Part shown: in pieces, positions 1 through 61,302 of the stretch
Layout of the letters: each line of letters opens with the position of its first letter
How positions within the stretch are numbered: position 1 is the stretch's first letter
From: an uncultured Pelagibacteraceae bacterium
GTDB taxonomy: Bacteria; Pseudomonadota; Alphaproteobacteria; Pelagibacterales; Pelagibacteraceae
NCBI GenBank assembly: GCA_902635685.1
Contig: CACPOY010000005.1
Coordinates: 1-61,302 of the forward strand
Reading direction: 5' to 3'
Length of the DNA: 61,302 nucleotides
Position numbers and translations under genes: made by a program
The notes under the pieces: model-generated
Told to the model about the DNA's origin: nothing
The model's input: the letters and a program-made list of their open reading frames with translations, nothing else
Database searches by the model: none

Positions 1-1095
1 TTAGAAGCACAAGGAAAACCTATGATTCACTTAGGTTTAGGCCAACCAGACTTCAAAACACCTAAACATGTGGTCGACGCTGCTAAGAAAGCATTGGATG
101 ACGGACATCATGGTTATGTCATGTCAAATGGGATCCCAGAATGTAGACAAGCAGTGACCAGATGGATAAAAAAACGTTATAGTGTTGACATAGATTTCGA
201 GAGGATTTTAATAATGCCAGGTGGAAAACCCACCATGACTTACGCTATTCAATGTTTTGGTGAACCAGGAGCAGAAATAATTCACCCTACTCCAGCTTTT
301 CCAATCTATGAGTCAATGATTAATTATACTGGCTCTACTCCTGTGCCATACGATTTGACTGAAGACAAAGATCTTAAATTTAATCCAGAAAAAATTTTAT
401 CCCTAATCACTGATAAGACCAGACTTTTGATATTAATAAATCCAAACAATCCAACAGGGAGTTTCGTAGATAAATCTGATATTGATGTTTTAGCCGAAGG
501 TTTAAAAAAACACCCTCATGTGACAATACTAAGTGATGAAATTTATAGCAGACAAATATTTGATAACAAAGAAATGCCAAGTTTTTTCAATTATCCAGAA
601 TTACGAGAAAGATTAATTGTTTTAGAAGGATGGAGCAAAGCATATTCTATGACAGGATGGAGGCTAGGTTGGAGTTTTTGGCCTAAAAACTTGGTTGAAC
701 ATGTTAATAAACTTTTAATTAATAGTGTTTCATGTGTAAACGCAGCAGCACAGTTTGCTGGAATAGCAGCTCTAGATGGACCAGATGACTCTATTGATGA
801 GATGATGGTTAGATTTACACAAAGACGAGATTTAATTCACAAAGGTTTAAATGAACTTCCAGGCGTCGAATGCAGTTTACCAGGAGGGGCTTTTTATGCA
901 TTTCCGAAAGTAAGTGCAACTGGTATGACAGGTTCAGAGTTTTGTAAAAAAGCCATGCATGAAGCTGGTGTCGCCATTGTACCAGGCACAGCATTTGGTA
1001 AAACTTGTAATGATTATGTGAGATTTAGTTTTGCAGCTTCTAGAGATAATATTTCTCAAGCTCTAGAAAATATAAAGAAAATGCTGACTAAATAA
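1..1095 (+). CDS. PLP-dependent class I/II aminotransferase, 5' end outside window
   Basis: Fold-type I aminotransferase of the aspartate/aromatic family, transferring an amino group between an amino acid and a 2-oxo acid. The frame is open from base 1, seven codons before the first ATG at 22, so the true start lies upstream of the window. Counting from that ATG: NPNNPTG at 140-146, SDEIY at 171-175 (Asp for the PLP pyridine nitrogen), the PLP-binding lysine Lys206 in GWSKAYSMTG, and the substrate-carboxylate arginine near 334 in YVRFSFA. It is followed 39 bases later by a hydroxyacid dehydrogenase, suggesting interconversion of amino, oxo and hydroxy acids. Substrate cannot be read from sequence. 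Confidence 0.86.
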   Translation, partial: LEAQGKPMIHLGLGQPDFKTPKHVVDAAKKALDDGHHGYVMSNGIPECRQAVTRWIKKRYSVDIDFERILIMPGGKPTMTYAIQCFGEPGAEIIHPTPAFPIYESMINYTGSTPVPYDLTEDKDLKFNPEKILSLITDKTRLLILINPNNPTGSFVDKSDIDVLAEGLKKHPHVTILSDEIYSRQIFDNKEMPSFFNYPELRERLIVLEGWSKAYSMTGWRLGWSFWPKNLVEHVNKLLINSVSCVNAAAQFAGIAALDGPDDSIDEMMVRFTQRRDLIHKGLNELPGVECSLPGGAFYAFPKVSATGMTGSEFCKKAMHEAGVAIVPGTAFGKTCNDYVRFSFAASRDNISQALENIKKMLTK

Positions 1096-1134
1096 GCTGT
1101 ATTTTTTGTTTAATTACTAATAATATTCTATTCA

Positions 1135-2508
1135 ATGAATGATCTTGTTCAGTCAGAGTTAAAAAAGATTTTTAATGGAAGATTTTCCACTTCAGTATCT
1201 ACAAGAACTAATTATGCAAGAGGCGAGGATACTTATGATCCAGTTCTTTCAAAAGCTGTAGTTTTTCCAGAAACAAATGAAGAAGTTTCAAAAGTATTAA
1301 GCCTGTGTAATAAGCATAAAGTTCCAGTTGTTCCATTTGGTACAGGAACCTCTTTAGAGGGTAATGTTGTTGGCAATGAGAAAGGCATTACTATTTCTTT
1401 AGAAAGAATGAATAAGATTTTAACAGTTAATGCAGAAGATTTTGATTGTAGAGTGCAAGCTTGTGTAACTAAAGAACAATTAAACGATTATTTAAGAGAA
1501 GATGGAGTTTTTTTTCCAATTGATCCTGGAGCTAATGCTGCGATAGGTGGAATGGCATCAACTTCTGCCTCAGGGACGATGGCAGTAAAGTATGGTACCA
1601 TGAAAACCGTAATTACTGGCCTCACAGTTGTTTTGCCAAATGGAGACATCATAAAAACTGGAAGCAGAACTAAAAAAACTTCTGCTGGATATAATTTAAC
1701 AAACCTTTTTATTGGTTCAGAAGGTACTTTAGGTATTATTACAGAAATTCAATTAAGATTATCGCCAATACCTGAAAGCATTATGAGTGCCGTGTGTCAT
1801 TTTCCATCTCTAGAAAAAGCAGTTCAAACAGCTCAACAAGTTATTCAATACGGGGTACCTATTGCTAGAATAGAAATGCTTAACAAAGAACAGATGGAAA
1901 TTAGTATAAATTACTCGAAATTAAAAGATATCGAGGCTGTACCAACATTATTTTTTGAATTTCATGGTTCAGAAGTATCAAATCAAGAAAATATAAAAAT
2001 TGTTGAGGAAATTTCCAAAGACAATAGTGGAAGTTCATTTAAATGGGCTAAAGATTTAGAGGAGAGAAATAAACTCTGGAAAGCAAGATGGGATGTCTAT
2101 TATTCAGTTAAAGCTTTAATAAATAATGGTCGTGTTTACTCTACAGATGTATGTTTACCAATTTCAAACATAACTGAGTGTGTAAACTTTGCTGAAGAAC
2201 AGACTAAAAAACTTGGTTTGAGAGCCCCTATGGTTGGTCATTTAGGAGATGGTAACTTTCATGTGATTTTACCTTATGATCCTAAAGAAGAGGGAACATA
2301 TAATAAAATAAGAGATTTTAGTGATTTATTAATTAAGAAAACTTTAGATTTAAATGGAACAATAACAGGCGAACATGGAGTAGGTTTACATAAAAAATCA
2401 TATCTTTTACAAGAACATGGTGATTGTATTCCATTAATGAAATCTATTAAAAGAAGTATAGATCAAAACAATATAATGAATCCTGGTAAAATATTTGATC
2501 TAAATTAA
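1135..2508 (+). CDS. FAD-linked D-2-hydroxyacid dehydrogenase (GlcD / D-lactate dehydrogenase type)
   Basis: 457-residue flavoprotein of the GlcD / cytochrome-linked D-lactate dehydrogenase family, oxidising a D-2-hydroxyacid to the 2-oxo acid. The FAD-binding segment PFGTGTSLEG is at 67-76, followed by DPGANAAIGGMAS and SEGTLGIITE. The C-terminal cap carries GHLGDGNFH and GEHGVG, the usual metal/flavin-site motifs. Length matches single-subunit D-LDHs; no GlcE/GlcF partners are present, so I favour a D-lactate-like enzyme over glycolate oxidase. It ends 3 bases before the NAD-dependent 2-hydroxyacid dehydrogenase, so the two are probably co-transcribed. The exact substrate (D-lactate, D-2-hydroxyglutarate or other) is open. 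Confidence 0.85.
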   Translation: MNDLVQSELKKIFNGRFSTSVSTRTNYARGEDTYDPVLSKAVVFPETNEEVSKVLSLCNKHKVPVVPFGTGTSLEGNVVGNEKGITISLERMNKILTVNAEDFDCRVQACVTKEQLNDYLREDGVFFPIDPGANAAIGGMASTSASGTMAVKYGTMKTVITGLTVVLPNGDIIKTGSRTKKTSAGYNLTNLFIGSEGTLGIITEIQLRLSPIPESIMSAVCHFPSLEKAVQTAQQVIQYGVPIARIEMLNKEQMEISINYSKLKDIEAVPTLFFEFHGSEVSNQENIKIVEEISKDNSGSSFKWAKDLEERNKLWKARWDVYYSVKALINNGRVYSTDVCLPISNITECVNFAEEQTKKLGLRAPMVGHLGDGNFHVILPYDPKEEGTYNKIRDFSDLLIKKTLDLNGTITGEHGVGLHKKSYLLQEHGDCIPLMKSIKRSIDQNNIMNPGKIFDLN

Positions 2509-2511
2509 TTA

Positions 2512-3471
2512 ATGAAGATGAAAAAAATTCTAGTAACAAGAAAATTAATTAAAGATAGCGAGGACAAAGCTCTAAAAATTTTTGATGCAAAACTTAATCC
2601 AAATGATGAATTATATTCCCAATCAAGAGTGATAGAAATGTGCCAAGGTTGTGATGGAGTTTTAACATCACTAACAGATAAAATGGATAAAGAGACAATA
2701 GATAAGTTACCAGATTCAATTAAGATTATTTCTAATTTTGCTGTTGGTTTTGGAAATATTGATTTAGAGGCAGCAAAAAAAAGGGGCATCGCTGTAACAA
2801 ACACTCCTGAAGTATTATCAGACGCTACAGCAGAGATAGGTGTCCTATTAATTTTAGGTGCATGCAGAAGAGCCGCTGAGGGAATAGAATCAGCAAGAGA
2901 AGGTGGATGGAAATGGTCTGCAGATTACTTGATCGGAAAACAATTAACAGGTTCAAGGTTAGGCATTTTAGGCATGGGAAGGATTGGTCAAAAAATTGCA
3001 AAAATAGCAAAGTCTTTAGGCATGATAATCCATTATCATAACCGATCAAAATTAAGCCCTGATAAAGAAGATGGTGCTATTTATCATGATAATTTAAAAA
3101 GCCTTTTTTCTGTTTCTGATGTTTTATCTATTTGTTGTCCTGCAACTAAAGAAACTGAAAATATGATCAATAAAGAAACGGTTGAGTATTTTCCAAAAGG
3201 AGCAGTCATAACTAATGTAGCAAGAGGTGATATAGTGGATGATGATGCCCTTATTGATGCTTTAAATCGCAGAAAAATTTATGCTGTTGGTTTGGATGTT
3301 TATAAAAATGAGCCAAATTTAAATCCTGGTTATTTAAAAATAAAATCGGCATTTATTTTACCCCACCTTGGTAGTGCAACCAAAGACACCAGGATAGCAA
3401 TGGCAAATTTAGCGATAGATAATATTGACGAATTTTTTAAAACGGGAAATTGTAAAAACAAAGTCAATTAA
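2512..3471 (+). CDS. D-isomer-specific 2-hydroxyacid dehydrogenase (glyoxylate/hydroxypyruvate reductase-like)
   Basis: 319-residue NAD(P)-dependent dehydrogenase. The Rossmann motif GMGRIG is at 154-159. NVARGDIVDDDAL carries the substrate-binding Arg, the conserved Glu follows in the YKNEP segment, and PHLGSAT holds the catalytic His. Full family length. It starts 3 bases after the FAD-linked enzyme; ATG at 2518 is an alternative start. Paired with a flavin-linked hydroxyacid oxidase and an aminotransferase it could interconvert hydroxy- and oxo-acids or reduce glyoxylate/hydroxypyruvate. The specific substrate is inference. Confidence 0.87.
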   Translation: MKMKKILVTRKLIKDSEDKALKIFDAKLNPNDELYSQSRVIEMCQGCDGVLTSLTDKMDKETIDKLPDSIKIISNFAVGFGNIDLEAAKKRGIAVTNTPEVLSDATAEIGVLLILGACRRAAEGIESAREGGWKWSADYLIGKQLTGSRLGILGMGRIGQKIAKIAKSLGMIIHYHNRSKLSPDKEDGAIYHDNLKSLFSVSDVLSICCPATKETENMINKETVEYFPKGAVITNVARGDIVDDDALIDALNRRKIYAVGLDVYKNEPNLNPGYLKIKSAFILPHLGSATKDTRIAMANLAIDNIDEFFKTGNCKNKVN

Positions 3472-3560
3472 TTCTACTCAGGATTGTATAAAATTCAACT
3501 TATGCGACATCTACGCCCTTTTTTAGAAAGACTCCCATCTAATTCTGTGTTTTAATTATT

Positions 3561-3574
3561 TAGTTAATTAACTA
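3561..3574. promoter_or_regulatory. Perfect 14-bp palindrome before the TRAP binding-protein gene
   Basis: TAGTTAATTAACTA reads identically on both strands and lies just before the GAGGAG ribosome binding site (3578-3583). It could be an operator for a dimeric regulator, but in such AT-rich DNA a 14-bp A/T palindrome may be chance. The rest of the 117-base gap (3472-3588) shows a TATAAAAT box near 3487 with no clear -35, and no stable hairpin. Confidence 0.25.
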
Positions 3575-3588
3575 CTAGAGGAGAAATA

Positions 3589-4746
3589 ATGACAAAAGAA
3601 AATAAATCGTTGAAGATTAAAACATCTTCAAGACGTAAGTTCTTTAAGACTGCCGCAAAAGCAGGAGCTGTTGCTGCTGCTACTGTTGCAATGCCAAACA
3701 TTGCAAGGTCGGATGGTCACGTAACTTTAAAGATGCAGGCAGCTTGGCCTTCAGGCGCAAACATCTTTTTTGAAATGGCTGGAGACTACTGCAACATGGT
3801 TAAAGAAATGTCAGGAGGTTCATTAAGAATAGACCTTCAACCAGTTGGAGCAGTTGTGAAAACTTCAGAAATTGGAGCCGCTGTTAGTGATGGTAACCTA
3901 GATATGGGTCACTGGGTAACAGCTTATTGGTATGGTAAAAACCCTGCCGCTTCTCTTTTTGGAACTGGTCCTTCGTATGGAATGTCATCTCAAGAAGTAA
4001 TGGGATGGATGGAGTACGGTGGAGGAAGAAAACTATATGATGAAACACTTGCTAAAGTGGGATTTGATTATATTGGTTTTTTCCATATGCCTATGCCAGC
4101 GCAGCCTTTTGGTTGGTTCAAAAAGAATGTAACAAAAGTATCTGATGTTAAAGGTATGAAGTATAGAACAGTTGGCCTAGCGACAAACGTTTTAACTGCT
4201 ATGGGAATGGTTGTAAGACAATTACCAGGTGGTGAAATCCAACCAGCAATGAAAACTGGATTGATTGATGCTGCTGAATTTAACAACCCAACATCAGACT
4301 CACAGTTTGGAATGCAAGATGTATCTAAACACTATCATTTAGGTAGTTTCCACCAATCTCAAGAAATGTTTGAGATACCGGTGAACAAGAAAAGATACAA
4401 CAGCCTTTCACCAGCTCATCAAGCTATATTGAAAAATGCTGCTTATGCTGCTAACTCAGATAACTACTTTAAAGCTTTAGTGAGATATTCTGCTGACTTA
4501 GCTAAGTTAATGAATGAGCATAAAGTAAATGTATACCAAACATCTGACGCTATTTTAGCTGAACAGTTAAAAGGTTGGGATAAAATAGTAGCTGAATTTT
4601 CTGGAAAAGATCCTTTCTTTAAGAAAATTATAGCATCTCAGAAAGCATACGCTAAGAGAACAATGAAGTATCTGTTGATGAATCAACCGAACTACAAATT
4701 AGCTTATGAAAATGAGTTTGGTCCAATTGCAAAAGTTAAAATTTAA
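3589..4746 (+). CDS. dctP: TRAP transporter periplasmic substrate-binding protein (DctP family)
   Basis: 385-residue binding protein delivering a carboxylate-type solute to the DctQ/DctM pair downstream. The N-terminus has a twin-arginine signal (SSRRKFFKTAA, arginines 15-16, then an Ala-rich hydrophobic stretch and a likely cut near ARS-DG), suggesting Tat export of a folded protein. The core has PGGEIQPAMKTGLIDAAEF, the segment that in TRAP proteins places the ligand-contacting residues after a G-x-ID-A motif. This resembles the TakP-like 2-oxoacid subgroup, but the ligand cannot be assigned. A strong GAGGAG Shine-Dalgarno precedes the ATG. A clear terminator follows, separating it from the permease genes. 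The symbol is family-level only. Confidence 0.88.
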   Translation: MTKENKSLKIKTSSRRKFFKTAAKAGAVAAATVAMPNIARSDGHVTLKMQAAWPSGANIFFEMAGDYCNMVKEMSGGSLRIDLQPVGAVVKTSEIGAAVSDGNLDMGHWVTAYWYGKNPAASLFGTGPSYGMSSQEVMGWMEYGGGRKLYDETLAKVGFDYIGFFHMPMPAQPFGWFKKNVTKVSDVKGMKYRTVGLATNVLTAMGMVVRQLPGGEIQPAMKTGLIDAAEFNNPTSDSQFGMQDVSKHYHLGSFHQSQEMFEIPVNKKRYNSLSPAHQAILKNAAYAANSDNYFKALVRYSADLAKLMNEHKVNVYQTSDAILAEQLKGWDKIVAEFSGKDPFFKKIIASQKAYAKRTMKYLLMNQPNYKLAYENEFGPIAKVKI

Positions 4747-4770
4747 TTAGCTTTTAAAAAAATTAAAATT

Positions 4771-4798
4771 AAGGGGGTTTAAAAACCCCCTTTTTTTT
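4771..4798 (+). terminator. Rho-independent terminator between TRAP binding protein and permeases
   Basis: Perfect inverted repeat AAGGGGGTTT / AAACCCCCTT separated by two A residues, followed directly by a run of T (4791-4798). Five consecutive G-C pairs make this the only unambiguous intrinsic terminator I see in the window. Its place between dctP and dctQ suggests partial termination, giving more binding protein than permease. Confidence 0.9.
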
Positions 4799-4821
4799 AC
4801 TTAAATTTACTATATTTTAAA

Positions 4822-5400
4822 ATGATGATGTCATCTTACATTAAATTTGCAGACACACTTAGTACATCAATGGGAAAAGCTTTTTCATGGTGTATTGTTA
4901 TTTTAATGGGAGGGACTGTTTATGAAGTGGTAATGGCATATGCTTTCAATAAGCCAACACTATGGAATTTTGATTTTAGTATGCAAATGTACGGAGCTAT
5001 ACTAATGATGTCAGGTGCATACTGCTTAGCTACAGAAGCTCATGTAAGAGGAGATGTAATTTATAGATTATTCAGCCAAAAAACTCAGGCGTGGATAGAT
5101 TTGATACTTTATTTTGTATTTTTCTTTCCAGGTGTATTGGCATTAGCGTTTTATGGTTATGAGTACGCAGCTCAAGCTTGGAAAGTAAAAGAGACAAGTT
5201 GGAGTAGTCCTGCTCAAATTCAAATTTATATGGTTAAATCAATGATTCCTGCTGCAGGAATTATGTTAATTATTCAAGGAATAGGTGAGGTGTTTAGATC
5301 AATAATTTGCATTCAAACAGGTCATTGGCCAGCAAGAATGGTTGTCGCTGAAGAGACAGAAAAAATTTTAATGAGAAGCTCTCAAGAGGAAAATAAATAA
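4822..5400 (+). CDS. dctQ: TRAP transporter small permease (DctQ family)
   Basis: 192-residue inner-membrane protein with about four hydrophobic segments, the layout of the TRAP small subunit. An internal segment SGAYCLATEAHVRGDVIY matches the conserved DctQ 'LR...HvRvDvl' region. Three consecutive ATG codons (4822, 4825, 4828) make the exact start uncertain. It sits 23 bases after the terminator and 4 bases before dctM, with which it would form the Na+-driven symporter. Symbol is family-level. Confidence 0.88.
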   Translation: MMMSSYIKFADTLSTSMGKAFSWCIVILMGGTVYEVVMAYAFNKPTLWNFDFSMQMYGAILMMSGAYCLATEAHVRGDVIYRLFSQKTQAWIDLILYFVFFFPGVLALAFYGYEYAAQAWKVKETSWSSPAQIQIYMVKSMIPAAGIMLIIQGIGEVFRSIICIQTGHWPARMVVAEETEKILMRSSQEENK

Positions 5401-5404
5401 ATTT

Positions 5405-6763
5405 ATGTTTGGCTTAACTAATCCAGAAGTTGCTATTTTGATGATGGGTGTTTTCCTTTTTTCTGTTTTGTTAGGCTTTCCGATTGCTTTTACTCTAATG
5501 GCAATGGGAATTGGTTTTGGTTATTATGCTTATTACGATCCAGTTTTGATGGATCATCTCTTCGATAATAGAATTTTTTCTTTATTTGTAAAAAACACGT
5601 ACACAGTTATGGATAATAACGTTCTTACCGCAGTGCCTCTCTTTTTATTCATGGGATATTTAGTTGAGAGAGCAGGTATTGTAGCTAAACTTTTCTTTGC
5701 AATAAGATTAGCCGCGCATAGATTACCAGCATCCATGGCTGTAGCAGCATTAATAACATGTACATTATTTTCAACCGCAACAGGTATTATTGGAGCAGTT
5801 GTAACTTTGATGGGATTATTAGCTTGGCCAGCAATGGTTAAAGCTGGATATGATAAAAAATTTGCTTCTGGAATAATTTGTAGCGGCGGATGTTTGGGTA
5901 TTTTAATACCACCAAGCATTATGCTTATTGTTTATTCTGTTATTGCCCAATTATCTCCATTAAGATTGTTTGCTGCTGCGATTTTTCCAGGATTAATGTT
6001 GGCAGGTCTTTATATCGCTTATGCAGTGATAAGAGCATGGTTGAATCCTTCACTAGCACCGAGACCTCCAAAAGAAGATATTCCTCCAAGAGCAGAGATT
6101 TTAAAAGAGGTATTGGTCTCTTTTGTTCCTTTATTTGGGTTAATAATGTTAGTGCTAGGTACGATCTTAGCAGGAATTGCAACCCCTGCCGAAGCTGCAG
6201 CTGCAGGTGCTTTTGGGGCATTAATACTTTCTTGGTTTTATAAAACACTTAAATGGCAAAATTTTAAAGAGTCAGTTTTTTTAACAGCAAAAACCACTGC
6301 TATGATAATGTGGCTTTTTATTGGATCTTGGACTTTCTCTTCAGTCTTCTCTTATCTAGGAGGTCATGAAGTATTTGAACATTTTTTCACATCTATAAAT
6401 ATAACTACTTGGCAATTTTTGATTATAACTCAAATAATAATTTTTCTATTAGGATGGCCTTTAGAGTGGACTGAGATCTTAATTATATTTGTACCGATAT
6501 TTTTACCACTTCTTGAAATATTTGACGTTAATCCATATTTCTTTGCAATGTTAATTGCTTTAAACCTACAAACATCTTTTTTGACACCACCGATGGCAAT
6601 GTCCGCATATTATCTTAAAGGTGTCCAGAAAACTAACGTTGAATTGTTGGAGATATTTAGAGGTATCATGCCATTTTTAAGTATTGTAATTTTTGGAATG
6701 TTCTTAATGTATATGTTTCCTGGAATTGCACTTTGGCTGCCAGACGTATTGTTTGCTGACTAA
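5405..6763 (+). CDS. dctM: TRAP transporter large permease (DctM family)
   Basis: 452-residue polytopic membrane protein with about 12 hydrophobic segments, the translocation subunit of a TRAP transporter. Features include TAVPLFLFMGYLVERAG near the start, the GAVVTLMGLLAWPAMVKAGYD segment, ILIPPSIMLIVYSVI and the C-terminal QTSFLTPPMAMSAYYLKG repeat, all typical of DctM. Length is normal for DctM without fusion to DctQ. It lies between dctQ (4-base gap) and the amidase (5-base gap), so all three are probably translated from one message. Confidence 0.92.
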   Translation: MFGLTNPEVAILMMGVFLFSVLLGFPIAFTLMAMGIGFGYYAYYDPVLMDHLFDNRIFSLFVKNTYTVMDNNVLTAVPLFLFMGYLVERAGIVAKLFFAIRLAAHRLPASMAVAALITCTLFSTATGIIGAVVTLMGLLAWPAMVKAGYDKKFASGIICSGGCLGILIPPSIMLIVYSVIAQLSPLRLFAAAIFPGLMLAGLYIAYAVIRAWLNPSLAPRPPKEDIPPRAEILKEVLVSFVPLFGLIMLVLGTILAGIATPAEAAAAGAFGALILSWFYKTLKWQNFKESVFLTAKTTAMIMWLFIGSWTFSSVFSYLGGHEVFEHFFTSINITTWQFLIITQIIIFLLGWPLEWTEILIIFVPIFLPLLEIFDVNPYFFAMLIALNLQTSFLTPPMAMSAYYLKGVQKTNVELLEIFRGIMPFLSIVIFGMFLMYMFPGIALWLPDVLFAD

Positions 6764-6768
6764 TAAAT

Positions 6769-8094
6769 ATGATTGATATTTTTTCGTTAAGTGTGGAAGA
6801 AATGGCTCAAAATATTAAAGAAGGTCAAATTACTTCAGTTGAAATTTGTGAAAAGTATATTGAAAGAATTAATAAGTTTGAGAAAGATGTAAAAGCTTGG
6901 GCTCATTTTGATAAAAAAATTTTGTTGGAGAAAGCTGCAGAGTCAGATGAGCATAGAAAATCAGGAAAACCTGTAGGACCATTACACGGTGTTCCTATAG
7001 CTTTAAAAGATATAATTGGGACGGTAGATATGCCAACAGAGTGTGGTACATCTATAAGAAAAGGAAAATCTTATTCTCAGAACGCTGAAATAGTTGAGCT
7101 TTTGAATTCTGCTGGTGCTGTCGTTATGGGTAAAACTGCTACGTCAGAACTAGCTTATCTAGGACCTCCAAAAACAACTAATCCTCATGATTATTCTCGA
7201 ACGCCAGGAGGTTCCTCTAGTGGATCTGCAGCAGCGGTAGCGTCACTGATGGCGCCATTATCAATAGGATCTCAAACAGGAGGATCGGTCATCAGACCTG
7301 CATCTTATTGTGGAGTAGTAGGATATAAACCTACATATGGTCTTATTTCAAGAAATGGAGTTTTAAGAACTTCATATATATTAGATCATATTGGCTTATT
7401 TGGAAGAAATGTAGAGGATGTTGCATTATTAGCTAAAGTTTTAATTAAAAAGGATCAGTATGATCCTGCAACTATTTATTATTCAGCTGAAAATATTTTA
7501 GAGGAAACAAAAAAAGGACCACTATTTGAACCAAAATTTATCTTTTATAAATCAGATTATTGGAAAATAGTGGATAAAAAATCAAGAGAGTCCTTTGAAT
7601 ATTTTATAAAGTCATTTAAAAATGTTGAGGTATTCGATACACCATCTTATTTTAAAGATATTCATAAATATCATCAAATTATTCATGAAACTGATTTAGC
7701 TAATAATTTTAGTTTATATTACAAAAAATACAAAAATAAATTATCAAAGTTTATGCAAACCGCTATAGCTAAAGGTAATAAACATTCTGCAAAAGATTAT
7801 GCTGAAGCAATTGACTTTAGAAAAAGAAGCTATGAGTCTTATCAAGAAGTTTTCGAGGATTATCATGGTGTTCTTACTCCTGCAAGTCCCGGTGTTGCTC
7901 CAAAAGGTCTAAAAAGTACAGGCACAGCAGAATTCAATAAAGTTTGGTCATACCTGGGAACGCCTTGTATATCTCTTCCGCTACTTGAAGGTGAAAATAA
8001 CCTACCTTTAGGAGTACAGCTCATAGGTGATAGATACGATGATCACAGATTTTTAGGTGTTGCTAATTGGCTAGAAAAAGAATGTAATAACTAA
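6769..8094 (+). CDS. Amidase-signature family hydrolase
   Basis: 441-residue amidase-signature enzyme hydrolysing a C-N amide bond through a Ser-cisSer-Lys triad. Lys is in GVPIALKDI, the cis-Ser region is GGSSSGSAAAVA and the nucleophile region is QTGGSVIRPASYCG, all intact. It resembles GatA, but it lies in a TRAP transporter operon with no gatB/gatC alongside, so a catabolic amidase acting on the imported compound or its product is more likely than tRNA amidotransferase. The C-terminal part is shorter than GatA. It ends directly at the start of a small membrane-protein gene (stop 8092-8094, ATG 8095). Confidence 0.85.
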   Translation: MIDIFSLSVEEMAQNIKEGQITSVEICEKYIERINKFEKDVKAWAHFDKKILLEKAAESDEHRKSGKPVGPLHGVPIALKDIIGTVDMPTECGTSIRKGKSYSQNAEIVELLNSAGAVVMGKTATSELAYLGPPKTTNPHDYSRTPGGSSSGSAAAVASLMAPLSIGSQTGGSVIRPASYCGVVGYKPTYGLISRNGVLRTSYILDHIGLFGRNVEDVALLAKVLIKKDQYDPATIYYSAENILEETKKGPLFEPKFIFYKSDYWKIVDKKSRESFEYFIKSFKNVEVFDTPSYFKDIHKYHQIIHETDLANNFSLYYKKYKNKLSKFMQTAIAKGNKHSAKDYAEAIDFRKRSYESYQEVFEDYHGVLTPASPGVAPKGLKSTGTAEFNKVWSYLGTPCISLPLLEGENNLPLGVQLIGDRYDDHRFLGVANWLEKECNN

Positions 8095-8271
8095 ATGCAA
8101 AAGTTTACAACATTTTTAGGGTCTTTGCTCGCCATAGCTTTTTTAGTGGGTCTTGCATTTACACTAACTAGATCATCAATGATAGGTTTTTTTGATGTGT
8201 TACCTGTTTACATATTAATGGGTATTGCGATTTTTATGATGGTCTATGAAGCTTTCTTTGATAAAAAATAA
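8095..8271 (+). CDS. Small two-helix membrane protein, 58 residues
   Basis: A short reading frame beginning at the base after the amidase stop codon and ending at TAA 8269-8271. The product starts MQKFTTFLGSLLAIAFLVG and has two hydrophobic segments (about 6-24 and 33-52) joined by a short polar turn with TRSS, ending in a charged FFDKK tail. I do not recognise a family. Immediate start-stop adjacency and clean hydrophobic pattern support a real gene translationally coupled to the amidase. It may be an accessory of the TRAP/amidase operon or an unrelated small membrane protein. Confidence 0.6.
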   Translation: MQKFTTFLGSLLAIAFLVGLAFTLTRSSMIGFFDVLPVYILMGIAIFMMVYEAFFDKK

Positions 8272-8291
8272 TTATTCAAAATTTTAAACGA

Positions 8292-9197
8292 TTGAATACT
8301 AAAGTAAAAAATCTTTTAGCATTTTCACTTTTATTTATTCAGCCAATATTTATGGCATCAAACTTAGTTGTTGCGAGAGGTGGAGTTGAATATGTTCCGC
8401 CAATTTCTCTGGCTTTTTGGAGATGGACATTAGTTTTTGTTATCCTTTTACCTTTTACATATTTGTCTTTAAGAAAAAATTATAAGATTATAAAAAATGA
8501 ATTTAAAAAACTTTTATTTTTAGGAGCCATGGGATGTGGAGTATGTGGAGCCTTCCCTTTTTTAGCTGGAAAAACTACTACAGTTACAAATATGGGAATA
8601 ATTTATACTTCTTCTCCAATTTTTATAATTTTAATATCTAGTTTCTTTTTTCATGAAAAGATTAATTTTACTAAGATAATTGGCCTCATTTCATGTTTAA
8701 TTGGTGTTTTTGCAATTATTATTAAGGGAGATCTTGATTTATTGATTAATCTTAATTTTACAATTGGTGATTTATGGATGCTGGCAGCTGCTATCGGTTG
8801 GGCTTTATATTCAATTTATTTATTTCACTGGAAATCAAAGCTCAAGATTTTTCAAAGATTTACCTTAATTGCATTTTTTGGTGCTTTGAGTTTATTTCCT
8901 TTTTATATTGGCGAAGAATTTTTTTTTGAAAGAACAACATTTAGTAATGAATTTTTTATGTGGATTATTTTTGCTGCTATTTCTCCAGGAATTATAGCTT
9001 TCACTCTTTATACAGTGGCTCAAAAAAAACTTGGTGCCTCTCTAACTGGATTTACATTATATGTTTTCACAATTTACGGTGCGATTTATGGTTACTTTTT
9101 ATTTGGAGAAAAACTTGAGAATTACCACTTAATTGGAACAGTTTTAGTATTTATTGGAGTATATTTAGCGAAGAAGAAAAATGCTAAACAAATTTAG
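8292..9197 (+). CDS. DMT-superfamily transporter (EamA family)
   Basis: 301-residue inner-membrane protein with about ten hydrophobic helices arranged as two repeated EamA halves, typical of drug/metabolite exporters. Early motif ARGGVEYVPPISLAFWRW and late motif LGASLTGFTLYVFTIYGAIYG fit the family. The only start giving the complete first helix is TTG at 8292; the next ATG (8352) would truncate helix 1. Its last 17 bases overlap the hydrolase gene. Substrate unknown. Confidence 0.85.
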   Translation: MNTKVKNLLAFSLLFIQPIFMASNLVVARGGVEYVPPISLAFWRWTLVFVILLPFTYLSLRKNYKIIKNEFKKLLFLGAMGCGVCGAFPFLAGKTTTVTNMGIIYTSSPIFIILISSFFFHEKINFTKIIGLISCLIGVFAIIIKGDLDLLINLNFTIGDLWMLAAAIGWALYSIYLFHWKSKLKIFQRFTLIAFFGALSLFPFYIGEEFFFERTTFSNEFFMWIIFAAISPGIIAFTLYTVAQKKLGASLTGFTLYVFTIYGAIYGYFLFGEKLENYHLIGTVLVFIGVYLAKKKNAKQI

Positions 9198-9999
9198 GAA
9201 AAAATTGACTCAAATTATTTTAATCTTAATTTTTATTTATTTTTTAATTTTAGTCTTTTTGTACTTTAACCAAAGAAATTTATTGTATCACCCAAATGAA
9301 AATAATTATTCTGGAGATAAAATTTCTGTTGAAATTAAAAAAGTTAAGATATTAACTTCGGATAATATTGAATTACTTGGATGGTATCATGAGAAAAATC
9401 TCAAAGACTATAAAACACTAGTTTTTTTTCATGGAAATGCAGGATCTTTAGAAAATAGAATTCATAAGCTTAATCATTTCAAAAACATGGATTTAAATTT
9501 TTTGATTATAGCCTGGAGAGGTTTTAGTGGAAATAAAGGTAATCCCTCAGAATTAGGTCTGTATGAAGATGGTCAAAGTGCCGTCGATTGGCTTATTGAA
9601 AAAGGTGTAAGAAAAAAAAATATTATCCTTTATGGGGAGTCTTTAGGCACTGGGGTAGCTACACATCTTGCACAAAACAAAGATTTTGCAGGAATAATTT
9701 TGGAAACACCATTTACTTCCATGATAGATGCTGCCAAAACTTTCTATCCTTATATTCCAGTCAAGTTACTACTTAAAGATAAGTATGAAAATTCTAGAAA
9801 ATTAAAAAATATAAATATACCATTATTAGTGATGCATGGAGAAAAAGATCAAATAGTTCCATTTCAGATGGGTAAAAAAATTTATGAATTAGCTAATAGA
9901 CCAAAATATTCCTATTTTACAAAATATGACAATCATATGATGGAATACGATGAAGATTTGATATTTGCGCTTGAATCTTTTTTGAAAAGTTTAAATTAA
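9181..9999 (+). CDS. Membrane-anchored alpha/beta hydrolase
   Basis: 272-residue serine hydrolase of the BEM46/ABHD13-like type. A single N-terminal hydrophobic anchor (about 8-28) precedes the fold. The oxyanion segment is FFHGNAGS, the nucleophile elbow is GESLGTG with Ser154, the acid is in HGEKDQIVP and the catalytic His in DNHMMEYD. The catalytic part probably faces the periplasm. It overlaps the end of the EamA gene by 17 bases, implying coupling. Natural substrate (peptide, lipid or ester) is unknown. Confidence 0.83.
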   Translation: MLNKFRKKLTQIILILIFIYFLILVFLYFNQRNLLYHPNENNYSGDKISVEIKKVKILTSDNIELLGWYHEKNLKDYKTLVFFHGNAGSLENRIHKLNHFKNMDLNFLIIAWRGFSGNKGNPSELGLYEDGQSAVDWLIEKGVRKKNIILYGESLGTGVATHLAQNKDFAGIILETPFTSMIDAAKTFYPYIPVKLLLKDKYENSRKLKNINIPLLVMHGEKDQIVPFQMGKKIYELANRPKYSYFTKYDNHMMEYDEDLIFALESFLKSLN

Positions 10000-10048
10000 G
10001 CCATAATCTCAACAAATATATTTCAAAATTTTTTTATAGCTTGATAAT

Positions 10049-10612
10049 GTGAGAAAATTTTTATTAATACTTTTATCTTATTTAACATTTACAAATATTG
10101 TTAATTCTCAAGAAAAATTTTTCCAGCCCGATGATTTATTTCACATAGATAATATGGACTCTCATAACAAAGAATTTAGTTTATATTTTAAAGGCAGAGA
10201 AAAATCTATTTTAGCAAGAGGTGAGGAAAGTAATTATATAAACGATTATCCAAAAGATCTGTATATTTACAATTATTCAACTAAGTCATCTTCTCCTCTA
10301 ATTTCTTATGATTGGTTTCCATCTCAAGCAAAATATTTTTTACAGGAATATGATTTTCCAGTATTTCCTGATGATTTTGCATATTATTTATTAGAGGATG
10401 ACAAAACATTGGTGATGATTAGTGCAGTAAAAAGTTTAAATGCAAATTTTAAGTATGATATCAGTAAGAAAAAATTAGAACTCTATCCCACTACAGGAAA
10501 GTTTGACTTTATAATTTCATCATTTTCAAAAGATTGTGGGTATTATAAATTTAAAGATAATTACAAATGTAATATCTACAAACCATTAATTTCTAGTAAT
10601 TTGATTAATTAA
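10049..10612 (+). CDS. Secreted protein of unknown function
   Basis: 187 residues, starting at GTG (10049), because the overlapping ATG at 10047 runs straight into TGA. The first 20 residues (MRKFLLILLSYLTFTNIVNS) form a Sec signal peptide with cleavage likely before QEKFF. The mature part is rich in Tyr, Asp, Phe and Lys, has two Cys near the C-terminus (in KDCGYY and YKCNIY) that could form a disulfide, and shows no motif I recognise. It ends in a palindromic stop shared with ftsY on the other strand. Probably periplasmic; function unassigned. Confidence 0.7.
   Translation: MRKFLLILLSYLTFTNIVNSQEKFFQPDDLFHIDNMDSHNKEFSLYFKGREKSILARGEESNYINDYPKDLYIYNYSTKSSSPLISYDWFPSQAKYFLQEYDFPVFPDDFAYYLLEDDKTLVMISAVKSLNANFKYDISKKKLELYPTTGKFDFIISSFSKDCGYYKFKDNYKCNIYKPLISSNLIN
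10605..10612. other. Shared palindromic double stop, TTAATTAA
   Basis: The 8-base palindrome supplies the TAA stop of the secreted orphan on the plus strand and the TAA stop of ftsY on the minus strand; both proteins therefore end in Asn (AAT). No intrinsic terminator hairpin is present at this convergent junction. The same arrangement occurs at 44573-44580 and 55756-55763. Confidence 0.9.
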
Positions 10613-11522
10613 CTTGGGTAAATGCTTCAGCAAATTTTTCGGCATCAAATAACTGAAGGTCATCCTCTTTTTCACCTAAGCCTAATGCAATAATGGGAAG
10701 TTTATATTTTTTAGCTAATGCTAAAAGTATGCCACCTTTTGCTGTTCCATCTAATTTAGTCATTACAACACCTGTTATAGGAATTATTTTATTAAATTCT
10801 TCAACCTGATTAATTATATTTTGTCCAGATGTAGCATCTAAAACTAAAATAACATTGTGGGGCGCTTCATTATCAATTTTTTTTATAACATTTGCTATTT
10901 TTTTGTATTCTTCCATAAGATTTTTTTTATTTTGAAGTCTGCCGGCTGTATCTATTAATACTTGATGAAAATTATTGTTAATTGCTTTTTCAACTGCCTT
11001 ATATGCCACCGATGCGGGATCAGCACCTTGAGAAGATTTAGTAATTGAAACATTAATTTTATTTGCCCAATTTTCTAGTTGTTCAATTGCTGCTGCTCTA
11101 AAAGTATCTGAGGCTGCAAACATAACTTTATTGCCATTAGATTTCAAAATTTTACCAATTTTACCGATAGTTGTCGTTTTTCCAACTCCATTAACTCCCG
11201 AAACTAAAGTTGAATTAAGTTTTTCTTTTTTCTCAAAAAATGAGTTATTCTCTAAAGGTTTCATTAAAGAAATTATGTACTCTTTTAAAATATAATTTAT
11301 CTCACTAGTTAGATCTTTGTTTGGATCGATTTTTTTATTCGAAATAATTTCTTTTATTTCTGATGCAGCTTCTAAACCTACATCTGATTGAATCAAAAAT
11401 TCCTCTATTTTATCTAAATTTTCATCATCTATCTCTTTTTTTATTATTATTTCTTTTAGACCGGATGTAAGTGCAGAAGCGCTTTTTTGAAAGCCAATTT
11501 TAAATTTATCAAAAATTCCCAT
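10605..11522 (-). CDS. ftsY: Signal recognition particle receptor FtsY
   Basis: 305-residue SRP GTPase that docks Ffh-ribosome complexes at the inner membrane. N-domain helices are followed by the G domain: GVNGVGKTTTIGK (P-loop, about 109-121), DTFRAAA, DTAGRLQNK and TKLDGTAKGG. The long acidic A domain seen in E. coli is absent, so this is the short NG-type receptor, as in many alphaproteobacteria. Its ATG overlaps the dapF stop by one base (TAATG), showing translational coupling. The ffh gene lies divergently about 1 kb away. Confidence 0.96.
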   Translation of the reverse strand: MGIFDKFKIGFQKSASALTSGLKEIIIKKEIDDENLDKIEEFLIQSDVGLEAASEIKEIISNKKIDPNKDLTSEINYILKEYIISLMKPLENNSFFEKKEKLNSTLVSGVNGVGKTTTIGKIGKILKSNGNKVMFAASDTFRAAAIEQLENWANKINVSITKSSQGADPASVAYKAVEKAINNNFHQVLIDTAGRLQNKKNLMEEYKKIANVIKKIDNEAPHNVILVLDATSGQNIINQVEEFNKIIPITGVVMTKLDGTAKGGILLALAKKYKLPIIALGLGEKEDDLQLFDAEKFAEAFTQVN

Positions 11523-12346
11523 TATAGTTTGATTTCAATTTCCTCTACATCTGATACAGGACCTTTCATATGTATTGAATTTTTTGCATCAATCCATATC
11601 GACAATTTTCCTGTCGAAAATTCTATATCTGTTTTATTTTCTGTTAAATTATTTATCTTACCGGCAAATGCAGTTGCGCAGGCAGCAGTACCACATGCCT
11701 TAGTCAATCCAGCTCCTCTTTCCCAGACTTTAACTTTAATCAAATCTTTATTTATTACTTGAGCAATTGTGACATTACATTTTTCTGGGAAAATTGAGTG
11801 ATTTTCAATTTCCGGACCAATTTTTTTAATATTGAAATCGTTTAGTTCATTAACAAAAAAAATGATATGTGGATTTCCGACATTCACTGCAGTGCCACCA
11901 ATATGCTCTTTATCATTTATATCAAGTATTTTAATATTTAAATTTCTTGTATCTAATTTTTCCAACAAGGGTATTTCACTCCAATCTGTTTTAGCTTTAC
12001 CGATTTCTGTTGTAACAATCTTATTTCCTAAAATTTCAGACTTTAACAGTCCAGAAAATGTCTTCAAAATTATAGTTTTGTTATCTGTTTCTTTTGAAAT
12101 GAAATTAGCAATGCATCTTGTTCCATTACCACATGCTCCTGACTCTCCACCGTCAGAATTAAAAAATTTCAAGTATGCATCAGCTGAATTATCGTTTTCT
12201 ATCAAAATCAATTGATCGCAACCAATAAAACTTCTATCGCAAATTTTAATTATCTGCTCTTTATTTAAATTGGTAATTTTTTGTCTATTATCAATAATTA
12301 CAAAGTCATTACCTAAACCATCCATTTTAAATGCTTTAATGTTCAT
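11522..12346 (-). CDS. dapF: Diaminopimelate epimerase
   Basis: 274-residue PLP-independent racemase converting LL- to meso-diaminopimelate for lysine and peptidoglycan synthesis. The two catalytic cysteines are visible in SGACGNGTRC and KACGTAACA, and the start MDGLGNDFVIID matches the family. It is the first gene of a minus-strand pair dapF-ftsY, divergent from ffh. In several alphaproteobacteria an MtaB-type methylthiotransferase lies between dapF and ftsY; here the genes overlap by one base. Confidence 0.96.
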   Translation of the reverse strand: MNIKAFKMDGLGNDFVIIDNRQKITNLNKEQIIKICDRSFIGCDQLILIENDNSADAYLKFFNSDGGESGACGNGTRCIANFISKETDNKTIILKTFSGLLKSEILGNKIVTTEIGKAKTDWSEIPLLEKLDTRNLNIKILDINDKEHIGGTAVNVGNPHIIFFVNELNDFNIKKIGPEIENHSIFPEKCNVTIAQVINKDLIKVKVWERGAGLTKACGTAACATAFAGKINNLTENKTDIEFSTGKLSIWIDAKNSIHMKGPVSDVEEIEIKL

Positions 12347-12368
12347 ATATGTTTATTTAACTTATTTA

Positions 12369-12396
12369 TTGACTTTTTGAACCTCTATTATAGTTT
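12369..12396 (+). promoter_or_regulatory. Probable promoter for the ffh leader
   Basis: TTGACT at 12369-12374 is a good -35. Possible -10 hexamers are TAGTTT at 12391-12396 (16-base spacing), TATAGT at 12389 or TATTAT at 12386 (short spacing). Any of them would start the RNA at about 12398-12403, at the beginning of the structured leader. Confidence 0.4.
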
Positions 12397-12398
12397 GT

Positions 12399-12494
12399 GG
12401 CAGTTTCCGCAAAAACGTTAAATTTGCGGTGTCTTTGGAAACAAAGAGATCGACACTAGTCTGCGAGGGTTCGCCCACTAGTGCGATTACTGTT
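12399..12494 (+). ncRNA. Structured 5' leader of ffh, possible four-helix junction
   Basis: Read as RNA, this interval folds into three adjacent hairpins closed by an outer stem. Outer stem: 12399-12404 with 12489-12494 (four Watson-Crick and two G-U pairs). Hairpin 1: CCGCAAA 12407-12413 with TTTGCGG 12423-12429. Hairpin 2: TCTTTG 12432-12437, GAAA tetraloop, CAAAGA 12442-12447. Hairpin 3: 12449-12460 with 12477-12487, eleven pairs with A12453 bulged, and an inner GCGA/TCGC stem. Linkers are only 1-2 bases. The outer 3' strand abuts GGG at 12495-12497, the likely ribosome binding site for ATG 12508. It lacks the conserved SRP RNA apical sequence. A cis-acting leader for ffh is my inference. 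Confidence 0.6.
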
Positions 12495-12507
12495 GGGTGT
12501 AATAAAT

Positions 12508-13866
12508 ATGTTTGAAAATTTGACTAATAAATTTGAGGAAGTTTTTTCCTCTTTAAAAAAAGCACCATCACTAGATGAAAATCAAGTAGATGAGGGATTA
12601 AGAGGTATTAGGCAGGCCTTGTTAGAGGCAGATGTATCTCTTGAAGTTGCAAAAGACTTCATCGAAAAAGTAAAACCAAAAGCTCTAGGTAAAGAAATTA
12701 TCAGATCGACATCCCCTGGAGATATGGTTGTGAAGATCGTTTATGACGAATTAGTCAGTTTGCTTGGTGAAAAAAATGATGATGTAAATCTCAACGCAGT
12801 CCCGCCTGTACCAATGATGTTGGTTGGACTTCAGGGCTCTGGTAAAACTACTACAACTGCTAAACTAGCAAGGTATCTAGAGAACACTAAAAAAAAGAGA
12901 GTAATGATGGTTAGTTTAGATATCTATAGGCCTGCTGCACAAGAACAATTAAAATTATTAGGTGAACAAAATAATATTATAACTTTACCGATAATTGAAG
13001 GTCAGCAACCAAATGAAATTTGTCAAAGAGCTTTAAGTGCTGCAAATTTAAATGGCGCAGATATAATTCTATTTGATACCGCTGGTAGAACTCAAATAGA
13101 CTTGCAGATGATGAGTGAAATTAAGCAAATTGAAAATACTATTAACCCTGCAGAGATATTTCTTGTTGCAGATTCATTAACAGGACAAGTGGCAGCGTCC
13201 GTCGCAAAAGAATTTAAAAACACTGTTAACCTCTCAGGAATAATCTTAACTAGAGCAGACGGAGATGCAAGGGGTGGAGCAGCAGTGAGTATGAAATTTG
13301 TGTCACAAGTACCAATTAAATTTTTAGGTATTGGTGAAAAAATTGAAAATCTTGAATTATTTCATCCAGATAGAATAGCAAATAGAATTCTTGGTATGGG
13401 AGATATCATATCTCTTGTAGAAAAAGCAGCTGAGGATTTAGGTGAGGAAAATATAAAGAAAGCTGAAGAGAATTTAAAAAAAGGTCAATTTTCAATGCAG
13501 GATTATTTAACACAATTAAGACAGATGAAAAAAATGGGAGGAATAGAAGGTGTGATGTCATTTATGCCTGGTGTATCTAAGGTTAAGTCCCAAATGGAAG
13601 CTGCTGGTATAGATGAAAGTGTTATCACTAAAAACGAGGCAATAATTTTGTCGATGACCAAAAAAGAACGAGAGAATCCAAAAATAATTAATGGTTCAAG
13701 AAAAAAAAGAATTGCTAATGGCTCTGGTACAGATCCAGCCACTATCAATAAATTGCTTAAACAATTTAAAATGATGTCAGAAATGATGAAAAAAATGTCA
13801 AAGGGAAATCTGAAAGGTATGTCTGATAAAGGAATACCACCAGAGTTATTTAATCAATTAAAATAA
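12508..13866 (+). CDS. ffh: Signal recognition particle protein Ffh
   Basis: 452-residue SRP54 GTPase that binds signal peptides and SRP RNA. The N domain is followed by GLQGSGKTTTTAKLA (P-loop), DTAGRTQ and TRADGDARGG (G4, usually TKxD; Lys is replaced by Arg here). The C-terminal M domain is rich in methionines (MMSEMMKKMSKG). I place the start at ATG 12508 (MFENLTNKF), the family N-terminus; an in-frame GTG at 12481 would add nine non-family residues from the structured leader. First gene of ffh-rpsP-trmD-rplS. Confidence 0.96.
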   Translation: MFENLTNKFEEVFSSLKKAPSLDENQVDEGLRGIRQALLEADVSLEVAKDFIEKVKPKALGKEIIRSTSPGDMVVKIVYDELVSLLGEKNDDVNLNAVPPVPMMLVGLQGSGKTTTTAKLARYLENTKKKRVMMVSLDIYRPAAQEQLKLLGEQNNIITLPIIEGQQPNEICQRALSAANLNGADIILFDTAGRTQIDLQMMSEIKQIENTINPAEIFLVADSLTGQVAASVAKEFKNTVNLSGIILTRADGDARGGAAVSMKFVSQVPIKFLGIGEKIENLELFHPDRIANRILGMGDIISLVEKAAEDLGEENIKKAEENLKKGQFSMQDYLTQLRQMKKMGGIEGVMSFMPGVSKVKSQMEAAGIDESVITKNEAIILSMTKKERENPKIINGSRKKRIANGSGTDPATINKLLKQFKMMSEMMKKMSKGNLKGMSDKGIPPELFNQLK

Positions 13867-13877
13867 AAGGAGAGCAA

Positions 13878-14372
13878 ATGTTAAAGTTAAGGTTATCAAG
13901 AGGTGGCACAAAAAAAAGACCAGTATACAAGTTAGTTGTTGCAGACAGTAGGTTTTCAAGGGATGGAAGATTTATAGAAAAGGTAGGTTTTTTTAATCCG
14001 TTACTTCCAAAAGAAAAAAAAGAGAGAATAGGACTTGAAGCTGAAAGAATTAAATATTGGTTGGGTCAAGGAGCAAAACCAACTACAAGAGTGGCAAGAA
14101 TTCTAGGAGAAAATGAGTTAATGCCTATGCCTGTTAACGGAAATAATCCTCAAAAAGCTATTCCAAAAAAAGATAGAAAAAAAGAAGCATCAACAGAAGC
14201 CAAAAAAGAAGAAGCTCCTAAAGCAGATGCAGCACCAGCAGCAGAAGCAAAAAAAGAAGAAGCTCCTAAAAAAGAAGAAGCTCCTAAAGCAGATGCAGCA
14301 CCATCAGCAGAAGCAAAAAAAAAAGAAGAAGCTCCTAAAAAAGAAGAGGCTTCAAAAGGGGAAAAAAAGTAA
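13878..14372 (+). CDS. rpsP: Ribosomal protein S16 with long repetitive C-terminal tail
   Basis: The first 80 or so residues are a normal bS16 (MLKLRLSRGGTKKRPVYKLV, DSRFSRDGRFIEKVGFFNP, GAKPTTRVARIL). The protein continues to 164 residues, about twice the usual length, with a low-complexity tail of Lys, Glu, Ala and Pro containing a 22/23-residue tandem repeat beginning EAPKADAAP. The tail should be disordered and project from the 30S body. A strong AAGGAG site (13867-13872) precedes the ATG. The next gene is trmD; rimM, normally in between, is absent. Confidence 0.96.
   Translation: MLKLRLSRGGTKKRPVYKLVVADSRFSRDGRFIEKVGFFNPLLPKEKKERIGLEAERIKYWLGQGAKPTTRVARILGENELMPMPVNGNNPQKAIPKKDRKKEASTEAKKEEAPKADAAPAAEAKKEEAPKKEEAPKADAAPSAEAKKKEEAPKKEEASKGEKK
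14211..14345 (+). repeat. Tandem in-frame repeat inside rpsP, about 66 bp x 2
   Basis: Two copies, 14211-14276 and 14277-14345, both starting GAAGCTCCTAAAGCAGATG and near identical. The second has an extra in-frame AAA codon in its A-run and a Ser codon in place of one Ala. Each copy encodes 22 or 23 residues of the S16 tail. The near identity suggests recent duplication or slippage. Confidence 0.9.
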
Positions 14373-14386
14373 TTTAAAAAATCATC

Positions 14387-15073
14387 ATGTTCCAAGCTCA
14401 AGTATTTACTTTGTACCCAGAATTTTTTCCTGGCCCTCTTGCTAAGGGTCTTTATGGAAAAGCTCTATCTAATAAGTTATGGAATTTGAATGTTGTAAAT
14501 ATAAGGGATGCAGCAACAGATAAACATAAAACTGTTGATGACACTCCGTATGGAGGTGGAACAGGAATGTTACTTAAACCAGATATATTAGCAAAATCGT
14601 TAGACCAAAGAGTAAAAAAAGATGAAAGAATTTTTTATTTATCACCTAAGGGAAAAAAGTTTGACCAAAAATTTGCAAAAGATTTATCAAAAGAAAAATC
14701 TATCTCTCTAATTTGTGGTCATTTTGAAGGAGTTGATGAGAGAGTTTTAGATACAAGAAATATAGAGGAAATAAGTATAGGAGATTATGTTTTGTCTGGT
14801 GGAGAAACTGCTGCATTAGTTGTGCTTGATACCATTTTAAGACTTTTACCTGGTGTACTAGGAAATAAAAAATCTGCAATTGATGAAACCTTTGAAAATG
14901 GTCTTTTAGAGTACCCCCAATATACAAAACCTCAAATTTGGGAGGAAAAACCAGTACCCGAGGTATTATTATCTGGAGATCATGCTAAAATTAAAGACTG
15001 GCGTTTATCTCAATCTGAGGCTATAACTCGCGACCGAAGACCAGATTTGTGGCAAAAATATAAGAAAAACTAA
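14387..15073 (+). CDS. trmD: tRNA (guanine-N1)-methyltransferase TrmD
   Basis: 228-residue SPOUT methyltransferase making m1G37 in tRNAs, which prevents +1 frameshifting. Visible motifs are VDDTPYGGGTGML (tRNA/guanine site), LICGHFEGVDERV and ISIGDYVLSGGETAALV (trefoil knot, AdoMet site). Length is normal. It starts 14 bases after rpsP, with no rimM between, and is followed at once by rplS, keeping the usual order otherwise. Confidence 0.96.
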   Translation: MFQAQVFTLYPEFFPGPLAKGLYGKALSNKLWNLNVVNIRDAATDKHKTVDDTPYGGGTGMLLKPDILAKSLDQRVKKDERIFYLSPKGKKFDQKFAKDLSKEKSISLICGHFEGVDERVLDTRNIEEISIGDYVLSGGETAALVVLDTILRLLPGVLGNKKSAIDETFENGLLEYPQYTKPQIWEEKPVPEVLLSGDHAKIKDWRLSQSEAITRDRRPDLWQKYKKN

Positions 15074-15088
15074 TTGAACAATTATAGA

Positions 15089-15664
15089 ATGAAAACAATC
15101 GAGGAAATAAATCAACATAATGTTAAAAAAATTCTATCAGAGAAAAAAATTCCTGATTTTTTTGCTGGAGATGTAGTTAAAGTAGGTGTCAGAATTACAG
15201 AGGGTAAAAAAGAGAGAATACAGTTTTTCGAAGGCGTTTGTATTGCAAAGAAAAATAGAGATTTGAACTCGTCATTTACAGTCAGAAAAATTTCATTTGG
15301 AGAAGGTGTTGAAAGAACTTTTCCACTATATGGGACTGTGATTGACTCTATTAAAGTAATCCGTTCAGGCAAAGTCAGAAGAGCAAAGCTTTACTACCTA
15401 AGGGATAGAACAGGAAAATCAGCAAGGATTGCTGAAAAAATAAGAAAAAAAATTGGCATTGATATTGATGTAAAGCCTGAAACGGTAAATGAGGAAAATC
15501 TTGCCCCAACAAATAAAGAAATTGAAACTGAGATAAATACAAAGGTTGTGTCAACATCGGATGAAAAAAAAGAGGAAACTACTAAAAAAGAACCTCAAAT
15601 AGATGCACCTAAAGCTGATATTAAAGCAGAAAAAAAACTTGAAAATCCCTCAGAAAAAAAATAA
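15089..15664 (+). CDS. rplS: Ribosomal protein L19 with charged C-terminal extension
   Basis: bL19 core ([59 protein letters not shown]-type segment) occupies about the first 125 residues. The remaining 65 form a Lys/Glu-rich tail ending PSEKK, much longer than the usual L19 of about 115-130 residues and similar in composition to the S16 tail. I choose ATG 15089 (MKTIEEIN), giving 191 residues; TTG at 15074, directly after the trmD stop, is possible and adds five residues. Confidence 0.93.
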
Positions 15665-15675
15665 TTTTTTTCTCA

Positions 15676-17079
15676 ATGCCCAATACTCTTTACGATAAAA
15701 TTTGGAACGATCACCTAGTAGATCAACAGGCTGATGGAACAGCTTTATTGTTTGTTGATAGGCATTTGGTTCACGAAGTAACTAGCCCACAAGCTTTTGA
15801 AGGTCTAAGAAATTCAAATAGGAAAGTTAGACATCCAAAACTTACTCTAGCTGTTGCAGACCACAATGTACCAACAACTGATAGATCAAAAGGAATATCT
15901 GATAAAGAGTCTAAAATTCAGGTAGATACATTAGAAGCAAATTGTAAAGAGTTTGGTATTAAATTATTTGGAATGGGTGATAAGAGACAGGGTATAGTTC
16001 ATATAATCGGACCTGAGCAAGGTTTTACGCAACCAGGAACAGTAATTGTTTGTGGAGATAGCCATACAGCGACACACGGTGCCTTTGGATCTTTAGCTTT
16101 TGGAATTGGAACATCAGAGGTAGAACATGTTTTGGCTACTCAAACATTAGTTCAAAAAAAAGCAAAAAATTTTAGAATTAATGTAGAAGGTAAACTACCA
16201 TTAGGAGTAACATCAAAAGATGTAATTCTTCAAATAATAGGAAAAATTGGAACAGCTGGTGGAACTGGATGTGTTATAGAATATGCTGGAGATCTAATTA
16301 GATCTTTGAGTGTTGAGCAAAGAATGACTATTTGTAACATGACTATAGAAGGTGGAGCTAGGGCAGGATTGATTGCCCCTGATGAAAAAATATTTAAATA
16401 TCTTGAGGGCAAACCTATGTCACCAAAAGGAAAAAATTGGGAAAATGCTTTGGGATATTGGAGAAATTTAAAGTCAGATGATGGAGCAAAATTTGATAAA
16501 GAAGTTAATTTAAAAGCTGAAGAAATTTTACCAATGATAACTTGGGGGACTTCTCCACAAGATGTAATCACGATAGATGGCAAGATTCCCAACCCTCAAA
16601 ATGAAAAAAATGAAGATAAGAAAAATTCATTAGAAAGAGCGCTAAATTATATGGGCTTAAAACCTAATATGGCTGCAAAAGATATTAAAATAGATAAAGT
16701 TTTTATAGGAAGCTGCACAAATGGTAGAATTGAAGACCTAAGAGAGGCTGCGAAAATTCTTAAAGACAAAAAAATAGCCTCCCACGTTCATGCGATGGTC
16801 GTTCCTGGATCAGGTTTAGTAAAAGAGCAAGCGGAGCAGGAAGGATTGGATAAAATATTTGTTAACTCAGGTTTTGAATGGAGGGAACCAGGTTGTTCAA
16901 TGTGCCTAGCAATGAATGCAGACAAATTAAAACCTGAGGAAAGATGTGCATCCACTTCAAATAGAAATTTTGAGGGAAGACAAGGTAGAGGTGGAAGAAC
17001 ACACCTTGTCAGTCCAGGCATGGCCGCTGCAGCAGCAATATCTGGTAGTCTTGATGATGTGAGAAAGTACCAAAATTAG
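15676..17079 (+). CDS. leuC: 3-isopropylmalate dehydratase large subunit
   Basis: 467-residue aconitase-family subunit, isomerising 2- to 3-isopropylmalate in leucine synthesis with LeuD. The [4Fe-4S] ligands lie in [11 protein letters not shown] and in [11 protein letters not shown]; substrate region [19 protein letters not shown] is intact. Length is typical. It starts 11 bases after rplS and its TAG abuts the leuD ATG. The run leuC-leuD-leuB is complete, with leuA elsewhere. Confidence 0.97.
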
Positions 17080-17685
17080 ATGCAAAAATTTAGCACACTT
17101 AAAAGTATTCCGGCATATTTACCGATTGTTAATATTGATACTGATATGATTATCCCTAAACAATTTCTTAAAACTATTAAAAGAACTGGGTTAGGTAAAA
17201 ATTTATTCTTTGAAATGAGATATGATGATAAAGGTAAAGAAATTAATGAATTTATTTTAAATAAAACTCCATTTAATAAATCAAAAATTTTGATAGCTGG
17301 GAAAAATTTTGGATGTGGCTCTTCAAGGGAGCATGCACCCTGGGCATTGTTAGATTTTGGTATTACTTGTGTGATTAGCTCAAGTTTTGCTGATATTTTC
17401 CACAACAATTGTTTTAAAAATGGAATTTTACCAATCATTCTTAATGATGATAAAATTAAAGAACTATCAGAGTATGCTAATAGAAAAGAGGAAATTTTTG
17501 TAGACCTTAATGAGGAAAAAGTAATTTATGGAAATAACGAAGTTATATTTAAAGTAGACCCATTTAAAAAAAAATGTCTATTAGAGGGCTTAGATGACAT
17601 AGCGTTATCACTTAATAAATCCAAAAAAATTGAAAATTTCGAAAAAGACCTTAAAAGTCAAAAGCCATGGATCTTTAATGATTAA
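17080..17685 (+). CDS. leuD: 3-isopropylmalate dehydratase small subunit
   Basis: 201-residue swivel-domain partner of LeuC. Family motifs are [14 protein letters not shown] near the N-terminus and [17 protein letters not shown] in the centre, followed by [17 protein letters not shown]. Starts on the base after the leuC stop. Its last 8 bases overlap the leuB start, so the three leu genes are translationally linked. Confidence 0.97.
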
Positions 17686-18784
17686 GGTTAAAAAAAGAAA
17701 AATATTATTATTACCAGGTGATGGTATAGGCCCCGAAGTCATTGGTGAAGTTAGAAAGATAATAAATTGGTTTAATGACAAAAAATCTTTAGATTTTGAA
17801 ATTGATGAAGATTTGGCTGGAGGATGTTCTTATGACAAACATGGAACCCCAATTACTGATGAGGTATTTTATAAAGCTTTAGAGAGCGCTGTTATAATGT
17901 TAGGCGCTGTTGGAGGGCCAAAATGGGATCAAGTTGAATTTTCTAAGAAACCTGAAAGAGCTCTTTTAAAATTAAGGAAAGAGTTGAAACTTTTTGCTAA
18001 TTTAAGACCAGCAATATGTTTTAAACAGTTAGTCGACGCATCAACTTTAAAACCAGATGTTGTCTCAGGCTTAGACATTATGATCGTCAGAGAACTTACT
18101 GGTGGAATATATTTTGGAGAACCTAGAGGCATCAAACCAATAGAAAATGGTGAGAGAAAAGGAATTAATACGCACTCTTACACTAGTAGCGAAATAATCA
18201 GAGTCGCTCGTATTGCATTCGATTTAGCAAAAAAAAGATCAAATAAAGTCACATCTTGTGAAAAATCAAATGTGATGGAAGCAGGTCAGCTTTGGAAAGA
18301 GGAAGTTCAAGCACTTCATGAGAAAGAGTATAAAGATGTTGAGTTAAGCCATATGCTAGCAGATAATTGTGCAATGCAATTGCTTAGAAATCCTAAACAA
18401 TTTGATGTTATTGTGACGGATAATTTATTCGGTGATATGTTGTCCGATCAAGCATCTATGTTGACTGGATCATTAGGTCTTTTACCATCTGCATCTCTAG
18501 GAGCCAAAAATAATGAGGGAGAGATGAGAGCAATGTATGAGCCAATTCATGGATCTGCACCTGATATAGCAGGTAAAGGTATTGCAAATCCGATTGCAAC
18601 TATATTAAGTTTTGCAATGGCTTTGAGATACTCCTTAGACCTGGATAAAGAAGCAGAATCTTTGGAAAAAGCTGTTCAGAGTGTACTAAATGAAGGATTA
18701 AGGACAAAAGATATTTTATCTAAGGGAATGAAAGAGATATCGACATCACAAATGGGTGATGCGATTATTTCAAAATTGCAATAA
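17678..18784 (+). CDS. leuB: 3-isopropylmalate dehydrogenase
   Basis: 368-residue NAD-dependent oxidative decarboxylase, third leucine-pathway enzyme. Motifs: [11 protein letters not shown] at the N-terminus, [13 protein letters not shown], the metal-ligand region [17 protein letters not shown], and [22 protein letters not shown] 17678 gives the family start ([14 protein letters not shown]) and overlaps leuD by 8 bases; an in-frame upstream ATG at 17630 lies well inside leuD and is unlikely. Confidence 0.97.
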
Positions 18785-18810
18785 CTAATTATTTATTCTA
18801 AAATTAAAAT

Positions 18811-20577
18811 ATGCCTAGCTATAATGCACCAGTCAAAGATATGATGTTTCTATATGAGAAACTAAGGGATAATAAAAATTATAATGAATTAGAGAAATAT
18901 AAAGAAGTTACCTCAGAGTTAGTAAAGGATATCTTAGAGGAAGCTGCAAAAATAAATCAAAATTTAATTTTACCTCTTGCAAAAGCTGGAGATGAAAATC
19001 CAGCTATATTAGAAAATGGAGTAGTAAGAACACCCCCAGGATATAAAGAAGCTTATAAGAAATATATCGAGGATGGTTGGACTTCGTTATCTTGTGATCC
19101 AAAATACGGAGGACAAGGTATGCCCAGAACAGTGAGTGCATTTTTTGATGAAATGTTATCTTCAGCTAGTCTAGCATTTAAACTTTATAGTGAATTATCA
19201 CTTGGTGCCTACAATTGTATTCACCACCATGCCCCAGATGAAATTAAAGATAAATATCTTCCAAAAATGGTTGAGGGAAAATGGAGTGGCACTATGTGTT
19301 TAACAGAACCAGTTTGTGGAACGGATTTAGGTTTACTTAAAACAAAAGCTGTAGAGCAACCCGATGGAACATACAAAATCACTGGCCAAAAAATATTTAT
19401 TACATCTGGTGATCATGATTTAACAGAAAATATAATTCATCTTGTAATAGCAAGAGCATCAGATTCACCGAAAGGTACTAAGGGAATAAGTTTATTTTTA
19501 GTCCCAAAATTTATTGTAAAAGAAGATGGAACAATTGGTGCTAGAAATGGAATATCTACAGGATCAATAGAGACAAAAATGGGTATTAAAGGTTCAGCTA
19601 CTTGCGTTTTAAATTTTGATGATGCAACTGGAATTATGATTGGTCCTAAAAATAAAGGACTAAGTCAAATGTTTACAATGATGAATTTAGAAAGAATTGT
19701 AGTTGGAATTCAAGGTTTAGGAATTTCAGAAATTGCTTATCAAAATTCATTGAGTTATGCCAAAGAGAGAAAGCAAGGAAAAAGCAACAATAATAAATCG
19801 CAAAATGGAAATGCTGATGCAATTATTGAACATGCAGATATACGTAAAACATTGTTGAACATGAAATCTATAATTGAGGGAGAGAGAGCATTATGTTTCT
19901 GGTTATCACAACAAACTGAAGTAAGTTTAAATCACGATGATCAGAAAATAAAACAAGATGCTTCAGACATGGTCTCATTAATGACACCTGTTGTAAAATC
20001 TTTATTTTCAGATTTAGGAATGGAGATTACAAGCGATGCAATGCAAATTTTTGGTGGGTATGGCTATACTAAAGATCAAGGTATAGAGCAATTATATAGA
20101 GATAACAGAATTACACCAATTTACGAAGGAACAAATTCTGTTCAAGCTGCTGATTTAGTTTTTAGAAAATTATTAAATAAGAATGGAAATATAATAGATA
20201 AATTTTTAGATTTAGTTAAAACTGAAACAAATTCAAATAACGAAAAAGTCAAGCCATTTATAAAAGAATTTAATTATTATTTAAATGTACTTAAGAACTT
20301 TAGTGATTGGACTATTCAGAGATTAGAAACCAATAAAGATGATGTAAGCGCAGCTGCGAATGATTATTTAAAAACTCTTGGCTATATATCATTAGCATTT
20401 TCATGGATAAAAGTTCTTAATATAAGTTTCAAAGACTATGAGGAGAATAAAAAATTTTATGATGACAAAATAAATACTGCTAAATTTTATTTTGACAAAG
20501 TGCTACCAAGAGCTGAACAACATTATAAATCTGCAATTACCGGAAGTTTAAATATAATGAACTTCAAATTTAGTTAA
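18811..20577 (+). CDS. dmdC: Methylmercaptopropionyl-CoA dehydrogenase (acyl-CoA dehydrogenase, DmdC type)
   Basis: 588-residue acyl-CoA dehydrogenase with the extended C-terminal domain of DmdC-type enzymes; ordinary ones have about 380-400 residues. FAD/substrate segments include TMCLTEPVCGTDLG and ITGQKIFITSGDHD; the catalytic base is Glu439 in ITPIYEGTNSVQ, and GGYGYTKDQGIEQLYRD is intact. The role is inferred from family and position: it directly precedes the acyl-CoA ligase and DMSP demethylase genes, so it should oxidise 3-methylmercaptopropionyl-CoA to methylthioacryloyl-CoA. Its stop abuts the dmdB ATG. A general acyl-CoA dehydrogenase remains possible. Confidence 0.86.
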   Translation: MPSYNAPVKDMMFLYEKLRDNKNYNELEKYKEVTSELVKDILEEAAKINQNLILPLAKAGDENPAILENGVVRTPPGYKEAYKKYIEDGWTSLSCDPKYGGQGMPRTVSAFFDEMLSSASLAFKLYSELSLGAYNCIHHHAPDEIKDKYLPKMVEGKWSGTMCLTEPVCGTDLGLLKTKAVEQPDGTYKITGQKIFITSGDHDLTENIIHLVIARASDSPKGTKGISLFLVPKFIVKEDGTIGARNGISTGSIETKMGIKGSATCVLNFDDATGIMIGPKNKGLSQMFTMMNLERIVVGIQGLGISEIAYQNSLSYAKERKQGKSNNNKSQNGNADAIIEHADIRKTLLNMKSIIEGERALCFWLSQQTEVSLNHDDQKIKQDASDMVSLMTPVVKSLFSDLGMEITSDAMQIFGGYGYTKDQGIEQLYRDNRITPIYEGTNSVQAADLVFRKLLNKNGNIIDKFLDLVKTETNSNNEKVKPFIKEFNYYLNVLKNFSDWTIQRLETNKDDVSAAANDYLKTLGYISLAFSWIKVLNISFKDYEENKKFYDDKINTAKFYFDKVLPRAEQHYKSAITGSLNIMNFKFS

Positions 20578-22194
20578 ATGAGTCATTACGATACCAATCT
20601 AGAAAAAAATAATGCAAATTATGTTCCTTTAACTCCTTTAACTTTCATCAAAAGGGCTAAAGAAATTTATCCAAATTATGAAGCTGTAATATATGAAGAT
20701 CGAAAATATTCATGGAGCGAGGTTTATAAACGGACTGTTAAATTTGCGAGCGCGCTAAACAAAATTGGCGTTAAAAAAGGTGACACTGTTTCATTTTTAG
20801 CTTTCAACACTCCTGAAATTTTTGAGGGTCATTATTCTGTGCCAATGACAGGGGCAGTTTTGAATACAATTAATATAAGATTAGATGCTAAAACGATTGC
20901 TTATATTTTAGATCATAGTGAAGCGAAAGTATTAGTTGTAGATAGACAGCTACATATAGAAGTTAAGAAAGCGTTAAGTGTTTTAAAAAGAAAAATTACC
21001 ATCATTGATATTGTTGATAAATTTGCTGATCAATCTAAGTGTGAAAAAATTGGCGATTTAGAGTATGAAAGTTTTTTAAATACTGGTGATGAGGATTATG
21101 ACTGGAAAATGCCAGAGGACGAGTGGCAAGCAATATCTTTGAGTTATACATCTGGAACCACAGGCAACCCTAAAGGGGTAGTCTATCATCACAGGGGATC
21201 ATATTTGATGTCTACTGGAAGTGCTGTTGCATGGAATATGCCTAATAGATTAAACTTTTTGACTATTGTGCCAATGTTTCATTGTAATGGCTGGGGGTAT
21301 CCATGGACTGTTCCAATGTTAAATGGAAGAACGATTTGTCTAAGAAATATCGATATAAAAAAGATATTTGAATTAATTGATAAATATAACGTTACTCATT
21401 TTGGTGGCGCTCCTATTGTATTAAATATGATTACAGGTGCTCCTGAAGCTGACAGAAAAAAATTAAAACATAAAGTTTATGTACTCACAGCTGGAGCTCC
21501 TCCACCAAGCATTATATTCAAAAAAATGAAAGAGCTTGGATTTGAGGTAATGCATGTTTATGGATTAACCGAAACTTATGGACATGTCACCCAATGTGCA
21601 TGGAATGATGAATGGAATAACTTTGATGAGGAAAAACAAAACGAAATAAAAGCGAGACAAGGGGTAAGGTACCCTAATACTGAGGGAATATCAGTGATGG
21701 ATCCAGAAACAATGAAAGAAGTGCCCAAAGATGGAAAAACAATTGGCGAGATTATGATTAAAGGAAATGTTGTGATGAAAGGGTATTTCAAGGACAAAGA
21801 TGCAACCAATAAAGCTATGGACGGTGGATGGTTTCATTCTGGTGATTTAGCAGTAATGCATTCTGATGGTTACGTCAAAATTCAAGACAGATCTAAAGAC
21901 ATAATTATTTCAGGAGGAGAAAATATATCGTCAATAGAAATAGAAAATACTTTAGCAAAGCACCCTTCGGTTTCGATAGCTGCAGTAGTTGCTAAGCCTG
22001 ACCAAAAATGGGGTGAGGTTCCATGTGCGTTTATTGAATTAGTAAAAGATAAGCTAGCTACTGAGAAAGAATTAATCAGTTTTTGTAAAGAAACCCTTGC
22101 CGGATTTAAAGTTCCAAAGCAAGTTATTTTTTGTGAGCTACCAAAAACTTCGACTGGAAAAATTCAAAAATTTGAGTTAAGAAAAAAATTTTAA
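20578..22194 (+). CDS. dmdB: Methylmercaptopropionate-CoA ligase (AMP-forming, DmdB type)
   Basis: 538-residue ANL-superfamily synthetase activating a short carboxylate to its CoA thioester. Motifs: YTSGTTGNPKGVVYHH (P-loop), YGLTETYGH, WFHSGDLAVMHSDGY, DRSKDIIISGGENIS and the C-terminal catalytic lysine in TSTGKIQKF. Medium-chain/DmdB-like length. It lies between dmdC (no gap) and dmdA (13 bases), making 3-methylmercaptopropionate, the product of DmdA, the expected substrate. Confidence 0.88.
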   Translation: MSHYDTNLEKNNANYVPLTPLTFIKRAKEIYPNYEAVIYEDRKYSWSEVYKRTVKFASALNKIGVKKGDTVSFLAFNTPEIFEGHYSVPMTGAVLNTINIRLDAKTIAYILDHSEAKVLVVDRQLHIEVKKALSVLKRKITIIDIVDKFADQSKCEKIGDLEYESFLNTGDEDYDWKMPEDEWQAISLSYTSGTTGNPKGVVYHHRGSYLMSTGSAVAWNMPNRLNFLTIVPMFHCNGWGYPWTVPMLNGRTICLRNIDIKKIFELIDKYNVTHFGGAPIVLNMITGAPEADRKKLKHKVYVLTAGAPPPSIIFKKMKELGFEVMHVYGLTETYGHVTQCAWNDEWNNFDEEKQNEIKARQGVRYPNTEGISVMDPETMKEVPKDGKTIGEIMIKGNVVMKGYFKDKDATNKAMDGGWFHSGDLAVMHSDGYVKIQDRSKDIIISGGENISSIEIENTLAKHPSVSIAAVVAKPDQKWGEVPCAFIELVKDKLATEKELISFCKETLAGFKVPKQVIFCELPKTSTGKIQKFELRKKF

Positions 22195-22207
22195 GAACAT
22201 ATTTTAG

Positions 22208-23317
22208 ATGAAAAGTTACCCAATTACAAAATCGAGAAGAGTAAGGAGTACACCTTTTACATCTAGAATAGAAAAACAAGGAGTTACAGCTTATACAGTT
22301 TATAACCACATGTTATTACCAGCTGCATTTGGCTCAATAGAGGATTCATGTGAACATCTTAAAAAAGATGTGCAAGTTTGGGATGTAGCTGCTGAGAGAC
22401 AAGTCGAAATTTTTGGTGAGGATGCAGCAAATCTTGTACAATTAATGACTTGTAGAGATTTATCGAAATCAAAAATAGGGAGATGCTATTATTGTCCAAT
22501 AATAGATGATAACGGCAACTTAGTAAATGATCCTGTAATTTTAAAGTTGGCTGAAAATAGATGGTGGATTTCAATAGCAGACTCAGATGTTATATTTTTT
22601 GCAAAAGGTTTAGCTGCAGGTAATAATTTTAAAGTTGAAATTTTCGAACCTAATGTTGATATCATTGCTATTCAGGGACCAAAATCATTTGCTTTGATGG
22701 AAAAAGTTTTTGGCAAAAAGATAATAGAATTGAAGTTTTTTGGTTTTGATTATTTTGATTTTAAAGGAACAAAACATTTAATTGCAAGATCTGGGTGGTC
22801 AAAACAAGGTGGTTTTGAGATCTATATAGAAAATACAGAGTCAGGCCTAGATTTATACGATTATTTTTTTGAAATTGGTAAAGAGTTTAATTTGAAACCT
22901 GGATGCCCAAATCTTATAGAAAGAATTGAAAGTGGTCTTCTTTCTTATGGAAATGATTTTGACAATAATGACAATCCTTTTCAATGTGGTTTTGAAAAAT
23001 ACGTCAATTTAGATTCTGAGGTGACTTTTTTAGGAAAAGAAAAATTAAAGAAAATAAAAAAGGAGGGAATAAAGCGAAAATTAATGGGTGTTCACCTTGA
23101 AACGGATAAAATTAGTTTAACCAAATCTTTAAAGATTACAGATAATGAGGGTAACCTGATGGGTGAGCTAAGATCTGCTTGTTATTCTCCTCATTTTAAA
23201 GAAGTTATAGGAATTGCAATGATTAATGAGCCATACTGTAAATCGTCCGTAAAGGGCAAGTTAAAAATTGATGGAAATTCCGTTAGTGTTAAAGTTTGCG
23301 ATTTACCTTTCATCTAG
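22208..23317 (+). CDS. dmdA: Dimethylsulfoniopropionate (DMSP) demethylase
   Basis: 369-residue tetrahydrofolate-dependent demethylase of the GcvT fold, transferring a methyl group from DMSP to THF and leaving 3-methylmercaptopropionate. Segments [36 protein letters not shown] and [13 protein letters not shown] are characteristic. The length equals that known for Pelagibacter DmdA, and the adjacent CoA ligase and acyl-CoA dehydrogenase complete a demethylation module. Glycine cleavage GcvT is unlikely, since no gcvH/gcvP is present. Product 5-methyl-THF feeds one-carbon oxidation or methionine synthesis. Confidence 0.94.
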
Positions 23318-23332
23318 TATAAAAGCTAGATC

Positions 23333-24340
23333 ATGAATATTGCAATAGTAGGAGCAACAGGAAATGTTGGTAGAAAAACTTTAGAACTTCTTGAAAAAAG
23401 AAATTTATCTATTGATCATTTATATTTGGTTGCTTCCTCAAAAAGTTCTGGAAAAAAAATAAGTTTTAAAGGAAAAGACCATGAAGTTTTTGACCTAGAA
23501 ACCTTTGACTTTTCTAAAGTAAAAATATCTTTTTTTGCTGCAGGAGGAATTATCTCAGAAAGATTTGCAGAAAAAGCAGCAAAACATTGTTTAGTTATTG
23601 ATAATTCAAGTTATTATAGAATGGATCCAGATGTACCTTTAGTTGTTCCACAAGTAAATTCTAATGATTTGAAAAAAATAAAAAAAAATATTATAGCAAA
23701 TCCAAACTGCTCGACAGCTCAGTTAGTAATTGCTTTAAAACCATTACATGATTTATTTGTAATAAAAAGAGTAGTCGTTTCTACATATCAATCAGTATCA
23801 GGTGGTGGTAAAGCACCTATGGATGAATTAATTGAACAAACAAAATTAGTTTTAAGTAAAAAAAAAGTTAAATCCGAAAATTTTACTAAACAAATAGCAT
23901 TTAATGCAATTCCTCATATTGATGTATTTTCGAATGATGGTTATACGAAAGAGGAATTAAAAATGAGCAACGAGACAAAAAAAATTTTGGATGATAAAAT
24001 TAACTTGACAGCAACATGCGTGAGATTACCAATATCTGTATCTCATTCTGAGTCAGTTAATTTGCAATTTGAAAAGCCATTTTCTCTAGAAAAAGTAAAA
24101 GAGGCACTAAATGACTTTGAAGGTTGCAAAGTGATAGATCAAAGAGAAGATGGTGGATATATAACACCTTTGGAGGCAGAAGGAAAAGACGAAACGTTTA
24201 TTTCAAGAATAAGGGAAGATCATACGATTAAAAATGGATTAAATCTTTGGATTGTTTCTGATAATCTTCTAAGAGGCGCGGCTTTGAATGCAGTAGAAAT
24301 AGCAGAAAGATTAATTAAAAATAATTTTTATGGAAAATAA
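23333..24340 (+). CDS. asd: Aspartate-semialdehyde dehydrogenase
   Basis: 335-residue NADPH-dependent enzyme reducing aspartyl phosphate to the semialdehyde, precursor of lysine/DAP, threonine and homoserine. Rossmann motif GATGNVGRKTLELL at the N-terminus, catalytic Cys in NPNCSTAQ, and the RLPISVSHSESVN segment with the catalytic His. It follows dmdA by 15 bases and overlaps sdhC by 11. Position between DMSP and respiratory genes may be incidental or tie homoserine supply to sulfur assimilation. Confidence 0.96.
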   Translation: MNIAIVGATGNVGRKTLELLEKRNLSIDHLYLVASSKSSGKKISFKGKDHEVFDLETFDFSKVKISFFAAGGIISERFAEKAAKHCLVIDNSSYYRMDPDVPLVVPQVNSNDLKKIKKNIIANPNCSTAQLVIALKPLHDLFVIKRVVVSTYQSVSGGGKAPMDELIEQTKLVLSKKKVKSENFTKQIAFNAIPHIDVFSNDGYTKEELKMSNETKKILDDKINLTATCVRLPISVSHSESVNLQFEKPFSLEKVKEALNDFEGCKVIDQREDGGYITPLEAEGKDETFISRIREDHTIKNGLNLWIVSDNLLRGAALNAVEIAERLIKNNFYGK

Positions 24341-24713
24341 AGAACCTTTATCACCTCATATTCAGATTTATAAGTGGCATATTTCATCATTGGTATCCAT
24401 CTCACATAGAATAACAGGAATAATTAATATAATTGTAATTACCTTTATTTGTTTGTTAGCTTCTCTCCTTGTTCTTGGTCATAATAGTTATGAAATGATT
24501 AATTTATTTTTAATTTCAAAAATAGGAAAATTTTTTATTCTAGGAATCACATGGTCTTTTTGTTTTCAAGTTTTAAGTGAGATTAGACATTTAATTATGG
24601 ATTTGGGTTACGGGTTTGAACTAAAGACAACAAAAATAACTGGTTTAATTGTTATATTTGGATCAGTATTGTTAACTGTGGTTTTTTTTTTAATTGCAAA
24701 AAATTTTTTATAA
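24330..24713 (+). CDS. sdhC: Succinate dehydrogenase cytochrome b556 subunit
   Basis: 127-residue membrane anchor with three hydrophobic helices. The family start LSPHIQIYKWHISS and quinone-site SISHRITG (Ser23, Arg27) are present. In E. coli and typical alphaproteobacterial SdhC the heme b ligand His lies seven residues before the His of IRHxxxD; here that position is Gln80 (CFQVLSEIRHLIMD). The second His (87) and D91/GYGFE are retained. The gene overlaps asd by 11 bases and ends one base before the sdhD start. Confidence 0.93.
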   Translation: MENKEPLSPHIQIYKWHISSLVSISHRITGIINIIVITFICLLASLLVLGHNSYEMINLFLISKIGKFFILGITWSFCFQVLSEIRHLIMDLGYGFELKTTKITGLIVIFGSVLLTVVFFLIAKNFL

Positions 24714-24714
24714 A

Positions 24715-25038
24715 ATGATTGACGCAACAAAAAAATGGATTTTTTTAAAAATTAGTGGCGCAATATTAGTTCCGTCAATGTTATGGTTTATTATAAATTT
24801 TATAAAAATTTATGACCAAGAATATTCAGTTATGGTTAATTTTTTTGCAAACCCGTTGTCTAATTTTTTATTTAGCTTATTTATTATTAACGCGTATTTC
24901 TTTTCTGCTTTGAGTATTAGTGAGGTTTTTGAGGATTATATTAAAAATGAAAAAATCAAAAATGTCGCAAACAGACTTTTATATACATCAGCAGTGGTAA
25001 TTCCTTTAATTACAATTATATTAATAAATAATTTATGA
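24715..25038 (+). CDS. sdhD: Succinate dehydrogenase membrane anchor subunit
   Basis: 107-residue three-helix anchor. Identified by position between sdhC and sdhA, length, helix pattern and the EDY motif (Asp74, Tyr75), matching the quinone-site Asp-Tyr of E. coli SdhD. The protein has no histidine at all, so the usual SdhD heme b ligand is absent; the aligned residue is Phe63. I choose ATG 24715 (MIDATKKW), one base after sdhC; an in-frame ATG at 24694 inside sdhC would add seven residues. The stop overlaps the sdhA start by 4 bases. Confidence 0.88.
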
Positions 25039-26810
25039 GTTCATATAAAATAATAGATCATGAATATGATGTAGTAGTATTGGGAGCAGGAGGCTCCGGT
25101 TTGAGAGCTGCTGTTGGTTTGAGTGAAGCTGGCTTAAAAACTGCATGTATTTCAAAAGTTTTTCCTACAAGAAGCCATACGTCTGCTGCTCAAGGTGGTA
25201 TTTCTGCTGCTCTTGGAAATATGGGTGAAGATGATTGGCGTTGGCACATGTATGATACTGTGAAAGGAGCTGATTGGTTAGGCGATCAAGACAGTATTGA
25301 GTATTTGTGTAAAGAAGCACCTAAAGCAGTTATAGAGTTAGAAAAATATGGAGTTCCTTTTAGTAGAACAGAGGACGGAAAAATCTACCAAAGACCATTT
25401 GGTGGAATGACTAAAAATTATGGTAATGGAATTGTTCAAAGAACTTGTGCAGCTGCAGATAGGACTGGCCATGCAATTTTACATACTTTGTATGGACAAG
25501 CCCTGAAACATAAAACAGAGTTTTTCATAGAGTATTTTGCATTAGATTTACTGATGAAAGATGGTGAGTGCAAAGGTTTAATTGCATGGAACTTAAATGA
25601 TGGAACTATTCACAGATTTAGAGCTCACTCAGTAATCATTGCTACAGGTGGTTATGGCAAAGTTTACTATTCTGCAACTTCTGCACATACTTGTACTGGT
25701 GATGGAAATGCTATGGTTTTAAGAGCAGGATTACCATTGCAAGATATGGAATTTGTACAGTTTCATCCAACTGGAATATATGGTCATGGAACACTTATAA
25801 CAGAAGGAGCAAGAGGTGAAGGAGGATATCTTACGAACTCTAAAGGTGAGAGGTTTATGGAAAGATACGCACCTAAAGCTAAAGATTTGGCATCTAGAGA
25901 TGTAGTAAGTAGATCAATGTCAATAGAAATAAATGAAGGTAGAGGAGTTGGAAAAGATAAAGACCACGTCCATCTAAATTTAAGTCACTTAGATAAAGAG
26001 GTTATAGAAAGTAGATTACCAGGGATAACAGACGCTGCAAGATTATTTGCTAACGTAGATGTAACTAAAGATCCAATTCCAGTAGTACCAACTGTACATT
26101 ATAATATGGGTGGAATTCCAACTAATTATAAAGGCGAGGTTCTAACAGTTAATGGCTCTGAAAAAGTAGTTCCAGGTTTAATGGCAATAGGTGAAGCAGC
26201 ATGTGTTTCAGTTCATGGCGCAAATAGACTAGGTTCTAACTCGTTAATCGATCTTGTAGTTTTTGGAAGAGCAGCCGCAAAAAGAGCTGCAGAAGTGATT
26301 AAGCCAGGAACACCTCACGAAGAAATTGGAGAGTCTGAAACGCAAAAATGTCTTGATAGGTTTGACAGAATTAGGAATGCGGATGGAGAAATAGGGACTG
26401 CAGAACTAAGACTATCAATGCAAAAAACAATGCAATCGAAATGTGCGGTTTTTAGAACTGAAAAAACACTTAAAGAAGGGGTTGACGAAATAAGAAAAAC
26501 TTATGATGGATTAGAGTCTTTATCCGTAAAAGATAAATCATTAATATTTAACACTGATCTAGTTGAAACTTTAGAGTTTGATAATTTAATTAGACAGGCA
26601 GTTGCAACTGTAGACTCAGCCTATCACAGAAAAGAAAGTAGAGGAGCTCATGCAAGAGAGGATTTCCCAAAAAGAGATGACGATAAATTTATGCAACATA
26701 CTCTTGCCTGGTGTAATGGCAAAGAGACAAAAATAAGCTATCGTGAAGTTCATAAATCAACATTGACTAATGATGTACAATATTTTCCTCCACAAGAGCG
26801 AGTTTATTAA
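25035..26810 (+). CDS. sdhA: Succinate dehydrogenase flavoprotein subunit
   Basis: 591-residue catalytic subunit of complex II oxidising succinate to fumarate. Dinucleotide motif [10 protein letters not shown] (about 17-26), covalent-flavin His48 in SHTSAAQGG, substrate region [10 protein letters not shown] and ARGEGG, and C-terminal [16 protein letters not shown]. Full length. ATGA overlap with sdhD and one-base overlap with sdhB. Works on the cytoplasmic face of the inner membrane. Confidence 0.98.
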
Positions 26811-27589
26811 TGGTTCAATTAAATTTACCTGAAAATTCAAAAGTTAAAAAAGGTAAATATTTTAAAGACACAACAGGTTCAAAAAATCTTAAAAAAGTAA
26901 ACATTTATAGATGGGACCCATCCTCAGGAGAAAACCCAAGAATTGATACTTATGAGGTTGATATGGATAATTGTCCCTCAAAAGTGCTTGATATTTTAAA
27001 TAAGATAAAAAATGAGATAGATCCAACTCTAGCATATAGAAGATCCTGTGCACACGGAGTTTGTGGTTCATGTGCAATGAACATGGGGGGTAAAAATGGC
27101 CTTGCATGCACAACACCGCATGCAGGAATAGAGGGTGATATTGATATTTATCCTCTGCCTCATTTAAAAGTGAAAAAAGATTTAATTGGTGACCTAGATG
27201 GTTTGTACAAACAATATAAGTCAATCGAACCTTGGTTAAAATCAAACTCTAAATCAGAAACAAAGGAAATTTATCAATCAAAAGAAGATAGAGCAAAGTT
27301 AGATGGTGCTTATGAGTGTATAATGTGTGCATGTTGTTCAACGTCATGCCCTAGCTATTGGTGGAATGGGGATAAATATTTAGGTCCAGCTGTTTTACTA
27401 CAAGCTTATAGATGGATTATAGATAGTAGAGATGATGAAAGACAAGCTAGGTTAAAAAAGGTTGCTGATGAGCTTAAACTTTATCGTTGTCATACAATTC
27501 TTAACTGTACAAGTGCTTGTCCTAAAGGATTAAACCCTGCAAAAGCTATAGCTGAAATAAAAAAAATGTTAGCAACAGCTAATATTTAA
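26810..27589 (+). CDS. sdhB: Succinate dehydrogenase iron-sulfur subunit
   Basis: 259-residue electron-transfer subunit with three clusters. [2Fe-2S] ligands: [15 protein letters not shown] followed by a Cys in GLAC. [4Fe-4S]: [12 protein letters not shown]. [3Fe-4S]: [17 protein letters not shown]. All ligands are present, so the soluble part of complex II is normal even though heme ligands in SdhC/SdhD are missing. Starts at the last base of the sdhA stop (TAATG). Confidence 0.98.
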
Positions 27590-27629
27590 ACAATAGACTA
27601 ACAAGTATTTTTACTCTAAAAGATCGTTC

Positions 27630-30088
<2,459 letters not shown>

Positions 30089-30093
30089 AAATA

Positions 30094-31254
30094 ATGAATA
30101 TACATGAACATCAAGCTAAACAGATTTTAAAAAAATTTGGTGTAACAGTTCCAGAGGGAGTATTTGGATTAACAGTCGAGGAACTTTTAGAGAAATGCAA
30201 GTCATTAAAAACAAATAAGTACGTTTTAAAAGCCCAAATTCATGCAGGTGGTCGAGGAAAAGCTGGGGGGGTTAAAATTTTAGATAATTTAAGTGAACTT
30301 GAAAAATCAGCAAAAGAGCTTTTTGGCAAAAAATTAATAACACATCAAACAGGACCAGAGGGAAGGGAAGTAAAAAGACTTTATGTTGAGGAGTCATCAA
30401 ATATCGACAAAGAATTTTATTTATCTTGTTTAGTAGACAGAGCGTCTTCAAAAATTGCCTTTATTTCTAGTGATCAAGGCGGAGTGGATATTGAGGAAGT
30501 GGCAAGTAAATCGCCTGATAAAATTTTAACAACTAAAGTTGAATTAAAAGAGGAAATTTCTGATGAAGAGTGTGAAACTATTATTAAGATTTTTCAATTA
30601 AAAGGAAATTCAAAAAATCAGGCAATTTTTTTGATTAAATCTATTTATAAAATGTTTGTTAAAACAGATGCAAATATGGTTGAAGTAAACCCTTTAATTC
30701 TTACGAAAGAAGAAAAAATTATTTGTTTAGATGCTAAAGTAAATTTTGATAGCAATGCCCTTTTTAGGCAACCAGAAATTTTAGAATTAAGAGATTTGAA
30801 TGAAGAAGAACCTGCAGAAATTGAAGCTAGCAAACATGATCTAGCATACATAAAATTAGATGGAAATATTGGATGTATGGTTAATGGTGCTGGTTTAGCT
30901 ATGGCCACAATGGACATAATTAAACAATATGGAGAAGAGCCAGCAAATTTTTTAGATGTAGGAGGAGGAGCCTCTAAAGAAAAAGTTTCTGCTGCATTTA
31001 AGATTATTTTGTCTGATAAAAATGTAAAAGGAATTTTGATTAATATTTTTGGTGGCATTATGAGATGTGATGTCCTCGCTCAAGGTGTAGTGAATGCAGC
31101 AAAAGAAATTAATATTGAAGTTCCACTAGTTGTAAGATTAGCTGGTACAAATTTTAAAGAGGGTAAAGAAATTTTAGATAATTCAGGTTTAAAATTAATT
31201 TCTGCTGAAAACCTTGACGATGCAGCAAAAAAGATTGTTGAGGCTATAAAATAA
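30094..31254 (+). CDS. sucC: Succinyl-CoA synthetase beta subunit
   Basis: 386-residue ATP-grasp subunit. N-terminus [17 protein letters not shown] and [16 protein letters not shown] are diagnostic; C-terminal [17 protein letters not shown] forms the power helix and CoA-ligase domain. Makes ATP or GTP from succinyl-CoA with SucD. Its stop abuts the sucD ATG. Confidence 0.98.
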
Positions 31255-32130
31255 ATGTCAGTTTTAGTAAATAAGAACACTAGACTAATTTGCCAAGGTT
31301 TTACTGGTTCACACGGTACTTTTCATTCTGAACAAGCTATCAAATACGGAACAAAATTAGTTGGTGGCGTTACTCCTAAAAAAGGTGGTCAAAAACATTT
31401 AGGATTACCTGTTTTTAATACGGTGAAAGAGGCAAAAGATGCTGAGAATGCTAATGCTTCTATGATTTATGTGCCAGCTAAATTTGCAGCTGAAGCAATT
31501 ATTGAGTCAATTGATGCATCAATTGAACTGATTGTTTGTATAACTGAAGGAATTCCCATCCAAGATATGTTAAAAGTGAAACAAAGATTATCAAAATCAA
31601 AAAGTAGATTAATAGGTCCAAATTGCCCAGGAATTATTACTCCAGAGGAATGTAAGATTGGAATAATGCCAGGTAATATTCATAAAAAAGGAAGTGTGGG
31701 AATAGTATCAAGATCTGGTACTTTAACTTACGAAGCAGTTGCTCAAACCACTGAAAATGGTTTAGGCCAATCGACTTGTATTGGAATAGGTGGTGATCCT
31801 ATTAACGGTACAAATTTTATAGATTGTTTAGATTTATTTTTAAATGATGAGGAAACACAGTCTATACTAATGATTGGAGAAATTGGAGGAACTGCAGAAG
31901 AAGAAGCCGCAGACTTCATAAAGAATCATAAAATAAAAAAACCAATTGTTGGATTTATTGCTGGTATCACAGCTCCACCAGGAAGAAGGATGGGTCACGC
32001 TGGTGCAATAATTTCTGGAGGCAAGGGGGGTGCAGAGGAAAAGATGAAAAAGATGGAGGAATGTGGAATAACTATGGCAAACTCACCCTCAAAAATTGGA
32101 AAAACATTGTTCAATAAATTGTCTAATTGA
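31255..32130 (+). CDS. sucD: Succinyl-CoA synthetase alpha subunit
   Basis: 291-residue subunit carrying the phosphohistidine in [17 protein letters not shown]. CoA-binding segment [16 protein letters not shown] and [10 protein letters not shown] are intact. Directly follows sucC with no gap; sucA starts 32 bases later. Confidence 0.98.
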
Positions 32131-32162
32131 AAAATTTTCCGCTAGGTTTATATTGATTAAAA

Positions 32163-35036
32163 ATGTCTTCTTCTAAAAATTTCGAATTAAAGAAAACAGA
32201 TTTCTTAAGTAAATCAAATAGTACATTTATAGATGAGATGTACATGAAATTTGTAAATAATGACCCGTCATTACCTAACAGCTGGAGAAGCTATTTTAAT
32301 GAAATTGGAGATGAATTTGAAACCATTGTTGATGAGATTAATGGTCCATCTTGGAGTCCAGCTAAAAAATTTTCTGTAAGTCAATCTCAAGTTCAAAATA
32401 ATGAAAATAATTTTAAAGATAACCAAGACTCAGTTAAGTCAAATGCAAACTCAATAAAAGCTGTTGCCATGATTAGATCGTATAGGCAACGAGGGCATTT
32501 AATTGCTAAATTAGATCCTTTGGGCATGTTAAAGTCTGAGTATTTAGATGAACTTCACCCGGAATCTTATGGATTTAAAAAAGAGGACTATAACAAAAAA
32601 ATTTTTTTAGATGGTGTAATAAATAAAGAGTATTCAAATATAAATGAAATATTGGCTTTTTTAAGAGAAAAATATTGTGGTTCGCTTGGTTATGAATACA
32701 TGCATATCTCTAATCCTACAGAAAGAAAATGGTTTAGAGACAGAGTTGAAAAAAATGATGACTTTAAATTTACTCAAAATGGGAAGGAAGCAATTCTTAA
32801 TAAATTAATACAAGCAGAGGGTTTTGAAAAGTTTTTACATACTAAATATGTGGGAACAAAAAGATTTGGTCTTGATGGAGGCGAAAGTTTGATACCCGCA
32901 CTTGAACAAATAATTAAGATTGGGGGACAATCAAATATCAAAGAAGTTAAAATTGGAATGTCACACAGAGGTAGATTGAATGTATTAGCTAATGTTTTAC
33001 AAAAATCTTATAAAAGAATATTTAATGAATTTGCAGGTGAAATAAGCTCAAAATCAGAGGACGATACTGGAGATGTAAAATATCACTTAGGAGCTTCTTC
33101 AAATAGAGAGTTTGATGGAAATTCAGTTCATGTAAGTTTAACTGATAACCCTTCACATTTAGAGGCAGTAAATCCAGTTGTTTTAGGCCAGACAAGGGCT
33201 AAGCAATTTTTTCATAAAGACAAAGAGAGAAAAAAAGTAATTCCAATTTTAATTCATGGAGACGCTGCTTTTGCTGGACAAGGAGTTGTAGCAGAGTGTT
33301 TTGCAATGTCAGGACTACCAGGACACAATACAGGTGGAACCATTCATATTATAATTAATAATCAAATTGGTTTCACCACAAGCCCAAGATTTGCTAGATC
33401 ATCCCCGTATCCCTCAGATATTGCTAAAATGGTTGAAGCTCCAATTATTCATGTTAATGGTGATGACCCAGAGGCTGTGGTTTATGCAGCAAGAATCGCT
33501 ACTGACTTTAGGTTAAAATTTAACCGAGATGTTGTTATTGATTTGATATGTTATAGGAGATTTGGACACAATGAGGGTGACGAACCATCATTTACTCAAC
33601 CATTAATGTATAAAAAAATACGATCTCATCCATCCGCAATAAGAGTTTACGGTGAAAAATTGGTTAATGAAAATTCAATTTCTAAAGAATTTTTAGACGC
33701 TTCAATTAAAAAATTCAAAGATTTGTTGGATGAGCAATTTAAAAATGCAAAAAATTATAAACCAAAAATTGAGTGGTTTGAGGGAACCTGGTCTAGATAT
33801 AAACCTGATGAAGGAAAAGATAAAAGGGGGGTTACAGGGTCAGATTTAAAAAAGTTGATAGAGATTTCAGAAAAAATTAATTCAATTCCAAAAGAGATTA
33901 ATATACACAAAACTATATCAAAAATTCTAGATATTAGAAAAAACAACGTTTTAAAAGGAGCAGAAATCGACTGGTCTTCAGCAGAGTCACTAGCCTTTGG
34001 TTCACTTTTAGAGGAAGGCTATCCTGTTAGATTAGTTGGCCAAGACTCTGGTAGAGGAACATTTAGTCAAAGACACTCTGTTTTAAGAAATCAATTGGAT
34101 AATTCAAGATATATACCTTTAAATAATATTTCAGAAAGACAAAAAAAATTTGAGGTTGTTGACAGTTTTTTATCTGAACTAGCAGTTTTAGGTTTCGAGT
34201 ATGGTTACAGTTTAGTAGAGCCAAATACACTTACAATTTGGGAGGCACAATTTGGTGACTTTGCAAATGGTGCACAAGTGGTAATTGATCAATTTATCGC
34301 TTCTGGAGAAAGAAAGTGGTCAAGAGCATCTGGCTTAGTTATGCTACTGCCTCATGGATATGAAGGTCAAGGACCCGAACATTCTTCTGCAAGGCTAGAA
34401 AGGTTTTTGCAACTGTGTTCAAATGATAACATGCAGGTTATGAACTGTACAACTCCTGCAAATTATTTTCATGCATTACGAAGACAAATGCACAGAGATT
34501 TTAGAAAACCATTAATTATAATGACACCAAAATCATTATTACGACACAAATACTGTACATCAAACTTAGTGGATTTTAGTAAAAAAAATTCATTTCATAG
34601 AATTTTATGGGATCATGCTATGGATCCAAAACTAAAGGGTTTCATAAAGCTGAAAAAAACAAAAAAAATAAAGAAGGTAATTCTTTGCTCGGGAAAGATT
34701 TATTTTGATCTATTAGAGGAACGAGAAAAATTAAAAAGAGATGATGTGGTGTTTTTTAGAATTGAACAACTCTACCCATTTCCTGCAAAAACGCTAGCTG
34801 AAGAGCTTAAACCCTACTCAAAAAATGCTAATTTTTATTGGTGTCAAGAAGAGCCTAAAAATATGGGTGCATGGTTTTCTGTTAGAGATTATATACAATG
34901 GACATTAGATAATATTAAGGCTAGTAATAATATGATTTCTTATATTGGAAGAAGTCCTGATGCATCACCTGCAACAGGATACTTAAAGAGACATATGTCA
35001 CAACAGCAAGAAATTCTGAAGAAAGTTTTTGAGTAA
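32163..35036 (+). CDS. sucA: 2-oxoglutarate dehydrogenase E1 component
   Basis: 957-residue thiamine-diphosphate enzyme decarboxylating 2-oxoglutarate and passing succinyl to SucB. N-terminal [17 protein letters not shown] recruits E2; [33 protein letters not shown] and [11 protein letters not shown] form the ThDP/Mg site; the [13 protein letters not shown] region lies in the C-terminal domain. Normal full length. Its stop lies one base before the sucB ATG. Confidence 0.97.
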
Positions 35037-35037
35037 A

Positions 35038-36306
35038 ATGAGTGAAAAAATTTTGGTTCCAGTACTTGGTGAAAGCATTGTAGAGGCAACAGTCTCTAAA
35101 TGGTTAAAAAGCGAAGGCGACGCAGTTGAAGCAGATGAGCCTATTGTAGAATTGGAAACAGATAAAGTAAATTTAGAAGTCCCCTCTCCCGCCTCAGGTG
35201 TTTTAGATAAGATAATTTCCAAAGATGGTTCTGTTGTTGAAGTTGGTGCTACTTTAGGTTCAATATCTACAAATGGTGAAATAATAAAAAAGGACGAGAT
35301 TAAAGAGATAAAATCTATAGAACCTAAGGTTGAAGAAAAAAAAGAGGAGTTATTTATCTCCCCAGTCATAGAAGATAAAAAAGAACAAGATAATCAAAAT
35401 TTAGATGAGCCCCTAATATTAACGAAACCAATTGAAGAACCTAAAAAAAATTTAAATTTATCTCCAGCAGTTAGAAAAATTGTAAGTGAGAATAAAATTG
35501 ATATTAAAAATATAAAAGGCTCAGGAAAAGATGGCAGAGTTTTGAAAGGTGATTTGATTGATTTAATGGGAGTCAATCCACCTCCGTCAGAGAGAAAAAT
35601 TAAATATGGTCAAGAAGAGAGAATCAAAATGACCAGGCTGAGACAAACCATAGCAAAGAGATTAAAACAGGCACAAGAAAATGCAGCTTTATTAACTACT
35701 TTTAATGAAGTCGATATGACTAATATAATGGATATAAGAAAAGAAAATCAGGAAGATTTTCAAAGTCGTTATGGGATTAAACTTGGGTTTATGTCCTTTT
35801 TTGTTAAAGCGTGTGTCGTTGCGCTGAAGAATTTTCCAGCGGTAAATGCTGAGATAGAGGGTGATGAAATTATTTACAAAAATTATTACAATATAAGTTT
35901 TGCAGTAGGAACTGATAAAGGATTAGTCGTCCCAGTTTTAAAAAATGCTGATGAACTATCTTTTGCAGATATTGAAAAAAATATTAAAGATATTTCAGAA
36001 AAAGCAAGAGAGGGAAAACTGACTATAGAAGACCTCCAAGGGGGGACTTTTACCATAAGCAATGGAGGTGTTTATGGCTCGATGTTGTCTACCCCAATAT
36101 TAAACTTACCTCAGTCTGGAGTATTAGGTATGCACAATATAGTCGACAGACCAACAGCAATTGATGGAGAGATAAAAATTAGACCAATTATGTATTTAGC
36201 TTTGTCATATGATCACAGAATTATAGATGGAAAAGAGTCAGTCTCTTTTTTAAAAATGATAAAAGAAAATTTAGAGGATCCAAGGAGATTATTTTTAGAT
36301 ATTTAA
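35038..36306 (+). CDS. sucB: Dihydrolipoyllysine succinyltransferase (2-oxoglutarate dehydrogenase E2)
   Basis: 422 residues. One lipoyl domain with the lipoylated Lys in ETDKVNLEV, a Lys/Glu-rich linker, a peripheral-subunit-binding domain ([14 protein letters not shown] to KGDLIDLM) and a catalytic domain ending in [11 protein letters not shown] with the HxxxDG motif. I choose ATG 35038, one base after sucA; TTG 35029 would add three residues and overlap sucA. Forms the core of the complex with SucA and the adjacent Lpd. Confidence 0.96.
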
Positions 36307-37707
36307 ATGGCAGAAAAATTTCAAGCAGTTGTTATAGGAGGTGGCCCTGGAGGTTATGTTTGTGCAATTAGACTTGCACAGTTAGGTCTGAAAACCGCAT
36401 GTATAGAGTCTAGAGGTTCATTAGGTGGAACTTGTTTGAATATAGGCTGTATACCATCTAAGAGTTTGCTTAATTTGTCTGAAGAATTTCATAAAGTTAA
36501 AGATTTATCAAATAAAGGGATTGAGGTTGGACAGGTAAAATTAAATTTACCAAAAATGATGAAGAGCAAAGATAAAGCGGTTACAGTTTTGACCAAAGGT
36601 GTGGAATTTTTACTTAAAAAAAATAAAGTTACTTACTTTAAAGGTACTGGAAGTTTCAAATCAAAAAATGAAATTCTGATTAAAGATAGCGAGAATAAAG
36701 AAACACATGTAGAAGCAGATAAAATTATAATTGCAACAGGTTCCTTACCTGTATCTTTGCCAGGCGTAAAATTTGATGAAAAAGTTATTGTATCCTCAAC
36801 TGGTGCATTAAAATTAGAGCAAGTTCCAAAAAAAATGGTTGTAGTTGGAGGAGGATATATTGGTCTTGAGATGGGATCAGTCTGGTCCAGACTTGGAACT
36901 GAGGTTCATGTGGTTGAGTATTTAGATCATATTACACCTGGTATGGATAAAGAAATTTCAACGGAGTTTATGAAAATTCTTAAAAAACAAAAAATAAATT
37001 TTCATTTGCAGCACAAAGTAGAACAAATTAAAAATAATAGCACAAATGCAATAGTTTCCACATCAGATAAAGAGGGTAAAAAAAAGGATTTTGACTGTGA
37101 CGTTGTTTTAGTTTCAGTTGGCAGGAAACCAAATACAATTGGATTAAATTTAGATAAAGTAAATATTGATTTAGATAAAAAAAATAGAATTAAAACAGAT
37201 AAAAACTTTAAAACAAATCAAGATAACATTTATGCGATAGGAGATGTAATAGCTGGACCTATGCTAGCGCATAAAGCAGAAGATGAAGGTATTGCTGTTG
37301 CAGAAAATATAGCAGGTCAATCAGGACACGTAAATTACGATACTATTCCAGGAGTAATCTACACCACCCCAGAAGTTGCTTCTATTGGAAAAACAGAAGA
37401 ACAACTTAAAGAATTAAATATAAAATATAAAATTGGTAAATTTTCATTTATGGCTAATTCCAGAGCAAAAGCGATTGATGATGCAGAGGGATTTGTAAAA
37501 ATTCTAGCAGATGAAAAAACTGATAAAGTATTGGGTGCACACTTAATTGGTCCACATGCAGGAGAATTGATCGCTGAAATTGGTGTTGCAATGGAATTTG
37601 GTGCTAGCTCAGAGGATATTGCTAGAACTTGCCATGCACATCCTACTTTCTCTGAAGCGGTAAAAGAAGCAGCATTATCTGTAGATAAAAGGGCAATACA
37701 CTCTTAA
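36307..37707 (+). CDS. lpd: Dihydrolipoyl dehydrogenase
   Basis: 466-residue flavoprotein reoxidising lipoamide with NAD. FAD motif GGGPGGYVCAIRLAQLG, redox disulfide in GGTCLNIGCIPSK, NAD motif GGGYIGLEMGSVW, and C-terminal His-Glu pair in CHAHPTFSEAVKEAA. Starts on the base after sucB. The only lpd seen here, it may serve other 2-oxoacid and glycine complexes too. Confidence 0.97.
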   Translation: MAEKFQAVVIGGGPGGYVCAIRLAQLGLKTACIESRGSLGGTCLNIGCIPSKSLLNLSEEFHKVKDLSNKGIEVGQVKLNLPKMMKSKDKAVTVLTKGVEFLLKKNKVTYFKGTGSFKSKNEILIKDSENKETHVEADKIIIATGSLPVSLPGVKFDEKVIVSSTGALKLEQVPKKMVVVGGGYIGLEMGSVWSRLGTEVHVVEYLDHITPGMDKEISTEFMKILKKQKINFHLQHKVEQIKNNSTNAIVSTSDKEGKKKDFDCDVVLVSVGRKPNTIGLNLDKVNIDLDKKNRIKTDKNFKTNQDNIYAIGDVIAGPMLAHKAEDEGIAVAENIAGQSGHVNYDTIPGVIYTTPEVASIGKTEEQLKELNIKYKIGKFSFMANSRAKAIDDAEGFVKILADEKTDKVLGAHLIGPHAGELIAEIGVAMEFGASSEDIARTCHAHPTFSEAVKEAALSVDKRAIHS

Positions 37708-37729
37708 AATTTTTTCATATTATTCGTAT

Positions 37730-39685
37730 ATGAAGTTTCCGATTCTTTTACCAAATATTTTTAATTATCCATTTACTTATGAAAGTGATTTAAAATTAAA
37801 TATTGGAGACTTTGTAGAAGTACCTTTTGGGAAATCAAAAAAAACAGGTGTGGTTTGGGATAATTTCGAAGAAAAGAAAAATAAAGATTTTAAAATTAAA
37901 AGAATTATAAAAAAACTTGATGTTCCAAGACTAAATGAAAATATTGTAAAATTTTTAAATTGGTTTTCAGAGTATAATATTGTGCCAAAAGGTATGGCGC
38001 TAAAACTTGCTTTATTGAGTGGCCAAACTGCACACAAGTTCGACACAAAGTTTTACAAAAATTATGACTCAAAAATAAAAGATCACTATTTAAATTTAAC
38101 AAAGGAACAAGAGGACTCATTAAAGCAAATAAACAAATATAATCAAAAATTTAATGTTCACGTGTTACAGGGCGTAACAGGCTCAGGAAAAACGATCGTG
38201 TACTTCGAAGCATTGAAAAAAATTTTAAAGCGGGGATACCAAGGTTTGATAATGCTTCCAGAGATTGGTTTAACGAACCAATTTGAAAAAAAATTTCAAG
38301 AATTTTTTGGCTTTTCACCAGCGATTTGGCATTCGGGAATCACAAAAAAAAATAGAGAAATAATTTGGAGTGGGATTATTAATAATAAAATAAAAGTTGT
38401 TATAGGGGCAAGATCATCATTATTCTTACCATTTAAGAAGCTAGGACTAATTATAGTTGATGAGGAACACGACCAGTCTTATAAACAAGATGAAGGAATA
38501 ATATATAATGCTCGAGATATGGCTATTTCTAGGGCGTTGTTTGAGAATATACCAATAAATTTAGTTACAGCAGTGCCATCAATTGAAACATATGAAAATA
38601 TAAAAAAAAAGAAATACACTTGTTCACAATTGAATCGCCGATATCAAAACGCTTCTTTACCTAACTATGAAATAATTAATTTAAATAACGTAAAGTTAGG
38701 TAAACAATCTTGGCTTTCTAAAAATATAATTGAAAAAGTTAATCATCATTTAAAAAAAAAAGATCAAGTTTTATTTTTTTTAAATCGAAGAGGCTTTTCA
38801 CCTAATGTTTTTTGTATCAAATGTTTAAGCAGTTATTCATGCCCAAATTGTTCTATTAATCTTGTATACCACAAAAATAAGAATAATCTCTTATGTCACT
38901 ACTGTGGTTTCAAGTCTTCTTTGATAAAAGATTGTTCAAAAGGTAAAAAATGTGATTTCAAATTTACAGGACCTGGTGTTGAAAGAATTTCTGAAGAAGT
39001 TAAAAAATACTTTCCATCAAAAAAAATTGAAATTTTTTCGAGCGACACAATGAATAAAAAAAGTTCGGGAAATATACTTGAAAAAATCGTAAATAATGAA
39101 ATTGAAATTTTGGTTGGCACCCAATTGATTTCAAAAGGTTTTCATTTTCCAAATTTAAATTGTATTGTTGTGGTTGATATTGATTTATCATCACAAGGAC
39201 ACGATCTAAGAGTAGCAGAGAAAAATTTACAATTATATCATCAATTATCTGGAAGAGCTGGGCGAGCAGGTAATTCTTCAACTGTTTATTTTCAAACCTA
39301 CAATACAAATAATAATATGATTTTAGACATAACAAGCAATAACCCCGATGTTTTTTTAAACAAGGAAATAGAAATTAGAAGAAAAAATAATCTACCTCCT
39401 TTTCAAAGATTTATTTCTTTAATCTTAACTGGTGAAAATAATATTAAATTAGAAAAAGAAGCTCTAAATTTTAAGAGTTTCATCGTGAATAAAATTAAAG
39501 GTAAAGTTTTAGGACCAGTCAGTGCTCCTGTATTTAAAATTAAACGGAAATATAGAATTAGATTATTAATACGTGGCCAAAAATCTTTAAAATTGCAAAA
39601 TTCTCTAGCTTCAGTAATCTATAATTATAAATTTCCCTCAGGAATAAAACTTTCAGTTGATGTTGATCCAATTAGCTTCAATTAA
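37730..39685 (+). CDS. priA: Primosomal protein PriA (replication restart helicase)
   Basis: 651-residue superfamily 2 helicase, shorter than E. coli PriA (about 730). N-terminal DNA-binding part, Walker A in GVTGSGKTIVYFE, DEEH box in IIVDEEHDQSYKQ, a zinc-binding cysteine series (CIKC, CPNC, CHYC and a later CSKGKKC) and motifs VGTQLISKGFHFPN and LSGRAGRAG. Motif III reads TAVPSIET instead of the usual SATPSLE/A. Located between lpd and the ATP synthase genes; 22 bases after lpd. Confidence 0.95.
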   Translation: MKFPILLPNIFNYPFTYESDLKLNIGDFVEVPFGKSKKTGVVWDNFEEKKNKDFKIKRIIKKLDVPRLNENIVKFLNWFSEYNIVPKGMALKLALLSGQTAHKFDTKFYKNYDSKIKDHYLNLTKEQEDSLKQINKYNQKFNVHVLQGVTGSGKTIVYFEALKKILKRGYQGLIMLPEIGLTNQFEKKFQEFFGFSPAIWHSGITKKNREIIWSGIINNKIKVVIGARSSLFLPFKKLGLIIVDEEHDQSYKQDEGIIYNARDMAISRALFENIPINLVTAVPSIETYENIKKKKYTCSQLNRRYQNASLPNYEIINLNNVKLGKQSWLSKNIIEKVNHHLKKKDQVLFFLNRRGFSPNVFCIKCLSSYSCPNCSINLVYHKNKNNLLCHYCGFKSSLIKDCSKGKKCDFKFTGPGVERISEEVKKYFPSKKIEIFSSDTMNKKSSGNILEKIVNNEIEILVGTQLISKGFHFPNLNCIVVVDIDLSSQGHDLRVAEKNLQLYHQLSGRAGRAGNSSTVYFQTYNTNNNMILDITSNNPDVFLNKEIEIRRKNNLPPFQRFISLILTGENNIKLEKEALNFKSFIVNKIKGKVLGPVSAPVFKIKRKYRIRLLIRGQKSLKLQNSLASVIYNYKFPSGIKLSVDVDPISFN

Positions 39686-39759
39686 ACTAAAAAAAAGTCA
39701 TTTTGGACGAATGTGTTGCTTGAACAGTATTTGGTCATATGCTAATTAAATCGTGTTTA

Positions 39760-39765
39760 TATAAT
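39760..39765 (+). promoter_or_regulatory. Possible -10 element for the atp operon
   Basis: A perfect TATAAT lies 26 bases upstream of the atpH start within the 105-base gap after priA. No good -35 is spaced correctly; TTGAAC at 39720 would instead pair with TAATTA at 39743 (17-base spacing). One of these probably drives atpHAGDC. I see no terminator for the upstream genes in this gap. Confidence 0.35.
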
Positions 39766-39790
39766 TAATAATCAAATCTTAGGCAACAAA

Positions 39791-40348
39791 TTGAGTAGTA
39801 ATAAAGGATTTTCTGACACCTCAGCTAATAGATATTCTTTAGCTTTATATGAACTAGCTAGTGAGTCCGATTTACTCGAGGACATTGAGAAAAACTCATC
39901 TGAACTAATAAATTTGATTAATATTAATGATGAGTTCAATAAACTTATTAAAGACCCAACAGTAAGCCAAGATAATTTGACTAACATTATTAATAAAATA
40001 TCCGAAAATTTTAAATTAGAAAATTTATTTAAAAATTTTTTATGTTTTTTGGTTAAAAAGCGAAGATTTTTTTATATAGAACAAATTCTTAAAAGTTTTG
40101 AAGAAATATGTTCTGAAAAAAGAGGCGAGATTAAAGCAGAAATTAAATCCGCAAAACAACTATCTGAAACTGAGATTAACAAAATTACTGAAGAACTTTC
40201 AAATAATTTTAAATCAAAAATAAAATTAAACTATAAGTACGACCAAAGTTTGATTGGTGGCTTGATTGTGCAAGTAGGAAGTACAATGATCGACACTTCT
40301 ATAAAAAATAAATTACAACAAATAGAAAATAAGATGATAGAGGCATAA
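39791..40348 (+). CDS. atpH: ATP synthase delta subunit
   Basis: 185-residue F1 delta subunit (OSCP-like) linking F1 to the peripheral stalk. N-terminal helical region [14 protein letters not shown] and the C-terminal [21 protein letters not shown] are family hallmarks. Start is TTG at 39791, since no ATG or GTG gives the conserved N-terminus. First gene of atpHAGDC; F0 genes are not in the window, as usual in alphaproteobacteria. Confidence 0.95.
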
Positions 40349-40349
40349 T

Positions 40350-41885
40350 ATGGAAATTAATCCTTCAGAAGTAACAAAAATATTAAAAGAGCAAATTAAA
40401 AACTTTGGTGAAAAAGCAGAAATATCTGAAGTAGGTCAAGTTTTGTCTGTTGGTGATGGAATAGCAAGAATTTATGGTTTGGATAATGTTCAGGCAGGAG
40501 AAATGGTTGAATTTTCTGATAGCTCTAAAGGAATGGCTTTGAATTTAGAAAGCGAAAATGTAGGTGTTGTGATATTTGGTGACGATCGAAATATTAAAGA
40601 GGGAGATGTTGTTAAAAGGACAGGAAGTATTGTGGACACTCCAGTTGGAAAAGAGCTACTGGGTAGAGTAGTCGATGGCCTTGGAAATCCTATTGATGGA
40701 AAAGGAGTCCTTGATAAATCTGTAAAAAAAAGCAGAGTAGAAGTTAAAGCGCCAGGAATTATACCAAGACAATCGGTAAGTGAGCCAATGCAAACAGGCT
40801 TAAAATCAATAGATAGTCTAGTACCAATTGGAAGAGGACAACGTGAACTAATTATCGGAGATAGACAAACAGGAAAAACGGCTGTTGCTGTTGATACAAT
40901 TATAAACCAAAAAAAAATAAACGAGTCTGGTGATGAGAAACAAAAACTTTATTGTATTTATGTCGCTATAGGACAAAAAAGATCAACCGTTAGACAAATA
41001 CAAAAAACTTTAGAAGAAGCTGGCGCAATGGAATATACAACAATTGTTGCTGCAACAGCCTCAGACTCAGCGCCACTACAATTTTTAGCTCCATATACAG
41101 GTTGTGCAATGGGTGAATACTTTAGAGATAATGGAATGCATGCCTTAATAATTTATGATGATCTATCAAAACAAGCTGTAGCTTATAGACAAATGTCATT
41201 AATTTTAAGAAGACCTCCAGGAAGAGAAGCATACCCAGGTGATGTATTTTATTTACATAGTAGACTACTTGAAAGGGCTGCTAAGTTAAGTGATGAACAT
41301 GGTGGTGGGTCCCTAACAGCGTTACCTATTATTGAAACGCAAGGGGGTGATGTCTCCGCATATATACCTACTAATGTAATATCAATTACAGACGGGCAAA
41401 TATTTTTGGAAACAGAATTATTTAATCAAGGTATCAGGCCTGCAATCAACGTTGGTTTGTCAGTTTCAAGGGTTGGATCTGCTGCCCAAACAAAAGCAAT
41501 GAAAAAAGTTTCTGGATCAATGAAACTAGAATTAGCTCAATACAGGGAAATGGCAGCATTTGCACAATTTGGTTCGGATTTAGACGCCTCAACACAGCAA
41601 CTTTTAAATAGAGGTTCTAAATTAACAGAACTTTTAAAACAAAATCAATTTTCTCCTATGACAGTAGCAGAACAGGTAATTTCAATATTCTGTGGTGTGA
41701 AGGGTTATCTAGACGATTTAGATTTAAAAGAAATTGTAGACTTTGAGAATAAAATAATAGAAAGCTGTAAAGCAGATCAGCCCGAAATCATCGATTCAAT
41801 TTTAAGTTCTGGTAAGTTAGATGATGATACTGAAAAAAAACTAATTGATATAATAACTAAATTAAAAAAAAATTTTAAGTCTTGA
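40350..41885 (+). CDS. atpA: ATP synthase alpha subunit
   Basis: 511-residue non-catalytic hexamer subunit. Starts [17 protein letters not shown]-loop [13 protein letters not shown], and [11 protein letters not shown] in the C-terminal region. Normal length. One base after atpH. Confidence 0.98.
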
Positions 41886-41891
41886 TAATTT

Positions 41892-44187
<2,296 letters not shown>

Positions 44188-44188
<1 letters not shown>

Positions 44189-44580
44189 TGAGTGAGGAAT
44201 TTAAAGTAGAAATAGTCAATCCCGAGGCTTCATTTTTATCAAAAGAAGATGTTACGGAGGTAATAGTTCCTGCATTTGAGGGCGAAATGGGAATACTTAA
44301 AGATCATATTTCTATAATTTCTTTTTTAAAGCCAGGTATATTAACAATTCATTCAAACTCTGAAGAGCATAAATTTTACGTAGAGGATGGAATATTTGAG
44401 TTTAAGAACAATACCTTATCCGTATTAACAAGCTCAATTTTTGATTTAAAGAAAATAGAAAAAAGTAGGCTAATGAATTTGATTAAAGTGGCAGAGGAGG
44501 AGGCTAGTAAACAAGAAATTGATGATCAATCGAGATTTTTAATTGACCAAAAAATTGAAGTTTTGAAATCGCTTAATTAA
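44188..44580 (+). CDS. atpC: ATP synthase epsilon subunit
   Basis: 130-residue inhibitory and coupling subunit: an N-terminal beta sandwich (VEIVNPEASFLSKEDV, GEMGILKDHISIIS, YVEDGIFEFKNNTLSVL) and a short C-terminal helical part. Ends in the palindromic TTAATTAA shared with rppH on the other strand. Confidence 0.95.
44573..44580. other. Shared palindromic double stop, TTAATTAA
   Basis: Provides the TAA of atpC (plus) and of rppH (minus); both proteins end in Asn. Identical in sequence to the site at 10605-10612. No terminator hairpin separates these two converging operons. Confidence 0.9.
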
Positions 44581-45049
44581 TTATTTTCTTAACTTTATCT
44601 TTAATTTCCTCATATATGTGACTTTTAAAGTCTACCGCTACATCAGTAATCATATCAAGATCAATCCATTTCCATTCTAAAAACTCAGGCTTTTTTGTTT
44701 TAATATTTATATCTTTGTCATCACCTAAATATCTCATTAAAAACCATTTTTGTTTTTGACCTTTATATTTTCCTTTCCAAATTATACCGAGTAAATGATC
44801 AGGAAGTTCATACGTCATTGTGCCATCGATTTCTTTTATGAGTTGTACATTTTTTATACTTGTTTCTTCTTCAAGTTCTCTATAAGCCGCAGTTAAAAAA
44901 TCCTCACCCTTATCGACTCCACCCTGAGGCATTTGCCAAAAATTTTTGGGATTATCTATTCTTTTTGCTACAAAAACTTTATTCTTATTATTTAAAACAA
45001 CAATACCCACACCATTTCTTAAAGGTAAATTTTTAAATTTTTCTTTCAC
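44573..45049 (-). CDS. rppH: RNA pyrophosphohydrolase (Nudix)
   Basis: 158-residue Nudix hydrolase that removes pyrophosphate from mRNA 5' ends, triggering decay. Nudix box runs from GGVDKGEDFLTAAYRELEEE into TS, and WQMPQGG precedes it; C-terminal EFLEWKWIDLDMI is typical of RppH. Start is GTG at 45049, one base after the ctpA stop. Last gene of the rplU operon. Confidence 0.94.
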   Translation of the reverse strand: MKEKFKNLPLRNGVGIVVLNNKNKVFVAKRIDNPKNFWQMPQGGVDKGEDFLTAAYRELEEETSIKNVQLIKEIDGTMTYELPDHLLGIIWKGKYKGQKQKWFLMRYLGDDKDINIKTKKPEFLEWKWIDLDMITDVAVDFKSHIYEEIKDKVKKIIN

Positions 45050-45050
45050 C

Positions 45051-46187
45051 TTATCCGTTGAGTAATTTTATAGCGTAATTCAATTGGTTATCTGTTTCTG
45101 TTTTAATTCTAAATTCATCATTTTCCTCTAAAATTTCAATATCTGGAGAAACACCTACTTCCGAGATAGATTTACCAGAAGGAAGATAATATTTAGCTAT
45201 TGTCAACCTGATAGCCCCATCATTCTTTAAGGGTATTATTGATTGCACAGATCCTTTTCCAAAACTATTTTCACCTAAAAGTATTGCTCTTTTATGGTCC
45301 TTTAAAGCACCTGCAACAATTTCAGAAGCTGAGGCTGAACCATAATTTATTAAAACAATTAATACTTTTCCATTTGTTAAATCACCTTTTTTAGCAAACC
45401 ATTTTCTATTTTCAGAGGCTTTTCTACTTTTTGTAGAAACTATTTCGCCATTATCTAAAAAAAAATCAGAAATTTTTATCGCCTGGGATAGAAGACCACC
45501 CGGGTTGTTCCTTAAATCTAAGATATACCCTCTCAAATTTTTATTTTTTTCTAATTCTTTAATTTGTTTTTCTACTTGAGTGTCACTATTTTCATTAAAA
45601 GAAGTTAATCTTATATATCCAATATTTTTTTCTAACAAATCTGCTTTTACAGATTGGATCTGTATGATTTCTCTCACAATTTTAAAAGTAAGAGCTTTTC
45701 TCTCACCCCTTCTCCTAATTGTTAGTTCGATTGCAGAACCAACTGGGCCCCTCATTAAATCTACTGCTTCGCTCAAAGACTTTCCTTGAACTTGAATTTC
45801 ATTTATTTTGACAATATAGTCTCCTGCTTTAATACCAGCTTTAGAGGCTGGTGTGTCGTCAATAGGTGATATAACTTTTACAACGCCAGACTCCATACTA
45901 ACTTCAATACCAAGTCCACCAAACTTACCACTCGTCTCAGTTTGCATTTCATTAAAAATTTCAGGTGACATATAAGCTGAATATGGATCTAAAGACTGGA
46001 GGAGACCGTTTATAGCAGAGTCCATACTTTCGGACTGATTAATTTCATCAACATATTCTTTATTAATTTTTTCAAGAACTTCACCAAATAAGTCAATTTT
46101 TTCATAAATGTTTTGTTCAGATGAATTTACAAGTGGTAATGAAAATAAATTAAATAGAATAATTATTATAAAAACTTTTTTTTTCAT
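45051..46187 (-). CDS. ctpA: Carboxy-terminal processing protease (S41)
   Basis: 378-residue periplasmic protease. A Sec signal (MKKKVFIIIILFNLFSLPL) starts at ATG 46187, which overlaps the rsfS stop by one base; an upstream in-frame ATG at 46226 adds a charged stretch before the signal and is unlikely. A PDZ domain (GLGIEVSMESGVVKVISP) precedes the protease with catalytic Ser in YGSASASEIVAGAL and Lys in SFGKGSVQSI. Acts on envelope proteins. Confidence 0.94.
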   Translation of the reverse strand: MKKKVFIIIILFNLFSLPLVNSSEQNIYEKIDLFGEVLEKINKEYVDEINQSESMDSAINGLLQSLDPYSAYMSPEIFNEMQTETSGKFGGLGIEVSMESGVVKVISPIDDTPASKAGIKAGDYIVKINEIQVQGKSLSEAVDLMRGPVGSAIELTIRRRGERKALTFKIVREIIQIQSVKADLLEKNIGYIRLTSFNENSDTQVEKQIKELEKNKNLRGYILDLRNNPGGLLSQAIKISDFFLDNGEIVSTKSRKASENRKWFAKKGDLTNGKVLIVLINYGSASASEIVAGALKDHKRAILLGENSFGKGSVQSIIPLKNDGAIRLTIAKYYLPSGKSISEVGVSPDIEILEENDEFRIKTETDNQLNYAIKLLNG

Positions 46188-46537
46188 TATATTATCAATT
46201 TTTCTTTTGGGATTAATTCTGCCCACATTTTTTCTAGCTCATAAAATTTTCTTTTTTCAGGATGAAAAATATGAATTACTAGATCAATACCATCTACTAA
46301 TTTCCATTCATTACTATCTTTACCTTCGATTTTGGAATCTTTAATACCATTATCTTTTAGTTTATTTAAAACTTGCTCTGACAAAGATTGAATATGTCTA
46401 GATGAGGTACCACTGGCTATTATCATATAATCAGCCATAGAACTTTTATGTTTTAAATCAATACTGACTATATCCAAAGCTTTATTGATATCTAATGTTT
46501 GTATTATGATTTTTTTGATCTCTGATATTTTATCCAT
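46187..46537 (-). CDS. rsfS: Ribosomal silencing factor RsfS
   Basis: 116-residue RsfS/Iojap protein that binds L14 and blocks subunit joining when nutrients are low. Segments DIVSIDLKHKSSMADYMIIASGTS-like start, the SSRHIQSLSEQVL helix and LVDGIDLVIHIFHPEKRKFYELEKMW are diagnostic. ATG 46537 (MDKISEIKK) is preferred; 46558 would run into nadD. In many alphaproteobacteria rlmH follows rsfS, but here ctpA does. Confidence 0.93.
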   Translation of the reverse strand: MDKISEIKKIIIQTLDINKALDIVSIDLKHKSSMADYMIIASGTSSRHIQSLSEQVLNKLKDNGIKDSKIEGKDSNEWKLVDGIDLVIHIFHPEKRKFYELEKMWAELIPKEKLII

Positions 46538-46554
46538 TAAACATTTGAACCTTA

Positions 46555-47073
46555 TCAAATTTTTCTTAATTTAGAAGATGAAATATTGACTTTATTAAAC
46601 TCGATAAATTTAAGATTACTGTTCAACCTTTTAAATGTCATAGAATTTAAAGATTTTTTTTTAAAGCCATGGCGATCGAAAACCAAAATATTACATTTTT
46701 GTAAAATTGATTTCCATTTATACCATCTATGAAAATTAATTAGATTATCTGCACCCATTACAAAGTAGATATTATATTTTTGTTGTTTAGTTAGGTAATT
46801 AACTAAATCGAAGGTTTTATTTGATTTAATTCTGTCTTCGTAAAACTGTACTTTGATAGATTTATTTTTTCCTATCAGTTTTTTACAAAATTTAATTCTA
46901 TCTGAGACTTTTGTTTTGCTTTGTTTTTTAAAAGGATTTTTTTTTGTAATTGCCCATATAATTTTTTTAAGTCCAAATCTTTTCAATGCTTCTTTAGATA
47001 TGGCTAAATGACCTTTGTGGGCAGGATCAAATGAACCACCTAAAATTCCAATTTTTTTTTTTTTTGAATTCAA
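46555..47073 (-). CDS. nadD: Nicotinate-nucleotide adenylyltransferase
   Basis: 172-residue nucleotidyltransferase forming deamido-NAD. GGSFDPAHKGHLAIS contains the (H/T)xGH signature; YFVMGADNLINFHRWYKW and the terminal ISSSKLRKI (ISSTxIR-like) fit NadD. The only start before the Rossmann strand is TTG 47073, followed by a run of 14 A in the coding strand encoding Lys residues. One base after the proA stop. A stretch at the C-terminus is short compared with E. coli NadD (213). Confidence 0.93.
   Translation of the reverse strand: MNSKKKKIGILGGSFDPAHKGHLAISKEALKRFGLKKIIWAITKKNPFKKQSKTKVSDRIKFCKKLIGKNKSIKVQFYEDRIKSNKTFDLVNYLTKQQKYNIYFVMGADNLINFHRWYKWKSILQKCNILVFDRHGFKKKSLNSMTFKRLNSNLKFIEFNKVNISSSKLRKI
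47052..47065 (-). repeat. 14-base homopolymer at the start of nadD
   Basis: A run of 14 A in the coding strand (T on plus) begins eight bases after the nadD start. It is the longest homopolymer I noticed in the window. Replication or transcription slippage here would shift the frame before the conserved GGSFDP motif. Confidence 0.9.
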
Positions 47074-47074
47074 A

Positions 47075-48324
47075 TTATTTCCTTATTTGGCCTTTACTAG
47101 TGACTTGATATTTATAGGAAATAAGTTGATTAAGTCCAACTGGTCCCCTAGGTGGAAGTGTGTTAGTTGAGATTCCCACCTCACCACCAAATCCAAATTC
47201 ACCTCCATCTGCAAATTGTGTTGAAGTATTGTGCATAGCTATTGAGCTTTTTACCTCACTTAAAAATTTTTTTGCTGATTTTTTGTTTTGAGTAATAATA
47301 CAATCTGTATGCATTGTTCCGTATTTGTTAATGTGCAATATAGCTTCATCTATATTTTTTACCGATTTCACAGAAACAACAGGTGATAAATATTCTTTTG
47401 ACCAATCTTTTATTGAAGCCCTCTGAATTTTTTTATCATAAAGTTTTCTGATCTTATTATCACCAATAATTTTACATCCATTTTCTTCTAAATTTTTTAA
47501 AATTTTATTTCCAAATTTCTTAATTATTTTTTCATGTAAAAGAATTGTCTCGGTTGCTCCACATATTGCAGTATTCCTCAATTTAGCATTTTGAACTATT
47601 TTATTTGCAATTTTTGGATTTGCATTTTTATCTACATATGAATGACAAACACCCTCCAAATGACCAATTGTTGGAACAGATGACAAATCCTGTACTTTTT
47701 TAACTAAACCTTTCCCACCTCTTGGAATTATTACATCAATAAATTTACTCATTTTTTGTAGAAGAAAATCAACAACACTTCTTTTTTTTAGTGTTAAAAA
47801 CTGAACAAAATTTTCATCTACGTTATTTTTCTTAAGAGATTTTCTAAAGAATTTTGTGAGAATAAGATTAGAATAGTATGCTTCTGATCCACCTTTTAAA
47901 ATTACAGCATTCCCAGACTTAAAACACAATGATGCAACATCTGCTGTAACATTAGGTCTACTTTCGTATATGACACCAATTACACCAATAGGTATAGATA
48001 CTTTTGAGATTACCAAACCATTAGGTCTTTTCCATTTTTCTAAAACAATATTTGTAGGATCCTTTAAACTAATAATTTTTTTTATAGAATTAGTTATCGA
48101 AATTATTTTTTTATCATCTAATACCAATCTTTGAATTAAATTATTCTTAATACCTTTTTTATAGGCATTCATAACATCCTTTTTATTTTCATTAATTATC
48201 AATTTTTTATTTTTTACGATTAGAAGACAATAATCTTTCAAAACCTTGTCTTTTTTTTTTGTACTTAACCTTTTATTAACTGCTTTTTTTGATTTTTTTC
48301 CGACGTTAGTTAGTAGCTTTTTCA

Positions 48325-48325
<1 letters not shown>
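47075..48325 (-). CDS. proA: Gamma-glutamyl phosphate reductase
   Basis: 416-residue NADPH-dependent enzyme producing glutamate semialdehyde for proline. GVIGVIYESRPNVTADVA, KSGNAVILKGGSEAYYSN, IPRGGKGL, catalytic Cys in NTAICGATE and C-terminal ADGGEFGFGGEVGIST are intact. Unusually Lys-rich N-terminus. Start overlaps the proB stop by one base. Confidence 0.97.
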
Positions 48326-50413
<2,088 letters not shown>

Positions 50414-50431
50414 CTATTTTGAGTTGTAATA

Positions 50432-50686
50432 TTAATTGGGTTTTACTGAAACAAAAGTTCTATCAGATTTTGTTTTTTTAAAAACAACTTTACCTTTTAT
50501 TACTGAAAATATTGAGTGATCTTTTCCCATGCCCACATTTTTTCCTGGAAATATTTTAGTACCTCTTTGTCTTACAATTATGTTGCCAGGAATAACATAT
50601 TGACCACCATATTTTTTTACACCAAGTCTTCTGCCGGCACTATCTCTACCATTCCTTGATGATCCACCAGCTTTTTTTGTAGCCAT
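50432..50686 (-). CDS. rpmA: Ribosomal protein L27
   Basis: 84-residue bL27; [16 protein letters not shown] starts directly at the mature-type N-terminus that reaches the peptidyl transferase centre, with no Firmicute-style leader. [17 protein letters not shown] and [15 protein letters not shown] match the family. Follows rplU after 11 bases. Confidence 0.98.
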
Positions 50687-50697
50687 ATTTTATTCCT

Positions 50698-51096
50698 TTA
50701 TTTATTCAATTCCTTTTTCGCAGGATCTTTTTTTGTTGGTTTCGAAATTTTCTCAGCTTCAGATAAAATTTTACCATCTTTTGAAAAAATTTTATTTATT
50801 CTAATCATAGAATATTCTTGTCTGTGACCATTTTTTCTTCTTGAATTTTGTCTTCTTCTTTTTTTGAAAATAAGTACTGTTCTATTTTTACTATTTTTTA
50901 TTAGGTTTGCCTCTACTTTGGCACCTTGAATTGTTGGTGAACCTATTTCTATAACTTTATTATCGCCATATGCTAATATATCGTTAAATTCAATTTTAGT
51001 GTCAGATTTTGAAACTGGCAATTTTTCAATTTTTAAAATTTCACCAGACTTCACTTTATATTGTTTTCCACCCGTTTGTATAACTGCATATGACAT
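50698..51096 (-). CDS. rplU: Ribosomal protein L21
   Basis: 132 residues; MSYAVIQTGGKQYKVKSGE and KKRRRQNSRRKNGHRQEYSMIRI are bL21 hallmarks. A Lys/Pro tail (ISKPTKKDPAKKELNK) extends it about 25 residues beyond the usual length. First gene of rplU-rpmA-obgE-proB-proA-nadD-rsfS-ctpA-rppH; L21 tails occur in other alphaproteobacteria, but the charge-rich style here resembles that on S16 and L19. Confidence 0.97.
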   Translation of the reverse strand: MSYAVIQTGGKQYKVKSGEILKIEKLPVSKSDTKIEFNDILAYGDNKVIEIGSPTIQGAKVEANLIKNSKNRTVLIFKKRRRQNSRRKNGHRQEYSMIRINKIFSKDGKILSEAEKISKPTKKDPAKKELNK

Positions 51097-51117
51097 AAAT
51101 TTGATTTTTTATGACGC

Positions 51118-51145
51118 AATATAGTCAGGGCATTTCTTTAGTCAA
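51118..51145 (-). promoter_or_regulatory. Sigma70-type promoter for the rplU operon
   Basis: On the minus strand TTGACT (51145-51140) and TATATT (51123-51118) are separated by 16 bases. The predicted start is about 15 bases before the rplU ATG, giving a very short leader. One of the two clearest promoters in the window. Confidence 0.7.
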
Positions 51146-51154
51146 GCTTATTAA

Positions 51155-51874
51155 CTAGAAATTATCCTTTAAATTTCTTAATTTTGAAAAACTTTCTAAA
51201 TCTTTTGCTTTAAGAAATATATTACATTCTAACTCATCAGCTAAAGTACTTGGTATAGTTGGCAATGCATTTTTAAGTTTTCTATTAATCTCTAGGATTT
51301 TATTTTTTAATTTTAGATTACTAGAGTCATTGGCAATACAAAAATTTGAGTTTTGTAAAGTATATTCATGGCCACAATATATTTCTGTATCATTTGGTAA
51401 TGATTTAATTTTTTTAAGTGAATTATACATTTGTTCATGGGTTCCTTCAAAAATTCTTCCACACCCTAAAGAAAATAGAGTATCACCTGTGAAAATTTTT
51501 TTTTCTTTAAAAAAATGAAAAGCGATATGTCCAGATGTATGACCTGGAACATGATAAATTTTTGCTTCAAAATTATCTTGTTTCCAAATTTGGTTGTCCT
51601 CTAGAGATATATCAATCTCGGGTATACGATTTTTATCTCCAATAAATCCGACCACTTTAGAATTATACTTTTTTTTTAATTCAAGATTTCCACCTACATG
51701 GTCGTAATGATGGTGTGTATTAAGTATAAATTTTAAATTTATTTTTGAATTATCAAGATAATTGATTATTGGTGTAGACTCGCTAGGGTCAACAACACAA
51801 GCAGTTTGATTTTCATTATCAATAATCAAGTAGCTATAATTATCCTGCAGACATTTAATAATTTCAATTTTCAT
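51155..51874 (-). CDS. gloB: Hydroxyacylglutathione hydrolase (glyoxalase II)
   Basis: 239-residue metallo-beta-lactamase-fold enzyme hydrolysing S-lactoylglutathione. Metal site THHHYDHVGG, further ligands in VPGHTSGHIAFHF and TGDTLFSLGCGRIFEGT, and CGHEYTLQNSNF for glutathione binding. Normal length (about 250). Its ATG lies next to the metW stop, so it is probably transcribed with metXW. Confidence 0.95.
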   Translation of the reverse strand: MKIEIIKCLQDNYSYLIIDNENQTACVVDPSESTPIINYLDNSKINLKFILNTHHHYDHVGGNLELKKKYNSKVVGFIGDKNRIPEIDISLEDNQIWKQDNFEAKIYHVPGHTSGHIAFHFFKEKKIFTGDTLFSLGCGRIFEGTHEQMYNSLKKIKSLPNDTEIYCGHEYTLQNSNFCIANDSSNLKLKNKILEINRKLKNALPTIPSTLADELECNIFLKAKDLESFSKLRNLKDNF

Positions 51875-52471
51875 TTATTTTTCTATTAAAAATATACCAA
51901 GTTCTCCAAATAAATTTTTAAAAACAAGATTTGAGTTATTAATATCAGAAACGTTTTCATTAATTAACGCTAAAGATTTAAAAATTTTAAAGTTTATAAT
52001 CTTAGAAAATTTAACGAAATCTTTTATAGTGCACATGTGAATGTTTGGTGTGTTATACCAATCATGAGGTAAATAGTTTGTAATTGGCATTGTTCCTTTA
52101 AATAATAAATTTAATCTTACTTTCCAATGTCCGAAATTTGGAATAGTTACTATAGCTCTGTTGCCAACTCGTAAAAGTTCTTTAATTACAATCTCAGGAT
52201 TTATAAAAGCTTGTAAAGTTTGTCCAAGAACAACATACTCAAAAGAGTCATTTGGAAATTGTTTCAAATCAAATTCTGCATTCCCCTCGATAACTGTAAG
52301 CCCCTTAGCAATACAAGTTTGCACTTTTTTTTTTGAAATTTCAATTCCCCTGATATTAACACTCTTATTTATCTTTAAAAACTCCATTAAAGTTCCATCG
52401 TCACATCCTACGTCAAGAACTTTTGCATCTTTTTCAATTAAATCTGAAATAATTTTATATTCTGGCTTCAT
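51875..52471 (-). CDS. metW: MetW, partner of homoserine acyltransferase
   Basis: 198-residue AdoMet-dependent methyltransferase-like protein. VLDVGCDDGTLMEFL is the AdoMet loop; YVVLGQTLQAFINPE, TIPNFGHWKVRL and LPHDWYNTPNIHMCT are diagnostic of MetW. Known MetW proteins act with MetX in methionine synthesis. It overlaps metX by 17 bases, suggesting tight translational coupling and equal amounts of the two proteins. Confidence 0.95.
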   Translation of the reverse strand: MKPEYKIISDLIEKDAKVLDVGCDDGTLMEFLKINKSVNIRGIEISKKKVQTCIAKGLTVIEGNAEFDLKQFPNDSFEYVVLGQTLQAFINPEIVIKELLRVGNRAIVTIPNFGHWKVRLNLLFKGTMPITNYLPHDWYNTPNIHMCTIKDFVKFSKIINFKIFKSLALINENVSDINNSNLVFKNLFGELGIFLIEK

Positions 52472-53591
52472 GAAATTTTTCTGCGTAAGATTTATCTAAA
52501 AAATTTTTAAGAGCTTTTAAGAAATCTGGAACATTAAGCAAAAAAGAATCGTGCCCTTTATCAGACTCAATCTCAACAAAACCTACATTTGCGCCAACTG
52601 CGTTTAAGGCAATTACAATGTCTTTATTTTCTTGTGTCGGATAAAGCCAATCCGAAGTAAAAGATATTATAAAAAATTTTGCCTTTGTGTGTTTAAAAGC
52701 GTCAGATAGATTACCATTAAATTGTTTCACTAAATCAAAATAATCCATGGCTCTGGTAATATATAAATAACTATTCGCATCAAACCGATCTACAAATACT
52801 GAACCTTGGTATCTTAGATAACTTTCAATTTGAAAGTCAGCATCAAAACCAAATTTTAAATCATCTCTTTCTTGTAATTTTCTTCCAAATTTTTCTTGAA
52901 GTCCTTTTTTTGAGAGATAAGTAATATGTGCAGCCATTCTAGCAACAGCTAATCCTTTATCGGGTACAATGTTTTTCGAATTATAATTTCCATCTGACCA
53001 ATTGTGATCTGCCGTAATAGCTTGTCTACCAAGCTCATTAAAAGCAATGTTTTGAGCTGAATGGCTTGAAGTACAAGCAATTGGTATTGCTGTTTTAGTT
53101 TTATCAGGATAATTACTAATAAATTGTAGGACTTGCATTCCTCCCATTGAACCACCTACAATTGAAAAAAGTTTTTTTATTCCAAAAAAATCTAACAAGT
53201 TAATTTGTGCATTTACCATGTCATTTATTGTGATAACTGGGAAATCTGTTCCATAAATTTTTTTTGTCTTTGGATTTTCATGGCTAGGCCCAAAAGATCC
53301 CATACATCCACCTATTACATTTGCGCAGATTACAAAATATTTATCAGTATCTATTGACTTACCCGAACCTACTGCGTAAGACCACCAACCATCTTTTTTG
53401 GTCACTGGATTTATACCTGTTACAAATTGATCACCAGTTAAAGCATGAAACACCAAAATCGCATTATCTTTTTCATGATTTAACGAACCGTAAGTTTCAT
53501 ATGCTAAAGGAAAATTATTAATAGTCTGACCACAATCCAATTTGAGTGGCTTTTCAACAATCAACGTTTTTATGTTTTGTTTTATACTCAT
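52455..53591 (-). CDS. metX: Homoserine O-acyltransferase MetX
   Basis: 378-residue alpha/beta-hydrolase-fold acyltransferase activating homoserine for sulfur addition. HALTGDQFVTG, nucleophile Ser in GGSMGGMQVLQ, acid in FTSDWLYPT and catalytic His in SDKGHDSFL. Acetyl versus succinyl specificity is unsettled; the metX-metW pairing is seen with both. It lies just downstream of a SAM-II riboswitch, so transcription or translation should fall when AdoMet is plentiful. ATG 53591; starts 28 bases after the riboswitch U-run. Confidence 0.95.
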   Translation of the reverse strand: MSIKQNIKTLIVEKPLKLDCGQTINNFPLAYETYGSLNHEKDNAILVFHALTGDQFVTGINPVTKKDGWWSYAVGSGKSIDTDKYFVICANVIGGCMGSFGPSHENPKTKKIYGTDFPVITINDMVNAQINLLDFFGIKKLFSIVGGSMGGMQVLQFISNYPDKTKTAIPIACTSSHSAQNIAFNELGRQAITADHNWSDGNYNSKNIVPDKGLAVARMAAHITYLSKKGLQEKFGRKLQERDDLKFGFDADFQIESYLRYQGSVFVDRFDANSYLYITRAMDYFDLVKQFNGNLSDAFKHTKAKFFIISFTSDWLYPTQENKDIVIALNAVGANVGFVEIESDKGHDSFLLNVPDFLKALKNFLDKSYAEKFHEARI

Positions 53592-53624
53592 AATAAAAGC
53601 TGAAAATTGAATTGTGAGAAAAAA

Positions 53625-53677
53625 ACTTTTTTAGCGGTTTTTTTAAAGCGCTCGCAATTCAGGTAAATCAGCGCGGT
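53625..53677 (-). ncRNA. SAM-II riboswitch upstream of metX
   Basis: On the minus strand the segment reads CCGCGCTGATTTACC, then a TTGC element, AGCGC and finally GCTAAAA, the conserved order of the SAM-II (metA/SAM_alpha) class. P1 is GCGCT (53674-53670) with AGCGC (53652-53648), enclosing a 17-base loop with GATTTA and TTGC, and the 3' GCTAAA segment supplies the pseudoknot strand. The GG usually following this segment is reduced to AAG. A seven-T run (53625-53619) follows directly. Position before metX-metW agrees with known SAM-II use in alphaproteobacteria. Confidence 0.88.
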
Positions 53678-53680
53678 AAT

Positions 53681-53709
53681 TTTGTACAAGAACTTAATTA
53701 GTATGTCAA
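53681..53709 (-). promoter_or_regulatory. Promoter for SAM-II/metX
   Basis: On the minus strand a consensus TTGACA (53709-53704) is followed after 17 bases by TACAAA (53686-53681). The predicted start, about 53674-53676, coincides with the first bases of the riboswitch P1 stem, so the aptamer would be at the very 5' end of the transcript. Confidence 0.65.
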
Positions 53710-53781
53710 TTTTAAAAATATTTTAACTAATACTATATAAAAAATTGTTATTTTATTTATAAAGGGGCTTAAATTTAAAAC

Positions 53782-54867
53782 ATGACAACTATAAAATTCA
53801 AAAAATACAATATAGAAGCCTATGAGCCTGGTAAGTCTAGTATTGGAAATTTTAGAGAAATTATAAAACTTTCTGCTAATGAGTCCGCACTTGGTGTAAG
53901 TACTAGAGTAAAGAAAATTTTATCATCGAAAAATTTAAAACTATTTAGGTATCCAGACGGTAAGTCTGAAATATTAAGAAGTCAAATTTCTAAAAAGTTT
54001 AATTGCAACAAAGAGAAAATTATTTGTGGGGCAGGTTCTGACGAAGTAATTCAAATGTTATGTCAGCTTATTTTAAAACCAAAAGATGAGGCAATCGTTC
54101 CAAAATTTAGTTTTTTGATGTACAGAATATATGCAAAAATTGTAGGTGCGAATGTTGTTTTTTCAAAAGAAAAAAATTTTAAAGTTTCAATTCCAGAAAT
54201 AATTAAAAAAGTTACTAAAAAAACTAAAATTGTTTTTTTAGCAAATCCAAATAATCCAACTGGCACCTACTTGTCAAAGCTAGAATTAATTGAATTAAGA
54301 AAAAAACTAAGAAAAAATATTTTATTGGTTATTGATGATGCGTATGCAGAGTACATGAGAAATAAAGATTATAAATCTGGTTTAGATTTATTTAAAAATA
54401 AACAAAATGTTTTTATATTAAGAACGTTCTCAAAAATATACGGGTTATCATCTTTAAGAATAGGGTGGGGTTATGGATCAAAGAAAATTATTAAAGCTTT
54501 AAATGTCATAAAACCCCCATTTAATGTGAATGAAGTTGCTCAAAAAGCTGCTGTAGAGTCACTTAAAGATAATAAATTTATTTCGCGCTCAATTAATCAT
54601 AATTTTTTTTATGCAACAAAATTAAAACATTTTCTAAATAAATATAAAATTAGCTCGAATAAAGTCTCTGCTAATTTTTTGTTATTGAATTTTGATAAAT
54701 GTAGAATTAATGCCAAATATTTTTATGATAAACTAAAAAATACTGGAATAATATTAAGATCTACAGAGAATAGCTATAAGATAAAAAATATGCTGAGATT
54801 AACCGTTGGATCGAAAAAAGAAAATTTAAAATTTATGAAAGAAACTGAAAGTATATTTAAGAAATGA
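53782..54867 (+). CDS. hisC: Histidinol-phosphate aminotransferase
   Basis: 361-residue class II PLP aminotransferase. ANESALGVS, CGAGSDEVIQML, NPNNPTGTYLS, DDAYAEYM and the PLP Lys in RTFSKIYGLSSLRIGWGYG are typical. Adjacent prephenate dehydrogenase (4-base overlap) suggests a joint role in histidine and in aromatic amino acid transamination. An AAAGGGGCT ribosome site lies at 53760-53768. Confidence 0.93.
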   Translation: MTTIKFKKYNIEAYEPGKSSIGNFREIIKLSANESALGVSTRVKKILSSKNLKLFRYPDGKSEILRSQISKKFNCNKEKIICGAGSDEVIQMLCQLILKPKDEAIVPKFSFLMYRIYAKIVGANVVFSKEKNFKVSIPEIIKKVTKKTKIVFLANPNNPTGTYLSKLELIELRKKLRKNILLVIDDAYAEYMRNKDYKSGLDLFKNKQNVFILRTFSKIYGLSSLRIGWGYGSKKIIKALNVIKPPFNVNEVAQKAAVESLKDNKFISRSINHNFFYATKLKHFLNKYKISSNKVSANFLLLNFDKCRINAKYFYDKLKNTGIILRSTENSYKIKNMLRLTVGSKKENLKFMKETESIFKK

Positions 54868-55763
54868 AAAAGGTATTTATTATAGGCTGTGGTTTACTAG
54901 GATCTTCTTTAGTCAGAAGAATTGCAAAAAAAAAATTAGCAAAAAAAATTTTTATTTATGAAAAATCAATATCAAATATTGCTAAAATTAGAAAATTAAA
55001 ATTGCCAGTTAAAATTGCTAAATCACTCAAAGATGGTGTAGTAAATTCAGATATGATTATTTTTTGCACACCTATGAGTGAATATAAAAAACTTATTTTA
55101 AAAATGAATAACTTCATATCACCAAAGACAATTATAACTGATATTGGCTCTGCAAAAGTGAGATCATCAAAAACTATTAAGAAATTTTTAAAAAATGGGA
55201 TTCACTGGATTCAAAGTCATCCTATAGCAGGATCTGAAGTGAGTGGACCTGAGCATGGTAAAGAGAATATGTTTGTTGATAAATGGTGTGTTTTAATCAA
55301 AGATAAAAAAACAAACACTAAACATCTAAAACTTTTAAACTCCTTTTGGAGAAAAGTTGGTTCAAAAACTGTTTTAATGAGCTCTAAAAAACATGATCAA
55401 ATTTTCTCAATTACAAGTCATTTACCTCATTTGATAGCTTATAATTTAGTTAAATCAGCAAAAGATTATGAAAAAAAAATAAAATTAGACCTTATAAAAT
55501 ATAGCGCTGGGGGTTTGAGAGATTTTTCAAGAATTGCGGCATCTAATGAAATAATGTGGAGAGATATTTTTTTTGATAATAGTCATAATATATCCAAAAC
55601 CATCGATATTTTTGTAAAGAATCTAAAAAATTTTAAAAAGGATATTCAATTAAAAAAAAATAAATCAATTATTAATAAACTCTCTAAAGCAAAAAAAGTT
55701 AGATCTCAAATAATAAGATTAAAACAAGATATCAATAAACCTGATTTTGGACGATCTAATTAG
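54864..55763 (+). CDS. tyrA: Prephenate/arogenate dehydrogenase
   Basis: 299-residue NAD(P)-dependent enzyme of tyrosine synthesis. IIGCGLLGSSLVRRI is the Rossmann motif; ITDIGSAK, the catalytic-His region QSHPIAGSEVSGPEHG and the second His in ITSHLPHLIAYNL are intact. Overlaps hisC by ATGA and ends at CTAATTAG, shared with the sulfotransferase gene on the other strand. Very Lys/Ile-rich composition. Confidence 0.93.
   Translation: MKKVFIIGCGLLGSSLVRRIAKKKLAKKIFIYEKSISNIAKIRKLKLPVKIAKSLKDGVVNSDMIIFCTPMSEYKKLILKMNNFISPKTIITDIGSAKVRSSKTIKKFLKNGIHWIQSHPIAGSEVSGPEHGKENMFVDKWCVLIKDKKTNTKHLKLLNSFWRKVGSKTVLMSSKKHDQIFSITSHLPHLIAYNLVKSAKDYEKKIKLDLIKYSAGGLRDFSRIAASNEIMWRDIFFDNSHNISKTIDIFVKNLKNFKKDIQLKKNKSIINKLSKAKKVRSQIIRLKQDINKPDFGRSN
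55756..55763. other. Shared palindromic double stop, CTAATTAG
   Basis: Provides TAG stops for both tyrA (plus) and the TPR-sulfotransferase (minus); both proteins end in Asn. Same architecture as the two TTAATTAA sites but using TAG. Confidence 0.9.
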
Positions 55764-57303
55764 ACTCAATTATTGATTTAATATTTTTAAGATAATCTTT
55801 GTAACGGTCAGAGGATTTTATAGCTGTTTTATAAATTGGCTTTCTTGCTTGTGTTGAGCTTGCTGTTTTAATTGCTCTTTCATTTCTGTGATGGTTCAAA
55901 CAATTGCTATCCCACTTTAATTCACAAAAATTTAACAATTTTTTAATTTCGATTTCAGTATTTTCAACAAGTTTTGAGTATTCAATATCATAAATAATTT
56001 CAGGAAATTTTTTTCGGAAAAAAGCCATAAGGTCTTCGTATAATTTATAAAATTTGGCGATATCTTCTAGGTCATTTGTAAATGGCATAGAATTTGAAAA
56101 ATAATTCTTAAAATTCGACCAAGTTATATCCATAGGATCTCTGTTACAATTTATTATTTTTGCATTAGGAAAAATATATTTAATAAAACCAATAAATCTA
56201 AAATTAAGAGGAGCTTTGTCAGTAAAGGTCTTAGATGAGATATCGTAATTTGAAATTCTCTCTAGATACTTTTTTTTAGAATTTGTAATTAAATTACGAA
56301 TTTCCTCCAAATTTAATTGATTATTTTTTTCAAATTTTTGAAAAAACTTCCCTACCTCAATTTCCAAAAATGGTAATTCACCTCCTCCAAATACCTCTTG
56401 ATGAGAGGATAAAATTTGTTCAACCAATGAAGTTCCTGATCTGGGCATTCCAACAATGAAAATTAATTTTCTAGAGCTTTCTATGTTTGGTATATTTAAA
56501 TTTTCGTAATTAAAATCTTTGATTTTGATGAAGGCGTTTTCTTCTTTTTGAATTTTATAATTTGTTTTTTTTTTAATTATTTTGTTTCCGTACAAGTAAT
56601 TTTTGAAAGATTTCTCATAATCACTAATATCCTCATAATATTTTCCTAGAGCAAAATATAAGTGAGATTTTTGCATTTCATTTAATTTAATATTTTGTAA
56701 TTTATCCAGAATATTTAAATAATGTGGGTGGTTACTTGTATATTTTGTCATGATTGATAACATTCGATCTGCGTCTGTAAATTTTGGATTTAATTCTAAG
56801 ATTTTTTTTAGACACTCTGAAGATTTTTCAAATTCACCTAGGGCTTCATAATTAATTGCTAAATTATAATATGGTTCGAGCAATTTATCATTAATTTTTA
56901 AAATTTTATTAAAATACTCAATTGCTGACTTATTCAAGTTGAGATAACTTTTAAGATTTCCTAAATTATTTAAAATACTTATATATTTTGGTGCCTCAGC
57001 CAAACCTCTTTTAAAATAATTCTCTGCTTCCTTAAAATTACTTAATCTAAAATGCGAAAGGCCAATATTATTTAAAAAATGAGGATTTTTGGAATTAGCC
57101 TTTAAGGCTATCTCCATTATTTCTATAGATTTATCATTTTGACCTAAACTTTGATAAGAAAGGCTTAATAAATTGAATAGCACTTGATGTTTTCTTTTTT
57201 TAAGCAAAAGTTTTGTTTCATCTATAACTTCTTTAAACAAACCTAATTTTAGTTTGTTGGTCAAAATTTCAGTTTTCTTTTGCAATTCTATATCAGTAAG
57301 CAT
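55756..57303 (-). CDS. TPR-repeat sulfotransferase family protein
   Basis: 515 residues. The first 240 or so are tetratricopeptide repeats (for example NPHFLNNIGLSHFRLSNFKE and PYYNLAINYEALGEFEKS), then a sulfotransferase domain starting at FIVGMPRSGTSLVEQILSSH, the 5'-phosphosulfate loop that binds PAPS, with KIINCNRDPMDITWS as the 3'-phosphate site. It should transfer sulfate to a sugar, peptide or lipid acceptor bound by the TPR part. No signal peptide. One-base overlap with the NlpC/P60 gene. Acceptor unknown. Confidence 0.88.
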   Translation of the reverse strand: MLTDIELQKKTEILTNKLKLGLFKEVIDETKLLLKKRKHQVLFNLLSLSYQSLGQNDKSIEIMEIALKANSKNPHFLNNIGLSHFRLSNFKEAENYFKRGLAEAPKYISILNNLGNLKSYLNLNKSAIEYFNKILKINDKLLEPYYNLAINYEALGEFEKSSECLKKILELNPKFTDADRMLSIMTKYTSNHPHYLNILDKLQNIKLNEMQKSHLYFALGKYYEDISDYEKSFKNYLYGNKIIKKKTNYKIQKEENAFIKIKDFNYENLNIPNIESSRKLIFIVGMPRSGTSLVEQILSSHQEVFGGGELPFLEIEVGKFFQKFEKNNQLNLEEIRNLITNSKKKYLERISNYDISSKTFTDKAPLNFRFIGFIKYIFPNAKIINCNRDPMDITWSNFKNYFSNSMPFTNDLEDIAKFYKLYEDLMAFFRKKFPEIIYDIEYSKLVENTEIEIKKLLNFCELKWDSNCLNHHRNERAIKTASSTQARKPIYKTAIKSSDRYKDYLKNIKSIIESN

Positions 57304-58040
57304 TATTTAACCTGTATTGGTTTTAATTTTGTATCTTTAAATATCTTATTGATAGTTTTTTTTATGTTCATTATCAAAACTTTTTTTTTTGGACCGTAGG
57401 CATGTATTAGATTTTCTTTATTTAAGCAATATGCAACATGTCCCTTCCAAAAAATAATTTTTTTTTTATAATTTTTTCTATTAGAAATTTTTCTAAAATA
57501 TTTTAATTGATCTTTTGTGTCTCTAGGAAAAAAAATTCTATTATAATAAAAGAAGATTTGTATTAATGCAGAGCAATCAATACCTTTAGATGATTTTCCA
57601 CCCCACAAATATTTGACATTCAAAAACAATTTTAGAATTTTTGTTATGTTTTTTTCTGAATGATTAATTTTTTTTGTGTCATTAATTTTTATCCATTTAT
57701 TTTTTTCAAATTCAAAAAATCCCATCCTTTTACTGATAATTGAAACTCCTGAACCAAAATATAAAAAATTTTTTGTCTGAGAAAATCTATTACCATTTTT
57801 TTTAAATATTCTTGATTTGAGTTTATAAATTTTATCTGTCGGTTTAAATTTTTTAAGAAACTTATGACTTTTAATAAAACCAGTATAATTATCGTAGTTA
57901 GTTTTAATTTTTACCCAGCCTTTTTTTTTGGATAAAATTTTGAATTTTTCACCATATAGAATTTGCGATGTTACCTCTGAATTTAAAAAAGGTCGTGAAT
58001 TTATATTACCAATCGATTTATTAAAAAAATTATTTTTCAC
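57303..58040 (-). CDS. NlpC/P60 family cysteine peptidase with SH3 domain
   Basis: 245 residues. Bacterial SH3-like regions occupy about 1-130, including GWVKIKTNYDNYTGFI. A C40 peptidase domain follows with catalytic Cys in SKGIDCSALIQIFF, His in WKGHVAYCLNKENLIHA, and a flanking DTKDQLKYF segment. Expected to cut gamma-D-glutamyl-diaminopimelate bonds in muropeptides. No signal peptide, so a cytoplasmic recycling role, in line with the adjacent AmpG-like permease, is more likely than cell-wall cutting. Start is GTG at 58040; overlaps the permease gene by 11 bases. Confidence 0.86.
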   Translation of the reverse strand: MKNNFFNKSIGNINSRPFLNSEVTSQILYGEKFKILSKKKGWVKIKTNYDNYTGFIKSHKFLKKFKPTDKIYKLKSRIFKKNGNRFSQTKNFLYFGSGVSIISKRMGFFEFEKNKWIKINDTKKINHSEKNITKILKLFLNVKYLWGGKSSKGIDCSALIQIFFYYNRIFFPRDTKDQLKYFRKISNRKNYKKKIIFWKGHVAYCLNKENLIHAYGPKKKVLIMNIKKTINKIFKDTKLKPIQVK

Positions 58041-59406
58041 TAAGTTTAAGTTTATTTCTCATTATCCACAATATAATAAGAGATGGAATTACCATTAATG
58101 CTGTTAATATAAAAAATATACCCCAGTCACCATTTAACCAGTCTACAAGAGCTCCTGAAGATGAAGCCAGAGTTGTTCTTCCTGCTGTGCCAATTGATGC
58201 TAATAAGGCATATTGAGTTGCAGTATAAGCTCTGTCTACCAAAAGAGAAATAAAAGCAACAAAAGCAACAGTCGCAAACGCAGCAGCCATGTCATCAAAA
58301 ATGACAGCAAAAGCAAATAAGATTTCTGATTTTTCAGACCAAGCTAGAGCACTAAATAAAAGATTAGTGCTTGCCATAACAATACCTGCCACAAACATTG
58401 CTTTCAAAACTCCAGATCTGATAACAAACAATCCTCCTAATAGTGTGAATACTACCGTTGTTATCCATCCTAAAGTTTTTGAATAAATAGCGATATCAGA
58501 TTTGTTGAAACCGATTTCTTTATAAAAAATTATCGACATTCTTCCAAGAAAAGCTTCACCTACTTTGAATAAAAAAACAAAGCCAAGAATTCCGATCGCA
58601 ATAGAAAACCCATTTTTTTTAAAAAAACTAACTATAGGGCCACTTACTGTTCCCCCAATCCATATCAAAAATTGTGAAAAAAGATTTTCACTTCCAATTT
58701 GATTTGATATTAATTTATCATTTTCTTTTTGTTTAGCTTGTCTTTCGTTACTACCTGTTTCATTTATGAACATTAATCCAACATTCATTAAAATAATTAA
58801 GATACCTAAAATTAAAAATGTTAATTGCCAATAATTTTCAAATCCTCTGTTCTGCAAAAATTCCGCAGAAAATAAAGAGATTACACCTCCAAGTTTATAA
58901 CCACTCCACCAACCAACCACAGCCATTGCTGCACCAGCTGCCATTGATTTCCCCTCATTTTCACCAATTTGCTCAATTCTTAAAGCATCTACAGTTATGT
59001 CTTGTGTGGCGGATGCAACTGCAATGATTAATCCTACAGAAATTACAAAAGCTAAATTTAGTGTTGGATTAGAAATACTCCATAAGATAAGTGAAAATAA
59101 AATGATAATTTGCATAAAAATTATCCACCCCCTTCTGTGACCGATTTTTTTTGTTAAAAAAGGTATTTGTATTCTATCTACTAAAGGTGCCCACAAATAG
59201 TTAAATGCATAAACTCCAAAAATTAAGCCTGCCCATCCTATTGTCGATCTACTAAGTCCATCTTCCTTTAACCACAAGCTAAGGCTGCTTCCAATTAATA
59301 CCCAAGGGAAACCTGAAATTGCGCCTAATAACAAGATTTTTAACATTCTACGATCAAAGTAAATTGAGAAAGTTTCTGAAAAAGACTGTTTTTTAAATTC
59401 TATCAT
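58030..59406 (-). CDS. ampG: AmpG-type muropeptide permease (MFS)
   Basis: 458-residue major-facilitator protein with about 12-14 hydrophobic helices. LGAISGFPWVLIGSSLSLWL, GWAGLIFGVYAFNYLWAPLVDR and ASATQDITVDALR match AmpG, which imports GlcNAc-anhydroMurNAc peptides for recycling. ATG 59406 (MIEFKKQSFSETF) is chosen; the longer in-frame start at 59496 would lie inside trkH. Works naturally with the NlpC/P60 peptidase downstream. Confidence 0.88.
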   Translation of the reverse strand: MIEFKKQSFSETFSIYFDRRMLKILLLGAISGFPWVLIGSSLSLWLKEDGLSRSTIGWAGLIFGVYAFNYLWAPLVDRIQIPFLTKKIGHRRGWIIFMQIIILFSLILWSISNPTLNLAFVISVGLIIAVASATQDITVDALRIEQIGENEGKSMAAGAAMAVVGWWSGYKLGGVISLFSAEFLQNRGFENYWQLTFLILGILIILMNVGLMFINETGSNERQAKQKENDKLISNQIGSENLFSQFLIWIGGTVSGPIVSFFKKNGFSIAIGILGFVFLFKVGEAFLGRMSIIFYKEIGFNKSDIAIYSKTLGWITTVVFTLLGGLFVIRSGVLKAMFVAGIVMASTNLLFSALAWSEKSEILFAFAVIFDDMAAAFATVAFVAFISLLVDRAYTATQYALLASIGTAGRTTLASSSGALVDWLNGDWGIFFILTALMVIPSLIILWIMRNKLKLSEK

Positions 59407-59408
59407 TA

Positions 59409-60848
59409 TTAATTTCTCCAAAAAGATGGTAAAAATAAAACCAATATTGCAAATAATTCTAATCTTCCTAGTATCATACCCAATGAAAGGATCCATTTAG
59501 ATACATCTGGCAAAGATGAAAAATTACCATTTGGACCTATCTCTGACCCAAGTCCTGGTCCAACATTAGAAATTGATGTTGCAGCTCCAGAAATTGCTGT
59601 AACAAAGTCTAGACCGGTTAAAGAGAGTAAAGCAGTTAGTACAAGGAAAATTACAAAGTAAAAAAATATAAAAGAAATTATAGAAGATATAAATTTTTCA
59701 TCAATTGAACTTTGGTTGTATTTTATAATAAATACTCCTTTCGGATAAATTATCTTTTTTAGCTGATTTGTTATAAATAAATATAGTATCTGAAATCTGA
59801 AAATTTTTACACCACAAGTTGTTGATCCCGCACATCCACCAATAAACATTAAGGACAAGAATATTAATAAAGAAAAACCTCCCCAGTTATCAAATTGTGC
59901 ATTGACATAACCAGTTCCAGTAAGAATAGAAATTACATTAAAGAATATTGAACGTATACTATAAGTTTCTGATTTATTGAAAATTAGATATATCGATAAA
60001 ATTATAATACTTATTAATATTATCTTAAAAAAAGTTATTATCTGAGTATCTGAAAAAAAGATATCTTTATTTCCATTAATAAATTTAATATATGAAATAA
60101 ATGGTAAACTACCTAAAATTATAAAAAACATAGCTGAAATTTCAATGGCTAAACTGTCAAAAAAACCAATCGACTCATTGTAATTCGAAAATCCCCCAGT
60201 TGCTAAAGTAGTCATAGAGTGGGTTATGCTGTCAAAAAAACTCATCCCAAACACGTAATAAGTTAATGCACACATCATTGTTAAACCTGAATAAATATAG
60301 ATTAATCGAACAGCAATTTCTTTTGATTTAGGAAGCACTTTCTCAGAGGAATCATTACTTGAAATTTTAAACAATTGCATACCACCCACATTCATTATGG
60401 GCATAAGCGTTATCGCCATTATAATTATTCCTATTCCACCTAACCATTGAAGTATTGCTCTCCACAAAAGAATACTCTTTGGCATATTTTCTAAGTTTGC
60501 AATTATAGTTGATCCAGTGGTGGTAATGCCAGACATACTCTCAAAAAAAGCGTTGGTAAACGAGAAATCTAGATTCGAGAAAAAAAAAGGTAAAGATCCA
60601 AAAATAGCGACACTTAGCCAGGATAAGGCAGTTAATAAAAAGGCTTGCTGTAAATTTAATTTATTTTCGTGGTCCAGATTTGATAAGAAAAATAATGTAC
60701 CAAAAATAATTGTTACTATAGAAGCGCCAAAAAAAGATGAGTCAATCTCTTGATAAAAAAATTGAGCTATTATTGGAATGAACATAAATATTCCAAGAAT
60801 TATCTGTAATATTCCTAACGTAAAAAAAACTGTTTTATAATTAGACAT
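59409..60848 (-). CDS. trkH: Trk-type potassium uptake protein TrkH
   Basis: 479-residue membrane protein of four repeated M1-P-M2 units; pore glycines are visible in MSGITTTGSTII, TLATGGFSNYN, LTGTGYVNAQF and SNVGPGLGSEIG. Length and repeats fit TrkH/KtrB, importing K+ with a TrkA regulator that is not in this window. First gene of the minus-strand run trkH-ampG-nlpC-sulfotransferase; ends two bases before the ampG start. The 88-base divergent gap to lysK (60849-60936) shows no clear promoter pair. Confidence 0.93.
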   Translation of the reverse strand: MSNYKTVFFTLGILQIILGIFMFIPIIAQFFYQEIDSSFFGASIVTIIFGTLFFLSNLDHENKLNLQQAFLLTALSWLSVAIFGSLPFFFSNLDFSFTNAFFESMSGITTTGSTIIANLENMPKSILLWRAILQWLGGIGIIIMAITLMPIMNVGGMQLFKISSNDSSEKVLPKSKEIAVRLIYIYSGLTMMCALTYYVFGMSFFDSITHSMTTLATGGFSNYNESIGFFDSLAIEISAMFFIILGSLPFISYIKFINGNKDIFFSDTQIITFFKIILISIIILSIYLIFNKSETYSIRSIFFNVISILTGTGYVNAQFDNWGGFSLLIFLSLMFIGGCAGSTTCGVKIFRFQILYLFITNQLKKIIYPKGVFIIKYNQSSIDEKFISSIISFIFFYFVIFLVLTALLSLTGLDFVTAISGAATSISNVGPGLGSEIGPNGNFSSLPDVSKWILSLGMILGRLELFAILVLFLPSFWRN

Positions 60849-60936
60849 TTTGAAAAGAGATTATTTTATGGTAAATAAATTTCAACTCTATAAGAATAAA
60901 CTTGACCACTAATATTAGATTATATTTGAATTATTC

Positions 60937-61302
60937 ATGATTAAAAAAGAGAATTTAGACAAAACAAGTGCTTGGCCGTTTGTTGAAGCAAAAAAAATGC
61001 TTAGAGAAAGAAAATCTATTATTGAAAAAAAAGGAAAAATTACTCTGCAAACAGGTTATGGACCCAGTGGACTTCCTCATATTGGAACTTTTGGTGAGGT
61101 TGCAAGAACATCAATGATAGTTAATGCATTAAAACATTTAACTGATGTTCCAGCAGAAATAATCACATTTTCAGATGATATGGACGGTCTTAGAAAAGTT
61201 CCAGACAATGTTCCGAATAAAGAAATTTTAGAAAAAAATCTTCATAAGCCTTTGACACAAGTTCCGGACCCTTTTAATAAGTATAAAAGTTTTGGTGAAC
61301 AT
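60937..61302 (+). CDS. lysK: Class I lysyl-tRNA synthetase, N-terminal part (3' end outside window)
   Basis: The first 122 codons run off the window end. The product contains TGYGPSGLPHIGTFGEVART, a class I Rossmann signature with HIGT as the HIGH motif, and FSDDMDGLRKVPDN, typical of class I LysRS. This archaeal-type enzyme replaces the class II LysRS in many alphaproteobacteria and charges tRNA-Lys. ATG at 60937 follows the divergent gap to trkH. Confidence 0.92.
   Translation, partial: MIKKENLDKTSAWPFVEAKKMLRERKSIIEKKGKITLQTGYGPSGLPHIGTFGEVARTSMIVNALKHLTDVPAEIITFSDDMDGLRKVPDNVPNKEILEKNLHKPLTQVPDPFNKYKSFGEH

Follow-up and report, generated by a model that had tools for sequence, protein, structure and literature searches.

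In the space separating ffh from the minus-strand dapF, our window (the whole 61,302-nt stretch analysed here, from an uncultured Pelagibacteraceae bacterium) holds a structured RNA that belongs to a known, so far incompletely described family. A scan with Rfam 15 assigned positions 12439-12492 to RF01793 (ffh RNA or "ffh motif") with a score of 47.4 bits, where the gathering threshold is 35. The full element is a leader of ~90 nt that is linked to a TTGAC promoter, carries three conserved hairpins and follows the rpsP-(rimM)-trmD-rplS operon, not SRP. We propose, with a probability of about 0.6, that this RNA acts as an autogenous r-protein leader of the (ffh)-rpsP-(rimM)-trmD-rplS operon with S16 as the first candidate ligand and L19 as the second, a leader of the rpsP operon because the RNA stays with those genes where ffh seems to have been lost or moved. 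The three hairpins, the ties to the promoter and to the rpsP operon, and the retention of the RNA in genomes with ffh undetected or at another place all come from comparison among genomes.

Folding of positions 12380-12510 gave -41.7 kcal/mol, compared with -28.12 ± 3.75 kcal/mol for dinucleotide shuffles (z = -3.62; 0/200 as good). An earlier note on this DNA had described a 7-bp hairpin and a 6-bp hairpin with a GAAA loop, both of which are present in the window fold (Table 1), together with a long bulged hairpin whose stem, bulged A and inner 4 bp are likewise present, with 5 + 7 bp around the bulged A and not the 11 bp counted. It overlooked the extension of the GAAA hairpin (12427-12430/12449-12452) across a G.G mismatch, which RNAalifold added unprompted, as well as the Rfam membership, yet described more of the RNA than Rfam models; its suggestion that the element could be among published Pelagibacter RNA candidates is borne out by the match to RF01793. 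The hallmark of that family, a bulged hairpin whose internal loop has two conserved C residues, was found (C12461; CC at 12475-12476), and the characteristic location before ffh holds in the window, not in the lineages f46 and G223 described below. As the note had stated for tRNA and SRP RNA signatures, a tRNA search of the window found none and SRP RNA models gave no match at the locus. Elsewhere in the window, a second Rfam family, RF02800 (Rp_sR47), matched positions 45211-45515 on the plus strand at 62.1 bits (gathering score 60), antisense inside an ORF on the minus strand (45051-46226) that by reading resembles a CtpA-type S41 protease; this match may reflect only protein-coding conservation.

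Table 1. Coordinates of the promoter, leader hairpins and operon genes in the window
Feature	Position	Strand	Description	Evidence
-35 element	12369-12374	+	TTGACT	Sequence; TTGAC placement in homologs
Likely -10 element	12391-12396	+	TAGTTT, 16-nt spacer	Sequence; similar layout in many homologs
P2 (hairpin 1)	12407-12429	+	CCGCAAA 12407-12413 / UUUGCGG 12423-12429	Fold; homolog pairing
P3 (hairpin 2)	12427-12452	+	CGGU 12427-12430 / AUCG 12449-12452, G.G mismatch, UCUUUG/CAAAGA, GAAA loop 12438-12441	RNAalifold; strand test; compensation
P4 (hairpin 3, Rfam ffh hairpin)	12454-12483	+	CACUAGU/ACUAGUG, internal loop CU/CC, conserved C.C, inner GCGA/UCGC, loop GGGU	RF01793 match; strand test
ffh (SRP54)	12508-13866	+	First operon gene in window	PF00448, PF02978, PF02881
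rpsP (S16)	13878-14372	+	Proposed ligand gene	PF00886
trmD	14387-15073	+		PF01746
rplS (L19)	15074-15664	+	Alternative ligand gene	PF01245

Conservation of the hairpins was assessed with an alignment-free strand test, in which each genome's own two strands were compared with strands dealt out among genomes. Class-wide, this returned z = -12.7 for P4, -11.1 for P3 and -7.2 for the upper part of P2 (-11.0 with its base), in permutation tests that leave the relatedness among genomes in place. Pairing of the P2 base taken alone was more weakly supported (30/5000 shuffles as good), and outside SAR11 the MFE of the P2 region was slightly better than that of shuffles (mean z -0.66 to -0.93), with 10 or 13 of 52 genomes below z -1.5. 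In an alignment of 74 rows (A3) that was fitted to the structure by the model, 23 of 25 pairs carried a compensatory change (P2 upper part 4/4, P3 10/10, P4 9/11) and 96.1% of cells were paired, compared with at most 44.5% when slid and 0/500 shuffles as good. Hairpins 2 and 3 are strongly compensated across Alphaproteobacteria, and hairpin 1 moderately so. Class-wide, 35 combinations occur at the base of P3. All four positions pair in 24 of these combinations (for example GGCC/GGCC, GUGU/AUAC, UGCU/AGCA and CAAU/AUUG) and in 160 of the 174 genomes whose P3 is compact, counts that are biased toward pairing by the choice of the upstream strand by complementarity and that include several assignments that look wrong (for example f66, f106 and f112), some with P2 swallowed. 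The 5-bp lower part of the third stem (GAUCG/CGAUU), which forms in the window MFE, was also considered and rejected, showing no preference for the cognate strand (1054, 1698 and 1189 of 2000 shuffles as good).

The TTGACT-type promoter proposed in the earlier note is present in the window, and each of the 178 homologs carries TTGAC 54-100 nt ahead of the Rfam match, whereas control windows of equal width further upstream contained it in 17/178 and 4/177. Taking TAGTTT as the -10 element, transcription would be expected to start near 12402-12404, in which case most of the 5' strand of the outer stem that the note had drawn around the hairpins would be promoter. Being conserved, structured and promoter-linked, the 5' leader is best read as a cis-regulator, as the note had supposed.

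RF01793 was detected in 114 of 150 relatives and, at E <= 0.001, in 80 of 288 Alphaproteobacteria, 63 of these over the gathering score. The homolog set assembled from these searches comprised 178 distinct genomes, 115 from the SAR11 order and 63 others, with 13 of the 80 class matches left out; one sample consisted of 80 of 88 handles, with 8 left out. Ffh was encoded just downstream of the RNA in 173 of the 178 homologs, the other five consisting of three with rpsP instead and two at contig ends. A three-hairpin model (R2; P2 + P3 + P4) built from 74 sequences matched 186 of the 288 alphaproteobacterial genomes, namely all 80 RF01793 genomes and 106 more, a total that includes the training set, since the training sequences came mostly from the sampled genomes. 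Across the phylum, R2 matched 53 of 199 sampled genomes, of which about 136 lie outside the class judging by list order, and every matching row was the sequence's own genome or one of the same class. Among the matches listed, which covered 71 of the 106 added genomes and a second match in G150, ffh came next on the same strand in 71 of 72 cases, at a distance from the R2 match to the Ffh match of -1 to 72 nt in those 71, the exception being G223. The R2 search used no ffh information, so this linkage provides an independent validation of the model. Two further genomes bear mention beside these searches. In G172 (L379), ffh precedes rpsP with neither an RF01793 nor an R2 match, and a hairpin followed by a T run lies before ffh. 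The two R2 matches in G150 (C63:3933-4038 and C595:1967-2071) lie one before ffh and the other near a contig end with, by reading, an Ffh-like start downstream; this genome is listed at 7% contamination and may be a mixed assembly.

Linkage of the RNA to rpsP was without exception in the genomes where both could be placed. In every one of the 145 genomes that have the two features on one contig, the r-protein gene lay downstream of the RNA in the same orientation: 75/75 from the RF01793 set of 80 (five left out, three having no S16 match and two having the features on different contigs) and 70/70 of the 71 R2-added genomes (G364 had no S16 match). The distance from RNA to rpsP was 35-56 nt in four genomes; in the others, where rpsP comes after ffh, it was 1.37-5.06 kb. 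No genome examined carried the RNA with ffh while rpsP was demonstrably unlinked, the features of G150 and G297 being on different contigs. Genomes of Rhodobacterales type have same-strand genes between ffh and rpsP that by reading are acetyltransferase- and chorismate-mutase-like. rimM is not located between rpsP and trmD in the window, where trmD follows rpsP by 14 nt (14372-14387), nor in the f46 locus L202, and is present in L199.

The position of the RNA where ffh is missing or displaced carries most of the argument. Family f46 (G385, G187, G299 and G432-G446) comprises 18 draft genomes that are 55-97% complete, five of them at 95-97%. The SRP54 GTPase domain common to Ffh and FtsY was detected over cut-off in 0/18 of these genomes, whilst controls were positive in 14/14 and SAR11 in 2/2; the partial SRP54 match in G434 scored 20.5 bits, below cut-off. 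Nevertheless, RF01793 was found in 14 of the 18, and all 14 copies lay directly before rpsP. The f46 locus corresponds to that of the window minus ffh, with divergent dapF, the RNA, rpsP, rimM (in L199), trmD, rplS and leuC, and both trmD and rplS were present in 7/7 loci of sufficient length. The base of P3 has changed on both sides in f46 while remaining paired (CGGU/AUCG, CAAU/AUUG, CAGU/AUUG), so selection has maintained the RNA there. Ffh and FtsY thus both appear absent from an entire family of Alphaproteobacteria, a loss that is strongly indicated by the domain searches and, f46 and G223 being drafts, rests on many incomplete genomes; our literature search found no report of such an absence. 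A search for SRP RNA in f46 gave no match, and likewise gave none in the window's own genome, so that it could not discriminate. The draft genome G223, of family f82, has ffh on a different contig; its only R2 match is located ~50 nt ahead of the rpsP start, with TTGACA upstream of the RNA, and after rpsP come an ORF that by reading is RimM-like, then trmD and rplS. The element is therefore a conserved structured RNA in the 5' UTR of an r-protein operon that tracks the r-protein gene when gene order changes (14/14 copies in f46, and G223), two properties used to recognise r-protein leaders. In a separate genome without an R2 match, G206 (L385), a hairpin resembling P4 (CAUCAA..GCGA..UCGC..UUGAUG), with a U-rich stretch after it, was seen by eye ~100 nt before rpsP, the 4 kb upstream being free of ffh; this may be another instance of the RNA accompanying rpsP only. 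It may also be that f46 just inherited its arrangement of RNA and rpsP upon deletion of ffh.

Hairpins 1 and 2 cannot form completely at the same time, since the base of P2 (CCG/CGG) shares 12427-12429 with P3 and the CGGU strand at 12427-12430 is claimed both by CCG in hairpin 1 and by AUCG in hairpin 2, and the two folds therefore compete. In G062 and G232 all three partners have changed together (CCA, UGG, AUCA), and in G160 two have changed. For the window alone, placing CGGU in P2 was computed to be favoured over P3 by 5.8 kcal/mol, which counts against the proposed leader reading, and the hairpin-1 form was preferred in 12 of the 16 genomes computed, with the hairpin-2 form preferred in four (G062, G232, G160 and G190). 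A strand-exchange switch between the two hairpins is plausible.

The ligand, the sign of its effect and the strand exchange are inferences. S16 (or, as second choice, L19) present in excess of its free rRNA site would bind P3-P4 with its conserved C.C mismatch and hold the CGGU strand in P3 rather than P2, and this binding would lower expression of the operon. Ribosome access is the likely point of action, because P4 ends 24 nt before the ffh ATG in the window, and ffh would be carried along in most Alphaproteobacteria by virtue of being the first gene. Likeness to the rRNA site of the protein, a trait that not all r-protein leaders show, was sought in three rRNA loci, where the best R2 match reached 9.1 bits (E = 0.42) and a hand-made P4 pattern gave no match, a result that weighs against the proposal; 23S was annotated by Rfam only in L341 of these loci, and L340 is a 760-base fragment. 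An intrinsic terminator or attenuator was considered and rejected for the window, in which P4 is followed, read from its last base, by GCGAUUACUGUUGGG, with no U run; the sequence after P4 is U-rich in some other lineages.

Other readings of the element account for parts of these observations. Autoregulation by Ffh, with Ffh or the SRP restricting its own production through binding to the leader, corresponds to the sensing of Ffh or SRP RNA suggested in the earlier note and fits the adjacency of ffh in nearly all homologs (173/178) and within 72 nt in 71/72 further R2 matches. However, it is contradicted in the lineages where it is testable, with the RNA retained before rpsP in f46 genomes that have no detected Ffh or FtsY domain and accompanying rpsP, not ffh, in G223; the locus bears no likeness to SRP RNA models, and Meyer et al. 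(PMC2704228), in the accessible part of their paper, see no resemblance to the part of 4.5S RNA that Ffh binds. We consider this explanation improbable. The same leader mechanism could instead respond to L19, RimM or TrmD, a variant that we regard as unlikely. In its favour, the operon includes trmD and rplS in the window, in the 7/7 f46 loci and in G223, and the accessible part of PMC7247131 names L19 leaders as known from Firmicutes and as reported for Flavobacteria. Favouring S16 over these, rpsP adjoins the RNA where ffh is absent, which is a weak guide because the ligand of a leader is often not encoded by the first gene (PMC7247131, same part), and RimM in particular is disfavoured by the absence of its gene from the window operon. 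S16, L19, RimM and TrmD are, as candidate ligands, not separated by these sequence comparisons.

The element might also be a riboswitch for a metabolite, a small RNA acting on its own, or a structure that stabilises the 5' end of the operon mRNA, and the conserved C.C mismatch could form a pocket. Rfam types RF01793 as an sRNA, and the accessible parts of two reports list it as expressed in Bartonella (PMC7717549) and tabulate it among the sRNAs of Mesorhizobium huakuii (PMC5596092). The constant association of the RNA with a single operon throughout the class points instead to control in cis by a product of that operon, and the missing U run after P4 in the window speaks against an intrinsic terminator there; we give this group of explanations low odds. 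In the same part of PMC5596092, the RF01793 entry of M. huakuii 7653R is assigned to the intergenic region Pb-19, a label that would seem to denote a plasmid and not the chromosome. The closed four-helix junction described in the earlier note, in which a stem at 12399-12404/12489-12494 encloses the three hairpins, is near the MFE of the window and would be its functional fold on yet another reading. Own outer strands paired better than shuffled ones in other Alphaproteobacteria (20/2000 as good) and with all lineages pooled (0/2000, a test that also picks up base-composition differences between lineages), but a wider 3' window in the other Alphaproteobacteria raised the count to 370/2000. Within SAR11, the stem failed the strand test, own strands pairing no better than shuffled ones (455/2000 as good in the window's family and 1946/2000 in the sister family), and across 83 unique sequences 59.8% of its cells were paired, while the other three helices reached 93.5%, 96.5% and 94.3%. 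Its 5' strand probably also lies before or at the transcription start. Of the four helices whose covariation the note had proposed checking, the three hairpins are thus compensated and the closing stem is without support within SAR11, and we consider the closed junction very unlikely to be the functional fold.

A bolder composite of these points is put forward tentatively: that RF01793 is misnamed, representing one hairpin of an S16-binding leader that would be the first control element recognised for rpsP-rimM-trmD-rplS in Proteobacteria, that CGGU acts as a strand-exchange switch between CCG of hairpin 1 and AUCG of hairpin 2, and that the RNA has outlived the loss of the SRP pathway in one family. 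Our literature search, which covered few subscription journals, found no paper linking the ffh motif to rpsP, and a 2024 review (PMC10931766), in its accessible part, describes the regulation of the rpsP operon as lacking any information. If the leader does control this operon in the class, its regulation can be studied directly in common laboratory alphaproteobacteria, using purified S16 and L19. Were the proposal true, an RNA family described in 2009 would gain a corrected structure and a likely function, and ffh would be under ribosomal control in most of the Alphaproteobacteria.

The element may be set beside four known systems. SRP (4.5S) RNA resembles it solely through the link to ffh, and differs in that no SRP family matched at the locus and that our RNA persists without a detected SRP54 domain. 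The L19 r-leader of Firmicutes and Flavobacteria (PMC7247131, accessible part) shares with it an r-protein gene that is also in this operon, but occurs in other phyla and was compared by gene content rather than structure. Closer in proposed function is the S16 r-leader of Flavobacteria, for which the accessible part of Eckert and Weinberg 2020 (PMC7247131) describes a leader of rpsP (and rimM) with S16 as the likely ligand; that RNA belongs to another phylum, ffh is unmentioned in that part of the paper, and the comparison is one of description, not structure. RF01793 itself was introduced by Meyer et al. 2009 (PMC2704228), in the part accessible, as one bulged hairpin that might help to regulate ffh, occurring in all sequenced Rhodobacterales, Sphingomonadales and Rhizobiales and not in Rhodospirillales or Caulobacterales. 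Our element shares its position and its bulged hairpin with two conserved C; whereas the published family is one hairpin tied to ffh, here there are two more hairpins, a fixed promoter, a competing pairing and a tie to rpsP, and the detected range widens from 80 to 186 of 288 genomes. Ultimately, the family itself was known, and what is new here is its fuller architecture together with a proposed functional assignment that draws on natural gene loss and movement.
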